Shown here: positions 1 through 64,000 of the stretch, piece by piece
Numbering within the stretch: position 1 is the stretch's first letter
Layout: every line of letters starts with the position of its first letter
From: an uncultured Opitutia bacterium
GTDB taxonomy: Bacteria > Verrucomicrobiota > Verrucomicrobiia > Opitutales > Opitutaceae
Length of the DNA: 64,000 bases
NCBI GenBank assembly: GCA_903855985.1
Contig: CAIOAO010000074.1
Location: 186,001-250,000, forward strand
Reading direction: 5' to 3'
Notes under the pieces: model-generated
Told to the model about the DNA's origin: nothing
Databases searched by the model: none
The model's input: the letters and a program-made list of their open reading frames with translations, nothing else
Made by a program: the position numbers and the translations under genes

Positions 1-135
1 CGTCTCGAGCGACAGGATCAGCGACCGCGTCATGATCATCATCGCCAGCCCGCACGCCATCACGAGCGCGACCGCGAGCGCCTGCGACTTGAGCGCGGCG
101 AGGTCGCGGAGGAGTTTGCGGTCGAGGAGGGACAT
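1..135 (-). CDS. FtsX/MacB-type ABC transporter permease, N-terminal fragment (runs off window)
   Basis: Only the first 45 codons are inside the window. The peptide begins MSLLDRKLLRDLAALKSQ and continues into a hydrophobic stretch rich in Ala, Val, Met and Leu, which is the usual short amphipathic N-terminus plus first transmembrane helix of FtsX-like permeases. It lies 113 bp downstream of an ABC ATPase gene on the same strand, the standard order for LolD/MacB-type exporters. The family call rests on the N-terminus and the neighbour. The substrate is unknown. The 113-bp gap within this pair holds a long inverted repeat. Confidence 0.7.
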   Translation of the reverse strand, partial: MSLLDRKLLRDLAALKSQALAVALVMACGLAMMIMTRSLILSLET

Positions 136-143
136 CTGGGGAG

Positions 144-239
144 GGCGGACTTATGATTTAGGATTTATGAAGGCGGAATTGAGCGGGGTGGCAGAGTCCC
201 GGAGGAAGTACTTCCTAAATCCTAAGTCCTAATTCCGCC
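144..239. repeat. Imperfect inverted repeat, 29-nt arms, between ATPase and permease genes
   Basis: Left arm 144-172 and right arm 211-239 are reverse complements with about four mismatches in 29 positions, separated by 38 nt. The arms contain the AT-rich phrases TTAGGATTTA and TAAATCCTAA, bounded by GGCGGA and TCCGCC, so the outer ends are GC-rich and the middle is AT-rich. It sits between two genes of one operon. No U-tract follows the stem, so it is not a standard terminator. It could fold in RNA and modulate ATPase versus permease expression, or be a small mobile or processing element. Confidence 0.75.
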
Positions 240-248
240 TTTCTTTCC

Positions 249-1001
249 TCACCACGCCAGGTCGCGGACGGAGCCGCGGCGGGCGTTGGTGCGCTCGTTT
301 ACGATCCGGCCGTCCGAGAGCGTGAAAACGCGGTCGGCCATGTCGGCGAGGATGGCGTTGTGGGTGATGATGACGGCGAGCGTGCCGAGCTCGCGGTTGA
401 TGCGCTCGATGGCCTCGAGGACGGTGATGCCGGTGCGCACGTCGAGGGCGCCGGTCGGCTCGTCGCAGAGCAGCACCTCGGGACGCTTGGCGATGGCGCG
501 GGCGATGGCCACGCGCTGCTGCTCGCCGCCGGAGAGCTGGGCGGGAAAATGATCCATGCGGTCGCCGAGGCCGACGAGCTTCAGCGCCTCATCGGGGGCC
601 ATCGGTGCGCGGCAGATTTCCGTGATCAGGGCGACGTTTTCGCGGGCCGTGAGGCTGGGGATGAGGTTGTAGGCTTGGAACACGAAGCCGACGGCATCGC
701 GCCGGAAGCGGGTGAGCGAGGGCTCGTCGAACCGCGCCAGGTCGGCGCCGCGGTAGAGCAGGGTGCCGTGGGTCGGCGAGTCGAGTCCGCCGAGCTGGTT
801 GAGCAGCGTGGATTTGCCGCTGCCGGACGCCCCGAGCAGCACGACGAGCTCGCTGCGGAAGAGGTCGAAGTCCACGCCGGCGAGCGCGGTGACCGCCGCG
901 GTGCCCTCGCCGTAGATGCGCGCCAGCCCGCGCACGTGAAACACCGGCTCGCGCGGGGCAGCCGGGAGGGAACGCTCAGTGGGTGTAGGACCGGAGGGCA
1001 T
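249..1001 (-). CDS. ABC transporter ATP-binding protein, LolD/MacB type
   Basis: 250 aa, the normal length for this family. Walker [10 protein letters not shown] is at residues 57-65, the Q-loop Gln is near 109, the signature LSGGEQQR is at 156-163, Walker B ends in Asp180-Glu181 and is followed by PTGALD, and the H-loop His is at 214. All residues for ATP hydrolysis are present. It probably forms a dimer that drives the FtsX-like permease encoded next on the same strand, in the lipoprotein or macrolide exporter group. The first 18 residues are a non-conserved extension, so initiation could be slightly further in. The substrate cannot be read from the sequence. Confidence 0.9.
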
Positions 1002-1059
1002 GAACAGCCATCAACCTGCCTCACCAAGCCAGCCGTCGCAACGCGCAAAAACCCGGCTG

Positions 1060-1599
1060 TCAGGAGGCCGGCAATGGCGTGCGCTCGGGGGTGCCGATGA
1101 ATCGCACGCGCTGGACCCGCCAGCCATCCGGCGTCCGCACCCAATGGTGATGCTCGCGATAACGGATCAGGAATCGCGCCACCCCGCCGGTGCCTGCGGC
1201 GCGTTCCGCGCGCACCATGGTCTGGGTGATCTCGACCTCGGCCACGTCGGCGCCGGCCGGCACAATGCTGTCCACGTGGGTCTCCAGCGACTCGATCGCC
1301 ACGACCCGCGCAAAGAGGGCCTCCGTGCGCACAATGAAGCCGGCGCGGTCAAAGCTGACCCCGTCGGGACCTGTGAATTGCCAGTCCGGGGTGCCGGACT
1401 GCACGATGCCGGCAGCCGACTTGGCTAGGATCGCCTCGCGGATTCCGGCGATTTTGGCGGCGATCTCCTGCTGGTCGGCCTCCGGCGAAGGCAATCCGCG
1501 CTGGGAAGTCGAGCAGCCGCCAAGGCAGAGAACGGCCAGCAGGGTCACAAGACTTGCTCGTTGCAGCCACCTCGGCGCCGGCTTGTTTTTCATGATCAA
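1060..1599 (-). CDS. Lipoprotein with NTF2/SnoaL-like domain
   Basis: 179 aa. The N-terminus has basic residues, a hydrophobic run and the lipobox LCLGGC, so it should be lipid-anchored on the periplasmic side. The remainder has the look of DUF4440/NTF2-like proteins: an alpha-helical start ending near AAKIAGIREAILAK, a 'sex-and-age' type DWQFTGPDGVSFDRAGF segment and a C-terminal strand HHWVRTPDGWRVQRVRF. The domain call is by pattern only. Start at MIMKNK; the second Met (1593) is equally possible. The upstream 40 bp is C-rich in the coding sense and has no Shine-Dalgarno sequence. Function is unknown. Confidence 0.7.
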   Translation of the reverse strand: MIMKNKPAPRWLQRASLVTLLAVLCLGGCSTSQRGLPSPEADQQEIAAKIAGIREAILAKSAAGIVQSGTPDWQFTGPDGVSFDRAGFIVRTEALFARVVAIESLETHVDSIVPAGADVAEVEITQTMVRAERAAGTGGVARFLIRYREHHHWVRTPDGWRVQRVRFIGTPERTPLPAS

Positions 1600-1645
1600 A
1601 GGGTGGGGTGGGTCGGATGATCGGGCCGGGAAAATGATCCAGCGG

Positions 1646-2551
1646 TCACGAGGGTTTTAATATGGGCCGCCCGAGATTGAAGGCAAAGAAACAAGGATGC
1701 TCCGGTGGCGGGTCGTTGGGCTGATGTAACGTGAGGTAAATCTGGCCGTCGAACCCGGCGAAGATCATCGCGTGACCGCCGTTGTCCGGGAAGAACGCCG
1801 TGGGGTCGCAGGTCCACGGCCCGGCGAGATCGCCCGAGGCGGAGCGGGCGAGACCGGTGGCGTAATTGGTTTCATTCCAACTTGAGAACAGCAGGCCGAG
1901 CCCGCCGTTCGGCAGGCGGAAGGGCCACGCCCCGTCGGCGACATAGCAGGGTGGCTGGCCTTTTTCATCCCGTTCCTTCTGCCACGGCGGCGGGCGCACC
2001 CACGCGGCGGCGTTGACGGAAAAAAGCTCGATGGCCGGGCCCGCGGCCGCGCTCAAATCCTCGCGCAAGGGCAGGGCGGAGTAGCGGCCGACGGCGATTT
2101 GCGGCCAGTCGCGGCTGAAAATCATCCACGGCGTCCCATCACGCGCCACCCACAGCGTGCCATCGAGGCAGGCGTCACCGGCGGGCGTGACCGGGCCGGC
2201 ACTGTGCGGCAGGAATGGTCCCAGCGGGTGGTCGGCGACGAGAACCTGGGTGCCGAGGGGCGCTTTGTCCGACGCAAACGTCGCGAACATATAATAGCGT
2301 CCGCGCCACGCGTGCACTTCCGGCGCCCAGAAGCAGGTGGTGCCCCAGAAACCGGCCGGCGGCCGAAATGCCGGGAACGGTCCTTCCCAGTGGACCAGGT
2401 CGCGGCTGCGATACGTGTCGAATCCCCCGCCCGGGTGGCCGCCCCACGGGTTTTTATCCGTGGTGCCGTAGAGATAATAGGTTTGTTCGGCCGCGATCGG
2501 GAGCACGAACGGGTCGCGAATCTTGATCTCGTGGGCGCGGAGCAAGGCCAT
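1646..2551 (-). CDS. Glycoside hydrolase family 43-like protein
   Basis: About 301 aa. The N-terminal RDPFVLP with the proposed catalytic-base Asp, the YYLYGTTDK strand, the SRDLVHWEGP segment, CFWAPEVHAWRGRYYMF and the later DGTLWVARDGTPWMIFSRDW follow the five-bladed propeller pattern of GH43 and related families, which act on arabinose- or xylose-containing glycans. No signal peptide is visible, so a cytoplasmic role on imported oligosaccharides is possible. I chose ATG at 2551 over an in-frame GTG at 2563 because a GAGG lies 7 nt before the ATG. Exact family and substrate are not resolved. Confidence 0.75.
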   Translation of the reverse strand: MALLRAHEIKIRDPFVLPIAAEQTYYLYGTTDKNPWGGHPGGGFDTYRSRDLVHWEGPFPAFRPPAGFWGTTCFWAPEVHAWRGRYYMFATFASDKAPLGTQVLVADHPLGPFLPHSAGPVTPAGDACLDGTLWVARDGTPWMIFSRDWPQIAVGRYSALPLREDLSAAAGPAIELFSVNAAAWVRPPPWQKERDEKGQPPCYVADGAWPFRLPNGGLGLLFSSWNETNYATGLARSASGDLAGPWTCDPTAFFPDNGGHAMIFAGFDGQIYLTLHQPNDPPPEHPCFFAFNLGRPILKPS

Positions 2552-2653
2552 GGGTGGCCTCACGCAAGCGGCGGGGGCCGAGGTGACAAAACAAAAACGG
2601 GCCCAACCATGCAGGAGCGGATCGTTGACTCCGCCTATTCTTTGCCAACCGGT

Positions 2654-2718
2654 CCGCGGATAACACGGATTTACGCGGATAACTTGAGGTAATCCGCACT
2701 CATCCGCGTACCCCGCGG
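2654..2718. repeat. CGCGGAT-type inverted repeat, copy 1 (27-nt arms)
   Basis: Left arm 2654-2680 and right arm 2692-2718 pair with few mismatches across an 11-nt loop. Each arm carries three degenerate copies of CGCGGAT/CACGGAT spaced about 9 nt apart. It belongs to the same family as the element at 5506-5570: the first 17 bases of this left arm equal the reverse complement of that element's right arm. It sits in the 298-bp space between the start of the GH43-like gene and the end of recA. The remaining space holds no gene that I can support. Confidence 0.85.
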
Positions 2719-2800
2719 GAAGGTATTCCCTTCATGCAGGTAGATGGATTCGGAACGCGGCCAGGGGGCCTCGGCTCCATTAATCCCTGCCTGCAGACAC

Positions 2801-2827
2801 AAAAAAGGCGGGGTCAGCGACCCCGCC
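2801..2827 (-). terminator. Intrinsic terminator of recA
   Basis: Reading the minus strand, a perfect 9-bp GC stem GGCGGGGTC / GACCCCGCC with a 3-nt loop is followed at once by six U. It begins about 22 nt after the recA stop codon. There is also a weaker T-run on the plus side, but no gene enters from that side. Confidence 0.95.
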
Positions 2828-2849
2828 TTTCAAGAAAACACAATACGCC

Positions 2850-3917
<1,068 letters not shown>

Positions 3918-4010
3918 GGCTGAGGGGGGAGTTGAGGTTGCGATTAAAAGAGAAAACCAAGTTGGGCCGCAGGCAGGGCGAGGCAAGCGCGGAGCGGCGA
4001 TTCGCCGTAT

Positions 4011-4023
4011 GTTTTCCGAAAAC
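4011..4023. promoter_or_regulatory. Palindrome upstream of recA (possible operator)
   Basis: GTTTTC and GAAAAC are perfect reverse complements around one central base, 94 nt upstream of the recA start in an otherwise GC-rich 142-bp gap. It is not a match to the TGTTC-N4-GAACA motif reported for Verrucomicrobia LexA, so SOS control cannot be claimed from it. It could be chance. Confidence 0.25.
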
Positions 4024-4059
4024 TCCCCGCCGCCGCACGCCGCCGCGCCAGGAGGCCGT

Positions 4060-4431
4060 TCAGGGGCCGCTGGACGGGGTGCTGCCGGGCTTGAAGGCGG
4101 TGGCGAACCACAGGGCGAGCAGGATCAGGAGGAAGCTCACGGCGTAGTTCCAGGTGAGCCGTTCCTTCAGCACGAGCCAGGCGAAGACCACGAAGACGGC
4201 CAGGGTGATGCATTCCTGGATGATCTTGAGCTGGTAGCCGCTGAAGCCGCCGCCGAAATAGCCCGAGCGGTTGGCCGGCACCATCAGGCAGTACTCGAAG
4301 AAGGCGATGCCCCAGGAGACGAGGATGACAAAGAGCAGCGACCGGCCCTCGAGCCACTTGAACTTCAGCTGCCCGTACCAGGCAAGGGTCATGAAGATGT
4401 TGGAGCCGACGAGCAGGAGGATGGTTTTCAT
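4060..4431 (-). CDS. DMT-family (DUF486) small membrane protein
   Basis: 123 aa with four predicted transmembrane helices. The N-terminus [20 protein letters not shown], the central [14 protein letters not shown] and [11 protein letters not shown] blocks are characteristic of DUF486 proteins, which are related to EamA/SMR-type transporters. The substrate is unknown. Its ATG overlaps the stop of the epimerase gene upstream by 4 nt (ATGA), so translation is probably coupled to the epimerase. Confidence 0.88.
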
Positions 4432-5405
4432 GCGGGCCGGTAATACGTTTTGAACCAGTCCGTGAAATGGCGCAGCCCGACCTCGAGGGAGATTTTCGGC
4501 GTGAAGCCGACGGCGGCCGACAGGCGCTCGATGCTGGCGCAGGTTTCAATCATGTCGCCCGGCTGTGGGGGGAGCAGCTCGACCTGGGCGGTGCGGCCGA
4601 GGAGCTGCTCGAGCATGCGCACAAAGAGCAGGACCTCCACGGGGCGGTTGTGGCCGATGTTGAAGATCCGGAACGGCGGGACGGGCGGGGTGGCGGGCGG
4701 GTAGAGCAGGACTTTCACGACACCGTCCACGATGTCGTCCACGTAGGTGAAATCGCGCCGGCACTTGCCGTGGTTGAAGAGCTTGATCGGCTTGCCGTCG
4801 CAGATGGCCTGGGAAAAGATCGTCGGCGCCATGTCGGGCCGGCTCCACGGGCCGTACACGGTGAAGAACCGCAGGCCGGTGATCATCAGGCCGTGCAGGT
4901 GCGCGTAGCTGTGCGCCATCAGCTCGTTGCTTTTCTTCGTCGCGCCGTAGAACGAGATCGGGTGGTCGGTGCTGGCGTCCTCGTGGAACGGCACGGTCGC
5001 CCCGGCGCCGTAGACGCTGCTGGACGAGGCGAACACGAGGTGTTTCGGCGGCAGCTGGCGGCAGGCCTCGAGGACATTGAGGAAGCCCGCGAGGTTGCTG
5101 TGCACGTAGGCCGCAGGGTTTTCCATGCTGTACCGCACGCCGGCTTGGGCGCCGAGGTGGATCACGTAGTCCGGCTTGAAATGGCGGTAGATCCCCTGGA
5201 ACGCGGTCGCGTCGGCGAAATCGGCCTGCACGAAGCGGAAATTATCCAGCGCGGCGAGCTCGGCCAGGCGCGCGCGCTTGAGGTCGACGGAGTAGTAGTC
5301 GTTGAGGTTGTCCACCCCCAGCACCTCGCAGCGGTTGGTGCCCGCCAGCCGGCGGGCGACGTGGTAACCGATGAAGCCGGCGGCGCCGGTCACGAGGACT
5401 TTCAT
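4428..5405 (-). CDS. NAD-dependent UDP-glucuronate 4-epimerase family protein
   Basis: 325 aa, extended short-chain dehydrogenase fold. The NAD-binding GAAGFIGYHVA is at the N-terminus, followed by DNLNDYYSVDLKRARLAEL, which is typical of UDP-glucuronate/UDP-galacturonate epimerases. The catalytic Ser lies in FASSSSVYG and the Tyr-Lys pair in FYGATKKSNE. It should interconvert UDP-glucuronate and UDP-galacturonate for surface polysaccharide. It is first in a two-gene unit with the DUF486 gene. The 213 bp upstream contains the second CGCGGAT inverted repeat. Confidence 0.9.
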   Translation of the reverse strand: MKVLVTGAAGFIGYHVARRLAGTNRCEVLGVDNLNDYYSVDLKRARLAELAALDNFRFVQADFADATAFQGIYRHFKPDYVIHLGAQAGVRYSMENPAAYVHSNLAGFLNVLEACRQLPPKHLVFASSSSVYGAGATVPFHEDASTDHPISFYGATKKSNELMAHSYAHLHGLMITGLRFFTVYGPWSRPDMAPTIFSQAICDGKPIKLFNHGKCRRDFTYVDDIVDGVVKVLLYPPATPPVPPFRIFNIGHNRPVEVLLFVRMLEQLLGRTAQVELLPPQPGDMIETCASIERLSAAVGFTPKISLEVGLRHFTDWFKTYYRPA

Positions 5406-5505
5406 CCTGTGCGTGATAGGCGAGCGGGCGCGGCGCGGCTAGGAAATTGTAGGGCCGAGTGCAGGGCGGAGTCTCCTGGCCTCGCCATGGCCCGGGAATA
5501 TCTTC

Positions 5506-5570
5506 CCGCGGATTTCACGGATTGACGCGGATGACCGGAATTTATCCGCGCTCATCCGTGTTATCCGCGG
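5506..5570. repeat. CGCGGAT-type inverted repeat, copy 2 (27-nt arms)
   Basis: Left arm 5506-5532 and right arm 5544-5570 flank an 11-nt loop. About 22 of 27 positions pair. The outermost CCGCGGAT is perfect on both sides, and the internal ACGGAT and CGCGGAT blocks repeat every 9 nt. Size, loop length and arm sequence match the copy at 2654-2718. It lies between the epimerase start and the end of the upstream dioxygenase gene, both on the minus strand. No U-tract is present. Confidence 0.88.
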
Positions 5571-5618
5571 AAAATTTGCGGAGGTTCGGCGGGGTTTGGC
5601 GATTCCGCCCGGCATCCC

Positions 5619-6485
5619 TCAGCACGTCACGTTCTTCCCCTCGCCGCCGAAAGCCTTGAGGCGTTCCTCGGGCGTGCACTTCTTGGTGCCGGCGGGGAGA
5701 TAGTGGAACTGCAGCGCGCGGCGGCGCTTGGGCGAGGAGTTGTGCGGCGTGCCATGCGGCAGCATGCCGTCGAAGAACAGCATCCCGCCCGGCTGCAGCG
5801 GCACGGCGACGGACTTGGTGCCAAGGATGACGTTGTCGCAGATCTGCCAGTCGCGGCGCTGGAAATGCGGGATCGGGCCCTCCCGGTGCCGGCCGGGCAG
5901 GAGCTGCATGCAGCCGTTGGCGACCGTGGCCTCGTCGAGCGCGATCCAGGTGCCGACGACGGGGGTGCCGAGCGGGTATTCGAAATAGGCCTTGTCCTGG
6001 TGCCACGGTTTTTCGCGGCCGAGCCGGGGCGGCTTGATCAGCGCCATGTCCTGGAACATCTCCGCCTTCGCGCCGCCGAGGAACTGCTCCAGGGCGCGCA
6101 GCAGCGCGGGATGGTGCGAGATGGCCTTCAGGCGCGCGTCAAATTCGATGAACACCCCGAGCTTGCGCACGGCGTCCTGCCGTTGGTCCGGCCCGAGGGT
6201 GGAGAGGATTTCCTTCGCCTTGCCCTCGAAGTACACGTGCTTGAAGTCGGGGCGCTTGCCCATGATGAGATCGACGAGCCCGTCAATGGCGCCCGACACC
6301 TCGGCGGGCGTGAACGCCTGGCGCACCACGAGGTAGCCGTGCTGCTGGTAAAATGCGATCTGCGCGGGCCCGATGTCCTCAAAGTGCTCGACGCCCTCCG
6401 CGACCGCCTGCGGCTGGTACAGCTCCGGAGCGTGCATGTCGGCGACGACATCAAACAAAACCTCGGGGGTGGGGGAAGTGCTCAT
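5619..6485 (-). CDS. Phytanoyl-CoA dioxygenase (PhyH) family protein
   Basis: 288 aa. It has the Fe(II)/2-oxoglutarate dioxygenase pattern of PhyH proteins: the N-terminal FYQQHGYLVVRQAFTPAE, the iron-binding His162-x-Asp164 in PWHQDKAYF, the segment TVANGCMQLLPGRH, and a distal His in MLPHGTPHNSS (His244 or His248) with a nearby Arg-rich 2-oxoglutarate site. It should hydroxylate a small organic substrate, which is unknown. It is transcribed away from the glutaredoxin gene. The leader before the ATG is C-rich. It is unlike the second PhyH gene at 19433 outside the core. Confidence 0.88.
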   Translation of the reverse strand: MSTSPTPEVLFDVVADMHAPELYQPQAVAEGVEHFEDIGPAQIAFYQQHGYLVVRQAFTPAEVSGAIDGLVDLIMGKRPDFKHVYFEGKAKEILSTLGPDQRQDAVRKLGVFIEFDARLKAISHHPALLRALEQFLGGAKAEMFQDMALIKPPRLGREKPWHQDKAYFEYPLGTPVVGTWIALDEATVANGCMQLLPGRHREGPIPHFQRRDWQICDNVILGTKSVAVPLQPGGMLFFDGMLPHGTPHNSSPKRRRALQFHYLPAGTKKCTPEERLKAFGGEGKNVTC

Positions 6486-6614
6486 GGGGCGGCCAGGGTG
6501 GGCAAAAATCCCGGTGAGCGCAAACGAGATTGGATTCCGGCGGAATTTTTTCCCGCCGCGCGCCGCACGGTGCGCCGGCCGCGGCCATATGCCAAAGATT
6601 TCCTAAAGTTCCGC

Positions 6615-6642
6615 TTGCGGGGAAAAAACCACGCCCTATAGC
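6615..6642 (+). promoter_or_regulatory. Sigma-70-like promoter of the glutaredoxin gene
   Basis: TTGCGG at 6615-6620 and TATAGC at 6637-6642 are separated by 16 nt. Transcription would begin near 6649, about 27 nt before the ATG. This is one of the few recognisable promoters in the window. Confidence 0.55.
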
Positions 6643-6675
6643 TTGCGACACTTTTGGTCCCGCGTACCCTGTCGC

Positions 6676-7011
6676 ATGAACATCAAAGCCTATCTTAAGC
6701 CCCAATGCGGTTGGTCCAATGGCGTGCGCACCGTGCTGCGCAAGCATGGGCTCGCCTTTGAGGACATCGACATCATCAACAACCGCGCGAACTACGCCGA
6801 GATGGTGCAGAAGTCCGGCCAGCCGCTCTCGCCGTGCGTCGAGATCGACGGCGTCATGCTCGCCGACATTTCCGGCGAGGAGGTCGAGAATTACCTGCTC
6901 AGCAACGACCTCGTGAAGCCCAGCGATGCCGCGGTGGACGCGCCCATCAACGCGGGTTGCTCGGACGCGGAACACGCCAAAATGGCCACTAAAACGATTC
7001 GCTTCTTCTGA
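6676..7011 (+). CDS. Glutaredoxin, CGWS monothiol type
   Basis: 111 aa. Thioredoxin fold with Cys11 in the active site CGWS, so the resolving cysteine of dithiol glutaredoxins is replaced by Ser. The cis-Pro is Pro53, followed by an unusual Cys54 in LSPCVEIDG where most glutaredoxins have a hydrophobic residue. A 35-residue C-terminal tail contains one more Cys (GCSD). The tail is not typical of the family. Start at ATG 6676, not the in-frame ATG at 6643, because the glutaredoxin beta strand MNIKAYLKP begins there. It has its own promoter and terminator. Confidence 0.9.
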   Translation: MNIKAYLKPQCGWSNGVRTVLRKHGLAFEDIDIINNRANYAEMVQKSGQPLSPCVEIDGVMLADISGEEVENYLLSNDLVKPSDAAVDAPINAGCSDAEHAKMATKTIRFF

Positions 7012-7043
7012 CGCGAAAGCCGCATCGACGAACTAACCTTCCC

Positions 7044-7081
7044 GGGCCGGCTCTCGCAAAAATGCGACCGGCCCTTTTTTT
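7044..7081 (+). terminator. Intrinsic terminator after glutaredoxin
   Basis: GGGCCGG (7044-7050) pairs with CCGGCCC (7068-7074); an inner CGCA/TGCG stem closes an AAAA loop, with a small asymmetric bulge between. Seven T follow. This separates glutaredoxin from gltB. Confidence 0.92.
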
Positions 7082-7144
7082 GCCCCCACACCAACCCTCA
7101 CCGCCTGATCCGGCACACTTCCCGCTCCCGTTTACCCCACTCTG

Positions 7145-11788
<4,644 letters not shown>

Positions 11789-11791
11789 ACC

Positions 11792-11893
11792 AAGTCAGAA
11801 GGAAGAAGTAAGAATGAAGAAACCAAGCCGCGATCCGCAGCCTGCCTCCATTCCGAAACCGACTTCTTAACTCTTCCCTCTTCCCTCCTACTT
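11792..11893. repeat. Purine/pyrimidine inverted repeat between gltB and gltD (31-nt arms)
   Basis: Left arm 11792-11822 is almost all purine with degenerate GAAG/AAGTAAGAA phrases; right arm 11863-11893 is almost all pyrimidine. They pair at about 23 of 31 positions across a 40-nt loop. The right arm ends 9 nt before the gltD ATG, so pairing would hold the gltD initiation region next to a stem. No U-tract typical of a terminator follows, although CTTTTTT is inside the arm end. Confidence 0.7.
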
Positions 11894-11902
11894 TTTTACC
11901 CC

Positions 11903-13381
11903 ATGGGCAAACCCACCGGATTCATCGAATACCTGCGCGAACTCCCCATTGATCGCACGCCGATCGAGCGCGTGCGCGACTGGAAGGAGTTTCACCACCA
12001 CATGGAGGAGAATAAGCTCCGCCACCAGGGGGCGCGCTGCATGGATTGCGGCGTGCCGTTCTGCCACACGGGCAAGCTCATCAGCGGCATGGCCTCGGGT
12101 TGCCCGATCAACAACCTGATCCCGGAGTGGAACGACCTCGTCTACCGCGGGCTCTGGCAGGAGGCGCTGCTGCGCCTGCACAAGACGAACAACTTTCCCG
12201 AGTTCACCGGCCGCGTCTGCCCCGCCCCGTGCGAGGGCTCGTGCGTGCTCGGCATCAACAACCCGCCTGTCACGATCAAGAACATCGAGGCCGCGATCAC
12301 GGACCGCGGCTGGGATGAGGGCTGGGTCATTCCCGCGGCGCCCAAGGTGCGCACGGGCAAGAAGGTGGCCATCATCGGCTCCGGTCCGTCCGGCCTCGCC
12401 GCCGCCGCGCAGCTCAACCTCGCCGGCCACAGCGTCACCGTCTTCGAGCGCGCCGACCGCCCGGGCGGCCTGCTGATGTACGGCATTCCCAACATGAAGT
12501 TGGACAAGCAGGAGATCGTCCTCCGCCGCATCAAGCTGATGGAGCAGGAGGGCATCAAATTCATCTGCAACGCGAACGTCGGCGACAACGTCGAGCCGCA
12601 GATCTTCCTCAAGGAATACGACGCCACCGTCATCTGCACCGGCGCCACCCAGCCGCGCGACCTCCCGATCGAGGGGCGCAACCTGAAGGGCGTGCACTTC
12701 GCGATGGAGTTTCTCAAGGCCAACACGCAGGCCGTCCTGGCGAAGGGCGAGACCCCGATCCACGGCGGCGGCAAGGACGTCGTCGTCATCGGCGGCGGCG
12801 ATACCGGCACGGATTGCGTCGGCACGTCGATGCGCCACGGCTGCAAGAGCCTGCTGCAGATCGAAATTCTCCCCAAGCCGCCGCTGGAGCGCACGGCGGA
12901 CAACCCGTGGCCCGAGTGGCCGAAGGTTTACAAGCTGGACTACGGCCAGGAAGAGGCCGCGGCAAAGTTTGGCGCCGATCCGCGCATCTACGTCACGACG
13001 GTGAAGAAGTTCGTCGGCGACGCCGAGGGCCGCGTGAAGGAGCTCGTCACCGTCGAGATCAAGTGGGGCAAGAACGACAAGGGCCAGTTCGTGCCGCAGG
13101 AACTGCCGGGCACGGAAAAGACGCGCCCTGCGCAACTCGTGCTGCTCGCGATGGGTTTCCTCGGGCCGGAGCAGGCGTTGCTGAAGGAGATCGGCGTCGA
13201 GGTGGACCCGCGCAGCAACATCAAGGCGGACTACGGCAAGTTCGGCACCAGCCTCCCGGGTGTGTTCGCCGCCGGCGACTGTCGCCGCGGCCAAAGCCTC
13301 GTGGTCTGGGCGATCAACGAAGGCCGCGCCGCCGCGCGCGAATGTGATCGCTACCTGATGGGTTCGACGGACCTGCCCTGA
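11903..13381 (+). CDS. gltD: Glutamate synthase small subunit
   Basis: 492 aa. It supplies electrons from NAD(P)H to GltB. The N-terminal 4Fe-4S cysteine sets are visible in [25 protein letters not shown] and [13 protein letters not shown]. Two Rossmann sites follow: FAD at [13 protein letters not shown] and NAD(P) at [13 protein letters not shown], with the terminal FAD block [23 protein letters not shown] is preceded by CTACTTTTTTACCCC, with no Shine-Dalgarno sequence. The upstream spacer from gltB is occupied by an inverted repeat. Confidence 0.98.
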
Positions 13382-13403
13382 TTTGGCGAGGACGCGGGGC
13401 GCG

Positions 13404-13451
13404 GGGGCGATCGGTGGGTTACCCGTTCGAGGGCAACCTACGATTCGCCCC
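13404..13451. other. Long hairpin between convergent gltD and XRE genes
   Basis: GGGGCGA at 13404-13410 pairs with TCGCCCC at 13445-13451, and GTGGGTTACCC with GGGCAACCTAC inside it, leaving a 6-nt loop GTTCGA. It includes the stop codon of the minus-strand regulator gene (13438-13440) and starts 23 nt after gltD. It lacks a U-tract on either strand, so it may be a bidirectional weak terminator or an RNA-end stabiliser. Confidence 0.55.
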
Positions 13452-13812
13452 GCTGCGCGTGCCAGGTAAGGTCGGTGACTTTTTCCGGGACGGATTCGCG
13501 AACGGACACCGGCGAAGTCGTAGCGGCGGGCTCACTCTGGCGCGGCACCAGCGCATAGATCAGATCGCAGTTCATCGCGTCGGCCGTGCGCCGCAGGGAA
13601 CCGAGTGTGATGCGGTCCTCGGCCTCGGCCTGTTCGAAGGAGCGGATCGCGGGCGGTGTCACCTTCAGCCGCCGGGCGACATCGGATAAAGTCAGGCCCA
13701 GCGTGTCTCGCACCGCCCTGATCCAGCCACTCGCCGGCCGAGCTACATCCCTGATCCGGCGCGAAGCCGGCGGAATGTCGGTCAAACCGTAACGCGCAGG
13801 ATCCTCGGACAT
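13438..13812 (-). CDS. XRE-type regulator resembling mobile mystery protein A
   Basis: 124 aa from ATG 13812. The core GWIRAVRDTLGLTLSDVARR plus LKVTPPAIRSFEQAEAEDRI and ending DLIYALVPR follows the helix-turn-helix family called mobile mystery protein A, normally encoded just upstream of a Fic-domain partner, mobile mystery protein B. Here the gene downstream is the convergent gltD, so no partner is adjacent. An in-frame TTG at 13848 was rejected because it would translate the AT-rich promoter. The promoter region is sharply AT-rich against its surroundings, suggesting horizontal acquisition. Confidence 0.75.
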   Translation of the reverse strand: MSEDPARYGLTDIPPASRRIRDVARPASGWIRAVRDTLGLTLSDVARRLKVTPPAIRSFEQAEAEDRITLGSLRRTADAMNCDLIYALVPRQSEPAATTSPVSVRESVPEKVTDLTWHAQRGES

Positions 13813-13815
13813 AAG

Positions 13816-13860
13816 ATATATACTTAAAACTATATTTTTGGCGGTCAAATATTAAGTTAT
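13816..13860 (-). promoter_or_regulatory. AT-rich promoter/operator region of the XRE regulator
   Basis: On the minus strand a -10-like TATAGT (13834-13829) ends about 17 nt before the ATG, giving a very short leader. Around it are overlapping ATATA and TATAT half-sites, compatible with autorepression by the encoded HTH protein. The -35 is weak. This is the lowest-GC stretch I noticed in the window. Confidence 0.4.
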
Positions 13861-13929
13861 AGCTACATATTCCATCTCCTACCCGTTTTTCCAAAGTGTC
13901 GCCCGGACATTGCCTCGGCCTGAGGCGGT

Positions 13930-14601
13930 GTGCAGGTTAGGCCCGTGCAGTCCGAACCACCCCGCCAGACACCATTGGAGCCCACTTGGGGCGATTGGGT
14001 CAGCTGCATCTGGTCGGCGGGATCCTGCTGGTTCATGGCGGGGATGTTTGTGACGGCCTGGTGGTGGCCGCGGGAACTGGACAACGGACGCTGGGTGAAA
14101 CTCGGCGTGGGCATCCTGGTGCTGGAGTTCATCCTGATCCATGCGGGTGGATTTTTGAATGCCTACTCGGCGCAAAAAGCCGGCTGGGACCGGACGTGGA
14201 GGCTGATCGCCCTCACCGCCTTCTACACCCTGTTTGGGGTCGGCTTCGCGCTCGCCTTCCAGAGCTGGTGGTTGCTGGGGTCATTCGCGCTGGTGATGAC
14301 GGGCCGCCTGTGGTCGGTCTTCGCCGGACAAACCAACATGGACCGCGCCATCTCGCAGCGCCGGGTGGTCGCGAGTGTGATGCTCTATCTCGTGCTCGTC
14401 TTTGCCACGCTCTTCCTGCCGGTGCCGCGGGGCGGGCTCAACGAGCCGCTGCTCAACGAAGTCTGGCCGGCGCGAAAAACGGGTGCATGGGAGCGGCAGC
14501 CGGAGCGCGCGCTCGCGATGGGGGCGGCGTATTTTCTGTTCCTCGGGCTGGTCGAGCTGCGGCCGCCGCGCAAACTGCCGCCGCCGTTCAAGGTCACCTG
14601 A
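13930..14601 (+). CDS. Unrecognised Trp-rich integral membrane protein
   Basis: 223 aa if it starts at GTG 13930; GTG 13945 is an alternative. Five or six hydrophobic segments are visible at about residues 26-48, 58-78, 91-132, 143-163 and 195-212. Trp is common (WGDW, WWWPREL, FQSWWLL). A conserved-looking loop is [17 protein letters not shown] do not recognise the family. It is divergent from the XRE regulator and 65 bp upstream of mgsA, so it may be cotranscribed with mgsA. Confidence 0.75.
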
Positions 14602-14666
14602 TTGACCCGCAATCTTCACCGGCCGCGGGTGGCTGCCGGGAACGCGACGTGCTATGTTGTCGGCCT

Positions 14667-15185
14667 ATGGCGTACAAAAAAATCGTGATGGAGTTGGACA
14701 AGAAGATCGCGCTGGTGGCGCACGACCACAAGAAGCGCGACCTGATCGAGTGGGCGAAGTTCAACCGCGACCTGCTGGCGCACCACAAGGTCTACGCGAC
14801 CGGCACCACGGGCCAGATGCTCGAGGAGGAACTCGGCTTCAGCATCACCAAGCTCCAGAGCGGTCCGCTGGGCGGTGACCAGCAGATCGGCGCCAAGATC
14901 GTGGACGGGGACATCGACTTCCTGATTTTCTTCTGGGACCCGCTCGAGCCGCAACCGCACGACCCCGACGTGAAGGCGCTGCTGCGCATGGCGGTGGTCT
15001 GGAACATCCCGATCGCGTGCGACCGCGCGTCCGCGGACTTCATGATTTCCTCGCCGCTGATGGACAAGCGCTACCTCCGGCTCGTCCCGGACTACGACGT
15101 CTACCGCGCGCGGGCGATTCCAGAAGGCGAGACGGCCAAGCCGGCGGCCGCGGAACGTCCCGAGGTCAAGAAGACCGCGGCGTAG
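14667..15185 (+). CDS. mgsA: Methylglyoxal synthase
   Basis: 172 aa. It converts dihydroxyacetone phosphate to methylglyoxal and phosphate, a bypass that relieves sugar-phosphate stress. Catalytic and substrate residues fall at exactly the E. coli positions: His19-Asp20, Asp71 in GGDQQIG, Asp91 in FFWDPLE, His98 and Asp101 in PHDPDV. The last 25 residues are an Ala/Lys/Glu-rich tail of no known role. Start ATG 14667 gives [10 protein letters not shown]. Confidence 0.97.
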
Positions 15186-15267
15186 CCGAGGGGGAGATGG
15201 CACCCGCGCGGGCGGGAACCAAATGACAACGTTGCCTTGCGGCGGCGGGTGAGTTGCATGGCCGCGC

Positions 15268-15741
15268 ATGCCTTCCACCCCCATCCCGGGCTCCACCGGC
15301 GAGATTCTGACTGAACTGCCGTCGGCCTACCTGCCGCATCCGGCGACCGGTCTGCTGCATCTGCCGCGGTTCCTGGCGAAGTGCACGTACGTCAAGCGCC
15401 ATGGCGCCCTGCCGGCCAGCTATGCGAAAAACTACAAGCGCGGGATGGACCGGTTCCTCTGCCTGCACCTGGGCATTGATCCGGCGGCGGTGGAGCAGAT
15501 CGTGCACGAGTGCCTCGACGCCGGGCGGGACGACGCGGAGCGGGACCGGCGCCTGTGCGCGCTCTTCCCCGCGGACCGGCACGTCGCCCAGTGGAACCGG
15601 AGCTACGTGCAGAAGGGCATGACGCCGGCTGGCCGCGAGTTTCTGGCGGAGGCGCTGACCGCGATGGGCTGCGCCGACCGGATTGGCCAGATCACCAGCG
15701 TGGTGGACCTGATCGAGTTCGACGAGGGCCGGATCGAGTAG
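15268..15741 (+). CDS. DUF5069 domain protein (paralogue 1)
   Basis: 157 aa. It shares with the gene at 46802-47254 the pattern of a basic N-terminal helix (LPRFLAKCTYVKRHGALP), a middle FLCLHLGID block, a conserved Trp-containing helix and a C-terminal VVDLIEFDEGR that aligns with MFDYIDFDEDR. The family is common in Verrucomicrobia and has no established function. It is soluble with no signal peptide. The next gene downstream is convergent. Confidence 0.75.
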   Translation: MPSTPIPGSTGEILTELPSAYLPHPATGLLHLPRFLAKCTYVKRHGALPASYAKNYKRGMDRFLCLHLGIDPAAVEQIVHECLDAGRDDAERDRRLCALFPADRHVAQWNRSYVQKGMTPAGREFLAEALTAMGCADRIGQITSVVDLIEFDEGRIE

Positions 15742-15753
15742 GCCGGCGACGGC

Positions 15754-15785
15754 AAAAAAAGAGCCGCCCCAAAAAGGAGCGGCTC
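15754..15785 (-). terminator. Intrinsic terminator of the polylysine micro-gene
   Basis: On the minus strand a 10-bp stem (15776-15785 with 15761-15770, one non-Watson-Crick pair) with a 5-nt U loop is followed by seven U. It begins 25 nt after the micro-gene stop. On the plus strand the stem is not followed by T, so it is oriented for the minus-strand transcript. Confidence 0.9.
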
Positions 15786-15809
15786 ATGGTTTGGGCGAAG
15801 TAAGCGACC

Positions 15810-15857
15810 TTACTTCTTCTTTTTCTTCGCCTTCTTCTTAACGACTTTTTTAGCCAT
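15810..15857 (-). CDS. 15-aa polylysine micropeptide
   Basis: The encoded peptide is MAKKVVKKKAKKKKK: ten Lys in fifteen residues, ATG 15857 to TAA at 15812-15810. Three features argue that it is a real gene: an AAAGGAA Shine-Dalgarno-like sequence about 10 nt upstream, in a genome segment where most genes have none; a strong intrinsic terminator 25 nt downstream; and no other gene on that strand for the terminator to serve. The composition resembles the basic tails of histone H1-like and AlgP-like DNA-binding proteins. It could bind nucleic acid or be a leader peptide. No clear promoter was seen. Confidence 0.6.
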   Translation of the reverse strand: MAKKVVKKKAKKKKK

Positions 15858-16004
15858 GATGTTTTGTTCCTTTGTTGGTTAAGACCCGGCCGCATCATCT
15901 CCGAATGGGTAACGCGCGCGCGGGCCAGTGTGAAACTCTGCCTCACTGCGCAGGCGCGCAACACAAATGCGCGGGAGAAAATTTCCCGCTCCGGCGCCTC
16001 CGCG

Positions 16005-17117
16005 CTAAAAAACAAAATCGCCGGGCGCGTGGGCGCGCCCCGGATTGCCGATGACGCGACGGATGGACTCGAGGTTTTCGCGGACGAGTTCGCCCATGGA
16101 TTCGCAGCGCAGGTATTCGGGCCGCCCGTAATGCAGCGCGAGGCTGGCGCGGAGCTCGTGCACCTTCTCGCGCGGGGCGATCGGGTCCGGCACCATTTCC
16201 GTCAGCAGCGCGTTCAGGCGCAGGTGGGCCAGCTCTGCGCGCTGCAGCATCAGGGTCTGCTCCTCCCGCTGGTATTGCAGCGCGGTCTGCGCGTGCAGGT
16301 GCTTGGTGCAATAGGTGACGATCGGGGTGTTCTCCTTGAAGAACTGGGGCAGGTAGAAATTTTTCCGGCCGTTGTAGGATTGCTGGTCAAAATCCATCGC
16401 GCGGATGCGTACCTGGGCGCCCTCAAAGTCAGGCGTGATAACCACGACGTAGTTGTACGAGCGCATGTCGCCGAGCAGGCGCACGAAACAGCGCTCGTTA
16501 AACTTCACCATCTCCTTGGCCACGCGCACGGGGCTGAGCTGCGGGTCGTTCAGCCAGCGGTTGATGAACGCGTCACCGGGAATGCCGGCAATGTGCTCCT
16601 CGACGAGGGTTTTGCCCGCGGTGAGGAAGTTGAGCCGGTTCGGGGACAGCAGGTGCTCGAGCTCGAGGCCGTAGACGCGCGAGGCATCCGCCTTTTTGAC
16701 GTAAAAGTAGTCCTGGTTGTCGTTGTAGGCGTTGACGACGCGGATGCGGAACGGCGTGGAGTTGCCAAAGCTGCAGAAATCCACGCGGTCCACGTAGACG
16801 TGCTCCATGATGGCGTGGTCACCGTCGACTTTGAGCAGCGCGTAGACGCGCTTCAGGTCCTCGTACAGCGCGGACATCTCGTCGGCGCGGTAGATCACGC
16901 TGTCCCAGAGCGTCGGCTTACCCGCGGCGTCGGTCAGCGGCATCGCCTCCTGGAAATCATGCAGCCGTTCGTAGGTGACCGGCAGCTCGCGCTCGCGCTT
17001 GTAGCGCGCGAGATAGCCGCGCAGCCCGTCGAGCACGGGAAAACACGGTTTTTTTCGCGTCGGAGGAAAGGGAGTGGTCGGGGCCTCCATGCCGCCACTC
17101 TTGGTCCCCGCGGGCAT
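16005..17117 (-). CDS. Unannotated protein with protein-kinase-like (APH-type) motifs
   Basis: About 370 aa from ATG 17117 (ATG 17090 also possible). I do not recognise a named family, but kinase-like elements occur in order: a lysine-bearing strand YFYVKKAD (Lys141/142), a hinge-like LVEEHIAGIPG near residue 175, a catalytic-loop-like LLGDMRSYN in which Asp217 and Asn222 have the D-x4-N spacing of aminoglycoside/choline kinases, and AMDFDQQ with Asp242 as the metal-binding DFD. The 19 residues between loop and DFD fit this fold. A helical C-terminus follows. No signal peptide. The substrate is unknown, and activity is inference. Confidence 0.75.
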   Translation of the reverse strand: MPAGTKSGGMEAPTTPFPPTRKKPCFPVLDGLRGYLARYKRERELPVTYERLHDFQEAMPLTDAAGKPTLWDSVIYRADEMSALYEDLKRVYALLKVDGDHAIMEHVYVDRVDFCSFGNSTPFRIRVVNAYNDNQDYFYVKKADASRVYGLELEHLLSPNRLNFLTAGKTLVEEHIAGIPGDAFINRWLNDPQLSPVRVAKEMVKFNERCFVRLLGDMRSYNYVVVITPDFEGAQVRIRAMDFDQQSYNGRKNFYLPQFFKENTPIVTYCTKHLHAQTALQYQREEQTLMLQRAELAHLRLNALLTEMVPDPIAPREKVHELRASLALHYGRPEYLRCESMGELVRENLESIRRVIGNPGRAHAPGDFVF

Positions 17118-17277
17118 GGTGGCGAGCCGGCTCTGGTCCGGCGCATGGAAAATCCGCTGGTCCCGGCGGTGAAACGGATTTGGCTCCGCGCCTGCAATGG
17201 ACCCGTGCCCTGATGGGTTTGCCCGCCGCATGGACGGCGCCACCCTCGGCCCGGCCCGGCGTGACCAGCATCCCGCG

Positions 17278-18468
17278 CTAGGTGCGGAAGCGTCGGGCGA
17301 GGGCCGGTGAAATCTTGGGAACCGTGCGCAGCGCGCCGCCGGCGCGCAACGACTCCGTGGCCATGTAGCCGGTCGCGATGCTCTCCCGCGCGGCGAGGGG
17401 CGAGGTGTCGGTTTTCCCGCCGTTCCGCGCGAAGCCCAGAAATTCCTCCATGATCCGCGGGTCGGCGCCGCCGTGCGCACCCTTGCTTACGGGAATGCGA
17501 TAGGTGCGGTCGCCGGATTCATCGTAACCCTGCTTGCGGCGGTTCCACACGCGCACGCACGTGCCGGGCTCACCGTTGCCGAAATTTTCCATCCGGCCCT
17601 CCGTGCCGATCACCATGTAATTGCGCCAGTAGTCCGGGGTGTAGTGGCACTGGGCGTAGGTCGCGAGGACGCCGTTATCGAGCTGCATCTGCACGGTGCT
17701 GAGATCCTCGACGTCAATGCGGTGGTTGAGGCCGCGGGCCCGGGTCGGCGGAAACGCGGTGAGCTGCATCTCCCCCGGGCGCAGGCGGCTCAGGCCCTGC
17801 GGGGCGGGTTTGCGGCCGGGCAGGTCGCCGTAGAGCGAGAGGGCGCCGAGCGCGTTGACCTTCCGGCTGTAGCCGCCGCAGAGCCAGTGGATGATGTCGA
17901 GGTCGTGCGCGGCCTTCTGCAGCAGCATCCCGGTCGTGTAGCGGCGCTCGGCATGCCAGTCGCGGAAGTAAAAGTCGCCCCCATGGCCCACAAAATGCCG
18001 CACCCAGCACGCCTTCACCTCGCCGATGGCACCGCCGTCGATCAGGGACTTCATCTTTCGCACGAACGGCATGTGCCGCATGTTGTGGCCGACGTAGAGG
18101 CGGGCGCGGGTCCGGGCGGCGGCCCGCAGGATGCGGTCGCAGCCGGCGATGGTGAGCGCCATCGGTTTCTCCAGGTAAAGCGTAAGGCCGCGACGCAGCA
18201 CCGCCACGGCCTGCTCCTCGTGCAGGAAATCCGGCGTGGCGATGATCACGGCATCGAGCTTCCGGTCCAGCAGCGCCCGGTAATCACCCGTGGTGAAAAT
18301 CCCGGCGCCATAGTCGGCGCGGTTGCGCGCGAGGGTTGACTCGCTCACATCGCAGCAGGCGACGACCCGCGAGCCACGCCCGGGGCGGTGCGCGAGCGAA
18401 CCGAGCAGCTGGCCGCGTCCGCCGGAGCCGATGATGCCGAGCTGCAGGTCAGAGTTTTTATTTTTCAT
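17278..18468 (-). CDS. Gfo/Idh/MocA family oxidoreductase
   Basis: 396 aa. The NAD(P)-binding GIIGSGGRGQLLGS is at the N-terminus, the conserved LYLEKPMAL motif near residue 100, and the Gfo/Idh C-terminal domain follows with a His-containing LLQKAAHDLDIIHW where the catalytic-site helix lies. It probably oxidises or reduces a sugar or inositol-type substrate. No twin-arginine or Sec signal is present, so it is cytoplasmic. It lies downstream of an AraC regulator on the same strand (39-bp gap), suggesting co-transcription. Leader C-rich, no Shine-Dalgarno sequence. Confidence 0.92.
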   Translation of the reverse strand: MKNKNSDLQLGIIGSGGRGQLLGSLAHRPGRGSRVVACCDVSESTLARNRADYGAGIFTTGDYRALLDRKLDAVIIATPDFLHEEQAVAVLRRGLTLYLEKPMALTIAGCDRILRAAARTRARLYVGHNMRHMPFVRKMKSLIDGGAIGEVKACWVRHFVGHGGDFYFRDWHAERRYTTGMLLQKAAHDLDIIHWLCGGYSRKVNALGALSLYGDLPGRKPAPQGLSRLRPGEMQLTAFPPTRARGLNHRIDVEDLSTVQMQLDNGVLATYAQCHYTPDYWRNYMVIGTEGRMENFGNGEPGTCVRVWNRRKQGYDESGDRTYRIPVSKGAHGGADPRIMEEFLGFARNGGKTDTSPLAARESIATGYMATESLRAGGALRTVPKISPALARRFRT

Positions 18469-18507
18469 GAGTGAGGCGGGTGGGGTGGAATGGTGGCCGC
18501 GGAGATT

Positions 18508-19362
18508 TCAGGCCGGGGCAGGGAGGCGGTGTTTGCGCCGGTAGGCAAGCGGACGCTGCTGGCCGGCGTAAGCTTGAAACGCCTGGTAAAAGGGCGCGAC
18601 CGAGGCGAAACCGCTTTCGAGGGCGACGTCGACCACCTTGTTGTCGGTGGTGATGAGCAGCCGCTGGGCGTGCGAGACGCGGAGGCGCGTGACGTATTCC
18701 CAGACGCTCACGCCGCACTGTTTCTTGAACACGCGCATGAGATATTTCGGGTGGAGGCCGGCGTCGGCGGCGATGGCGGGCACGGTGAGCGGATCGCGGT
18801 AATGTTCGGCGATGTACCGGGTGACGCGGGCGATCTGGCCGACCCCCTCCGGGCCCGCATGCAGACGGTGGCGCGGACGCGCGGTGGCGAGGGCCAGCCG
18901 GTGGAACCGAGCTTCCATTTCCAGCAGCAGCACGCGGCGGCGGCCGGGGTGCCGGCTGTTGGCGTCCTCCAGCCAGCGCTCCAGCAGCGGCCGGTCGGCG
19001 GCTTCCGGGCGGGCGGAGACGATTTCGCCGCGGAGCAGCCGGTCCTGCAGGCCGTGGGGGAGCTGCCACTGCAAAAACCAGGCGAGCGGCAGGGTGATCC
19101 AGATGCCCGGATCGATGATGCCCGGCGCGACCGTCTGGTGGGGCACGCCACCCCAGAGCACGGTGAAGCGGCCGGCGGCCACCGGCGTGATGGCGCCGCC
19201 GTGCAAATAGGAGAAACCACCCGTGAAGAGGAAATTAACCTCGATGTCGGGGTGGGTGTGGGGGGAGGCCATGAAACCCACGTTGCGCAGCAGCCAGATG
19301 CGGAAGCCCAGCTCCGATTCATGCCGGGTAGCGGCAGGGTGGGCGGCGGCAGGGGGCATCAA
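18508..19362 (-). CDS. AraC-family transcriptional regulator
   Basis: 284 aa. The N-terminal half is a cupin-like sensor domain (SPHTHPDIEVNFLFTGG, GRFTVLWGGVPHQTV). The C-terminal 100 residues are the double helix-turn-helix of AraC/XylS: LTVPAIAADAGLHPKYLMRV and VVDVALESGFASVAPFYQAF with the terminal YRRKH. It is divergent from a PhyH-type gene across a 70-bp AT-rich gap and followed by a Gfo/Idh gene, so both are candidate targets. The ligand is unknown, probably a sugar or its derivative. Confidence 0.92.
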   Translation of the reverse strand: MMPPAAAHPAATRHESELGFRIWLLRNVGFMASPHTHPDIEVNFLFTGGFSYLHGGAITPVAAGRFTVLWGGVPHQTVAPGIIDPGIWITLPLAWFLQWQLPHGLQDRLLRGEIVSARPEAADRPLLERWLEDANSRHPGRRRVLLLEMEARFHRLALATARPRHRLHAGPEGVGQIARVTRYIAEHYRDPLTVPAIAADAGLHPKYLMRVFKKQCGVSVWEYVTRLRVSHAQRLLITTDNKVVDVALESGFASVAPFYQAFQAYAGQQRPLAYRRKHRLPAPA

Positions 19363-19432
19363 GGTTACTTAACAAGAAAATGTTGGGAGTAAACGGAAAG
19401 AAGTTTCTGAATAGTTCGATTATAGTGGCGCC

Positions 19433-20344
19433 ATGGACCAACGCTTTCACGACCACCACACCCAGCCCCCCAAGATCGAGCGGACCGATGCGAAGGTCCC
19501 GAGCCAGCTCGACGAGTACCTTTTTGACCTGAACGGCTTTGTCATCATCCGCGGCGCGCTCTCGAAGGAGGAGGTCGCCGACTGCAACGCCCGCATCGAC
19601 ACCATCCCGCGTTCGCTGCCGCGGTCCGGCTGGCATGGCTGGGTGCAGCGGGAGGACCATCCCGAGCACCGCGGCATCAGCTACCAGCAGGTGTACGAGC
19701 TGGGCGGGGCGTTTGAGCGGATGATCGACCACCCGAACTACATCAACTACGTGCTGCGGTTCATCGGCGGGCAGGAAACGTTTGATTACCACCACGGGCC
19801 GCTGTTCATCGACGAGAACTTCTTCACGATCCGCGGGCCCGGCGAGGCGATCACGCTGCACGCCGGCGGGCACGACCGCTGCAAGCGCATGCAGTTCCGC
19901 TACCACAACGGCCGTTTCCACTGTGCGCAGGTCAACGTGCTGATCGCCCATACCGACATCGGGCCGGGCGACGGCGCGACCATGGTCATCCCCGGTTCGC
20001 ACAAGTCCAATCTCGTCCACCCGGAGTTCCTCAACCCGAAGCGCGGAGAGGAATGGATGGAAGGCAAGGGCGGCTCGGTGGACGGCGTGGCCGGTGCGCA
20101 GGAGGTCCACATGAAGGCGGGTGATGCGATCGTGTTCGTGGATGCGACCTGCCACGGCTCGGCCAAGCGGGTGAATCCCGGCGAACGCCGCATCACGGTC
20201 TACCGTTATGGCTCCTCCTGGAACCGCACACGCTGGGGCTACCACGCGTCGCCCGAGCTGCTGGCGCGGGCGAACCCCTTCGCAAAGAAGCTGATCCATC
20301 CGCAGGAATACGTCCGTCCGCCCGGCACGCCGTCGCGGTGGTAA
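19433..20344 (+). CDS. Phytanoyl-CoA dioxygenase (PhyH) family protein
   Basis: 303 aa. N-terminal LNGFVIIRGALSKEEVADCN is the typical PhyH start, the middle TDIGPGDGATMVIPGSHKSN is the conserved core, and VFVDATCHGSAKRV supplies the distal His (His241). The proximal metal ligands are less clear, with candidates in LHAGGHD (His143, His147, Asp148). It is a different subgroup from the gene at 5619. Its 5' region is shared with the divergent AraC gene, which probably regulates it. The substrate is unknown. Confidence 0.88.
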   Translation: MDQRFHDHHTQPPKIERTDAKVPSQLDEYLFDLNGFVIIRGALSKEEVADCNARIDTIPRSLPRSGWHGWVQREDHPEHRGISYQQVYELGGAFERMIDHPNYINYVLRFIGGQETFDYHHGPLFIDENFFTIRGPGEAITLHAGGHDRCKRMQFRYHNGRFHCAQVNVLIAHTDIGPGDGATMVIPGSHKSNLVHPEFLNPKRGEEWMEGKGGSVDGVAGAQEVHMKAGDAIVFVDATCHGSAKRVNPGERRITVYRYGSSWNRTRWGYHASPELLARANPFAKKLIHPQEYVRPPGTPSRW

Positions 20345-20409
20345 ATCCTTCCGGGTGAACGAAGTCCGGTTGCCCGCGGCCGGGCGCCGGGCTTAACCCG
20401 CGGTGCGGT

Positions 20410-20429
20410 CCAGTTCCCGGCGGAACTGG
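20410..20429. other. Perfect 8-bp hairpin after the PhyH gene
   Basis: CCAGTTCC and GGAACTGG flank a CGGC tetraloop, 66 nt after the dioxygenase stop and 75 nt before the UspA start. It lacks a U-tract. It may stabilise the 3' end of the PhyH transcript. Confidence 0.4.
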
Positions 20430-20503
20430 CGCCCCACAAAATTTGCCCATCTCTCCGCAAGGACTGCGCAGCGGGGCTTTGGCAAAGCGGGTAGTCTGCG
20501 GGC

Positions 20504-20950
20504 ATGAAAACCATCCTTGTGCCGGTGGATCTCTCCGCCGCGACCACGCGGGTGGTGGCGGCTGCCGTGACACTGGCCAAGCTCATCCGCGGTCGCGTGG
20601 TGCTGATGCACGTCATCCTGCCGCAGCCCATTTTGGCGGGTGACCTGTATGCCTTGGATCCCGGGGCGGTGGCCCGCGCGGCGGACGCCGAGGAAAAGCT
20701 GGCGGCCCGCAAGCTCCACGCGCTGGTCCGGCGCTGGTCCGGCAAAAAACTGTCCGTTCGTTCCGTGCAGACCACCGGTGCGCCGGCCGGGGAAATCCTG
20801 GCGCAGGCCGCCGCCCTCAAGGCGGACTACATTGTCATCGGTTCCCACGGCCACGGGGTCGCCTACGATCTGCTGATCGGCAGTGCCGTCCAAGGCGTGC
20901 TGCGCAAGGCGAACTGCCCCGTGCTGGTCATACCGATCAAGGGCCGCTGA
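20504..20950 (+). CDS. Universal stress protein UspA family
   Basis: 148 aa, single Usp domain. It has the N-terminal strand KTILVPVDLSA and the ATP-binding signature GSHGHG followed eight residues later by IGS, so it belongs to the nucleotide-binding (MJ0577-like) group and not the E. coli UspA type that lacks ATP. The C-terminal CPVLVIPIK strand is complete. It is 48 bp upstream of a quinone reductase-like gene on the same strand. Confidence 0.93.
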   Translation: MKTILVPVDLSAATTRVVAAAVTLAKLIRGRVVLMHVILPQPILAGDLYALDPGAVARAADAEEKLAARKLHALVRRWSGKKLSVRSVQTTGAPAGEILAQAAALKADYIVIGSHGHGVAYDLLIGSAVQGVLRKANCPVLVIPIKGR

Positions 20951-20998
20951 ACCGCCCGACGGAGAATCCATCCCTTTACTGCGCGCCCCACTACCCCC

Positions 20999-21583
20999 AT
21001 GGCCAAAAAAATCACCATTATCCAGGGACACCCTGATCCGGTTTCCCTCCACTTCGGCCATGCGCTCGCGGAGTCCTATGCGCGGGGGGCGCTGGCCGCC
21101 GGCCACGAGATCAAGCGCATCGAGGTCGCGCAGCTCGATTTCCCCCTGCTGCGCAGCCAGACCGAATGGAATTCCGGCCGGGCGCCCGCCGGATTGCGTG
21201 ATGCGCAGGCGGCCATTGCGTGGGCGGATCACCTGGTCCTGATTTTCCCGCTCTGGCTCGGCACGATGCCGGCGATTTTAAAAGGCTTCCTGGAGCAGGT
21301 TTTCCGGCCGGGCTTTGCGCTGATTTACGAGGGACACCGGTTCCCGCAAAAGGGACTGACCGGCAAATCCGCGCGGGTGGTCGTGACCATGGGCCTGCCG
21401 GCGTTCTGGTACCGGTTTTTCTTCCGGGCGGATGGCGTGCGCGGGCTCGAGCGCAGCATCCTCGGATTTTGCGGGGTGAAGCCCGTGAATGAGACCCTGA
21501 TCGGACTGGTGGAGATCAAGGACGCCGAGGGGCGGGAAAAATGGCTGAAAAAGCTGTCGGCGTTCGGCAAGGCGGCGACCTGA
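20999..21583 (+). CDS. NAD(P)H dehydrogenase (quinone)/flavodoxin-fold oxidoreductase
   Basis: 194 aa. The flavodoxin-like fold is shown by ITIIQGHPDP at the N-terminus (flavin-phosphate loop), the LIFPLWLGTMPAILKGFLEQ block and the RPGFALIY segment shared by KefF/MdaB/NQO1-type quinone reductases. It should reduce quinones by two electrons using NAD(P)H and FMN or FAD. Together with UspA it suggests a small stress operon. The ATG follows a CCCCACTACCCCC tract and has no Shine-Dalgarno sequence. It is convergent with the next gene (24-bp gap). Confidence 0.88.
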   Translation: MAKKITIIQGHPDPVSLHFGHALAESYARGALAAGHEIKRIEVAQLDFPLLRSQTEWNSGRAPAGLRDAQAAIAWADHLVLIFPLWLGTMPAILKGFLEQVFRPGFALIYEGHRFPQKGLTGKSARVVVTMGLPAFWYRFFFRADGVRGLERSILGFCGVKPVNETLIGLVEIKDAEGREKWLKKLSAFGKAAT

Positions 21584-21607
21584 GGACGGCCGCGTCCAGC
21601 CGGGCTG

Positions 21608-22297
21608 CTACATGAGTCGCGACGCGGGAATCTGCGCGTAAAACTCCCGGGCCCTGGCCAGCAGTTGCGCCGGGGTGGAATGGTTTTCGTCCACAACGGC
21701 GGCGCCGATGATCCGCACCGCCAGAGCCGGCCGGTGCAGGGTGGTCCAGGTGAGGAACTGCTCCATTTCACTGCTGGTGCCGTGGCCGCAGCCGAAAACG
21801 AGGATTTTTCCCGACTCGCCCAGGGCCGTGGCGACGGACCCGAAGAAGCCGGCGGGGTCGGATTTTTGCTGGCCGCGGGAAAGCTCCAGCGAAGCCCGGG
21901 TCTGCAGGGAATGGCCGTGGGCCGAGTGGGGCTGGATTTTCTGGGGTACGGCCCCGCGCAGCTCGGACTGGTAGAGACGGGCCTCGTGATGGTCGATCAC
22001 CACCAGCCAGTGCGCGCCGCGATCCGCCGTCGCGGCCGCTTCGGAGCGTGCGAGGAAATGGCGCAGCTCCATGAGCAAAGCCGGCTCGCCGACCTCCTTG
22101 GTGTGCGGCGTATGCAACGTCAGGGTGTGGCCGTTGCGGGAGACCTTCAGGTGGCCGTTGGTCGCCTCGGTCACCTGGCCAAGCTCACCCAGCAAGGCGC
22201 GGACATCGCGCCAGGCGAGGTTATGCACCGCCGGATGGCGGAAAATTGCCTCATAGGTGCGGCGGTGGGAGCCAGTGAGGGAAGCGGTGGAATTCAT
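21608..22297 (-). CDS. HicA-like domain fused to eRF1/'translational machinery protein'-like domain
   Basis: 229 aa. Residues 10-84 (HRRTYEAIFRHPAV, AWRDVRALLGELG, TLHTPHTKEV, ELRHFLAR) follow a bacterial group annotated as HicA-like, a double-stranded RNA-binding fold used by mRNA-interferase toxins. Residues 94-222 (WLVVIDHHEARLYQ, HSLQTRA, GKILVFGCGHGTSSEM, ARAREFY) follow proteins annotated as 'translational machinery protein', an eRF1/Pelota C-terminal-like fold. The fusion suggests RNA or ribosome binding; activity is inference. HicA's catalytic GSH is replaced by NGH (47-49). No HicB antitoxin is adjacent. Start ATG 22297 starts the conserved region; the longer open frame upstream is antisense noise. 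Confidence 0.65.
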   Translation of the reverse strand: MNSTASLTGSHRRTYEAIFRHPAVHNLAWRDVRALLGELGQVTEATNGHLKVSRNGHTLTLHTPHTKEVGEPALLMELRHFLARSEAAATADRGAHWLVVIDHHEARLYQSELRGAVPQKIQPHSAHGHSLQTRASLELSRGQQKSDPAGFFGSVATALGESGKILVFGCGHGTSSEMEQFLTWTTLHRPALAVRIIGAAVVDENHSTPAQLLARAREFYAQIPASRLM

Positions 22298-22477
22298 GGC
22301 CGGTGAAAAATTCGACGGTATCCGGGGTGCGCGTATTTTGTTCCCGAAAAGCATTGTAACCGCTTGGTTGGCCGGACGCTGGGCATTTTTTGCCCATTGC
22401 GTCGCGCCGATTGCACGGGACCGGCGACGATTTTTACAGGTTGCCGGATAAGGTTTTGCGGCTACGGGTGTGCGTCC

Positions 22478-23383
22478 GTGACCACTCCCGAAGACCGTTC
22501 CAAGCGCAGTCGCGCCCTGGTCGAGCAGCTCCAGCGCTCGGACATTTTTCGCGACTACCAGAAGGCCTTCCAGGAGGCGACGGAGCTGCCGTTCAGTCTC
22601 CGGGCGATCGAGGCCTTCAATTTGCCGCATACGGGTGACGCCAAGGGAAACCCCTTTTGCGCCCTGATGGCGCGGTCGAACCATTCCTGCTCCGCCTGCC
22701 TGCAGCTGCAGCGCAAGGTCGAGGAGGAAGCGCAGATGGAGCCGAAGACCCTGAAATGTTTCGCCGGCCTCTGCGATTCCGCCGTGCCGGTGCGGGTGGG
22801 GGAAAACCTCGTGGCCTTCCTCCAGACCGGCCAGATCCTCCTGCACAAGCCGAACCAGCGGGAATTCAAGAAAACCACCCGGGCGCTGATCAATTACGGG
22901 GTGCAGACCGACCTCAAGCGGCTGGAGGAGGCGTATTTCCAGACCCGCGTGCTGACGAAGAGACAATACGAGGCCGTGATCCGGCTGCTCAGCATCTTTG
23001 CCCAGCATCTCTCGATGCTCAGCAACCAGCTCATGGTGTCGGCCGAGCAGGTGGATTCGCCGATGGTGACGCGGGCCAAGCTTTTCATCACCGAGCACCA
23101 GGGCGAGGAGGTCTCGCTGAAGCAGGTGGCGTCCGCGGTGAACACGAGCGCGTTTTACTTCTGCAAGATGTTCAAGCAGGCGACCGGCCTGACGTTCACG
23201 GAGTACCTGGCGCGCACCCGCATTGAGAAGGTGAAAAACCTCCTGCTCAACCCGCACAAGCGCATCAGCGAGGTCGCGTACGAGACGGGCTTCCAGTCGC
23301 TGTCACAGTTTAACCGGGTGTTCCGGCGCGTCACCGGCGAGGCACCGACGGCGTGGCGGGCCAAGCTGCCGCAGACGGCCTAG
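22478..23383 (+). CDS. PocR-domain AraC-family regulator
   Basis: 301 aa from GTG 22478; the open frame extends upstream to 22364 but that part is not protein-like. The N-terminal half is a PocR sensor domain, including CSACLQLQRKVEEEA, KCFAGLCDSAVPV and LVAFLQTGQI, with four clustered Cys. The C-terminal 100 residues are the AraC double helix-turn-helix, with VSLKQVASAVNTSAFYFCKM, RISEVAYETGFQSLSQFNRV and ending in TGEAPTAWR. It is divergent from the HicA/eRF1-like fusion gene. It overlaps the end of ccoI by 4 nt (CTAG), convergent. Confidence 0.9.
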   Translation: MTTPEDRSKRSRALVEQLQRSDIFRDYQKAFQEATELPFSLRAIEAFNLPHTGDAKGNPFCALMARSNHSCSACLQLQRKVEEEAQMEPKTLKCFAGLCDSAVPVRVGENLVAFLQTGQILLHKPNQREFKKTTRALINYGVQTDLKRLEEAYFQTRVLTKRQYEAVIRLLSIFAQHLSMLSNQLMVSAEQVDSPMVTRAKLFITEHQGEEVSLKQVASAVNTSAFYFCKMFKQATGLTFTEYLARTRIEKVKNLLLNPHKRISEVAYETGFQSLSQFNRVFRRVTGEAPTAWRAKLPQTA

Positions 23384-25791
23384 GTCCGGAAGGCGCGCCG
23401 CATCCCGCCCGTCACGAGGGCGAGGGTCACCAGCGAGTTCAGCGGCATGAGGATGGCCGCAAGGAGCGGGTTCATGCGGCCGGCCACCGCCAGCCCGACG
23501 GCGAGCACGTTGTAGACGATGGAAAATACGAGGACGGTCCGCTGGGTGCGGCGGCGCACGGCGTTGACGTCGAACAGGGCGCGCAGGCCGCCAATGCCGC
23601 GGCCGAGATAATAGAAGTCCGCCTTTTGTGCGAGGTGGCCGCGGTGGATCACCGGTGTGCCGCGGCAGAGCGCCTGGTCGAAGGCGAGGCTGTCATTTGC
23701 GCCATCGCCGAGCATCAGCGACTCGCCGGCGCCGTGCCGCGTGAGCCAGTCGGCCTTGCCCTGGGGCGTGAGTTCCCCGAGCGCATGCGCCGGCGGCAGG
23801 CCCAGCTCGGTGGCCAGCGTCGCCACCTTGGCGTGGTGATCGCCGCTCAGGATATAGGTGGTGTAGCCGAGTCGGCCCAGCTCCGCGAGTTCCGCCCGCG
23901 CGTCCGGCCGGGCTGTGTCCGCAAAGACAAAAAACGCGAGCGTGACGCCATCGCAGCAGAAGCACGTCCCGGTCGCCTCGACCGTGAAGGGCAGGGTCGT
24001 GAGGTTAGGATCCTGGGCGAACCCGGCCCAACCCGGCCGGCCCAGCTGCCAGCGGTGGCCGGCGGCATTCAGCGTCACACCCTGGCCCACCGTTTCCTCC
24101 ACCATTCCAGCCAGGGCCTCGCCGGCGCCCTGGCCCAGCAGGTTTTCGTACAGGCACTGGCTGATGGGATGGGGATTGTCGCGTACCAGCGCGAGCAGCG
24201 CGGCCCGCGCGATGGGATCCAGGCCGGGCAACGCCCCCGGGTTTTGCAGCACGGGCGTCTCCAGCGTGAGCGTCCCGGTCTTGTCGAAAACGATCTGCCG
24301 CACGCGTGCCAGGCGCGGCCAGAGTTCGGCGTGGCGCACGAACACGCTGCGCCGCCGCAGGGCCACGGTCGCCATTTCCTCGGAGAGTGGATAAGCCAGC
24401 CCGATGGCGCACGGGCAGGAAACGACCAGCACGGCGACGACCACGGAACCGGTGCGCAGGGCGTCCCCGGTCAGCAGCCACCAGCCCAGGCCCGAGAGCA
24501 CGGCGACGCCGAGGATGCCGATGAGGTAGCCGCGGATGATTTTTTCCAGTCCCGCCGGTTGCGCGCCGGTGCGCGTCACGGGGACGAGCAACTGCGCGAG
24601 CAGCGAGTCGCGCCACGGCTGGAGCGCCGTGAGCCGAGCCTCGGCCCGGCTGACATTGAGCGCGCCGGAAGGCACCCGCTGCCCCGGCTGGAATACCCGG
24701 GGGCCGGCTTCGCCGTTGATGGAGGCGAGCGAGAACGCGGTCGCCGCGGACTCGAGCCGGGAGTCGACGGGGACGGTCTGGCCGGCTGCGGAAAAATATC
24801 CCTGGTCCGGGGCGAGCTGCTCGGGCGGCACGGCCCCGCCGGCGACGAGGCGCACCGAGGGCGGCTTGGGCTGCTCGTGCAGCAGCTGGCGCTGGTTGCG
24901 CTCGATCGCGGCCACCTGGGCCCAGCGCCCGGTGAGCATCAGCAGCGTGAACCCGGAGACGAAATCGAAGTAGATGTACTCCTCGCGGCCGGCGAACCAC
25001 CCGTAGAGCGAACCGAGGTAGGCGCCGGCGATGCCGAGCGCGATGGGCAGGTCAATGTGGATCGCCCCCGCGCGGATGGCCCGCACGGCGCGGTTGAAAA
25101 AATAACCGCCGCCCACCAGCACGCTCAGCGTGCCGAAGACGAGGGACAGCGTCCCGAACAGCCCGGCATACGTGAAGGTCCGCTCCATCCCGAAATACAC
25201 CGGCAGCGTGAACAGCATGACATTCATCGCGAGGGCGGTGCACAGGCCGATGCGCCGGACGAGCCCGCGGGATTCCGACTCCACCGGCCGCTCGCCGGCC
25301 GGGCCCACGAGGTAGCCGAAGGACTGCAGTTTCCGGCCGAGGTCGGCGGCGGAAAATTCCGCCGGGATCCAGCGCACGCGCATCTGCCCCAGCTGGGCGT
25401 TGGCCTCGATGTCGCGGGCGCCCGGCTGGCGGGAAAAGATCCGCTCAATCAGCCAGACGCAGCCGGCGCAGGAGATGCCCTGGACGTCGAGGGTGAGCTC
25501 CGGCGGCCGGCCGGCCGCCGCCGCCTCGGCGGCCTGCTGCGCGGTATCGAGCCAGGTGAAATCGCGCGGCTGGAAGACGGCGGCATCGGCCGGGGCGGTG
25601 ACCTCGTCCTTGAGCTGATAGTAGCCGGCGAGCCCGTGTTCCTGCACCAGGCGGAACACATAGGAGCAGCCGGCGCAGCAAAAGTCGGATACCGGCTCGC
25701 GGCCTGCGGTCAGTACCGCCCCGCAATGCCGGCACGCGCGGCGGGCCGGGGCGGGGGGAGGGACCGGGGCGAGGGCGGCGGCGGTGCTCAT
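23380..25791 (-). CDS. ccoI: Heavy-metal P-type ATPase of cbb3 oxidase assembly
   Basis: 803 aa. The N-terminus has a CRHCG...FCCAGC cysteine cluster typical of CcoI/FixI, then an HMA metal-binding domain with ISCAGCVW. The membrane CPC motif is at 459-461 (SCPCAIGLAYP), the phosphorylated Asp503 is in FDKTGTLTLE, and the hinge GDGANDS is complete. It exports copper to the periplasm for assembly of the CuB centre. It is last in the cbb3 operon, 1 bp after the SafE gene. Confidence 0.93.
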   Translation of the reverse strand: MSTAAALAPVPPPAPARRACRHCGAVLTAGREPVSDFCCAGCSYVFRLVQEHGLAGYYQLKDEVTAPADAAVFQPRDFTWLDTAQQAAEAAAAGRPPELTLDVQGISCAGCVWLIERIFSRQPGARDIEANAQLGQMRVRWIPAEFSAADLGRKLQSFGYLVGPAGERPVESESRGLVRRIGLCTALAMNVMLFTLPVYFGMERTFTYAGLFGTLSLVFGTLSVLVGGGYFFNRAVRAIRAGAIHIDLPIALGIAGAYLGSLYGWFAGREEYIYFDFVSGFTLLMLTGRWAQVAAIERNQRQLLHEQPKPPSVRLVAGGAVPPEQLAPDQGYFSAAGQTVPVDSRLESAATAFSLASINGEAGPRVFQPGQRVPSGALNVSRAEARLTALQPWRDSLLAQLLVPVTRTGAQPAGLEKIIRGYLIGILGVAVLSGLGWWLLTGDALRTGSVVVAVLVVSCPCAIGLAYPLSEEMATVALRRRSVFVRHAELWPRLARVRQIVFDKTGTLTLETPVLQNPGALPGLDPIARAALLALVRDNPHPISQCLYENLLGQGAGEALAGMVEETVGQGVTLNAAGHRWQLGRPGWAGFAQDPNLTTLPFTVEATGTCFCCDGVTLAFFVFADTARPDARAELAELGRLGYTTYILSGDHHAKVATLATELGLPPAHALGELTPQGKADWLTRHGAGESLMLGDGANDSLAFDQALCRGTPVIHRGHLAQKADFYYLGRGIGGLRALFDVNAVRRRTQRTVLVFSIVYNVLAVGLAVAGRMNPLLAAILMPLNSLVTLALVTGGMRRAFRT

Positions 25792-25792
25792 G

Positions 25793-26488
25793 TCAGAAGC
25801 AGATCAGGGTGGAGGGATCCGGCCCGGCGAAACCCAGCGTGGCGCGAAGGCGCCAGCTGATGACCAGGGCGATCACGAGCGCCAGGCCGAGCCGCAGGCG
25901 GCCGAGCCAGAGGGGATTGAGGCGGGCGCGGATCCAGGCGGACTGGGATTGCGCAAGCCACAGCAGCGGCACGGTGCCGAGACCGAAAGCCAGCATGAAC
26001 TCCGCGCCGCGGAGGGCCGAGCCGGACAGCAGGGCGAGGGTGAGAAGAAAATACAGCGGCCCGCACGGCAGCAGCGGCGTGGCCAGCCCGAGGGCGGCGG
26101 CGGCCTGCACGCGCGGCCGGCCGCGGATCCAGCGGCTGATCTGCAGGGAAAACCGGCCGAGGGCGGCGGGCTTGGGGACAAAGCGATCCCACTGGAACGC
26201 CATCGCGGCGAAATAGAACACCAGCACCCACGGCAGCCAGCGCAGGGCGGAGCCGGTCACCCAGGTGAGCGGCATGCGGCCGAGGCCGCCGGCGACGGCG
26301 CCGAGCACCATGTAGCCGGTGAGCCGCGTAACGTGGTAGACCGTGCTGACGGTCTGGGGATCGGAGCGGTCGTTCTGGGCCGGCATGAGCGCGCAGGCCA
26401 GCGGACCACACATGCCGGCGCAGTGCAGGCTGGTGATGAGGCCGGCCACGAGGGCGGTGGCGGGGGAATTGACGGCGGCGAGTTCCAT
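25793..26488 (-). CDS. Sulfite exporter TauE/SafE (CcoH-locus type) membrane protein
   Basis: 231 aa with about six transmembrane helices. The N-terminal LVAGLITSLHCAGMCGPLA with its paired Cys, and the ATPLLPCGPLYF segment, are the hallmarks of the SafE-type protein found beside ccoI/ccoG in many cbb3 operons, thought to help copper delivery. Start ATG 26488 was chosen because the conserved first helix follows; the longer open frame (to 26596) has unrelated composition. One base separates it from ccoI. Confidence 0.88.
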   Translation of the reverse strand: MELAAVNSPATALVAGLITSLHCAGMCGPLACALMPAQNDRSDPQTVSTVYHVTRLTGYMVLGAVAGGLGRMPLTWVTGSALRWLPWVLVFYFAAMAFQWDRFVPKPAALGRFSLQISRWIRGRPRVQAAAALGLATPLLPCGPLYFLLTLALLSGSALRGAEFMLAFGLGTVPLLWLAQSQSAWIRARLNPLWLGRLRLGLALVIALVISWRLRATLGFAGPDPSTLICF

Positions 26489-26489
26489 G

Positions 26490-26637
26490 TCAGCGGCGCG
26501 GCGCGGTGGCGAGCGGGACCTCCTCCACGGGGTGGTGGGAGGCGACGATGAACCAGGCGGTCCACGCCGCCAGTTGCAACACGAAGGCCGCGACAAACAC
26601 CAGCCACAGGTTACTCCGGCCGGGCGGCGGGGAGTTC

Positions 26638-26654
<17 letters not shown>
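26490..26654 (-). CDS. 54-aa single-TM protein in the FixH position of the cbb3 operon
   Basis: It has one transmembrane helix (LWLVFVAAFVLQLAAWTAWF) between a Pro-rich N-terminus and a short tail. It overlaps the end of ccoG by 17 nt and ends 1 bp before the SafE gene, so it is embedded in the operon and translationally coupled. FixH normally sits here but is about 150 aa; only an N-terminal helix equivalent is present. It may be a reduced FixH or an unrelated small subunit. Confidence 0.75.
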
Positions 26655-28071
<1,417 letters not shown>

Positions 28072-28074
28072 GCT

Positions 28075-28659
28075 TCATTTCGGCGGGGGCGGAACCCACG
28101 CGGCCTGAACCTCGATGGGTTCGCCTTCCTGGTGGTGGCTGAGAATGTAGGCCACCGTCTCGGAAATTTTCTTCGGGCCCAGCACGGGGCCCCACGGCGG
28201 CATGCCCTTGGCGAGCACGCCTTGGGTGACCGTGGCGTAGATTTCGGTCGGACGCCCGCCATGGATCCACAGGCGGTCCACGAGGTTGGGTCCGATCATG
28301 CCGGTCAGCTCCTTGGTATGGCAGCTGACGCAGGTGGTTTCAAAGGTGGCGCGGCCGGCGTCCACAAAGACCGGGTTGCGGCTCATCTTCCAGAGGCTGG
28401 CGTCGTCCAGCACCGGGGCGTTGGCCAGCCGGGTGGCCTCGATGACGGCGAGCTCCTGTTCCACGATTTGCGCGTTGGTGTGCCCAATGTGGGCGCGCTC
28501 ATAGTAAAACCAGTAGCCGGCCCAGAAGATGATCGAGCCGTAGAGCGTGATCAGCCACCAGTTGGGCAGGCGCTTGTCGTATTCCTGGATGCCGTCGAAC
28601 GAATGCGGCCGGAGCGGATCGTTCTCGTCAGGCAGGGGCGGTTTAGGCGTGGGGGTCAT
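28075..28659 (-). CDS. ccoP: cbb3-type cytochrome c oxidase subunit III, monohaem CcoP
   Basis: 194 aa. An N-terminal helix (residues 33-53) anchors one periplasmic cytochrome c domain with CVSCH (Cys110, Cys113, His114) and axial-Met candidates in GMPPWG. Typical CcoP is about 300 aa and binds two haems c. Here only one CXXCH is present, so the second domain is missing or was never gained. It overlaps the ccoQ-like gene by 17 nt. Confidence 0.92.
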   Translation of the reverse strand: MTPTPKPPLPDENDPLRPHSFDGIQEYDKRLPNWWLITLYGSIIFWAGYWFYYERAHIGHTNAQIVEQELAVIEATRLANAPVLDDASLWKMSRNPVFVDAGRATFETTCVSCHTKELTGMIGPNLVDRLWIHGGRPTEIYATVTQGVLAKGMPPWGPVLGPKKISETVAYILSHHQEGEPIEVQAAWVPPPPK

Positions 28660-28828
28660 GGCGTTCGTTGGCGTCGGTGGTGAAGGGCAGTTGGGCGAAT
28701 TTCTCGACCTCGGTCCGCGGCATGCGCAGGGCGCGCCACGTGATGGTCAGGAAGATCGTCGCGGCCGTGACAAAGGCCGTGATGACGTACCAGACGGAGG
28801 AATCCTCCAGGATAAGGCGTTTGAACAT
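28643..28828 (-). CDS. ccoQ: CcoQ-like small cbb3 oxidase subunit
   Basis: 61 aa with one transmembrane helix (VWYVITAFVTAATIFLTITW) and a polar C-terminus. Its place between ccoNO and ccoP is that of CcoQ, which stabilises the oxidase. Sequence similarity alone would be too weak to name it. It starts 8 bp after ccoNO and overlaps ccoP. Confidence 0.8.
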   Translation of the reverse strand: MFKRLILEDSSVWYVITAFVTAATIFLTITWRALRMPRTEVEKFAQLPFTTDANERHDPHA

Positions 28829-28836
28829 GGCGAGGG

Positions 28837-31143
28837 TCAGCGGGGGGCGGACTTGGTGATGACGGGCAGGGACTTGCCGAGCGTCTGCAGGTAGGAGATC
28901 AGGGCCACGATCTCCTTGTCGGAGTCGACGTAGGCGCCGGCGGTCCGGAGGTCCTTGGCGATGCCCTTGGCCTGTTCATCCATGGAGTCGAAGATCTGCT
29001 GCGCGGTGAGCGGGCCATACGGCACGCCGAGCATGCGCTGGACCTTGATCTTCGCGGGCAGCACCGACGCGTTGTAGCTGTGGTTCAGCAGCCACGGGTA
29101 GGTGGGCATGTTGGAGCCGGGCGAGATCGCGCGCGGATCCTCCATGTGACGCAGGTGCCAGACATTGGGGTACTTGACGCCCACGCGGGCGAGGTCGGGG
29201 CCGGTGCGCTTCGAGCCCCATTGGAAGGGGTGGTCGTAGATCGACTCGCCGAGGCGCGAGTAATCGCCGTAGCGCAGGATGTCCGGCACCAGGGTGCGGA
29301 TCATCTGCGAGTGGCAGAGGTAGCAACCCTCGCGAATATAGATATCGCGGCCCGCCAGTTCGAGCGGCGTGTAGGGCGTCTGGATGCGGTCCTCGACGTT
29401 CTTCGCCTTCTGCACGAGGACGGTCGGGATGATCTGGATCAACCCGCCGGCAACGACAGCAAAGAAGACCAGCAAGGTGAACGGCAGGGCGTTGAGCAGC
29501 AGTTTCTCGTACCAGCCGCCCCAGGCTTTGCTCCGGGACGGGACGAGGGCGAAGGCGGCGATCAGGCAGGCGACGGCGCCGACGATGCCGGCGGTGCTGA
29601 CGAGGTCGGTGCCGAACATCCACATCGAGCCGAAGCCCACGGCGAGGAACCAGAAGACGGTCGGCGCGCTGAAGAACGTCCCGGCCAGGCTGAGCTTGGC
29701 GTCCGGCGCGGGCGCCTCGTCGTAAACCTCGATGGTGCCGTTGACCGGCGCCGCGCCCTTCACGGTGCGGTAGAAGTTGTAGACGAGGAGGAACCAGCCG
29801 GCGAGGTAGAGCCCGCCGCCGATGACCCGCATCAACATCATCGGCCGGATGGTGTTGAGGGTGTCGAGGAAGTTGGGGTAGGCGAGGACGGTGCCGTGCT
29901 CGGTGGTGGCGTTGAGCATCAGGCCCTGCGTGATGCCGCTGGTCCACATGGCGGCGACGTAGAGGAGGATGCCGACGGTCCCGATCCAGAAGTGGAGGTT
30001 GGCCAGGGCGGTCGAGTACAGCGGCTTGTTCCAGAGGCGCGGGAGCAGCCAGTAGATCATGCCGGCGGCCATGAAGCCGTTCCAGCCGAGGGTGCCGGCG
30101 TGGACGTGGCCGATGATCCAGTCGGTGTAATGCGCGAGGGCGTTGACCGACTTGATGGACAGGAGCGGGCCCTCGAAGGTCGACATGCCGTAGAACGTGA
30201 CGGCGGCGGCGTAGAACTTGAGGACGGGGTCGGTGCGCAGCTTGTGCCAGGCGCCGCGGAGGGTGAGCAGGCCGTTGAGCATGCCGCCCCACGACGGGGC
30301 CCAGAGCATGAGGGAAAACGTCATGCCGAGGTTCTGCAGCCAGCCGGGCAGGGCGGTGTTAAGCAGATGGTGCGGGCCGGCCCAGATGTAGACGAACACG
30401 AGGGACCAGAAATGCACGACCGAGAGCCGGTAGCTGTACACCGGGCGTTCCGCCGCCTTCGGCAGGAAGTAGTACATGATGCCGAGGATCGGCGTGGTGA
30501 GGAAGAATGCCACGGCGTTGTGGCCGTACCACCACTGAACCAGCGCGTCCTGCACGCCGCTGAACACCGGGTAGCTGTGCAGCAGGCTGGTCGGGATCGA
30601 GAGGTGGTTGACGATGTAGAGCATCGCAATCGTCACGATGGTCGAGATGTAGAACCAGATCGCGACGTAGAGCGCGGGTTCGCGCCGGCGGGCGAGCGTC
30701 CAGAAGAAGTTGACCGCGAAGACGACCCAGATGAGCACCACCATCAGGTTGATGGGCCAGATCAGCTCGGCGTATTCCTTGCCGCGGGTGAGGCCGAGCG
30801 GGAGGGTGACAGCGGCGCAGACGATGATGAACTGCCAGCCCCAGAAATGCAGCGCAGAAAGGAAGTCGCTCGCGAGGCGGGCCTTCACCAGGCGCTGCGT
30901 CGAGTAGTACACGCCGGCGAACATCATGTTGCCGACGAAGGCGAAGATGACGGCGTTGGTGTGCAACGGGCGCAGGCGGCCGAACGTCAGCCACGGGGTG
31001 GCAAAATTCAGCTGCCAGAAGTTGAGTTGGGCCGCGATGAGGACACCCACCAGCATCCCGACCGCGCCCCAGATGACGGTGGCGAGGAGGAACTGGCGGA
31101 CGACGCGGTCGTTATATTCGATCGTGATTTTTTGGCCGGACAT
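28837..31143 (-). CDS. ccoNO: Fused cbb3 cytochrome c oxidase subunits I and II (CcoN-CcoO)
   Basis: 768 aa from ATG 31143. Residues 1 to about 480 are CcoN, with 12 or more transmembrane helices and haem/CuB histidine segments such as WWYGHNAVAFFLT, AGPHHLLNTALP and IGHVHAGTLGWNG. After a TM linker, the CcoO part carries one haem c site, CYLCH (Cys607, Cys610, His611), and the GPDLARVGVKYP block. Haem-copper reduction of O2 and haem c electron entry are therefore on one chain. The fusion is in frame with no stop. The open frame upstream of 31143 is not protein-like. Leader ATG preceded by CCCTTTCCCC. Confidence 0.96.
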   Translation of the reverse strand: MSGQKITIEYNDRVVRQFLLATVIWGAVGMLVGVLIAAQLNFWQLNFATPWLTFGRLRPLHTNAVIFAFVGNMMFAGVYYSTQRLVKARLASDFLSALHFWGWQFIIVCAAVTLPLGLTRGKEYAELIWPINLMVVLIWVVFAVNFFWTLARRREPALYVAIWFYISTIVTIAMLYIVNHLSIPTSLLHSYPVFSGVQDALVQWWYGHNAVAFFLTTPILGIMYYFLPKAAERPVYSYRLSVVHFWSLVFVYIWAGPHHLLNTALPGWLQNLGMTFSLMLWAPSWGGMLNGLLTLRGAWHKLRTDPVLKFYAAAVTFYGMSTFEGPLLSIKSVNALAHYTDWIIGHVHAGTLGWNGFMAAGMIYWLLPRLWNKPLYSTALANLHFWIGTVGILLYVAAMWTSGITQGLMLNATTEHGTVLAYPNFLDTLNTIRPMMLMRVIGGGLYLAGWFLLVYNFYRTVKGAAPVNGTIEVYDEAPAPDAKLSLAGTFFSAPTVFWFLAVGFGSMWMFGTDLVSTAGIVGAVACLIAAFALVPSRSKAWGGWYEKLLLNALPFTLLVFFAVVAGGLIQIIPTVLVQKAKNVEDRIQTPYTPLELAGRDIYIREGCYLCHSQMIRTLVPDILRYGDYSRLGESIYDHPFQWGSKRTGPDLARVGVKYPNVWHLRHMEDPRAISPGSNMPTYPWLLNHSYNASVLPAKIKVQRMLGVPYGPLTAQQIFDSMDEQAKGIAKDLRTAGAYVDSDKEIVALISYLQTLGKSLPVITKSAPR

Positions 31144-31154
31144 GGGGGAAAGGG

Positions 31155-31412
31155 TCAGGTGGAGGGGGTCGAGGTGGAGTTCGTCCGGCAGCCGCGGCAG
31201 GGCGCCTTGCGGCCGTTGCGGCAGGTGCAATCCTCGTCATGGCTGTGCCCCGCCAGGCGCGGGGTTTCCTCGGCCAGCGGCAGCAGGGATTCACGCTCCG
31301 CGTTGCTGAACCGGCGCGAATGCTCGCGGAGGAAGAAAACGACGAAGGTGAAGACGAGGCAGAGACTGACAGTGATGGTCAGCGGGATGACGGGCAGGGA
31401 CAGGTCGTTCAT
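31155..31412 (-). CDS. CcoS-like assembly protein with a cysteine-rich tail
   Basis: 85 aa. The N-terminal helix (VIPLTITVSLCLVFTFVVFF) followed by a charged segment is the CcoS pattern; CcoS is needed for copper insertion into cbb3 oxidase. Unlike ordinary CcoS, about 25 residues are added, with HSHDEDCTCRNGRKAPCRGC, a His/Cys-rich potential metal site. Its ATG overlaps the stop of the DUF2934 gene by 4 nt, and it is 11 bp upstream of ccoNO. Confidence 0.75.
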   Translation of the reverse strand: MNDLSLPVIPLTITVSLCLVFTFVVFFLREHSRRFSNAERESLLPLAEETPRLAGHSHDEDCTCRNGRKAPCRGCRTNSTSTPST

Positions 31413-31633
31413 GATTTGGGTTTGGCCGGGTCGAAGGGGACGGGGTGGGAGCCGCGCACGGCATGCCCGTGGGCATGGCCTTGACGGTGTTGGAGTAACT
31501 CTCTTGCAGCAAGCCAGTTATCGACTTCCACGCCCTCCAGACAACCGCCATCGATCCAGAGGTGATAAGCCTGCTTTTGGATCTCGGCCTCGGAGGGCTC
31601 GTGGGCGCGCGGGGGGGTGAGATGGGTTTTCAT
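31409..31633 (-). CDS. DUF2934 domain protein, first gene of the cbb3 operon
   Basis: 74 aa from ATG 31633. AEIQKQAYHLWIDGGCLEG and WLAARELL are the DUF2934 signature, a short domain of unknown function found in Gram-negative bacteria. The tail is His-rich (HRQGHAHGHAVRGSHP), which may bind metal. It is translationally coupled to the CcoS-like gene. The 216 bp upstream, shared with the end of the next operon, has no FNR-type TTGAT-N4-ATCAA site that I can see. Confidence 0.8.
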   Translation of the reverse strand: MKTHLTPPRAHEPSEAEIQKQAYHLWIDGGCLEGVEVDNWLAARELLQHRQGHAHGHAVRGSHPVPFDPAKPKS

Positions 31634-31849
31634 CGGAGCGCCGGGTTGAGTTGCGCACCATACTATCCGCCCTTGGCCGGACCGGCTGCGCGCGGGTTGC
31701 TGAGGGCTGCGCATTTATTGCCGTTTGGTACGAGGGTAAGGTATCCCCCGAGCAGATTTTTACCGCAAAGCGCGTTCGCATCGAGAAGGCCGCAACCTTG
31801 GCCAATCCGGGTTTTGCGGGCATGGCGTTCGCGGGCTTTTTCCGCCCCG

Positions 31850-32746
31850 TCACGCGGCCAGAAGCCGGTGGCAGAGGGCGATCAGTCGCTCGCGCAACGG
31901 TTCGCCCCGGGTGGTGAAAGTGCGCTGGCAGCGTTCGTACTCGGCCCGGCCGGCGGAAGTCTCAATCGCGATGGGCGCGAAGCCGAGGGCGCGCAGGTCG
32001 TAGGGACTCGCCTGCATGTCCACCTCGCGGAGGTCGCGGGCGAGCTCAAAGCAGTCGGCCAGCAGCTCGCCCGGGGTGAACGGGGCGAGTTTGAAGGCCC
32101 ACTTATAGAGATCCATGTTGGCGTGCAGGCAGCCGCGCTGCTCGTGCGCCGGCACGGTGTCACGGGCGGGCTGCACGCGGTTCAGCGGGCGGGCCGCGGG
32201 CGTGAAGAAACGGAACGCGTCGAAATGCGTGCAGCAGACCGGCTGGGACTCGACGATTTGGGCGAGTTCCTCCCGCGAAAACCGCAGCGGCCACGCCGAG
32301 TGGCGGATTTCGTCGGGCGTCTGCCGGTACGCCATCGCCCACTCGTGCAGCCCGAAACAGCCAAAGAAGGGCGGCCGCTCGCGCATCACGACCAGCAGGT
32401 CGCGCAGCCAGGTGACAAACTCCCGGCGCGACGGGCGCAGCGCCGCGGGATCGAGCATGACGCCGCCGCCAATCTCCCGGTATTCCGGACGGTGGAGAAA
32501 TTCCCGGGCCGCCTCGCCCGCGAGCGCGAGATCCGGGCCCGGTTGCCAGCGCCGCAGCCAGGCCGGGCGAAACGCGTAGTAACTGAACAGGAAATCATAG
32601 ACCGGGTGCTTTTCCCCGCGCGCCGCGCGGGCCTGGTGCGGCCCGAGCCAGGCCTGTACACGGGCCTCATGCGCGGCCCGGCGGGCGAGCCACTCGGCCT
32701 CGGGGAGAATCTGCCAGCCGGGCGCGGTGATCGGCGGCGCGGGCAT
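31850..32746 (-). CDS. Protein of the family annotated '3-methyladenine DNA glycosylase'
   Basis: 298 aa. Blocks HEARVQAWLGPHQAR, KHPVYDFLFSYY, PFFGCFGLHEWAM, VCCTHFDAFRFF and GCLHANMDLYKWAFK are strongly conserved in actinobacterial and proteobacterial homologues carried under this name. I do not see the helix-hairpin-helix/Asp site of AlkA or the Tag/Mpg folds, so the enzyme name is inherited annotation, not evidence. The family is His/Cys-rich. It starts 3 bp after the BadF-type kinase gene, so it may share that pathway. Confidence 0.7.
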   Translation of the reverse strand: MPAPPITAPGWQILPEAEWLARRAAHEARVQAWLGPHQARAARGEKHPVYDFLFSYYAFRPAWLRRWQPGPDLALAGEAAREFLHRPEYREIGGGVMLDPAALRPSRREFVTWLRDLLVVMRERPPFFGCFGLHEWAMAYRQTPDEIRHSAWPLRFSREELAQIVESQPVCCTHFDAFRFFTPAARPLNRVQPARDTVPAHEQRGCLHANMDLYKWAFKLAPFTPGELLADCFELARDLREVDMQASPYDLRALGFAPIAIETSAGRAEYERCQRTFTTRGEPLRERLIALCHRLLAA

Positions 32747-32749
32747 GGC

Positions 32750-33679
32750 TCAAAGCCGCGTCAGGAGCTGGCGGACGCCCTCGATTGGTGAATCGGTGAT
32801 GGCGGCGAGCGGCAGGGGACTGCGCTTCGCGAGGGCGGTCATCACGAGCGGATGCGTCAGGATCGGGCCGCTCAGGCCGGCGGGGACCGTGGCGAGCGGG
32901 GTGGCGGGAAAAAGTTTGGTCGCAACGGCGATGGCGAGGTCGAGCAGCTCGCCGGTGGACGCGGCCACGATCTGCTGCGCGGCCTCGTCGCCTGCCGTGG
33001 CGAGGGAGAGCACGGCGGGGGACAGCGCGGCGATGTGGCGGGTGGCGTCCGCGTGCGCATAAAAATGGCGCGTGACGGCGCTGGTCCCCGTGCCGGGGGT
33101 GACACCCGCGTGCGCGCACACGGCGGGGCCGAGGCGCGACGGGGGTGCCCAGCCTTGGAGTTCGAGCAGTGCGCGGGCGATGGCGCGGGCGCCGAGATCG
33201 TAGCCGCTGCCGGAGTCGCCGAACCGCCAGCCGCGTCCACCGGCGTAATGCACGGAATTGTCCGGGGTGAGCGCGGCGACGAACGAGCCGGTGCCGGCGT
33301 GCAGCGCGAGGCCGGGGCGCCCGTGCGTGGCGAGCTCGAGGATGGGCCGGGAATCATCCATGGCCTGGACGCGGCCGAAACCGGCGAGCCCCGCGGCGAA
33401 TTCCGTCCAGAACCCGCTGCTGCCGGCCATGCAGAGCAAAGTGTCGGTGATGACGAGCTGGGCCGAGGGCGGCCGGGTCTGGAGCTCGGCGAGATGCGTC
33501 ACGGCCTGCGCCCGCAGGGAATCCAGGGCGGCGACCAGGATGGAGGCGGCGGCCTCGGGGCCGACGACGCTCGGGTTGCTGCCGGTGCCGACGTGGCAGG
33601 CGACCATGGAACCGGCGGAATCGATGAGGATGCACTCGGTCTTGGTGCCGCCACCGTCCACGCCAATTTTATACTTCAT
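32750..33679 (-). CDS. BadF/BadG/BcrA-type ATPase, N-acetylglucosamine kinase-like
   Basis: 309 aa, actin/hexokinase fold. Phosphate-1 loop GVDGGGTKTE is at residues 7-16, and the second loop HAGTGSFVAAL and GRGWRFGDSGSGYDLG are as in eukaryotic-type GlcNAc kinases. It probably phosphorylates an amino sugar. It lies 12 bp downstream of a SIS-domain gene, which fits amino-sugar recycling. Its end is 3 bp from the next gene. Confidence 0.85.
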   Translation of the reverse strand: MKYKIGVDGGGTKTECILIDSAGSMVACHVGTGSNPSVVGPEAAASILVAALDSLRAQAVTHLAELQTRPPSAQLVITDTLLCMAGSSGFWTEFAAGLAGFGRVQAMDDSRPILELATHGRPGLALHAGTGSFVAALTPDNSVHYAGGRGWRFGDSGSGYDLGARAIARALLELQGWAPPSRLGPAVCAHAGVTPGTGTSAVTRHFYAHADATRHIAALSPAVLSLATAGDEAAQQIVAASTGELLDLAIAVATKLFPATPLATVPAGLSGPILTHPLVMTALAKRSPLPLAAITDSPIEGVRQLLTRL

Positions 33680-33691
33680 GGCCGGAACGGT

Positions 33692-34420
33692 TCAGGCCAG
33701 CTGGCGGCTGAGGCGACCCTTGTACTTCTCCCCGACGGTGCGGTTGAACTCGATGGCGCCAGGGAGGTTCTGGCTGCGCAGCACGGGGATCGGGTGGCCG
33801 TTGGCTTTCAGCCAGTCGATGACGGAGAGCATCAGCAGGTTGAGCAGCATCGCGCCGACGAGGGTGGAGGTGGGGCCGGAGAACACGCCGGGCGTGACCT
33901 CGATGAGCGTGTCGCCGGGCACGCCGCAGTTGTCCAGCGTCTCATCGGCGATCGCGTGGAGGTTTTTGCCGCCAGGATGCACGGTCTTCGCCGTGGTGGA
34001 CATGGCGAGGGCGGTGAGGCCGACGACGTGCAGGCCCTTTTGCTTGGCGTAGAGCGCGACCTCGAGCGGCGCGCTGTTTTTGCCGGAATTGGAAATGACG
34101 ATGAAGGTCTCGCCGGGCAGCAGCTGGTACTGGCGGTCGTAGCGCTCGACGAGCGAGGTGCCGTAGCCGACGTGGTTTTCAATGAAGCCGGCGGTGGGAT
34201 CGATGAGGCCGCTGACGCAGACGAGACCGCCGGCGCGGCCGATGATCTCGCGGGCGATGCAATCGCTGTGGCCGCTGCCGAAGGCGTGGATGACGCCGCC
34301 GCGGGCGACACTGGCGCCGATGAGCGGGGCGAGGCGGGCGATGGCGGCCGCATTTTTCTTTTCCGCGTGAACCAGGAGCTCATGGGCGCGGGCGGAATAC
34401 GTTTCGGAAAGCGAAGGCAT
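33692..34420 (-). CDS. SIS-domain sugar isomerase/UPF0309 family protein
   Basis: 242 aa from ATG 34420. The phosphosugar-binding pattern is HAFGSGHSDCIAREI near the N-terminus and VISNSGKNSAPLEVALYAK in the middle, typical of SIS domains related to MurNAc-6-P etherase and GmhA. It begins a three-gene minus-strand unit with the kinase and the glycosylase-named gene. The open frame continues upstream of 34420, but codons there do not encode SIS sequence. Substrate unknown, probably an amino-sugar phosphate. Confidence 0.85.
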   Translation of the reverse strand: MPSLSETYSARAHELLVHAEKKNAAAIARLAPLIGASVARGGVIHAFGSGHSDCIAREIIGRAGGLVCVSGLIDPTAGFIENHVGYGTSLVERYDRQYQLLPGETFIVISNSGKNSAPLEVALYAKQKGLHVVGLTALAMSTTAKTVHPGGKNLHAIADETLDNCGVPGDTLIEVTPGVFSGPTSTLVGAMLLNLLMLSVIDWLKANGHPIPVLRSQNLPGAIEFNRTVGEKYKGRLSRQLA

Positions 34421-34530
34421 GCCGGAACAATCAAGCGCGCCGGGCGCAAAAGCCGACAAAAAAGCTTCCGTGCCGGCGCCCACGCTGGAAGGCTGCCGGC
34501 GAGTTTCTGGAGTCACCCCACTTTTCCCCC

Positions 34531-36504
34531 ATGAATTCGAAAATCCGCCAGGTCCTGGTGTTGAGTGCGTTGTGTATCTCGTCGGCCTGGGCTGCGACCC
34601 CGGCGACTCCCGCCGCCGCCAGCGGGCCGGTCCAGGTGCCGATGGAGGCTTTCGCCCGGCTGCCGGTGATCCGCAACGTGCGGATTTCCCGGGACGGCAA
34701 GACCATTGCCTACTCGGTCGTGGCGGACCTGCAGGAGGCGTTTGCCTTCAAGAACCTGGAGACGGGCAAGATCAATGCCGTGGAGAGCGGCGTGGGGATT
34801 CCGGCGGTGAATCCCATCTGGGTCTCCAACAACCGGGTGGTTTACGGTCACCTCTCCGGGATCGATCGTGACGGGAGCCATTACACCGGGTTGCTGGGTT
34901 ATCCGCGGCAAGTGGACAAACGGGACCAGAACCGGTTGTTGGTCACCGGCATCCTGGCCACCCGGTTACACGGTGACAACGAGGGGCACGTCCTCCTGCT
35001 GGAGCACGATTATCCCACCGGTTACGGGAAGCGCCAGTTGGTGCGGTTGGATCACCCGAACGTGATCAACATGGATTCTCGCACCGGCAATTACAACCGG
35101 GTGGTCGACAACCCCGGCAAGGTCACCTTCTGGATGGCCGATGCGCAGGGTTTGGTCCGAGTTGGGGTCGAGGAGGACAAGGCGCTGAGCCGGGTCATTT
35201 ACCGCGCGAACGAAAAGGCCCCCTGGCACGTGCTGGCCGGCATGGACTACGCCAAACGCAAGGTCGGCCTCCAGGGGCTGAGTGCGGACGGAGCCACGCT
35301 TTACCTGTCGCTCGTCACCCCGGAGGGCACCTGGGGGGTGTATTCGTATGACCTGCTCAAGGAGCAGCTGGGTCAGCTGATTCTCAGCCATGAGCGCTTT
35401 GACATCCTGCCGTGGGGTTACGGCAGCGACTACGACGCCATCCGGTACGCCCCGAACACGCGGGAAATCCTCGGCATCCAATATGAGACCGACCGGCCCC
35501 AGGTCGTCTGGTTTGACCCGACGATGGCGGCGATCCAAGGAGCGCTGGACAACGGGTTGAAGGACCGAGTCAACACGATCACGGACATGAGCGACGACAT
35601 GAAGGTGCTCGTGGTGTATTCCTGGTCGGCGAAGGACCCGGGCACCTTTTACATTTTTGATCTGAACAAGAAGTCGCTGAAGCCCCTGTTCCCGGCGAGC
35701 CCCTGGATCAAACCGGACCAGATGGCGGACGTCTTCCCAATCAACTACAAGTCGCGGGATGGCCTCATGATCCACGGTTACCTGACGGTGCCGCCCGGCA
35801 AGGAGCCGAAGAATCTGCCCCTCGTCGTGTTCCCCCATGGCGGTCCCTTTGCGCGCGACTCATGGAACTTCGACCGCGACGTACAGTTTTTCGCCAGCCG
35901 TGGCTATGCGGTCCTGCAGATGAACTACCGCGGCTCGCCCGGCTACGGGGAAAGCTTCTTTGAGAAAGGCCACCGGCACATCGGCCGGGAGCTGCAGGAT
36001 GACATCACGGACGGCACCCGCTGGGCGATCGCGCAGGGCATTGCCGATCCCCACCGCATCGCGATCGCCGGCTGGAGTTTCGGCGGCTATTCAGCGCTCA
36101 TGGGGCTGATCCGCGAGCCGGACCTGTACCGCTGCGGCATCGACCTCTCGGGGGTGACGGATTGGAGGGCCCTCATCAAGTACGACCTGGATATTTCCAA
36201 GGACGACAAGGAGGAGATGGCCGACCTGATTGGCGACCCCGAGAAGGATGCGGTGGACTTGGACGCCATCTCCCCGGTCACCCAAGCCGACAAGATCAAG
36301 GTGCCGCTGCTGATGATCTACAGCAAGGACGACAGAGTCGTCCCCTTTGAACAGGCCCGGCTGATGCGGGCTGCGATGGAAAAGGCGCACAAGCCCTTCG
36401 AGCTCGTCTCCAAGGTCAACGAAGGCCACGGCTTCTATACCTACGACCACCGGCTCGAGCTTTATAAGAAGATCGACCAGTTTCTCTCGGCGAACATGAA
36501 GTGA
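34531..36504 (+). CDS. S9 family prolyl oligopeptidase-type serine peptidase
   Basis: 657 aa. Residues 1-22 are a signal peptide (QVLVLSALCISSAWA), so it is exported. A beta-propeller of about 400 residues precedes the alpha/beta-hydrolase domain with Ser516 in GWSFGGYSALM, Asp600/601 in YSKDDRV and His633 in NEGHGFY. It should cleave or trim short peptides in the periplasm. The ATG follows CCCCACTTTTCCCCC. It stands alone between divergent and convergent neighbours. Confidence 0.93.
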   Translation: MNSKIRQVLVLSALCISSAWAATPATPAAASGPVQVPMEAFARLPVIRNVRISRDGKTIAYSVVADLQEAFAFKNLETGKINAVESGVGIPAVNPIWVSNNRVVYGHLSGIDRDGSHYTGLLGYPRQVDKRDQNRLLVTGILATRLHGDNEGHVLLLEHDYPTGYGKRQLVRLDHPNVINMDSRTGNYNRVVDNPGKVTFWMADAQGLVRVGVEEDKALSRVIYRANEKAPWHVLAGMDYAKRKVGLQGLSADGATLYLSLVTPEGTWGVYSYDLLKEQLGQLILSHERFDILPWGYGSDYDAIRYAPNTREILGIQYETDRPQVVWFDPTMAAIQGALDNGLKDRVNTITDMSDDMKVLVVYSWSAKDPGTFYIFDLNKKSLKPLFPASPWIKPDQMADVFPINYKSRDGLMIHGYLTVPPGKEPKNLPLVVFPHGGPFARDSWNFDRDVQFFASRGYAVLQMNYRGSPGYGESFFEKGHRHIGRELQDDITDGTRWAIAQGIADPHRIAIAGWSFGGYSALMGLIREPDLYRCGIDLSGVTDWRALIKYDLDISKDDKEEMADLIGDPEKDAVDLDAISPVTQADKIKVPLLMIYSKDDRVVPFEQARLMRAAMEKAHKPFELVSKVNEGHGFYTYDHRLELYKKIDQFLSANMK

Positions 36505-36532
36505 CGCGGCCGACGGCCGCGGCGGGGTGAGG

Positions 36533-36599
36533 GGTCATTGGTTATGGGTGAGGGGTGGCTGGCAGAAAACCCAGCGCCTATCACCCATCACCAGCAGCC
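36533..36599. repeat. GGTGATGGGTGATAGG-type inverted repeat (23-nt arms)
   Basis: Left arm 36533-36555 and right arm 36577-36599 pair over about 16-17 of 23 positions with a 21-nt loop. The right arm reads GGTGATGGGTGATAGG on the reverse strand, a two-unit degenerate repeat. The element occupies the gap between the end of the S9 peptidase gene and the end of the methyltransferase gene, both convergent. It ends 9 bp from the methyltransferase stop. No U-tract. Confidence 0.65.
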
Positions 36600-36608
36600 A
36601 ACGGCCGC

Positions 36609-37511
36609 TCACGCCTCCCAGCGGCCGTAGATGCCGCAGGGGAGGACCTTGCCGTCGGCCTTGATCGGCAGGCCGACTTCGCCGGCGGTGATATGGCCGC
36701 CGCGGCCGGCGAGCAGCTCGGCGAGCAGGTTTGCGACGACGGTCGGCGAGAGACGGGCGGTGTACGCGTTGATCAGGAAGAACAGCGGCGCGTCGGTCAG
36801 CAGCGCGCGGCATTCGGTGAGCAGTTCCCAAAGGTGATCCTCGAGTTTCCACATCTCGCCGGTGCTGCCGCGGCCGTAGGTTGGCGGGTCCATGATGATC
36901 GCGTCGTACTTGCGGCCGCGCTTGATCTCGCGGCGCACGAACTTGAGGCAGTCATCCGCGATGTAGCGGACGGGGGCCTCGGCCAGGCCGCTGAGCGCGG
37001 CGTTTTCGCGGCACCATTTCACCATGCCCTCGGCGGCGTCCACGTGGCACACGGTCGCGCCGGCGGCGGCGGCGGCGACGGTGGCGGCGCCGGTGTAACC
37101 GAAGAGGTTGAGCACCGCGACTTCGCGGCCGGCGGCACGGGCGGCCTTGATCTTCGCGCCGAACCAATCCCAGTTCACCGCCTGCTCGGGGAAGAGGCCG
37201 GTATGCTTGAACGAGGTGGGGTGGATCTTGAAGGTGAGCGCACCGTAGCTGATTTTCCAGTGGTCGGGCAGGGGCCGGCGGAATTCCCAGCGGCCGCCGC
37301 CCTGTTCGCTGCGGTGATAAAAGCCGTCCCAGCTGGCCCACGCGGCCCCGGGTTTCTGGCCGGAGCGCGGCCAGATGATCTGCGGGTCGGGGCGGACGAG
37401 GGTGAACTCGCCCCAGCGCTCGCGCTTCATGCCGTCGCCGCATTCGAGCAGCTCATAGTCGCGCCAGTGGTCGGCGACAATGAGGGCGGGGCGTTGGACG
37501 GGCGCGGACAT
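36609..37511 (-). CDS. Class I SAM-dependent rRNA methyltransferase, RlmI-like
   Basis: 300 aa from ATG 37511. Motif I is VLNLFGYTGAATVAAAAAGA, followed by the acidic VDAAEGMV; motif IV is MDPPTYGRG, as in cytosine-C5/guanine-N2 rRNA methyltransferases RlmI and RlmK. The PUA domain of E. coli RlmI is absent; the N-terminal 90 residues are strand-rich (FTLVRPDPQIIW). It probably methylates large-subunit rRNA. The upstream frame to 37793 was rejected. It is divergent from the DUF481 gene. Confidence 0.85.
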   Translation of the reverse strand: MSAPVQRPALIVADHWRDYELLECGDGMKRERWGEFTLVRPDPQIIWPRSGQKPGAAWASWDGFYHRSEQGGGRWEFRRPLPDHWKISYGALTFKIHPTSFKHTGLFPEQAVNWDWFGAKIKAARAAGREVAVLNLFGYTGAATVAAAAAGATVCHVDAAEGMVKWCRENAALSGLAEAPVRYIADDCLKFVRREIKRGRKYDAIIMDPPTYGRGSTGEMWKLEDHLWELLTECRALLTDAPLFFLINAYTARLSPTVVANLLAELLAGRGGHITAGEVGLPIKADGKVLPCGIYGRWEA

Positions 37512-37653
37512 GGGCGGGGACGGTCGAAACAAGGCGGGGCGGCGGGTCTTGTCGAGCAGCGGCGTGCTGAAATTGTTAAAAACGGGGCAAACCTGCTGTT
37601 TTATTGACAAGGCAGGCGCCCGTGCGGTTTTTTGGGCCCCTTTTTCACCCGCC

Positions 37654-38715
37654 ATAAACCTATCCAACACCCTCCGCACTGTCCTGATTCTCACCGCCGC
37701 CGCGTTCCTCGCGGCGTCCGCCTCGGCCGATGTGGTCGAGACCAAGAATGGCGCCCGCATCGTGGGCAAGGTCACCAAGATCGAGGGCGGCAAGATCTAT
37801 GTCACCACCGACTACGCGGGCGACCTGACACTCAAGCAGTCCGAGGTCACCGGCCTGACGACGGAGGCCCCCGTGGTCGTGCGCCTGGCCAGCGGGACCA
37901 CGCTGCAGGGCACGGTGTCCGCCGAGGGCGCCGCGCTCAAGATCACGGGCGCCGACGGCCAGCTGGCCACCTCGGTCGAGAAGGTTGCCGCCACGTGGGC
38001 GCCGGGCGGCGAGGATCCGCAGGTGACGGCCATGAAGAAGGCCCTCGCCGACCGGGAGCACCACTGGAGCTACGAAGCCGCGGTGGATGTGACCGGCAAG
38101 AGCGGCAACTCCGAACAGCTGGGCACTGCCGGCGCGTTCCGCGCCACGCTCAAGACGCCCGATGACACCCTGCAGTTCTACACCGGCTACAACCGCCAGG
38201 TCTCGGACGGCGCGAAGTCGGCCGACCAGTTCCGGGCCGGCATTGATTACGCGGACAATTTCTCGGGCCGGACGTCGTGGTACGCCCGCGACGAAGGCGG
38301 TTTTGACCGCGTCAAGGGCATCGACCTCTACAACACGGCCGCCGCGGGCTTTGGCTACGATTTCCTCAAGGAACCGAAGCACCTCCTCACGCTCCGCGCC
38401 GGTCTCTCGTTCCGCTACGAGGGCTACACCAATCCCGCGCACGAGAGCCTCAAGAGCACCGGCCTGGACTTCGGCCTGAACCACGAATGGGAGTTCACCC
38501 GCTCCAAGCTGGTGGACCGCCTCACGTACACGCCGGCGTTCGACGACTTCAGCAATTTTCACTTCACGCACGAGTCGTTCTACGAGATTCCGCTGGCCGA
38601 CCCGGCCTGGAAGCTCCGCCTCGGCGTCAGCAACGACTACAACAGCAAGCCCGGCACCGGCGTGGAGCGGCTCGACACGAGCTATTTCACCCGGATGGTG
38701 CTGAACTGGAAGTAA
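37654..38715 (+). CDS. DUF481/YdiY-type outer-membrane protein with unclear start (ATA)
   Basis: About 353 aa. A signal peptide (LRTVLILTAAAFLAASASA) is followed by a 100-residue beta-rich domain and a DUF481 barrel-like region with WSYEAAVDVTGKSGNSEQ and alternating aromatic strands. DUF481 proteins are outer-membrane, salt-induced proteins of unknown function. No ATG, GTG or TTG is in a suitable place; the signal peptide begins right after an ATA at 37654, preceded by CCCCTTTTTCACCCGCC, exactly the C/T-rich context of other starts here. The ATA may be a real rare start or an altered ATG. Its terminator follows. Confidence 0.75.
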   Translation: MNLSNTLRTVLILTAAAFLAASASADVVETKNGARIVGKVTKIEGGKIYVTTDYAGDLTLKQSEVTGLTTEAPVVVRLASGTTLQGTVSAEGAALKITGADGQLATSVEKVAATWAPGGEDPQVTAMKKALADREHHWSYEAAVDVTGKSGNSEQLGTAGAFRATLKTPDDTLQFYTGYNRQVSDGAKSADQFRAGIDYADNFSGRTSWYARDEGGFDRVKGIDLYNTAAAGFGYDFLKEPKHLLTLRAGLSFRYEGYTNPAHESLKSTGLDFGLNHEWEFTRSKLVDRLTYTPAFDDFSNFHFTHESFYEIPLADPAWKLRLGVSNDYNSKPGTGVERLDTSYFTRMVLNWK

Positions 38716-38747
38716 GCCGCCCTGGCGCGGAATAAGTCCTGCCCCCA

Positions 38748-38777
38748 CGGCCTCATGTCCCCCATGAGGCCGTTTTT
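38748..38777 (+). terminator. Intrinsic terminator overlapping the start of the next gene
   Basis: CGGCCTCATG (38748-38757) pairs perfectly with CATGAGGCCG (38763-38772) across a 5-nt loop, followed by TTTTT. It lies 32 nt after the DUF481 stop. Both candidate ATG codons of the DUF1223 gene (38755, 38764) are inside the stem, and the T-run is coding sequence for its signal peptide. Confidence 0.88.
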
Positions 38778-39474
38778 ATTGCTGGGGTTGGCGCTGGGCG
38801 CGGGCGTGTACCTGGACGCCGCCGCGGCGCAGTTTGCCAGCGGGCCGAACCGGGTGGCGCTCATCGAGCTCTTCACCAGCGAGGGTTGCAGCAGCTGTCC
38901 GCCGGCGGAGCGCTGGCTGGCGGCCTTGCGCGACGAACCGGGCCTGTGGCGCGACTTCGTGCCGGTGGCATTCCACGTCGATTACTGGAACCGGCTCGGC
39001 TGGCCGGACCGTTTCTCCACGCGGGAGTTCACGCAGCGCGAATACGCCTATGCCACCGCCTGGGCGAGCCCGAGCGTTTACACCCCGTGCGTGGTCCGTG
39101 ACGGCGCCGAGTGGACCGGCTCGCGCCCGCTCGCCCCGTCCGGCACCGCGGCGGGAAAACTCACCGTCCGTTACGACGGCGCCGTGGTCCACGCGGAATT
39201 TTCGCCGCTGGCGTCATCGGCCGGCGGGCCGTTTGAGCTCCATGCCGCCATCCTGGGGGGCGGCATCAGTTCCCCGGTCAGCGCCGGCGAAAACCGCGGC
39301 GAGACCCTGCACCATGAATTTGTCGCGCTGAAAATGGCCCACGCCCCGCTCGGGCGGGACCTCGCGCTGCCCGTGCCGAAGGTGACCGGCGTGGCCCGCC
39401 ATGCGCTGGCGGTCTGGCTCACGCGCCCCGGCGAACTCACCCCGCTGCAGGCGACGGGCGGCTGGCTGGACTGA
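38755..39474 (+). CDS. DUF1223 thioredoxin-fold exported protein
   Basis: 239 aa from ATG 38755 (ATG 38764 equally likely, giving MRPFLLLGLALGAG). The N-terminal hydrophobic segment is a signal peptide. The conserved DUF1223 motif LFTSEGCSSCPPAERWL holds a CxxC-like pair and is followed by FHVDYWNRLGWPDRFS and the tail ALAVWL. The fold is thioredoxin-like; function is unestablished. Both start codons are buried in the upstream gene's terminator hairpin, so expression may depend on antitermination or on a downstream start. Confidence 0.88.
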   Translation: MSPMRPFLLLGLALGAGVYLDAAAAQFASGPNRVALIELFTSEGCSSCPPAERWLAALRDEPGLWRDFVPVAFHVDYWNRLGWPDRFSTREFTQREYAYATAWASPSVYTPCVVRDGAEWTGSRPLAPSGTAAGKLTVRYDGAVVHAEFSPLASSAGGPFELHAAILGGGISSPVSAGENRGETLHHEFVALKMAHAPLGRDLALPVPKVTGVARHALAVWLTRPGELTPLQATGGWLD

Positions 39475-39502
39475 ACGGGGCGCGGCCGGGGCTCCGCCCC
39501 GT
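39475..39502 (+). other. Hairpin immediately after DUF1223 stop
   Basis: ACGGGGCG (39475-39482) pairs with CGCCCCGT (39495-39502) over a 12-nt loop, starting at the base after the TGA. It has no T-run, so it is terminator-like only in its stem. Confidence 0.4.
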
Positions 39503-39584
39503 GCCACGTGAACACCTTTCACCAATCCATGCGCATGCGACAGGCTCGCCACGCGCGGGCCCGGGCTTTTAGTTTGGCCCTCCG

Positions 39585-42524
39585 ATGCCCGCGCCCACGT
39601 CAGCCGACTTCGCCCGTCTCGCCGCCACGCTCGAAGGCGAGCTTTCCACCGGCCGGACCCTGCGGCTGCTTTACGCGACGGATGCGTCGGAATACCAGGA
39701 ATTGCCCGCGGCGGTCGCGCTGCCGCGGAGCGAGGCGGATGTGCAGGCGCTGCTGGCCTTCGCGCGCGAGCACCAGATCGGGCTGATTCCCCGCGCCGCC
39801 GGCACCTCGCTCGCCGGGCAGGTTGTGGGCAACGGCCTCGTCGTGGACCTTGGCCGCCACCTGAACCGCATCCTCACCATCGACGCGGGGCGCCGCCGGG
39901 CGCGCGTGCAGCCGGGCGTGGTGCGCAACGAGCTCAACCTCGCGCTCCAGCCCCACGGCCTGCTCTACGGCCCCGAGACGTCCACCGCCAACCGGGCGAT
40001 GATGGGCGGCATGGTCGGCAACAACTCCTGCGGCTCCAACTCCCTCGTCTACGGCTCCACGCGCGAGCACCTCGTCTCGGCCCGCGGTTTTCTCAGCGAC
40101 GGCACGGAGGTCACGTTCGGGCCGCTGACGGCCCCGGAGTTCGAGGCCAAATGCGCCGGCGCCGACACGCTGGAGACGCGGATTTACCGCACGGTGCGCG
40201 ATCTGCTGGGCAACCCGGCCAACCGCGCGCTCATCCGCGAGCATTTTCCCAAGGCCACGGTCACGCGGCGCAACACCGGCTACGCGCTCGACCAGCTGAT
40301 GGAGTGCGCGGTTTTCGACCCGGCGTCCGCCCAGCCCTTCAACCTCTGCCGGCTGATCGCCGGCTCGGAGGGCACGCTGTTCCTCGGGGTGGAATTTGAG
40401 TTCAACGTCGAGCCGCTCCCGCCCCCCGGCGCGCTGATGTGCGCGCACTTCGGCTCGGTGGCGGAGGCGCTGCAGGGCGTGCTCATCGCGCTGCGGCAGA
40501 AGCCCGGCAGCGTGGAGCTGATTGACCGCCACATCCTCGAGTGCACGCGCACCAACCTGGAGCAGGCGAAAAACCGCTTCTTTGTGCAGGGTGATCCCGG
40601 CGCGATTCTCGTGATTGAAATCCGCCGCGAACAGCGCGCGGACGTTGAGGCGGGCATGCGCGCGCTGGAGGCGGAATTGCGCGCGGCCGGGCTCGGCTAC
40701 GCGTTCCCGCTGCTCTGGGGTGACGAGGGCAACCGGGTCTGGGACCTCCGCCGCGCGGGCCAGGGCCTGATGAGCAATGTCGTCGGCGACGCGAAGCCGC
40801 GCGAGGTGGTCGAGGATACCGCCGTGGCGGTGGAGGACCTGCCGGCCTACATCGGCGAGTTCGACGCCCTGATGCGCGGAAAATACGGCATCGCCTGCGT
40901 GTATTACGCGCATGCCGGCGCCGGCGAGCTGCACACCCGGCCGCTGTTCAATCTCAAGACCGAGGAGGGCCTGAAGATGTTTCGCGGCATCGCGACGGAC
41001 GTCGCGGCGCTGGTGAAAAAATACCGCGGCTCGCTCAGCGGCGAGCACGGCGACGGCCGGCTGCGCGGTGAGTTCATCCGCTTCATGGTCGGCGACGAGT
41101 GTTACGCGATGATGCGGCGCGTGAAGGAGACGTTCGACCCGGCGGGGCTGCTGAATCCCGGCAAGATCATCGACACGCCACCGATGGACACCTCGCTGCG
41201 GCACGGGCCCGGCCATGCGACGCCGGATTACCCGACGATCTTCAACTTCAGCGCCACTCAGGGCATCCTGCGGGCGGCCGAGAAGTGCAACGGCTCCGGC
41301 GATTGCCGGAAGACTGCGCTCATGGGCGGCACGATGTGCCCGAGCTACATGGCCACGCGCAACGAACAGGACACGACCCGCGCCCGCGCCAACATGCTGC
41401 GGCACATGCTTACGCACCCGCACGACGCGTCCCGGCCATTCGACAGCGCGGAGATTGCGGGCGTGATGGCACTCTGCCTCTCCTGCAAAGGCTGCAAGTC
41501 CGAGTGCCCGTCCAACGTGGACATCGCGCGCCTCAAGGCCGAGTGGCAGCAGCATTACCACGACACCCACGGCGTACCGCTGCGGTCACGGCTCGTCGGC
41601 ACCTTCTCTCAGTCCATGGCCTTGGCCTCGATCGTGCCGGGCGTGTTCAACTGGGCGGTGACGAACCGGGTGACGAGCCGGCTGATCAAGAAATTCGCCA
41701 AGTTCTCGCCCTTGCGCAGCATCCCCAAGCTGCAGGCCACGACGCTGCGCCGCTGGCATGCGCGGCATGCGAATAAAGGCGGGCCGTGGACGAACGGCCG
41801 CGTGTTTCTGTTCTGCGACGAGTTCACCAACTACAACGACAGCAACGTCGGCATCAAGGCGGTGCAGCTCCTCAACCGGCTGGGCTACGAGGTCATCATC
41901 CCGGAGCACGTGGACAGCGGGCGCGCGCAATTTTCGAAGGGCCTCGTGCGCTGGGCGCAGAAGCTGGCCATCCGCAATGTCGAGCTGCTCGCGCCGGTGA
42001 TCACGGCCGAGACGCCGCTGATTGGCATCGAACCTTCCGCCATCCTCGGGTTCCGCGACGAATATCCCGACCTCGTGCCCCCGGCGCTGGTCGAGGCGGC
42101 GGGGCGGTTGAAGCAGCACGTGCTGCTGTTCGAGGAGTTCATCGCCCGCGAGGCGGATCGCGGGAAAATCAAACGCGAGTCGTTCACGACGGCTCCGCGC
42201 GCGATCAAGCTGCACGGCCACTGTCACCAGAAGGCGCTCTCGTCGCTCACGCCCGCCGTAAAGGCGCTGGAGCTTCCGTTGAATTACAAGGTGTCGGTCA
42301 TCCCGAGCGGCTGCTGTGGCATGGCGGGTTCCTTTGGCTACGAGGTGGAGCATTTCGCCGTCTCGCAGCAGATCGGCGAGCTGGTGCTGTTCCCCGCCGT
42401 CCGGGCGATGCCGGCAGATTCAATTCTCGCCGCCGCCGGCACGAGCTGCCGCCACCAAGTCAAGGACGCCACCGGCCGCCACGGCCAGCATCCGGCGGAG
42501 ATCCTGTACGACGCGCTGGCTTAA
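39585..42524 (+). CDS. FAD-binding and Fe-S D-lactate/glycolate-type dehydrogenase fusion
   Basis: 979 aa. The N-terminal FAD domain has RAAGTSLAGQVVGNGLVVDL and MMGGMVGNNSCGSNS; the C-terminal part of the flavoprotein has GEHGDGRLR. After residue 560 comes a GlpC/GlcF-like Fe-S module with CNGSGDCRK (Cys568), CLSCKGCKSECP (Cys631) and a CCG domain ending SGCCGMAGSFGYE. It oxidises a 2-hydroxyacid and passes electrons to quinone or another carrier. The fused GlcD-GlcF layout is typical of 'FAD-binding and (Fe-S)-binding domain-containing' proteins. It overlaps its convergent neighbour by 4 nt. Confidence 0.93.
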   Translation: MPAPTSADFARLAATLEGELSTGRTLRLLYATDASEYQELPAAVALPRSEADVQALLAFAREHQIGLIPRAAGTSLAGQVVGNGLVVDLGRHLNRILTIDAGRRRARVQPGVVRNELNLALQPHGLLYGPETSTANRAMMGGMVGNNSCGSNSLVYGSTREHLVSARGFLSDGTEVTFGPLTAPEFEAKCAGADTLETRIYRTVRDLLGNPANRALIREHFPKATVTRRNTGYALDQLMECAVFDPASAQPFNLCRLIAGSEGTLFLGVEFEFNVEPLPPPGALMCAHFGSVAEALQGVLIALRQKPGSVELIDRHILECTRTNLEQAKNRFFVQGDPGAILVIEIRREQRADVEAGMRALEAELRAAGLGYAFPLLWGDEGNRVWDLRRAGQGLMSNVVGDAKPREVVEDTAVAVEDLPAYIGEFDALMRGKYGIACVYYAHAGAGELHTRPLFNLKTEEGLKMFRGIATDVAALVKKYRGSLSGEHGDGRLRGEFIRFMVGDECYAMMRRVKETFDPAGLLNPGKIIDTPPMDTSLRHGPGHATPDYPTIFNFSATQGILRAAEKCNGSGDCRKTALMGGTMCPSYMATRNEQDTTRARANMLRHMLTHPHDASRPFDSAEIAGVMALCLSCKGCKSECPSNVDIARLKAEWQQHYHDTHGVPLRSRLVGTFSQSMALASIVPGVFNWAVTNRVTSRLIKKFAKFSPLRSIPKLQATTLRRWHARHANKGGPWTNGRVFLFCDEFTNYNDSNVGIKAVQLLNRLGYEVIIPEHVDSGRAQFSKGLVRWAQKLAIRNVELLAPVITAETPLIGIEPSAILGFRDEYPDLVPPALVEAAGRLKQHVLLFEEFIAREADRGKIKRESFTTAPRAIKLHGHCHQKALSSLTPAVKALELPLNYKVSVIPSGCCGMAGSFGYEVEHFAVSQQIGELVLFPAVRAMPADSILAAAGTSCRHQVKDATGRHGQHPAEILYDALA

Positions 42525-43078
42525 AACACGCCGGGGATGAGCCGCTTCGTCGAGCGGGCGTAGGCGTGGTAGGACTCGCCGAAGGTGTGCTCCAGCGCGA
42601 TTTCCTCGATGTAGATGCGGTAGGCGAGGGCGAGGGCGATGGGCAGCAGGATGGTGACGATCGAAAGCCAGTTTTGGAACGTCGCGGCGAGGGCCAGGAA
42701 GGCGAGCAGCATGCCGCTGTAGGAGGGATGCCGCATCATGTGGTACGGGCCGCGGATGATGAGTTCGTGGTCGTCGGCGATGGCGACATCCACGGTGAAA
42801 AATTTCCCCAGCGAGAGGATGGCCCACCAGCGCAGCACGAGCCCGCCGGCAAAAAGCGTGCCGAGGATCTGGGCGAGCCAGTGTGGCAGGGGGTAGCGAA
42901 ACGCCGGAAGCAGGTAGGCGACGAGTACGCCGCCGATCATCGCCGCGGTGATCGTGACCCAGAGGACCGCGAGCGAGCCGCTGTCCCGGCGCTTGGACTT
43001 GGAGCTGGAGCGCTTGAGATAACTCAGCGCCAGTTCCGAGACGACGTAGATCAGGCCGAGCTTGGCGGGCAGATTCAT
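42521..43078 (-). CDS. Isoprenylcysteine carboxyl methyltransferase-like membrane protein
   Basis: 185 aa with four to five transmembrane helices. The C-terminal signature is IIRGPYHMMRHPSYSGMLL and ALEHTFGESYHAYARSTKRL, as in ICMT/PEMT-type membrane methyltransferases. The bacterial substrate is unknown. Its 3' end overlaps the dehydrogenase gene (TTAA shared). It is 5 bp downstream of upp on the same strand. Confidence 0.85.
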   Translation of the reverse strand: MNLPAKLGLIYVVSELALSYLKRSSSKSKRRDSGSLAVLWVTITAAMIGGVLVAYLLPAFRYPLPHWLAQILGTLFAGGLVLRWWAILSLGKFFTVDVAIADDHELIIRGPYHMMRHPSYSGMLLAFLALAATFQNWLSIVTILLPIALALAYRIYIEEIALEHTFGESYHAYARSTKRLIPGVF

Positions 43079-43083
43079 GCGGT

Positions 43084-43701
43084 TCAGGTGCCGTAGAGGC
43101 GGTCGCCGAAATCACCCAGGCCGGGCATGATGTACTTCTTCGCGTTCAGGCCGCGGTCGAGCGCGGCGGTGAAGATCGGGAGCTTGGGATAGTGGCTCTG
43201 CACCTCGGCCACGCCTTCAGGCGAACTCACGATGCTCACGAGCGTGATGTCCGCGCCGCCCGCGTCGCGGATGACGTCAATCGCCTTCACCGCGGAGCCG
43301 CCGGTGGCGAGCATCGGGTCCACCAGCACCACGCGGCGGTTGGTGACGACCGGCAGCTTGCAGTAATAACTGCGGGCGATGGCGGTCTGGTGGTCGCGCT
43401 CGAGGCCGATGTAGCCGACGCTCACGTCGGGAAAAATATCCAGGAACGGCTGCACCATGCCGAGGCCCGCGCGCAGGATGGGGACGACGACGAGGGGCTC
43501 GTGGGCCAGCACGCGGCCCGTCATCGGCTCCAGCGGCGTCTCGATGGCCTTGGGCTCGGTGGCGAGGGTGCGCGTGGCCTCAACGGCGAGCAGCAGGCTG
43601 ATCTGGTAGCAGAGCGTGCGGAAGGTGGCGGGCTTCGTCGTCTTGTCCCGCAGGTGGGTGATGACGTGGGCCGCGAGCGGGTGGTCAAGGACGTGCAGCA
43701 T
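43084..43701 (-). CDS. upp: Uracil phosphoribosyltransferase
   Basis: 205 aa from ATG 43701. It makes UMP from uracil and PRPP for pyrimidine salvage. The PRPP loop VVLVDPMLATGGSAVKAID, the flexible PILRAGLGM loop and the C-terminal PGLGDFGDRLYGT uracil site are complete. The extra 18 residues of the open frame upstream (to 43755) are not upp-like. Confidence 0.97.
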   Translation of the reverse strand: MLHVLDHPLAAHVITHLRDKTTKPATFRTLCYQISLLLAVEATRTLATEPKAIETPLEPMTGRVLAHEPLVVVPILRAGLGMVQPFLDIFPDVSVGYIGLERDHQTAIARSYYCKLPVVTNRRVVLVDPMLATGGSAVKAIDVIRDAGGADITLVSIVSSPEGVAEVQSHYPKLPIFTAALDRGLNAKKYIMPGLGDFGDRLYGT

Positions 43702-43794
43702 GGGCGGAGGGTGGGGCGCGGGCGGGTGAAATTCAATCCCGGCGAATTGGTTCACCCCGAAGAGCGCGAAGGTCGATCATCGGAGCACGGAAAT

Positions 43795-43882
43795 TTTAAG
43801 AGGGAAGCCAGGAAACCAGGAACGGAGCCAGGGCAGATTCTCTCTGGTTACCGAACTGCTGGTTTCCTGGCTCCCCCTTAAA
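43795..43882. repeat. CCAGGAAACCAG-type inverted repeat (24-25-nt arms)
   Basis: Left arm 43795-43819 and right arm 43859-43882 match over their whole length except for one inserted base, with the core CCAGGAAACCAG/CTGGTTTCCTGG perfect. The loop of 39 nt contains a further CCAGG and CTGG. It lies in the 185-bp gap between the start of upp and the end of the penicillin acylase gene, 5 bp from the latter's stop. Confidence 0.85.
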
Positions 43883-43886
43883 TCCC

Positions 43887-46307
43887 TCAGGGATTCAGGA
43901 TGAGCGTGTGCACCGCGGGGCCGGGCAGCAGCGGGCCGGGGGTGCCGTGCACCCAGTTGGCGTGGCCGGCGCGATAATACGGTGAGAGAGGGTGGCCGCT
44001 CTGGCCGCCGGACATCTGGAACAGGCCCTCGGCTTCGCGGCCGGGTGAGACGGCGAGGCGCATGCTGGGGCCGAAGGACGGCGTCTGGACCCGGGGCATA
44101 TTGGTGTCACCAGCCAGCGGATCCGCCGGCATGTTCAGCCAGCCGCCGAGCCACGCCGGCAGCATGCGGCCGAACGGGTGCATGATGCGCGCGGTGTTGC
44201 GGCGACCCCAGGTGGCCGACGCAAGGGGACGGCCCTCCTTGTCGATGTCGGCGATGGTGGCATCGGCGGCGGCGAGCAGCAGCGCGTCCCACGAGGAATA
44301 TTTCGGATCAAGCAGGTGCGCGGGCTTTTCCTGCAGCATCGCCCACAGGGCGTCCTCGGTGTGGAACCGGCCCGATTCAAACCCCGGCATCTGCTCCACA
44401 CACGAGGCAAAGACGGGCGTGAACGCCAGGTCGGTCGCATGCAGGCGGAAGCCCCGTACGAGCCGGTAGCCGGCGGAATCGATGCTGGCGACGGCGCCCC
44501 AGTGCTCGGCCACCTGCCGGAGCTCGGCGCGTTTCGGGTGGCCCGCGACGGCTTCGGGCGTGAGCACGGTGAGCAGCAGTTGCTGCCAGCGCTCGAGGAA
44601 CAGCGCCCGGTCGTCGAGCTGGATGCCGAGCAGGTCGCGGGGCGTGGCTTTTTCGAGCGAGGCAAGATCATCGCGGATCTGGGCGGCGCGCGGCGGCGTG
44701 GCGTAGCCACCGTCGCCGACCAGCGCGAGCGCGGCCCCGCCCACGACGCGATTGTTGGCGGTCCAGACGCGGCCGCCGGCCGGTCCGAACACGGCCGGCA
44801 CGTCGTCCGGCGGCAGCAGCCCCTCCCAGCGCCGGTCGCCAAACGACCAGGAGGTGGGCAGGCGGCCGTCGAAACCGACGCGGTGCGGCAGTTTGCCGAT
44901 GATGGTCCACGCGACGGTGCCGGCCGAATCGGCGACGACAAAATTGTGCGCCGGCATGCCGGAGCGGTGCGCGATCGCGACGGCCTCGGCGGTGTTTTGC
45001 GCCGTCTCCAGCCGGATGAACTCAAAATTGGTGGCCGCCGGATCGTAGGCGACCCAGTGCAACGCGAGCGGGCGGCCCTTGCCATCCGTGGCGATGATGG
45101 GGCCCCAGGCAGTCCATGGGTATTCGACCGGCACGGGGTCGCCGCCCTTGACGCGGATGACATCGGAGCGCTTTTCAATTTCCAACAGGTCCGAGCGGCC
45201 GGGAAGCTTGTAGAGCGAGTGATCGATGGCGTTGACGTCGATGGTGACGAGGTCGCTGGTGTCGGCATACCCATCCGTCAGGCCCCACGCGATATGGCCG
45301 TTGCTGCCAATGACGACGAACGGCATACCTGGTAGGGTGACGCCCGTGATGTGGCCGGCGACCGGGCCCTGCCACTCGAGCGAGGCGCGGTACCAGATGT
45401 TGGGCACCGCGAGATCGAGATGCGGGTCGTTGGCCAGCAGCGCGGCGCCGGTGGCCGTGTGCGCGCCGGAGAGGGCGAAGCTGTTGCTGCCGGGCAGCAG
45501 ATCGGGCTCGCGGGGATGGTCGGTGGCGAAGAGCTGCGTCGAGTGCAGGGGCGCGACCCGCGACACTTTGGCCGGGGTGCGGAGGTCAATGATCGAGGCC
45601 GGGGGGATCGGCGCGAGCGGGGCGGTTGTGCCGTCGAGGGCGGCGTCCCCGGGCGTGCTGACGGGTGCGAAAAACGCCACGCCGGCAGTGCCGAGCTGGT
45701 CGCGCAGGGTGGCGAGCGAGAGTTCGTAGGAACCGTTGGAGTCCTGCAGGTCGAGCGTCATCGCGTAGATGATGAGCAGGCTGTCCTCCGGCTTCCACGG
45801 CTCGGGTGCGAGGCGCAGCACGTAGTATTCGAAGGGTTTCTTTTTCAGCGCGCCGAGGCCGGCGTTGACGCCGGCGGTGTAGCCGGTGAGCAGGTCGCGG
45901 TCGGCCTGGGCGAGGCCGGCGAGGACCTTTTGGGCGAGGGCGCGGAAGCCGTGGCGGCGCGTGGCGCGGTCGAGGGGAAGGGCGAGCTTGCCGAAGAGCT
46001 CGGAAAGTTCACCGGCGCCCCGGCGCCGCAGCAGGTCCATCTGGAAAAACCGGTCCTGCGCATGCAGGTAGCCCAGGGCGCGGGCGACATCGGTGCGGGT
46101 GGCGGCCTTGATCAGGGGCACGCCGAGGGCGTCGCGGGTGACGGTCACGGGCGCCCCAAGGCCGGCGAGGGCGACGGCGCCGTCGAGCTGCGGCAGGCTG
46201 GCGCGCAGCTGGGCATAGCACCAGGCGAAGGCCAGGCCGGCGAACAGCACCAGCACGCTGAGCACGCTGCCGAGGAGACGAAGGCGTTTGCCGGCGGGGG
46301 AAGTCAT
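43887..46307 (-). CDS. Penicillin acylase (Ntn-hydrolase) family protein
   Basis: 806 aa. An N-terminal hydrophobic anchor (LLGSVLSVLVLFAGLAFAW) is followed by the A-chain block LGYLHAQDRFFQMDLLRRRG; autoproteolysis would expose Ser274 in LPGSNSFALSG as the N-terminal nucleophile, with NDPHLDLAVPNIWY downstream. The family hydrolyses penicillins, acyl-homoserine lactones or other N-acyl amides; the natural substrate here is unknown. Its ATG overlaps the gluconokinase stop by 4 nt. Confidence 0.92.
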   Translation of the reverse strand: MTSPAGKRLRLLGSVLSVLVLFAGLAFAWCYAQLRASLPQLDGAVALAGLGAPVTVTRDALGVPLIKAATRTDVARALGYLHAQDRFFQMDLLRRRGAGELSELFGKLALPLDRATRRHGFRALAQKVLAGLAQADRDLLTGYTAGVNAGLGALKKKPFEYYVLRLAPEPWKPEDSLLIIYAMTLDLQDSNGSYELSLATLRDQLGTAGVAFFAPVSTPGDAALDGTTAPLAPIPPASIIDLRTPAKVSRVAPLHSTQLFATDHPREPDLLPGSNSFALSGAHTATGAALLANDPHLDLAVPNIWYRASLEWQGPVAGHITGVTLPGMPFVVIGSNGHIAWGLTDGYADTSDLVTIDVNAIDHSLYKLPGRSDLLEIEKRSDVIRVKGGDPVPVEYPWTAWGPIIATDGKGRPLALHWVAYDPAATNFEFIRLETAQNTAEAVAIAHRSGMPAHNFVVADSAGTVAWTIIGKLPHRVGFDGRLPTSWSFGDRRWEGLLPPDDVPAVFGPAGGRVWTANNRVVGGAALALVGDGGYATPPRAAQIRDDLASLEKATPRDLLGIQLDDRALFLERWQQLLLTVLTPEAVAGHPKRAELRQVAEHWGAVASIDSAGYRLVRGFRLHATDLAFTPVFASCVEQMPGFESGRFHTEDALWAMLQEKPAHLLDPKYSSWDALLLAAADATIADIDKEGRPLASATWGRRNTARIMHPFGRMLPAWLGGWLNMPADPLAGDTNMPRVQTPSFGPSMRLAVSPGREAEGLFQMSGGQSGHPLSPYYRAGHANWVHGTPGPLLPGPAVHTLILNP

Positions 46308-46789
46308 GCGGCGATGGCCGAGCGGATGCCAGCGACGATTTCAGCGGGAGGCTGCGCGATATCCACCACGAGGGCGCCAGTCGGCTCCTCGAGCGTGGCC
46401 AGCTGGCTGTCGAGCATTGCGGGTTTCATGAAGTGGCCCTGCCGGCCGCTGATCCGGGACCAGAGCAGCTCGCGGGTGCCGCGGAGATAAACCAATTTCA
46501 CGGGCTCGGCGCCGCGCAAGAGGACGGCGCGGTATTTTTCCGTGAGGGCCGAGCAGGTGACGACGGCGCTTTCATTCTTTTCCAGCCGCGCGTCGAGGTA
46601 GAGGCGGATGGCCGCGAGCCAGGGGGCGCGGTCCGTGTCGTTGAGCGGCGTGCCGGCGCTCATCTTGGCGACGTTGGCGGGGGGATGAAACTGGTCGGCG
46701 TCGGCAAATTTCCAGCCGAGCTCCTCCGCCAGCTGGCGGCCGATGGTGGTCTTGCCGCTGCCGGCGACACCCATGAGGAGCACGACCAT
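46304..46789 (-). CDS. Gluconokinase
   Basis: 161 aa, the normal size for the thermoresistant/GntK type. Walker A GVAGSGKTTIG is at residues 8-18; the FADADQFHPPANVAKMSAGTPL block and SALTEKYRAVLL are diagnostic. It phosphorylates gluconate to 6-phosphogluconate. It is translationally coupled to the downstream acylase gene, an unexpected pairing. Confidence 0.93.
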   Translation of the reverse strand: MVVLLMGVAGSGKTTIGRQLAEELGWKFADADQFHPPANVAKMSAGTPLNDTDRAPWLAAIRLYLDARLEKNESAVVTCSALTEKYRAVLLRGAEPVKLVYLRGTRELLWSRISGRQGHFMKPAMLDSQLATLEEPTGALVVDIAQPPAEIVAGIRSAIAA

Positions 46790-46801
46790 GGGATGCAGAC
46801 C

Positions 46802-47254
46802 TCAGGCCATCCAGGATTTGCCGGTGACGGGGTCGCGATCCTCGTCGAAGTCGATGTAGTCAAACATCGTGAGGACGGTCTTATGCTCGAGATGGCTCTC
46901 GGCGATGCGCTTGGCGAGCGTCTCGGCGCCGGCGTCGCGCCAGCCGCGTTTCATCATGAAGCCGTTCCAGATCTCGCATTCCTCGTCGGTGCGGGCGCCG
47001 CCGCGTTCGTGGGCCCAGGCGAGCAGCTGCGCGTCGGTCGTGCCGCCGGCGAGCACGCGGGCCTTGAGCTCGTCGTAGGCGACGCGGAGGAAGCTGCAGC
47101 AACGCAGGTCGAAACCCTTGCCGAGATTGGGGACATAGTCGGCGACAGGCAGGGTGCCGGCGGCGTGCAGGCGGATTTTGTCGAGCATGCGGCCGAAGTA
47201 GACAATGCGGCCGACCTTGGCGTAGGGACTGCGGAGTCCGGGAACAGTAGGCAT
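46802..47254 (-). CDS. DUF5069 domain protein (paralogue 2)
   Basis: 150 aa from ATG 47254. This is the clearer member of the family: RSPYAKVGRIVYFGRMLDKI, NLGKGFDLRCCSFL, VLAGGTTDAQLLAWA and FDYIDFDEDR. It is related to the gene at 15268. Function is unknown. It is 12 bp upstream of gluconokinase on the same strand, so it belongs to that transcription unit. Confidence 0.85.
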   Translation of the reverse strand: MPTVPGLRSPYAKVGRIVYFGRMLDKIRLHAAGTLPVADYVPNLGKGFDLRCCSFLRVAYDELKARVLAGGTTDAQLLAWAHERGGARTDEECEIWNGFMMKRGWRDAGAETLAKRIAESHLEHKTVLTMFDYIDFDEDRDPVTGKSWMA

Positions 47255-47299
47255 CCCCGCAGCCAATAGAAAAGTCCGCGGGAGAAAATCCCAAACTGG

Positions 47300-47572
47300 T
47301 CAATCCCGCCAGAAATACACCGCGGTGCACAGCAGTGCGGAGATCACCGTCGGCCCGATGATCCAGCCGGCATGGAAGTTCAGGTGGTATTTGCCGACCA
47401 GCCAGACGACGAGGAAGCTCTTGATGACGATCAGCACCCAACCGGCCGCGATGGCCTGCTCGATGCGAGGATTGCGGGGGGAGCGCTGCTTGACGCGAAT
47501 CTCTTGCACGAAGCTGCGCTCGTAGTCGGGCGGCGGCTGGCGGGTGATGAGCTGCAGGAGGTTGGCGAACAT
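47300..47572 (-). CDS. Unrecognised small membrane protein
   Basis: 90 aa from ATG 47572. The N-terminal half is charged (DYERSFVQEIRVKQRSPRN), followed by two transmembrane helices (AAGWVLIVIKSFLVVWLV and WIIGPTVISALLCTAVYF). I do not recognise it. The longer open frame upstream is not protein-like. It is divergent from the formate dehydrogenase operon across 181 bp, which holds no clear promoter motif. Confidence 0.7.
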   Translation of the reverse strand: MFANLLQLITRQPPPDYERSFVQEIRVKQRSPRNPRIEQAIAAGWVLIVIKSFLVVWLVGKYHLNFHAGWIIGPTVISALLCTAVYFWRD

Positions 47573-47753
47573 GGGGTCCTTGGACCGGCACCCTAACCCA
47601 ATTACAAGGAATTGAAAGTGCCGTGTCCCCATCTGCTGGCGGCGGGCCGGCAAAAAGCCGGCGTACGACAAGGTCTGTGATTGAACTCGTCGATACCGCC
47701 GCTCAGAACGTGCGCGGTGGAACCTCTTCTCGCAACCCGGCTGCAATGTTGAC

Positions 47754-49262
47754 ATGAACCACGCCCCGCAACCGACCCAGGCCAACGGCAAGTCCGGCCA
47801 GCACCCCTTGCGCCCGGATGTTGAGTCATTTTACCACCTCGCGCATGGCGGTTTTGAGGGCAAAGCCTGCCAGGGCACGGCCTGCTTCGCCGCCCGTCAC
47901 CTCAACCCCCCGCGCTGGGCCGAGGCGATGGAGAACAACCCCCGGGTTTACTGTCTCGGCGAGTGCTTTGCCGCTCCGGCGAAGGGCCAGACGAAGCCGC
48001 GTCCGCCCGTGAAGGTCTGCTCGCGCGAGGGCATTGTCCTCGGCCGTATTGCAAAAGGCGGGGCCCGCACGCTCGCCGCCTATCAAGCGCAGGGCGGGTA
48101 TGCCGCACTGGCCAAGGCGCTGGCGCAGCCCCCGGAAGCGATTCTGACCGCGGTCGATAAATCCAATCTCCGCGGCCGTGGCGGCGCGGGCTTCCCGACC
48201 GGCCGCAAGTGGCGCTCGGTCGCGTCCCAACCCGCCGGTTTGAAATACGTCGTCGCCAACGCCGACGAGGGCGATTCCGGGGCGTACATTGACCGCTACC
48301 TGATGGAGGACGACCCGCACAGCCTGATCGAGGGCATGATTCTCGCGGCCTACGCGGTGGGGGCGGCGAAGGGCTACATTTACGTCCGCGCCGAGTACCC
48401 GCTTGCCGACACTGTCCTGCGCACCGCCCTCGCTGACGCCCAGGCGGCGGGCTGGCTCGGGGCGCGCGTGGGCGGCACGGCTTTCAGCTTCGAGCTCGAG
48501 GTCTATTCCGGCCACGGCAGCTACGTGTGCGGCGAGGAGACGTCGCTGCTGCGCTCCATCGAGGGCAACCGCCCCGAGGTCATGGCGCGCCCGCCGTACC
48601 CGACCGAGCGCGGTTTGTTTGGCCGGCCGACGCTGCTCAACAACGTCGAGACGCTCGTCAACATCCCCTGGATCGTCACGCACGGCGCCGAGGCGTATGC
48701 GGCGATCGGTTTCTCCAAGAGCCGCGGCACGAAGGTGCTCTCGCTCAACTCCCTCTTCAACCGGCCCGGCCTCTACGAGGTCGAGTTCGGCGTCACGGTG
48801 CGGCACATCGTCGAGGAACTCGGCGGCGGCCTGCGCAAGGGCGGTAAATTGAAGGGCGTGATCATCGGCGGCCCGATCATCGGCATGATCCCGCCGCACC
48901 TGCTCGACACGCCCCTCGGCTTCGAGGAGCTCGCCGCCATCGGCGCGGGCGTCGGCCACGGCGGCGTGGTGGCGTTTGACGAGCACACGTCCATCCCCGA
49001 CCTCGTGGAGCACGTGTTTTCCTTCGGCGCCTACGAGTCGTGCGGCAAGTGCACGCCCTGCCGCAGCGGCAGCGGGCGGATCGAGGAGATTTTCACCCAC
49101 GCCCTCGCGGGCGATGCCACCAAGGCCGACCTGCAGGAATGCCGCGACCTCGTCACGGCGCTCAAGCTCGCCAGCCTGTGCGGCCACGGCACGGGCCTGG
49201 CCCGCTTCGCCGAGTCCATCCTGCGCTATTACCCCACGGAGATTGAGCCATGCTTCAAGTAA
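47754..49262 (+). CDS. NAD-dependent formate dehydrogenase beta subunit (NuoF/FdsB-like)
   Basis: 502 aa. A short NuoE-like module at the N-terminus holds Cys39, Cys44, Cys67 and Cys71, the 2Fe-2S C-x4-C/C-x3-C pattern. The NuoF body has NLRGRGGAGFPTGRKW (NADH), NADEGDSGAYIDRY (FMN) and the 4Fe-4S ESCGKCTPCRSG with a later Cys in LCGHG. It transfers electrons from the molybdenum subunit to NAD. The helical domain of NuoE is missing, so the 24-kDa subunit is reduced to its 2Fe-2S part. It overlaps the next gene by 13 nt. Confidence 0.92.
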   Translation: MNHAPQPTQANGKSGQHPLRPDVESFYHLAHGGFEGKACQGTACFAARHLNPPRWAEAMENNPRVYCLGECFAAPAKGQTKPRPPVKVCSREGIVLGRIAKGGARTLAAYQAQGGYAALAKALAQPPEAILTAVDKSNLRGRGGAGFPTGRKWRSVASQPAGLKYVVANADEGDSGAYIDRYLMEDDPHSLIEGMILAAYAVGAAKGYIYVRAEYPLADTVLRTALADAQAAGWLGARVGGTAFSFELEVYSGHGSYVCGEETSLLRSIEGNRPEVMARPPYPTERGLFGRPTLLNNVETLVNIPWIVTHGAEAYAAIGFSKSRGTKVLSLNSLFNRPGLYEVEFGVTVRHIVEELGGGLRKGGKLKGVIIGGPIIGMIPPHLLDTPLGFEELAAIGAGVGHGGVVAFDEHTSIPDLVEHVFSFGAYESCGKCTPCRSGSGRIEEIFTHALAGDATKADLQECRDLVTALKLASLCGHGTGLARFAESILRYYPTEIEPCFK

Positions 49263-51949
49263 CCATCAACGGCCAGTCCCACCAACTGACGGAGGGTCTC
49301 ACGATCAACGAGGCGCTGCGCTCGCTCGGCATCGAGATCCCCACGCTGTGCCACGACGACCGGGTTGACCCGTACGGTTCGTGCCGCACCTGCGCCGTCG
49401 AGGTGAAGGGCATCAACGCGCTCGTCACCGCCTGCAACACGCAGCTCCGCGATGGCATGGAGATCTCGACCCACTCGCCCGCGGTCGAAGGCGTGCGCAA
49501 GACCCTCTTCGGCCTCCTCGCCAAGGATTACCCGGCCGAGGCCGTGGCCGCGTTTCCCGACAAGCAGTTTCACCGCTACCTCAACCAGTATGGCGTGAAG
49601 GCCGGCGGCTCGCGCACCGCGCCGCCGCCCGACGTGCCGTTCATGCAGGATGCGTCGCACCCGTACATCAACGTGGACATGTCGCAGTGCGTGACGTGCT
49701 ACCGTTGCGTGCGCATCTGCGAGGAGGTCCAGGGTCAGTTTGTGTGGAAGGCGTGGAACCGCGGCGACGAAACCCGCATCCTGCCGACCCGCGGCGAGAC
49801 GATGCTCGACGGCGGCTGCGTCAGTTGCGGCGCGTGCGTGGACACGTGCCCGTCCGGCGCCCTGGAGGATCTCACCGTCCTCGCCCGCGGCGTCCCCACC
49901 GAGTGGACCAAGACGATCTGCTCCTACTGCGGCACCGGCTGCGAGGTGAACGTCGGCACCCGCGACGGCAAGATCACCACGATCCGCCCGTCGGAGGGCC
50001 CGAGCAACCACGGCCACACCTGCGTGAAGGGCCGCTATGCGTTTGACTACGTCTATGCCGAGGAGCGCATCACCTCGCCGATGATCCGCCGCGAGGGCCA
50101 GTGGGTGGACGTCAGCTGGGACGAGGTCATCAGCTACATTGCCACCCGGCTCAAGGCCATCATCGCGAAGGACGGCCCGGACTCCATCGGCGTGCTGAGC
50201 TCCGCGCGCGGCACCAACGAGGAAAATTTCGTCGCGCAGAAGTTCGCGCGTGTCGTCCTCGGCACGAACAACATCGATTGCTGTGCCCGCGTCTGCCATT
50301 CGCCCACCGCGGCGGCGATGAAGATGACCCTCGGCACCGGCGCGGCCACGAACTCGCTCGACGAGATCGCGATCGCGAAGACCCTGCTCGTCTGTGGGGC
50401 GAACCCGACGGAAGGCCATCCCGTGACCGGCGCGCGCATCAAGCAGGCGGCCCGCCACGGCGCCAACCTCATCGTCATCGACCCGCGCGTCATCGAGCTG
50501 TGCGAATTTGCCACGCTCCACCTCCAGCTGCGCCCCGGCACGAATGTCGTGCTCTTCAACGCGATGGGGGCGGCGATCGTGGAGGAGGGCCTCGTGGACG
50601 AGGAATTCCTCCGCACCCGCATCACCGAGTTCGAGGAGTACAAGAAGTTCATCGCGGATTTTATCCCGGAAAAGGCCGAGCTGATCTGCGGCGTGCCGGC
50701 GGCGAAGATCCGGGCGGCGGCGCGCATGTACGCGACCGCCAAGCCCGCGCTGAGCGTCCACGGCCTCGGCATGACCGAGCACATCCAGGGCACCGAGGGC
50801 ATCATGGCGCTGGTGAACCTCGCGCTGCTCACGGGCAACATTGGCAAACCCGGCACGGGCATCAACCCGCTGCGCGGCCAGAACAACGTGCAGGGCGCCC
50901 CGCATATGGGCTGCGAGCCCAAGCTGCTCGCCGGCTACATCCCGATCGAGGAGGCCCGCGCGCAGGTGGAGTCGATGTGGCATGTGCCCATCCCAACGCA
51001 CCCCGGCCTGAACATGATCGACATGCTCACCGCCGCGACCGAGGGGAAGCTGAAGGCGATGTGGGCGATCGGCTACGACATCGTGATGACGAACCCCAAC
51101 ACCCATGAGACGCGGCGCGCCATGGACCAGCTGGACCTCGTCATCGTGCAGGACCTTTTCCTCAACGCGACGGCGCGGGAGTTTGGCGACGTGTTTCTGC
51201 CCGCCGCCTCGTCGTTCGAGAAGGACGGCACGTTCATGAACGGCGAGCGCCGCATCCAGCGCGTCCGCGGCGCCGCGAAACCGCAGGGCCTGGCCCGCTC
51301 GGACTGGGAAATCGTCTGCGCCGTCGCCAAGGCGATGGGCCATGGCGGGAATTTCGCCTACCGGACCGCGGAGGAAATCTGGAACGAGGTGCGCTCACTC
51401 TGGCCGGAAGGCTCCGGCATCAGCTATGCCCGGCTCGATGCCGTGGGCGGGTTGCAGTGGCCCTGCTTCGACGAGGGCGCCCCCGGCACGCCCATCCTGC
51501 ACGTGGACGAGTTCACCCATGGCAAGACCACGGCGCTGCGCCGGATTGAGTTCGTCCCGCCGCCCCACCTCCTCTCCAAGGAGTTCCCCTTCCTCCTCAC
51601 GACGGGCCGCAATCTTTATCAGTACAACGCCGCGACGCAGACCTCGCGCACGCCGAACAACGGCCTGTACCGCACCGATTTCCTGCAGATTTGCCCGGTG
51701 GACGCAGCCCGTCTCGGACTGGAGTCCGGTGAAATCGTGCGCTTGAGCAGCGAGCAAGGCTCGGCCGATCTGCCGGTGCAGATCAGCGACCACGTGCAGC
51801 CCGGCGAGGTGTACACCACCTTCCACAACACGCGGGTCTTCCTGAACCAGATCACGACGTCGCAACGCGATCGCTACACCAAGACCCCGGAGTACAAAGT
51901 GACCGCGGTGAATATCGCCAAACTCTCCCTCCAGCCGGCGACGGCCTGA
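49250..51949 (+). CDS. Formate dehydrogenase alpha subunit, molybdenum, FdsA/FdhF type
   Basis: 899 aa. Domains in order: ferredoxin-like 2Fe-2S (PYGSCRTCAVEVKG), NuoG-type His/Cys region, two 4Fe-4S sets (CVTCYRCVRICEEVQG and CVSCGACVDTCPSGAL), then the bis-MGD domain beginning with the 4Fe-4S motif CSYCGTGCEVNV. The metal ligand is Cys349 followed by His350 in ARVCHSPT, so this is a cysteine, not selenocysteine, enzyme. With the subunit before it, it oxidises formate to CO2 with NAD. No FdhD or molybdate gene is nearby. Confidence 0.94.
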   Translation: MLQVTINGQSHQLTEGLTINEALRSLGIEIPTLCHDDRVDPYGSCRTCAVEVKGINALVTACNTQLRDGMEISTHSPAVEGVRKTLFGLLAKDYPAEAVAAFPDKQFHRYLNQYGVKAGGSRTAPPPDVPFMQDASHPYINVDMSQCVTCYRCVRICEEVQGQFVWKAWNRGDETRILPTRGETMLDGGCVSCGACVDTCPSGALEDLTVLARGVPTEWTKTICSYCGTGCEVNVGTRDGKITTIRPSEGPSNHGHTCVKGRYAFDYVYAEERITSPMIRREGQWVDVSWDEVISYIATRLKAIIAKDGPDSIGVLSSARGTNEENFVAQKFARVVLGTNNIDCCARVCHSPTAAAMKMTLGTGAATNSLDEIAIAKTLLVCGANPTEGHPVTGARIKQAARHGANLIVIDPRVIELCEFATLHLQLRPGTNVVLFNAMGAAIVEEGLVDEEFLRTRITEFEEYKKFIADFIPEKAELICGVPAAKIRAAARMYATAKPALSVHGLGMTEHIQGTEGIMALVNLALLTGNIGKPGTGINPLRGQNNVQGAPHMGCEPKLLAGYIPIEEARAQVESMWHVPIPTHPGLNMIDMLTAATEGKLKAMWAIGYDIVMTNPNTHETRRAMDQLDLVIVQDLFLNATAREFGDVFLPAASSFEKDGTFMNGERRIQRVRGAAKPQGLARSDWEIVCAVAKAMGHGGNFAYRTAEEIWNEVRSLWPEGSGISYARLDAVGGLQWPCFDEGAPGTPILHVDEFTHGKTTALRRIEFVPPPHLLSKEFPFLLTTGRNLYQYNAATQTSRTPNNGLYRTDFLQICPVDAARLGLESGEIVRLSSEQGSADLPVQISDHVQPGEVYTTFHNTRVFLNQITTSQRDRYTKTPEYKVTAVNIAKLSLQPATA

Positions 51950-52117
51950 TCAGAACTTCGGCTAATGCCCGGCCCTGGGCACAACACTCCGGGGCCTTTC
52001 CTAAGCAAGACATTGTAAGCCAATTGTTTCCCGCAACCGGCACCCCATCGGTTGAGCCCCGACCGCGGCAAACGCGGATGGGAACTATTTAAGCCCAAAC
52101 TGCGTCTCATCCCTGCA

Positions 52118-52648
52118 ATGAAAACCCACCCCCTGATACTTGGCGCTCTCGCCGGCCTGGCCGCGATCAGCACCGCGCTGGCGGCCGAAACACCGGCGAA
52201 GACCGACACCCGCGTGGAAGTCACTTTCGCCTCACCCGAAAAATTCGCCGATGTCCGCGATGCCTACACTTCTTCCGATCGGGGCCGGGACGGCATCCTC
52301 AGCCAGATCCGTGACTACCTGGTCAGCCGGGCCGATACCTATGTGTCCCCGGGGCAGAAACTCACGGTGACCTTCACCGACATCGATCTCGCCGGTGATT
52401 TTGAGCCGTGGCGCGGCTCCGAGGGCATGGACGTCCGCATCGTGAAGGACATTTACCCGCCGAAGATGGACCTCGAGTTCAAGCTGACCGGCGCCGACGG
52501 CGCCGTCCTCAAGGAAGGCAAGCGCCAGCTGCGCGACCTCGCCTTCGTGTCGAAGCTTTCCATCAACCGGAGTGACATGCTCCGCTTCGAGAAAGCCCTG
52601 CTGGACGACTGGCTGAAGGAAGATTTCCCGCGGACCAAGTCGGGCTGA
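52118..52648 (+). CDS. DUF3016 exported protein
   Basis: 176 aa from ATG 52118. Signal peptide (ILGALAGLAAISTALAA) then the DUF3016 pattern VEVTFASPEKFADVRDAYTS, LTVTFTDIDLAGDFEPW, and VKDIYPPKMDLEFKL. The family is periplasmic with no known function. It has its own terminator downstream. The 168 bp between it and the formate dehydrogenase gene contains only a small hairpin AACCG/CGGTT near 52035. Confidence 0.85.
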   Translation: MKTHPLILGALAGLAAISTALAAETPAKTDTRVEVTFASPEKFADVRDAYTSSDRGRDGILSQIRDYLVSRADTYVSPGQKLTVTFTDIDLAGDFEPWRGSEGMDVRIVKDIYPPKMDLEFKLTGADGAVLKEGKRQLRDLAFVSKLSINRSDMLRFEKALLDDWLKEDFPRTKSG

Positions 52649-52676
52649 GCCCCGCCGGTCACCCGGCTTTTTCCCG

Positions 52677-52705
52677 CCGCGCGTCTGCCCGACGCGCGGT
52701 TTTTT
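52677..52705 (+). terminator. Intrinsic terminator of the DUF3016 gene
   Basis: CCGCGCGTC and GACGCGCGG form a perfect 9-bp stem around TGCCC, followed by six T. It starts 29 nt after the stop codon. Confidence 0.95.
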
Positions 52706-52812
52706 GCGCCCGGTTCCGATGGAGGGCTTGCGGTTGGTCGGCGGGGCCGCAAACGTGGGGTTACGTCAGCCAGGTTCCCCCCAACCCTCATTGCCCGGTA
52801 TCATTCCGACCC

Positions 52813-53559
52813 ATGAAACTGTCCGTCTCCTCCCTCCGCCGCGGTCTGTGCCTGACCGCATTTGCCCTGATCACCTGCATCGCGGTTTCCGCCGCCGAGA
52901 CCTTTGAAGGCCGCATCCACATGGAGATGACCTCTGGCAAGAAGAAGGAAAAGATGGGCATCGATTACTCGATGAAGGACGGGAAATTGCGCATGAATCC
53001 CAAGATGCCGGAAGGACAGGGCCACGAGGGTGGCATGGGCATGATCATGGATATGCCGGCCCACGAGATGATCATCCTCATGGATATGGAAGGCCGGAAG
53101 ATGTTCATGCGCCGCCCGATCCCGCAGCCGACCGCCGAGCAGACCAGCAAGGCGCGTGATTCCCACAAGATGTCTCCGCCCGAGGCCACCGGCCGGACGG
53201 AGATGATCGCCGGTTACAAGGCGACGGAGTATCGCATGACCGGGGAAAAGGGCGAGATCATCGAGCTGTGGCTCGCGAAGGGCCTCGGGCCGTTCATGTC
53301 CTACTCGGGGGGCAACCCGATGATGGGTGGCCGCAGCGCGCCCCCGGCGGGCTGGGAAAATTTCGCCCGCGACGGCAATGCCTTCCCGATGCGCGTGGTG
53401 ACCCACGGCAAGGACGGCGGGGACACGATGCGGATGGAAGTAACCAGCGTCGAAAAGACCTCACTCCCGGACTCCCTCTTCTCGACCGACGGCTACAGCG
53501 AATTCTCCATTTCAGGCTTCGGCGGCGGTGGCGGCTTCAATCCGTTCAAGCGGGATTGA
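52813..53559 (+). CDS. DUF4412-like exported protein
   Basis: 248 aa. A signal peptide (FALITCIAVSAAETFEG) leads into FEGRIHMEMTSGKKKEKMG, typical of DUF4412 proteins. The chain is Met-rich in the middle (HEGGMGMIMDMPAHEM) and ends in a Gly/Phe-rich segment. Met/His clusters suggest metal or lipoprotein interactions, but this is inference. It is 10 bp upstream of the S4 gene and probably cotranscribed with it. Confidence 0.75.
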   Translation: MKLSVSSLRRGLCLTAFALITCIAVSAAETFEGRIHMEMTSGKKKEKMGIDYSMKDGKLRMNPKMPEGQGHEGGMGMIMDMPAHEMIILMDMEGRKMFMRRPIPQPTAEQTSKARDSHKMSPPEATGRTEMIAGYKATEYRMTGEKGEIIELWLAKGLGPFMSYSGGNPMMGGRSAPPAGWENFARDGNAFPMRVVTHGKDGGDTMRMEVTSVEKTSLPDSLFSTDGYSEFSISGFGGGGGFNPFKRD

Positions 53560-53569
53560 CCCTTTTGGC

Positions 53570-53938
53570 GTGACCGCGCGGCTCGACAAATGGTTGTGGG
53601 CCGTGCGGCTGTTCAAGACCCGCGGGCTGGCCGCCGATGCGATCCGCGCCGGCTCGGTCGAGATCAACGCCCGCCCGGCCAAGCCCGCCCGCGAGGTGCA
53701 GGCCGGTGAAACCGTGACGGTGCAGCAGGGCCTCGTGTTGCGCACGCTGCGGGTCGTCGGGACGCCGGTTTCGCGCGTGGGGGCGAAACTCGTGCCGGAC
53801 TACTGCACCGACCTCACGCCGGAGTCGGAGTATGAAAAAGTCCGCCTGCAGCGGATGCAGCACGTGCTGGCGCGGGCGAAGGGCAGCGGCCGGCCGACCA
53901 AGCGCGAGCGCCGGGAAGTTGACCGGCTGTTTGAATGA
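53570..53938 (+). CDS. S4-domain RNA-binding protein, Hsp15-like
   Basis: 122 aa from GTG 53570. RLDKWLWAVRLFKTRGLAAD and AIRAGSVEINARPAKPA form the S4 domain; the basic tail GSGRPTKRERREVDRLF is as in Hsp15, which rescues stalled 50S subunits carrying nascent chains. An in-frame ATG at 53528 would overlap the previous gene, and its product MAASIRSSG is not S4-like, so the GTG 10 bp after the upstream stop is preferred. Confidence 0.88.
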   Translation: MTARLDKWLWAVRLFKTRGLAADAIRAGSVEINARPAKPAREVQAGETVTVQQGLVLRTLRVVGTPVSRVGAKLVPDYCTDLTPESEYEKVRLQRMQHVLARAKGSGRPTKRERREVDRLFE

Positions 53939-53957
53939 CCGGCCGCCGCCTCCACTC

Positions 53958-54371
53958 ATGAATGTGTATTCCAAGTTTGAAACCGAGCTCGCGGTCCGGC
54001 CGGACGACATCGACCTCTACCAGCACGTCCATTCCACGCGCTACCTCGACTATGTGCTGGCGGCGCGGTTCGAGCAGATGGAACGCTGCTACCGGATGCC
54101 GATGCAGGCGTTTGGGGCGATGGGGCTGGGGTGGTTCATGTCCGCAGCGGCGATCCAGTTCAAACGGCCGCTGGGGTGGGGCGACCGGATGACGGTGCGC
54201 ACCTGGATCGAGCATTTTACCGAGACCGGCTGCCGGGTGGCGTTCGAAATCGAGAAGCTGCCCACCGGCAAACGCGTATGTGACGGTAGCTGCGACTACT
54301 CCCTGGTGACGCTGGCAACCGGCCGGGCGACCCCGCTGCCGGAGGAAATCCGGGCGAAGTATTCGATCTAA
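53958..54371 (+). CDS. Acyl-CoA thioesterase, hotdog fold (YbgC/FadM-like)
   Basis: 137 aa from ATG 53958. The 4HBT pattern is VRPDDIDLYQHVHSTRYLDY with the catalytic Asp (D-I-D-L-Y-Q-H), then FEQMERCYR and RTWIEHFTETG. It hydrolyses acyl-CoA thioesters; chain length unknown. It is 19 bp after the S4 gene and may be cotranscribed. Confidence 0.9.
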   Translation: MNVYSKFETELAVRPDDIDLYQHVHSTRYLDYVLAARFEQMERCYRMPMQAFGAMGLGWFMSAAAIQFKRPLGWGDRMTVRTWIEHFTETGCRVAFEIEKLPTGKRVCDGSCDYSLVTLATGRATPLPEEIRAKYSI

Positions 54372-54571
54372 GCGGTTGGTGGGACGGGCTTCCCCGCGAT
54401 TAACCTTGCGTTTGCGGGCAATCTCTATGCCTTCAGCAACTTATCGATAGAGAAAGCGTAGGATGACAGCATCTGGTGAGTCGTAGGCTGAGCGTATTGC
54501 TTAAGTGATGATTTCGAAACCCACGGTGGGAACGGAACTGGCAGATGACGGTGGATCTTCGAGACATCACA
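54372..54571 (+). promoter_or_regulatory. Lower-GC 200-nt leader of the RRM protein gene
   Basis: No gene is visible here. The stretch is less GC-rich than the flanking genes and rich in short inverted pieces such as TTATCGATAG and CACGGTGGG, with no convincing -35/-10 pair. RNA-binding proteins of the RRM and cold-shock type often have long structured leaders under autocontrol, so this region probably carries regulation. Confidence 0.4.
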
Positions 54572-54952
54572 ATGGGTAATTCTAAACTATACGTCGGCAA
54601 TCTGTCGTTCAAGACCACCGAAGACGAGCTCCGCTCGGCCTTTGGCCAGTTCGGCACCGTGACCGACCTTTACGTCGCCATGGACAAAATGACCGGTCGC
54701 CCCCGTGGCTTCGCGTTCATCACCATGGGCACCGAGGAAGAGGCGAAAGCCGCGACCGAGAAGATGAACGGCACCGATCTCGGTGGTCGTCAGCTCACGG
54801 TCAATGAGGCCCGTCCCAAGGAAGAGCGCCCGGGTGGCGGCTTCGGCGGTGGCGTCCGTGGCTTCGGCGGCGGCGGCGGCGGCGAACGCCGTGGCGGCTT
54901 CGGCGGCGGCGGCGGTGGCGGCGGCCGCGATCGCGGCGAGCGCCGTTACTAA
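54572..54952 (+). CDS. RRM-domain RNA-binding protein with Gly-rich tail
   Basis: 126 aa from ATG 54572. RNP2 is KLYVGNLSF at residues 4-12 and RNP1 is RGFAFITM near 47-54, so it has a full RRM for single-stranded RNA. After residue 85 the chain is Gly/Arg/Phe-rich ([19 protein letters not shown]), like bacterial cold-inducible Rbp proteins. It is followed by its own terminator and then by a DEAD-box helicase, a functional pairing in RNA remodelling. Confidence 0.95.
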
Positions 54953-54982
54953 TCGATTCGTTTTCACGAACTGATTTTCGAG

Positions 54983-55015
54983 GGACGGAGCTCCTTTGGG
55001 GCTCCGTCCTTTTTC
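54983..55015 (+). terminator. Intrinsic terminator of the RRM gene
   Basis: GGACGGAGC (54983-54991) pairs with GCTCCGTCC (55001-55009) and is followed by a T-rich run. A second GC hairpin, GCCGCC/GGCGGC at 55033-55048, stands just before the helicase ATG. Confidence 0.92.
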
Positions 55016-55056
55016 TTTTCACCGTTTCATCCGCCGCCTGAGGGCGGCCCTGTTTT

Positions 55057-56292
<1,236 letters not shown>

Positions 56293-56341
56293 GATTCGCC
56301 CGGGCTTGCGCGCCGGTGCGGGGGACCCCCAGCATCGGCGC

Positions 56342-56959
56342 ATGAGCGTCAAAGTTTCCACCGTCGAAACCCACCTCGCGGCCCTCCGGGCGTGCGAGGC
56401 CTGCCCGCGCATGCACCGGCCGGTGGTGGTCGGGCGCGCTGTGGCCAGCCGCATTTTGCTGGTGGGGCAGGCGCCGGGGGACAAGGAGCCGAAGCTCGGC
56501 CGGCCCTTCGCGTGGACGGCGGGCAAGACCCTCTTCAAGTGGTTTGCCGAGGCGCCCGGCTGGACGGAGGACGAGGTGCGGGACCGCATGTATTTCGCCG
56601 CGGTCTGCCGCTGTTTTCCGGGCAAGCGGCCCGAGGGTGGAGACCGGGTGCCGGCGCCGGAGGAAATTGCGAACTGCTCCGCGTGGCTGGAGCGCGAGTT
56701 CGCGCTGCTGCGGCCCGCACTGGTGTTGCCGGTAGGCAAGCTCGCCATCACGCAGTTCCTCGGGGAGCGGCCGCTGCTCGAAACGATCGGGCGCTCCTTC
56801 CGCATCGATTACCGCGGCCATGCGGTTGACTGCATCCCGCTGCCCCATCCGTCGGGGGCGTCGCCCTGGCACCGGATGGAGCCTGGCCGGACGCTCCTGC
56901 GCCAGGCCCTGGCGCGGGTGGCGGCGCATGCCGCGATAGAAAACGCGTGCCATCCGTAG
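56342..56959 (+). CDS. Uracil-DNA glycosylase family protein, Fe-S type
   Basis: 205 aa from ATG 56342. The N-terminal CEACPRM, AVCRCFPGK and ANCSAWL cysteines fit the 4Fe-4S cluster of family 4/5 enzymes. Motif A is LLVGQAPGDKEPKLGRPFAW and motif B PLPHPSGASPW. It removes uracil from DNA by cleaving the N-glycosidic bond. It is 50 bp after the helicase gene and 12 bp before the FKBP gene. Confidence 0.9.
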   Translation: MSVKVSTVETHLAALRACEACPRMHRPVVVGRAVASRILLVGQAPGDKEPKLGRPFAWTAGKTLFKWFAEAPGWTEDEVRDRMYFAAVCRCFPGKRPEGGDRVPAPEEIANCSAWLEREFALLRPALVLPVGKLAITQFLGERPLLETIGRSFRIDYRGHAVDCIPLPHPSGASPWHRMEPGRTLLRQALARVAAHAAIENACHP

Positions 56960-56970
56960 ATTCTGCGCTA

Positions 56971-57456
56971 ATGGAAACCACTGCCATGCCCGCCTTTATT
57001 ATCCGGATTTGCCTGTTGGTGTTGGTGACATTCACCGGACCGGTGCTGCGCGCCCAGCGCGAGAAGCTGCCCGAGGAAGACCTCGAGTATGTGGAGAAGA
57101 ACTTCCCCACCGCCCAAAAAACCAGCACCGGGATCCGCTACGTCATCCAAGTCGAAGGCAAGGGCGACTGCCCCCGGCCGGGGGACATCGTCGCGCTCAT
57201 TTATGCGGGCCGTTTCCTGAACGGCACCCTGTTTGACCAGCACATCGACCGGGAGCACCCGTTCCAATTCCGGGTGGGCCGCAACCAGGTGATCGAAGGC
57301 TGGGACCAGTTCATGCAGCAGATGAAAAAGGGTGAACGGTGCGTCGTGATCATCCCGCCCGAACTGGCCTATGGCATGCGGGGTTCGCCCCCGCGCATCC
57401 CCCGTGATGCCACGCTCGTGTTCCTGATCGAGCTGCTGGAGATCAAGCGCCAGTAA
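56971..57456 (+). CDS. FKBP-type peptidyl-prolyl isomerase, exported
   Basis: 161 aa from ATG 56971 (a later ATG at 56986, MPAFIIRI, is also plausible). A signal peptide (FIIRICLLVLVTFTGPVLRA) leads to the FKBP fold: YAGRFLNGTLFDQH, FQFRVGRNQVIEGWDQFM and PPELAYGMRG. It catalyses prolyl isomerisation of periplasmic proteins. Confidence 0.92.
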   Translation: METTAMPAFIIRICLLVLVTFTGPVLRAQREKLPEEDLEYVEKNFPTAQKTSTGIRYVIQVEGKGDCPRPGDIVALIYAGRFLNGTLFDQHIDREHPFQFRVGRNQVIEGWDQFMQQMKKGERCVVIIPPELAYGMRGSPPRIPRDATLVFLIELLEIKRQ

Positions 57457-57468
57457 TCCGCGGCGCAG

Positions 57469-58386
57469 TCACCCGCCGGCCGGGAGCGGGGTCCGGGCGC
57501 GCCGCTGGGCCCAGAGATTGTCGGCGGTGTAGAGCGTGAGTCCGCACCAGATGAAGGCAAAGGCGGCGGCGCGTTCCGGGGAAAAAGGCTCGTGGAACAC
57601 CCAGACGCCGAGGGCGAACTGCACCGTGGGCGCGATGTATTGCAGCAACCCGAGGGTGGAGAGGCGGATGCGGCGCGCGCCGTAGGCAAAGAGCAGCAGG
57701 GGCACCGCCGTGACCACGCCCGCACTGATCAGCAGCACGTGCTCCGTGGGGCTCACGCGGCCCAGCGCCCCGGCGCCGGTGTGCTGCTGCCAGAGGACAA
57801 AGACGAGGGCGAAGGGGGCCAGCAGCAGGGTTTCCAGCCCCAGGCCGGTGAGCGGGCCCAGCGGGGATTTTTTCCGCAGCAGTCCATAGGCGCCGAACGT
57901 CGCGGCCAGGGTGAGCGCAATCCACGGCGGCCGGCCCACCCGCACGAGCAGCAGGGTCACGCCGAGGGCGGCGCAGGCGATGGCAGTCCATTGCAAGGGC
58001 CGCAGCCGCTCCTTCAGGACCAGGCGGCCCAGGGCGACATTGACGAGCGGGACCAGGAAATAGCCCAGGCTGGTCTCAAGGACATGGCCGTGGTTCACCC
58101 CCCAGACATACACGAGCCAGTTGACCGTCAGCAGGACCCCGCTCAAAGCGTGCCACTGCAGGGCGGGCCGGGAGCGCAGGGCGGCGCGCAAGTCCCCCCA
58201 GCCCGCGCCCGCCGCCATCAGGCCGAGCACAAAGGCCAGCGACCAGATGTGCCGGTGCGCAATCAGCTCCGTGGCATCCACGTCCTTGAGCTGCCGCCAA
58301 TAGAGGGGAAACAGCCCCCAGCAAAGATAACAGACCGCAGCCGCGAGCGCCCCGCGGCCGGCCGCAGGGGTGGCGCGGTCGCTCAT
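57469..58386 (-). CDS. rarD: EamA-family transporter RarD
   Basis: 305 aa with ten predicted transmembrane helices and two EamA repeats. N-terminal AAAVCYLCWGLFPLYWRQL, ELIAHRHIWSLAFVL, and YIAPTVQFALGVWVFHEPF are as in RarD, linked with chloramphenicol sensitivity. The physiological substrate is unknown. Its ATG overlaps the stop of the small lipoprotein gene by 4 nt. Confidence 0.93.
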   Translation of the reverse strand: MSDRATPAAGRGALAAAVCYLCWGLFPLYWRQLKDVDATELIAHRHIWSLAFVLGLMAAGAGWGDLRAALRSRPALQWHALSGVLLTVNWLVYVWGVNHGHVLETSLGYFLVPLVNVALGRLVLKERLRPLQWTAIACAALGVTLLLVRVGRPPWIALTLAATFGAYGLLRKKSPLGPLTGLGLETLLLAPFALVFVLWQQHTGAGALGRVSPTEHVLLISAGVVTAVPLLLFAYGARRIRLSTLGLLQYIAPTVQFALGVWVFHEPFSPERAAAFAFIWCGLTLYTADNLWAQRRARTPLPAGG

Positions 58387-58634
58387 TTACTGTTGGCAGC
58401 GTGCGTGTAACCGAAGCGCTCGCGGAATTCGTCAATGGCCTGCTGGCGGGACAGGTCGGGGCGCAGGCCCAGCGCCATCAGGTCGGCGGCGCGCTTTTCC
58501 ACCCACCGCTGCTTGAAGCCTTCCTCGATTTCGGAGGCGACGGCGGGGTTTTCCTTGGGCTTCTTCGCGTTATGTTTGCAGCCAGCCAGCAAGGCCAGCG
58601 GCAGGAGCAGGAGAAAGATTAGCGAACGTTTCAT
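58383..58634 (-). CDS. Small lipoprotein of unknown function
   Basis: 83 aa. MKRSLIFLLLLPLALLAGCKH is a lipoprotein signal with lipobox LAGC. The mature part is charged and helical (EEGFKQRWVEKRAADLMALG, FRERFGY). I do not recognise a family. It is coupled to rarD. Confidence 0.78.
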   Translation of the reverse strand: MKRSLIFLLLLPLALLAGCKHNAKKPKENPAVASEIEEGFKQRWVEKRAADLMALGLRPDLSRQQAIDEFRERFGYTHAANSK

Positions 58635-58736
58635 AAAGAGGGGGCTGATTAATGATAAAAAGCATGACTCAATTTGACCGCGAGGGAATCTTTTTGGTTT
58701 CGCGCCGGGCCCAATATTCGTTTTTATTCCCGGAAC

Positions 58737-59816
58737 ATGAGCGACGAGACACCTCCGCCCCCGTTGCGCCTCCGGCCCCGACAGCGTCCCGAATCCGAGA
58801 CGCCGCCGGAGCCTGCGGCAGCTGGTGCGGAAGAGGGTAAGCTCCGACTCAAGCCCAAGTTGTCCGTGGAACCGGAGCCTGCGGAGCAGGTTGAGCCGGA
58901 ACCCGCGGCGGAACCCATCCGGCTGAAGCCCAAGCTGACGCTGGAGCCCGACCCCGAGCCCGTGGCCGAGGAACCGCTACCCGAGCCGGCCGAGGAAGCC
59001 CCGCCGCCCCCGCCCATGCCCGAGGAGGGGAAAATCAAACTCAAGATCAAGCTGCCCGGGGCGGCGGCACAGGAAGCCGCGGCCCCCGCCGGGGAAATGG
59101 AAGAAACCCCGGCGCTGCCACCTTTTCCCGTGGTGGCACCGCCGCCGCCCGAGGCGGATGAGATTGATACGCCCCCAGTGTTGGCGGCGACTTCGGCGAC
59201 CCGCCCGCCCGTCCCCATGGTGGGAGCGCCGCCGTCCGGCGGGTCGCGTCCGGCGGTCTTCAAGCGCCCGCGCGTGCCCGCGGCGCTGATGGCGGCGGAG
59301 CGGCGGAAGCGGTTGTGAAAATATGCCCTGATCGCGGTCATGGGCGTGGTGCTCGCCGCCCTGGTCATCGGCGGGGCCTACCTGAAATTTACGCCGGTGG
59401 CGCCGACACCCGTCCCGCCACGGCAGACCTATATCGCGCCGATTGAGCCGGTGGTGAAAGTGCAAGTGCCGGATAAGGTGCCGACCAAGGCGGTGCCGTT
59501 GCCGGAGGAACCGGTCTCGGGTGAACGCGTGGCCAGCACCGCCACGGTCGAACTGGCCCCCGGGGTCACCGCCACCACCGAGATGATCCAGGCGGTGCCG
59601 AATGCCAGCGCGGGCTTCAAGGCGTTTGTCGCTGGCGTGAAAATCAGCGGCGTCTACCAGGGCAAGCCCCCGCGCGCCTTCATCAACGGCCGCCTGTTTC
59701 GCACGGGCGAGATGGTCGACGACCTCCAGGAAATCTATTTTGACAGCATCGACGGGGCCACGCGCAGCCTCGTGTTCAAGGACGCCCGCGGGGCGACGGT
59801 GTCGCGCCGCTACTAA
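58737..59816 (+). pseudogene. Pro-rich/TM protein interrupted by one in-frame TGA at 59316-59318
   Basis: The open frame from ATG 58737 stops at TGA 59316-59318 after 193 aa; the same frame continues without another stop to TAA 59814-59816. Before the stop the chain is cytoplasmic and Pro-rich with repeats of the type KLRLKPKL and IRLKPKLTLEP alternating with acidic Pro runs, and ends AERRKRL. After the stop, KYALIAVMGVVLAALVIGGAYL is a transmembrane helix followed by a periplasmic domain. Positive residues just before a helix are the normal membrane-insertion pattern, so one protein of about 359 residues is the simplest reading. An ATG at 59340 would cut the helix. Unknown family. Confidence 0.7.
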
Positions 59817-59829
59817 GCCGGCGCAGTGT

Positions 59830-62238
59830 TCAGGCCGGGGCCGGGAGTGACACTTGCCAGCTTTTCCGGCCGGTCACCTTGAGCCGTGGCAGGCCGGGCA
59901 GCCGGACGGAGGCGGTGACGCCGCGCGGCAGGACCAGCTCGACGTGCACCTGGTTCCCGTGGCGCCGCCAGGCACTCGTGATGGATCCCGCCGGCGTCGG
60001 CACGGTGCAACCGCCCGAATCGCCGACAAATTCCGGGGCGAAATCCACGCGCTTCCACTGCGGCGCGGCCTGGCGCACGCCCCCGATGATTTGCATGAGG
60101 TGAAACAGCGGGTGGGCGGACCACGCATGCGAATGGCTGATTTGGAACTCCGGGTGGTCGCGGAAGAGTTCAAACGTGGAACCGTAGGCGATCATCGGCT
60201 CCCACCGCGGACGCAGGTGCGCCACGATCTCAGCGCCGTGGCCGCGGGTCGCGAGGACAGAGTAGACGTAGGTGATCCAGTACGCGCTCGGCTTCACCGA
60301 GTGGCCGGACTCGTCGCGCAGGTAATCCAACAGATAACGTTTCTGCGCCGCCGCGCCCTCCGGGGCGAGGTCGGACATGAGCGCGAGGGTCTGGGCGTGT
60401 GGTGAGGTCGTGGAAAGAACCCGGCCCTTCGCATCGAGCCCGTCCCGCAGCAGGCCCTGACGGTTGACGAACGCCCGCAGGCGCTTCCGCAGGCCGGCGG
60501 CGCGGCGCGCGCAGCGGGACGCGGCGGACGCGTCGCGGTTGAGCCGGTGCATCGCGGCCAGCCGCTCCAGCGCCAGCATGAACCAGAGATTGTAGACGGT
60601 GGAGGCGCCATCCTTCGGCACATCCGTCCAGTCGAGGAACAGCCAGTAGCGCGGGTCGTAGTGCACGAGCCCCTCCTGGCCCGTGTGGGCCTCGAAATAG
60701 GCGAGCGCGCGTTCCACGACCGCCCGGTGCGCGCGGAACGGCTCCAGGTCGCCGGTCTGCCAGTAGTAGTCCCACTGCGTCAGGATCCAGATCAGCGTGA
60801 AGTCCGGCAGCACGCAGTTGTGCCCCATGGTGGGGGCGTGCCCGTAGGTGATGCCATCCGCGGTCGTCTGGGCGCCGATCTGGTAGATGCCGCGGCGGAA
60901 AAGGCGGGCATCGCCGCTCAGGTGAAACGTGTTCCAGGCCTGCACGCGGGCGTCACCCCACCACTGCGCCTGCTCGCGCCAGGGCGTGTCCACATAGGCG
61001 TCGAGCATGCAGTTCTGCTGCGACCACGCGCAGGTCTCCCAAATTTGCTCCAGGACGGGATCGGAACTCCGGAAACTGCCGCGGCGCACGACCGGGTAGC
61101 CCGTCCGGCGCAGGGAGGGCGCGATATGCAGCGGCACTTCGGAGTTGCGCACGACGATCATCACGTGGCGGAAGCCGAACGGATGATAAAAGAAGTGCTC
61201 CGTGCGCCCGGCGCGGCAGGTGAGCCGGGCGGCGAACGCCACGCGGCTGCCGTCGGGAAATTTCAGCTCGGGCTCCAATCTCGTGGGCTCGATCACTTCG
61301 GTGTAAACCAGGTCGATCACCTCGCCACCGCGCGCTCCGCCGATTTGCAGCGAGAAATTGCCCACCACGGGCTTGCCCACATCCAGCAGGTAGCTGCGGA
61401 AACGACCGGGACCCGTCGGCGGGATCTCCAGCCCCGCGGCAAACAGGCCCACGGGCGCATCGGCCGCCGCCGGGGTGTCGAGGGCCGCGGACACGGGGAC
61501 ATGCGTGTGGTCCTCGTTCTGGCGGAGCAGGTAAAGATTGCGGGCGTCCTCCCAGCCGGCGCCGCACACGCCCTCGGCGGTGCCGATGACGGTGCCCGGC
61601 CGCCAGGCTTCCTCCAGCATCTGCGGGATGCCGCGGGCCTCCAGGTTCGACCACGGCAGCACGCCCGGCCGCTGGGTTTTCACCGGGGTAGTCCAGCCGC
61701 TGTCGTCGAACTCGGAGTTCATCCAGTCGAGCGGACACGCGCGGGCGTCAAAATTCTCCTGCGCAAACAGCTGCAGGCTGGTGCGCGTCATGTCGTGCCG
61801 GATGCCCGGCTGGCGGATGCATTTCCAGGTCGCGTCCGTGTGGAGACGGCCGCCGCCCCACGGGGCGGCGACGAGCAGGCCGGCGTAGCCCTGGGTGAGG
61901 TATTGGAAATTGCTGTAGCCCGGGTTGTAGGCGCGGATGGCGAGGACGTTGCGGCCGGGCACCAGCCAGCGCGCGAGGTCGATTTCATCGTAGGGCCAGT
62001 GCGACTGGTAGCCGCGCGCCGGCCCGCGGCCGACAAACGCGCCGTTCACATACAGCTGGTACGACTGGTCGGCCGTGATGAACAGCGGCGCCCGGCGCGG
62101 TACGCGGTCCAGGGTGAAGTCGCGGCGGAACAGGGCGAAGCCGTTGTGCAGGTCCCAGCGGAATTCGTCGGGCCAGATCCATTCGGCGCGGGCGAAGATC
62201 CGCGCGGCCGGGTTGTGCGCAGGGAGGAGGCTGGTCAT
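59830..62238 (-). CDS. Alpha-L-rhamnosidase-like glycoside hydrolase (GH78 family)
   Basis: 802 aa from ATG 62238. The N-terminal region has the beta-sandwich carbohydrate-binding pattern ADQSYQLYVNGAFVGRGPARG and ARWLVPGRNVLAIRAYNPG; the (alpha/alpha)6 barrel includes the GH78-type DTPWREQAQWWGDARVQAW. The C-terminal sheet ends GVTASVRLPG. It should release terminal rhamnose from plant or algal glycans. No signal peptide is apparent. Substrate inferred from family only. Confidence 0.85.
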   Translation of the reverse strand: MTSLLPAHNPAARIFARAEWIWPDEFRWDLHNGFALFRRDFTLDRVPRRAPLFITADQSYQLYVNGAFVGRGPARGYQSHWPYDEIDLARWLVPGRNVLAIRAYNPGYSNFQYLTQGYAGLLVAAPWGGGRLHTDATWKCIRQPGIRHDMTRTSLQLFAQENFDARACPLDWMNSEFDDSGWTTPVKTQRPGVLPWSNLEARGIPQMLEEAWRPGTVIGTAEGVCGAGWEDARNLYLLRQNEDHTHVPVSAALDTPAAADAPVGLFAAGLEIPPTGPGRFRSYLLDVGKPVVGNFSLQIGGARGGEVIDLVYTEVIEPTRLEPELKFPDGSRVAFAARLTCRAGRTEHFFYHPFGFRHVMIVVRNSEVPLHIAPSLRRTGYPVVRRGSFRSSDPVLEQIWETCAWSQQNCMLDAYVDTPWREQAQWWGDARVQAWNTFHLSGDARLFRRGIYQIGAQTTADGITYGHAPTMGHNCVLPDFTLIWILTQWDYYWQTGDLEPFRAHRAVVERALAYFEAHTGQEGLVHYDPRYWLFLDWTDVPKDGASTVYNLWFMLALERLAAMHRLNRDASAASRCARRAAGLRKRLRAFVNRQGLLRDGLDAKGRVLSTTSPHAQTLALMSDLAPEGAAAQKRYLLDYLRDESGHSVKPSAYWITYVYSVLATRGHGAEIVAHLRPRWEPMIAYGSTFELFRDHPEFQISHSHAWSAHPLFHLMQIIGGVRQAAPQWKRVDFAPEFVGDSGGCTVPTPAGSITSAWRRHGNQVHVELVLPRGVTASVRLPGLPRLKVTGRKSWQVSLPAPA

Positions 62239-62305
62239 GGGGCGGTTCGGCCGCACTAGAGCATGCCGGGCCCGCACGGGTCGAGCCCGGAGGTTGCGGC
62301 CGCGC

Positions 62306-62986
62306 TCAGTGCGAGAGGGCGGCGTCGCGGATCGCGCGGATCAACTCGGGATCCGTGGCCACGCCCAGCACGCCATTCACCACAAACTGGATGCCGACGC
62401 AGAGCAGCAGGAAGCCCATGATCTTGGTGAGCGCATGCATGCCGTTGACGCCGATGACGGTCACGATCTTGCCGGACAGGCGCAGGGTGGCGTACGTAAT
62501 GGTGGCCACGATGAGGATGCCAAGGATGATGGCGACGTAGTCGATCCAGTGGTTGGCCAGCGAGATGAAGCCGAGCGTGACGGCGATGGAGCCGGGACCG
62601 CTCAGCATGGGCATGGCGAGCGGGGAAAACGAAATGTCCCGCTTGGCCCGGGCGGCCTCGCGGACGCGCTCGTCCTCCACGGTGCTGCGGGGGTTGGCCA
62701 CCAGCATGCCGGAGCCGATGCCGGCGACCAGCAAACCGCCCGCGATGCGGAGGCCGGGGATGGAAATGCCGAAAAACCCCATGATGAACGTCCCGCCGAT
62801 GAGGAAGCTCACGAGGATGACGACCATGTAGATGCACGCCATGCGGAGCTGCTGGAACCGCCGGGCCTCGGTGTCGCCCTCGGTGATGGCGAGGAACGTC
62901 GGCGCGCCCGCGAGCGGGTTGATCAGCGGCAGGAGGGCGATGACCGTGCCGAGAATGAGCTGCCAGAAGTGCGAAACCGTGACCAT
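62306..62986 (-). CDS. MarC family (UPF0056) membrane protein
   Basis: 226 aa with six transmembrane helices: the N-terminal LLPLINPLAGAPTFLAIT with the conserved NP, the LLVAGIGSGML helix and PMLSGPGSIAVTLGF are diagnostic of MarC. The role is unknown, although some members are linked to drug resistance or amino-acid export. It stands alone on the minus strand, upstream of the rhamnosidase gene. Confidence 0.92.
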   Translation of the reverse strand: MVTVSHFWQLILGTVIALLPLINPLAGAPTFLAITEGDTEARRFQQLRMACIYMVVILVSFLIGGTFIMGFFGISIPGLRIAGGLLVAGIGSGMLVANPRSTVEDERVREAARAKRDISFSPLAMPMLSGPGSIAVTLGFISLANHWIDYVAIILGILIVATITYATLRLSGKIVTVIGVNGMHALTKIMGFLLLCVGIQFVVNGVLGVATDPELIRAIRDAALSH

Positions 62987-63041
62987 GGGAGCGGGCAGTC
63001 AGGCGGAAAAAACGCCCCGATGCAAAGGCGGATGCGCGGAT

Positions 63042-64000
63042 TCACCACACTTCGACCGGGCCCTTGGGGACGGGGATGGCCTCGCGTTCGGTGGCATCCG
63101 GGGCGCCGGGTTCGCGCATGAACGACGCGACCATCGGACCGGGCTGGTACTTGGGCAGGAGCTCGCCGGCCGCGTCGCAGAACGGCGCGCGCCACGCGAC
63201 ATATTCGGCCAGCGCGGCCTCGAAATCGGCGCGGGAGGTGATGGTGATGATGCGGCGTTTGAAATCCTTGGCGGGGCCGAAGCGCTTGGCGTACCACGGC
63301 GCGACTTTGCGGAAGAGCTTGGCGCCATTCTCCTCGCCGTAAAACGCGATATAGCGCTCGAAATGCCGGCGCAGCACGCGCACGCGCTCCGCAAAGCCGG
63401 GCTCGGGTGTGAGCTCGCCGGTGCGCAGGTAGTGCTCGGTGCGGCGGAAAATCCACGGGTCGTAAAACGCCCCGCGCCCGATGCTCACGCCGGCGCAGCC
63501 CGTCTCGTCGAACATGTGCTTGGCGGCCTCGGGCGTGGTGACGTCGCCGTTGCCGATGACCGGGATGGCCTTCACGGCCTGCACGACCGAGCGGATGCCG
63601 GCGAGGTTGACGGTACCGCTGAAACCCTGGGCGCGGGTGCGGCCGTGGACGAAGATCGCGGCAACGCCGGTGTCCTCGAGCACGCGCGCGAGGTCGGGGG
63701 CGGTGAGGTTGTCGTCGTCCCAGCCCAGCCGCATCTTGGCGGTGATGGGGATTTTGACCGCGTTGATCATGCCCCGGACCAGGGCGGCGGTCTTGGTGAG
63801 TTCGGTCATCATCGCGGAGCCGCCGCCGATCTTGACGACCTTTTTCACCGGGCAGCCCATGTTGATGTCCACGGACTGCGCGCCGAGTTCCTCACACCTG
63901 ATGGCCGCGTCGCGCATCTCCTCCGGCACGCTGCCGAAAAGCTGGATGGCGAGCGGGCGGTCGGCCTCCGACGTGGCGACGAGCTTGAGGGCGGTGGCGT
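63042..64000 (-). CDS. dusB: tRNA-dihydrouridine synthase DusB, N-terminus beyond the window
   Basis: At least 319 codons are inside the window; the start lies beyond 64000. QLFGSVPEEMRDAA, DINMGCPVKKVVKIGGGSAMM with the catalytic Cys, IFVHGRTRAQGFSG, IGNGDVTT and GVSIGRGAFYDPWIF are the FMN-binding and catalytic blocks of DusB. It reduces uridine in the tRNA D-loop. The C-terminal region is complete, ending in GPVEVW. Confidence 0.93.
   Translation of the reverse strand, partial: ATALKLVATSEADRPLAIQLFGSVPEEMRDAAIRCEELGAQSVDINMGCPVKKVVKIGGGSAMMTELTKTAALVRGMINAVKIPITAKMRLGWDDDNLTAPDLARVLEDTGVAAIFVHGRTRAQGFSGTVNLAGIRSVVQAVKAIPVIGNGDVTTPEAAKHMFDETGCAGVSIGRGAFYDPWIFRRTEHYLRTGELTPEPGFAERVRVLRRHFERYIAFYGEENGAKLFRKVAPWYAKRFGPAKDFKRRIITITSRADFEAALAEYVAWRAPFCDAAGELLPKYQPGPMVASFMREPGAPDATEREAIPVPKGPVEVW

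Follow-up and report, generated by a model that had tools for sequence, protein, structure and literature searches.

A lysine-rich micro-gene of variable length in Opitutaceae and its possible histone H1-like product

In a 64,000-nucleotide stretch of DNA from an uncultured Opitutia bacterium (hereafter the window), a 15-residue lysine-rich open reading frame (ORF) stands by itself between two larger genes, with a ribosome site and a terminator of its own. Taken with its neighbours and signals, this micro-gene is beyond chance. The explanation we favour, and consider probable, is that it is a real monocistronic micro-gene whose product would be a minimal H1-like protein, comparable to HC2 or to the tail of AlgP, binding polyanions by charge. 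As predicted, the peptide would be a disordered lysine run broken by A, V, P or T and devoid of a fold, and would bind DNA, perhaps RNA or polyphosphate, through its charge. At the same locus in related genomes the ORF ranges from 15 to 113 aa, growing in whole codons with the frame kept.

The micro-gene and its signals in the window

The features of the region are as follows.

15268–15741, plus strand: convergent neighbour, a DUF5069 gene (PF16798), used as a synteny marker
15754–15760, minus strand: T7 tract of the terminator, on the same strand as the ORF and directly 3' of the stem
15761–15785, minus strand: terminator stem-loop GAGCCGCTCC/GGGGCGGCTC, 10 pairs, 8 of them G-C
15810–15857, stop included, minus strand: micro-ORF MAKKVVKKKAKKKKK, with the ATG at 15857–15855 and the TAA ending at 15810; orthologues exist
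15867–15873, minus strand: Shine-Dalgarno (SD) sequence AAAGGAA, 9 nt 5' of the ATG
15928–15935, minus strand: TTCACACT, 21 nt after the TTGCGC of the upstream box
15956–15969, minus strand: upstream box CATTTGTGTTGCGC, recognisable by eye 5' of the ORF across loci
16005–17090, minus strand: upstream neighbour of 361 aa, used as a synteny marker

Ten of the 15 residues of the peptide are lysine. The initial annotation had described a 15-residue lysine-rich gene with a ribosome site and a terminator 25 nt downstream, giving no strand; the gene and both signals were confirmed on the minus strand, and the distance from the ORF stop to the terminator stem measured 24 nt, with the 10-pair hairpin followed by T7. 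Its remark that the ribosome site is unlike that of most genes here proved roughly right, as an SD-like 4-mer precedes the first ATG in 9/34 long ORFs of the window, a crude count in which true starts may differ. The micro-ORF is the single ATG ORF of 12–50 aa with at least 60% lysine in the 64-kb window, and none arose in 40 simulated sequences with the window's dinucleotide frequencies. Together with a frame that is open in all eight genomes aligned below, these results bear out the earlier view that the arrangement is hard to explain as noise. The micro-gene is presumably transcribed and translated.

Scanning of positions 14500–17500 detected seven terminator sites versus 2.9 in shuffles, and a sigma-70 promoter scan of the same interval found none. 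We rejected the terminator stem as a repeated element, since it is without enrichment in the window (19 occurrences versus 16.2 expected). One of the seven sites is a weak one on the plus strand at 15797–15816 (8 pairs, 3 G-C); it overlaps the end of the micro-ORF and, lying antisense to it, might terminate the DUF5069 transcript. The 361-aa upstream protein has no match in Pfam or NCBIfam and is present in 43/57 genomes, own included, the others being 51–98% identical; it is probably outside the micro-gene's function.

The upstream box CATTTGTGTTGCGC is probably a promoter or operator. It could be recognised by eye upstream of the ORF in 22/26 loci, changed in some, and the other four, all from g61, are without it (g61 and similar codes are genus labels of the genome search tool). 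The two Cephaloticoccus isolates described below carry a degenerate version, CATTTAGATTGCGC and CATTTATATTGCGC. The motif TTCACACT also occurs in G007, a member of the window's genus, and differs in other genera. The box as a general regulator site was rejected: the own genome holds one exact copy and four matches at up to two mismatches, the exact one included, versus 11 for the reversed control.

Conservation and length of the ORF at one locus

A DNA search with the 201-bp region against 57 genomes returned eight genomes of the window's genus, own included, at E 1.6e-25 or better; weaker matches were short pieces. The eight can be aligned from the upstream box through the T-run. In all of them the ORF is open, and the sole indel within it is one whole codon, giving 15 or 16 aa, whereas indels of 1 and 2 nt occur in both flanks. 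CATTTnTnTTGCGC, TTCACACT 21 nt later and the AAAGGAA ribosome site are invariant in 8/8, and so are the start region, the codons for the last lysines and the terminator stem's 5' arm. A ninth carrier, G007, encodes a 20-aa form, MAKKAKKKVAKKKTAKKKRK, in the same place and flanked by both neighbours; a GGAGG site and a hairpin resembling a terminator accompany it. In G011 the unit is retained beside DUF5069, with no match to the 361-aa gene.

G009 and G010 lack the whole unit, the 361-aa gene being followed by the convergent DUF5069 gene within about 20 nt. The finding that the initial annotation had named as speaking against a gene, a broken ORF with the terminator serving another gene, was not seen; what is lost in these two is the entire unit. 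G005 has no match to the unit, and its 361-aa gene is partly covered, so it was counted as undecided. The 12 same-genus genomes thus comprise nine with the unit, two without and one undecided, and the micro-gene is dispensable because two species lack it. Pairwise codon differences, silent to changing, number 71:76 in the window's genus, 38:18 in g59 and 124:60 in g65; inspected by eye, most changes exchange A, V, P and T for one another, and some swap K with one of these four. Taken together the differences speak for the favoured explanation; that changing ones are as many as silent ones in the window's genus speaks against it.

For a wider view, loci were fetched via the 361-aa gene and the best 80 of 436 were inspected for Lys-rich ORFs that are complete and at most 120 aa. 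Such an ORF lies between the 361-aa gene and the convergent DUF5069 gene in 19 of these 80; with L179, a MAG contig that ends inside a Lys-rich ORF of at least 101 aa, the total is 20. Among the 60 other loci of the best 80, six end within 450 nt past the 361-aa gene stop and are undecided. Another 22 with a DUF5069 match, read ORF by ORF, have gaps that are a few nt wide or hold no K/A/P-type ORF, and the rest contain no complete Lys-rich ORF of at most 120 aa.

Within one Opitutaceae clade, the micro-gene adjoins the 361-aa gene in 22/24 members, with DUF5069 on the far side in 21. We agree with the initial annotation that the gene falls below usual gene-calling limits, and the synteny check it had proposed near the DUF5069 gene in Opitutaceae did recover homologues in this clade. 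The peptide is 15–21 aa long in 15 of the clade's carriers and 31–34 aa in four; long forms of 89 and 113 aa occur in the isolates Cephaloticoccus capnophilus CV41 and C. primus CAG34, respectively. By group, sizes are 15–16 aa in the window's genus except in G007, 17–21 aa in MAGs such as UBA2377, and 19–34 aa in Cephaloticoccus MAGs and relatives. The letters are nearly all K, A, P, V and T.

A different gene of about 110–119 aa (MIKGQKVVCINDTF...) was noticed near DUF5069 (L093:597-953, plus strand). It is also present in the gaps of L152, L156, L167, L175, L184, L191 and L200 (7/23 gaps by eye) and has no Pfam match.

Likeness to H1-like proteins and alternative readings

The 113-aa form of C. 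primus (L204) matched the HC2 profile PF07382 at 53.1 bits, above the cut-off of 40. Scores below it came from the C. capnophilus form of 89 aa (21.3), from one of 34 aa (14) and from a g20 form of 81 aa (29.1), and a 67-aa g20 form had no HC2 match; the search has a 20-residue minimum, and the window's 15-aa peptide is shorter than that. NCBIfam H1-like models scored the 113-aa form at 36–37 bits, below their cut-offs of 80 and 135. Because the HC2 profile is composition-driven, we read the match as an H1-like make-up, not as proven descent. Of the two roles suggested at first, the nucleoid- or RNA-binding cation peptide gains support because this same-place protein passes the HC2 cut-off; the lysine-sensing leader is not supported, on gene order given below. 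PF07382 was found in 8/38 relatives (two over the cut-off), all outside the window's genus, and was absent from the own genome (G000) and 11 other same-genus genomes. The Hc1 domain (PF07432) was found in 0/38 genomes, own included, and would not fit into a peptide of 15 aa. Two HU-type genes are present in the own genome.

With HC2/Hc2 proteins (PF07382; hctB of Chlamydia, BpH1 of Bordetella) these peptides share a K/A/P/V/T make-up, a repeat-like character and length variation in whole codons; a Lys-rich, low-complexity chain with A, P, V and T is a trait of the HC2 class, and they have it. They differ in size, as Chlamydia Hc2 is given as 165–237 aa in PMC2848022, whereas 15–34 aa is usual here and the window's form has 15. 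The KPAA-repeat C-terminal domains of Pseudomonas AlgP and PhaF have a similar Lys/Ala/Pro composition, and DNA binding in vitro has been reported for KPAA peptides (PMC9239181). In AlgP and PhaF, however, the tail follows an N-terminal domain, whereas here the peptide is free and the ORF begins at the Lys-rich stretch.

The peptide presumably binds nucleic acid, with the short form probably retaining the activity of the long one. On the other side, a charge of about +10 may give only weak DNA binding at cell salt, or the peptide may be degraded quickly.

We hold it rather unlikely that the product is a ribosome- or RNA-associated basic peptide instead of a DNA binder. Its very short length, lysine richness and good ribosome site would suit such a role, as would the higher affinity for RNA of Hc2 compared with Hc1 (stated in PMC2848022), but the H1-like class is indicated by the logic of the K/A/P repeats and by the long form's match to HC2, and the patchy distribution is unlike that of a ribosomal protein.

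Somewhat less likely again is a small regulatory RNA made of leader and terminator, with the ORF incidental or secondary. This idea draws on a leader of about 100 nt between the box and the ribosome site, conserved in 12 g59/g65-type sequences (L068-L078 and L179), in which a 12-pair helix is predicted; as ribosome-site sequence, GGAGCA is present in 12/12 of the aligned leaders. Of the 15 predicted leader pairs, one has both partners changed and three fail to pair in one or two sequences, which hints faintly at a secondary structure in these 12. With the terminator included, folding of the window's RNA lies 3.0 sd below that of shuffles, and the terminator stem has, as noted, a 5' arm that is invariant in eight genomes. 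An RNA function would nevertheless leave the frame-keeping growth of the ORF without explanation: start, frame and Lys-rich make-up are kept over 15 to 113 codons, and the leader varies among genera whereas the ORF type is constant. Moreover, none of 20 Rfam matches from seven loci (up to E 5) reached its family threshold. The leader could possibly serve autoregulation.

That the ORF is a decayed, functionless remnant of a larger H1-like protein seems improbable to us. The longer syntenic forms of 89 and 113 aa and the two genus members without the gene would fit decay, but the eight aligned genomes all preserve an intact start, frame, ribosome site and terminator, and the ancestral length is estimated near 21 aa, with long forms confined to one subclade. 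The estimate comes from an 82-row tree, built by a quick method from the 361-aa protein and rooted at the midpoint. The carriers group in a single 24-row set, in which 22 rows have the micro-gene; support for the set is 81, below the 95 mark. Three changes are required to explain presence on this tree, and they can be read as a single gain plus two losses. Brownian estimation of log length placed the base of the set at about 21 aa and the ancestor of the two Cephaloticoccus isolates at about 101 aa; L179 was entered as 108 aa against 101 aa on recount, a small difference in one row. Going by this one protein tree, the short form would be ancestral, and with an ancestor near 21 aa the histone-like long forms appear to have grown out of a micro-gene.

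What favours a lysine-sensing leader peptide or attenuator is that consecutive Lys codons precede a terminator, yet the idea can scarcely be entertained. In the 19 loci where both neighbours were seen, the DUF5069 gene, which is convergent, is the next one identified past the ORF; 17 of these loci have no same-strand ATG ORF of at least 40 aa before that gene, while the other two (L143, L145) have only same-strand ORFs of 41–52 aa. The peptide, moreover, reaches 113 aa.

Building on the H1-like micro-gene, we put forward a bolder proposal, tentatively and with some doubt: the free 15–21-residue Lys-rich peptide may be a working chromatin- or polyanion-condensing factor, and the micro-gene the seed from which the 89–113 aa HC2-type protein arose through repeat gain in Cephaloticoccus. 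If true, the birth path of a bacterial histone-like protein would be made visible, and the similar micro-genes at an unrelated place would mark a recurrent Opitutaceae device. Since sizes run from 15 to 113 aa at one locus, the shortest still-acting H1-like tail and the origin of low-complexity histone-like proteins become testable subjects. A conserved basic micro-protein of this kind could escape both genomics and proteomics, because it lies below gene-calling limits and because proteins whose lysines lie close together may be understated after treatment with trypsin (PMC9239181). In the open-access literature, at the level of titles and abstract openings, no lysine-rich micro-gene was named for Opitutaceae or other Verrucomicrobiota.

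Similar ORFs at other loci

Among 200 genomes of the taxonomic family, 131 gave a match at E <= 1, often a weak one, to a covariance model built on ribosome site, ORF and terminator; G006, whose sequence is among the eight behind the model, is absent from the matches listed. From the top of this list 70 loci were decoded, with six rows passed over (G007 and five further hits of genomes). A stand-alone ORF made almost entirely of K, A, P, V, T, R, S and G was present at some point of the retrieved stretch at 43 of the 70 (44 with L089, which has one Q, by eye), and 37 of these ORFs (38 with L089) are at most 40 aa. At another 12 loci the product is a different protein, one whose N-terminus is shared and which ends in a Lys/Ala tail, and 15 (14 if L089 is counted as an ORF) have neither type.

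The tailed protein, of about 200–280 aa, belongs to other Opitutaceae genera (L010:947-1543; also L079, L080, L084-L087, L090, L094, L099, L103, L105 and L115). The N-terminus of L010, the one tested, is a ribbon-helix-helix domain, and the gene is also found in L085. The Lys/Ala tail often ends in ...KKKKK and is followed by a terminator-like hairpin, as in the micro-gene; the protein is nevertheless far longer and a separate gene, and we rejected it as an orthologue.

Ten loci from genera g47, g57 and g60 (L114:1061-1108, minus strand; L089, L096, L101, L102, L107, L109, L117, L122 and L129) carry Lys-rich ORFs of 15–22 aa, MAKKKPAKKAKKKKK and similar, with terminator-like hairpins; by eye, AGGA stands some 9–12 nt before the start in two of the ten. 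The genes beside them are related to one another, and the single one tested matches 4-alpha-glucanotransferase (malQ-type); five of the ten loci also share a gene whose tested member matches YebC. This malQ-side place is unrelated to the 361-aa/DUF5069 place. At six further loci (g20, g61), forms of 23–81 aa lie beside a shared gene of about 115 aa that has no Pfam match, and DUF5069 was also found in two of the six.
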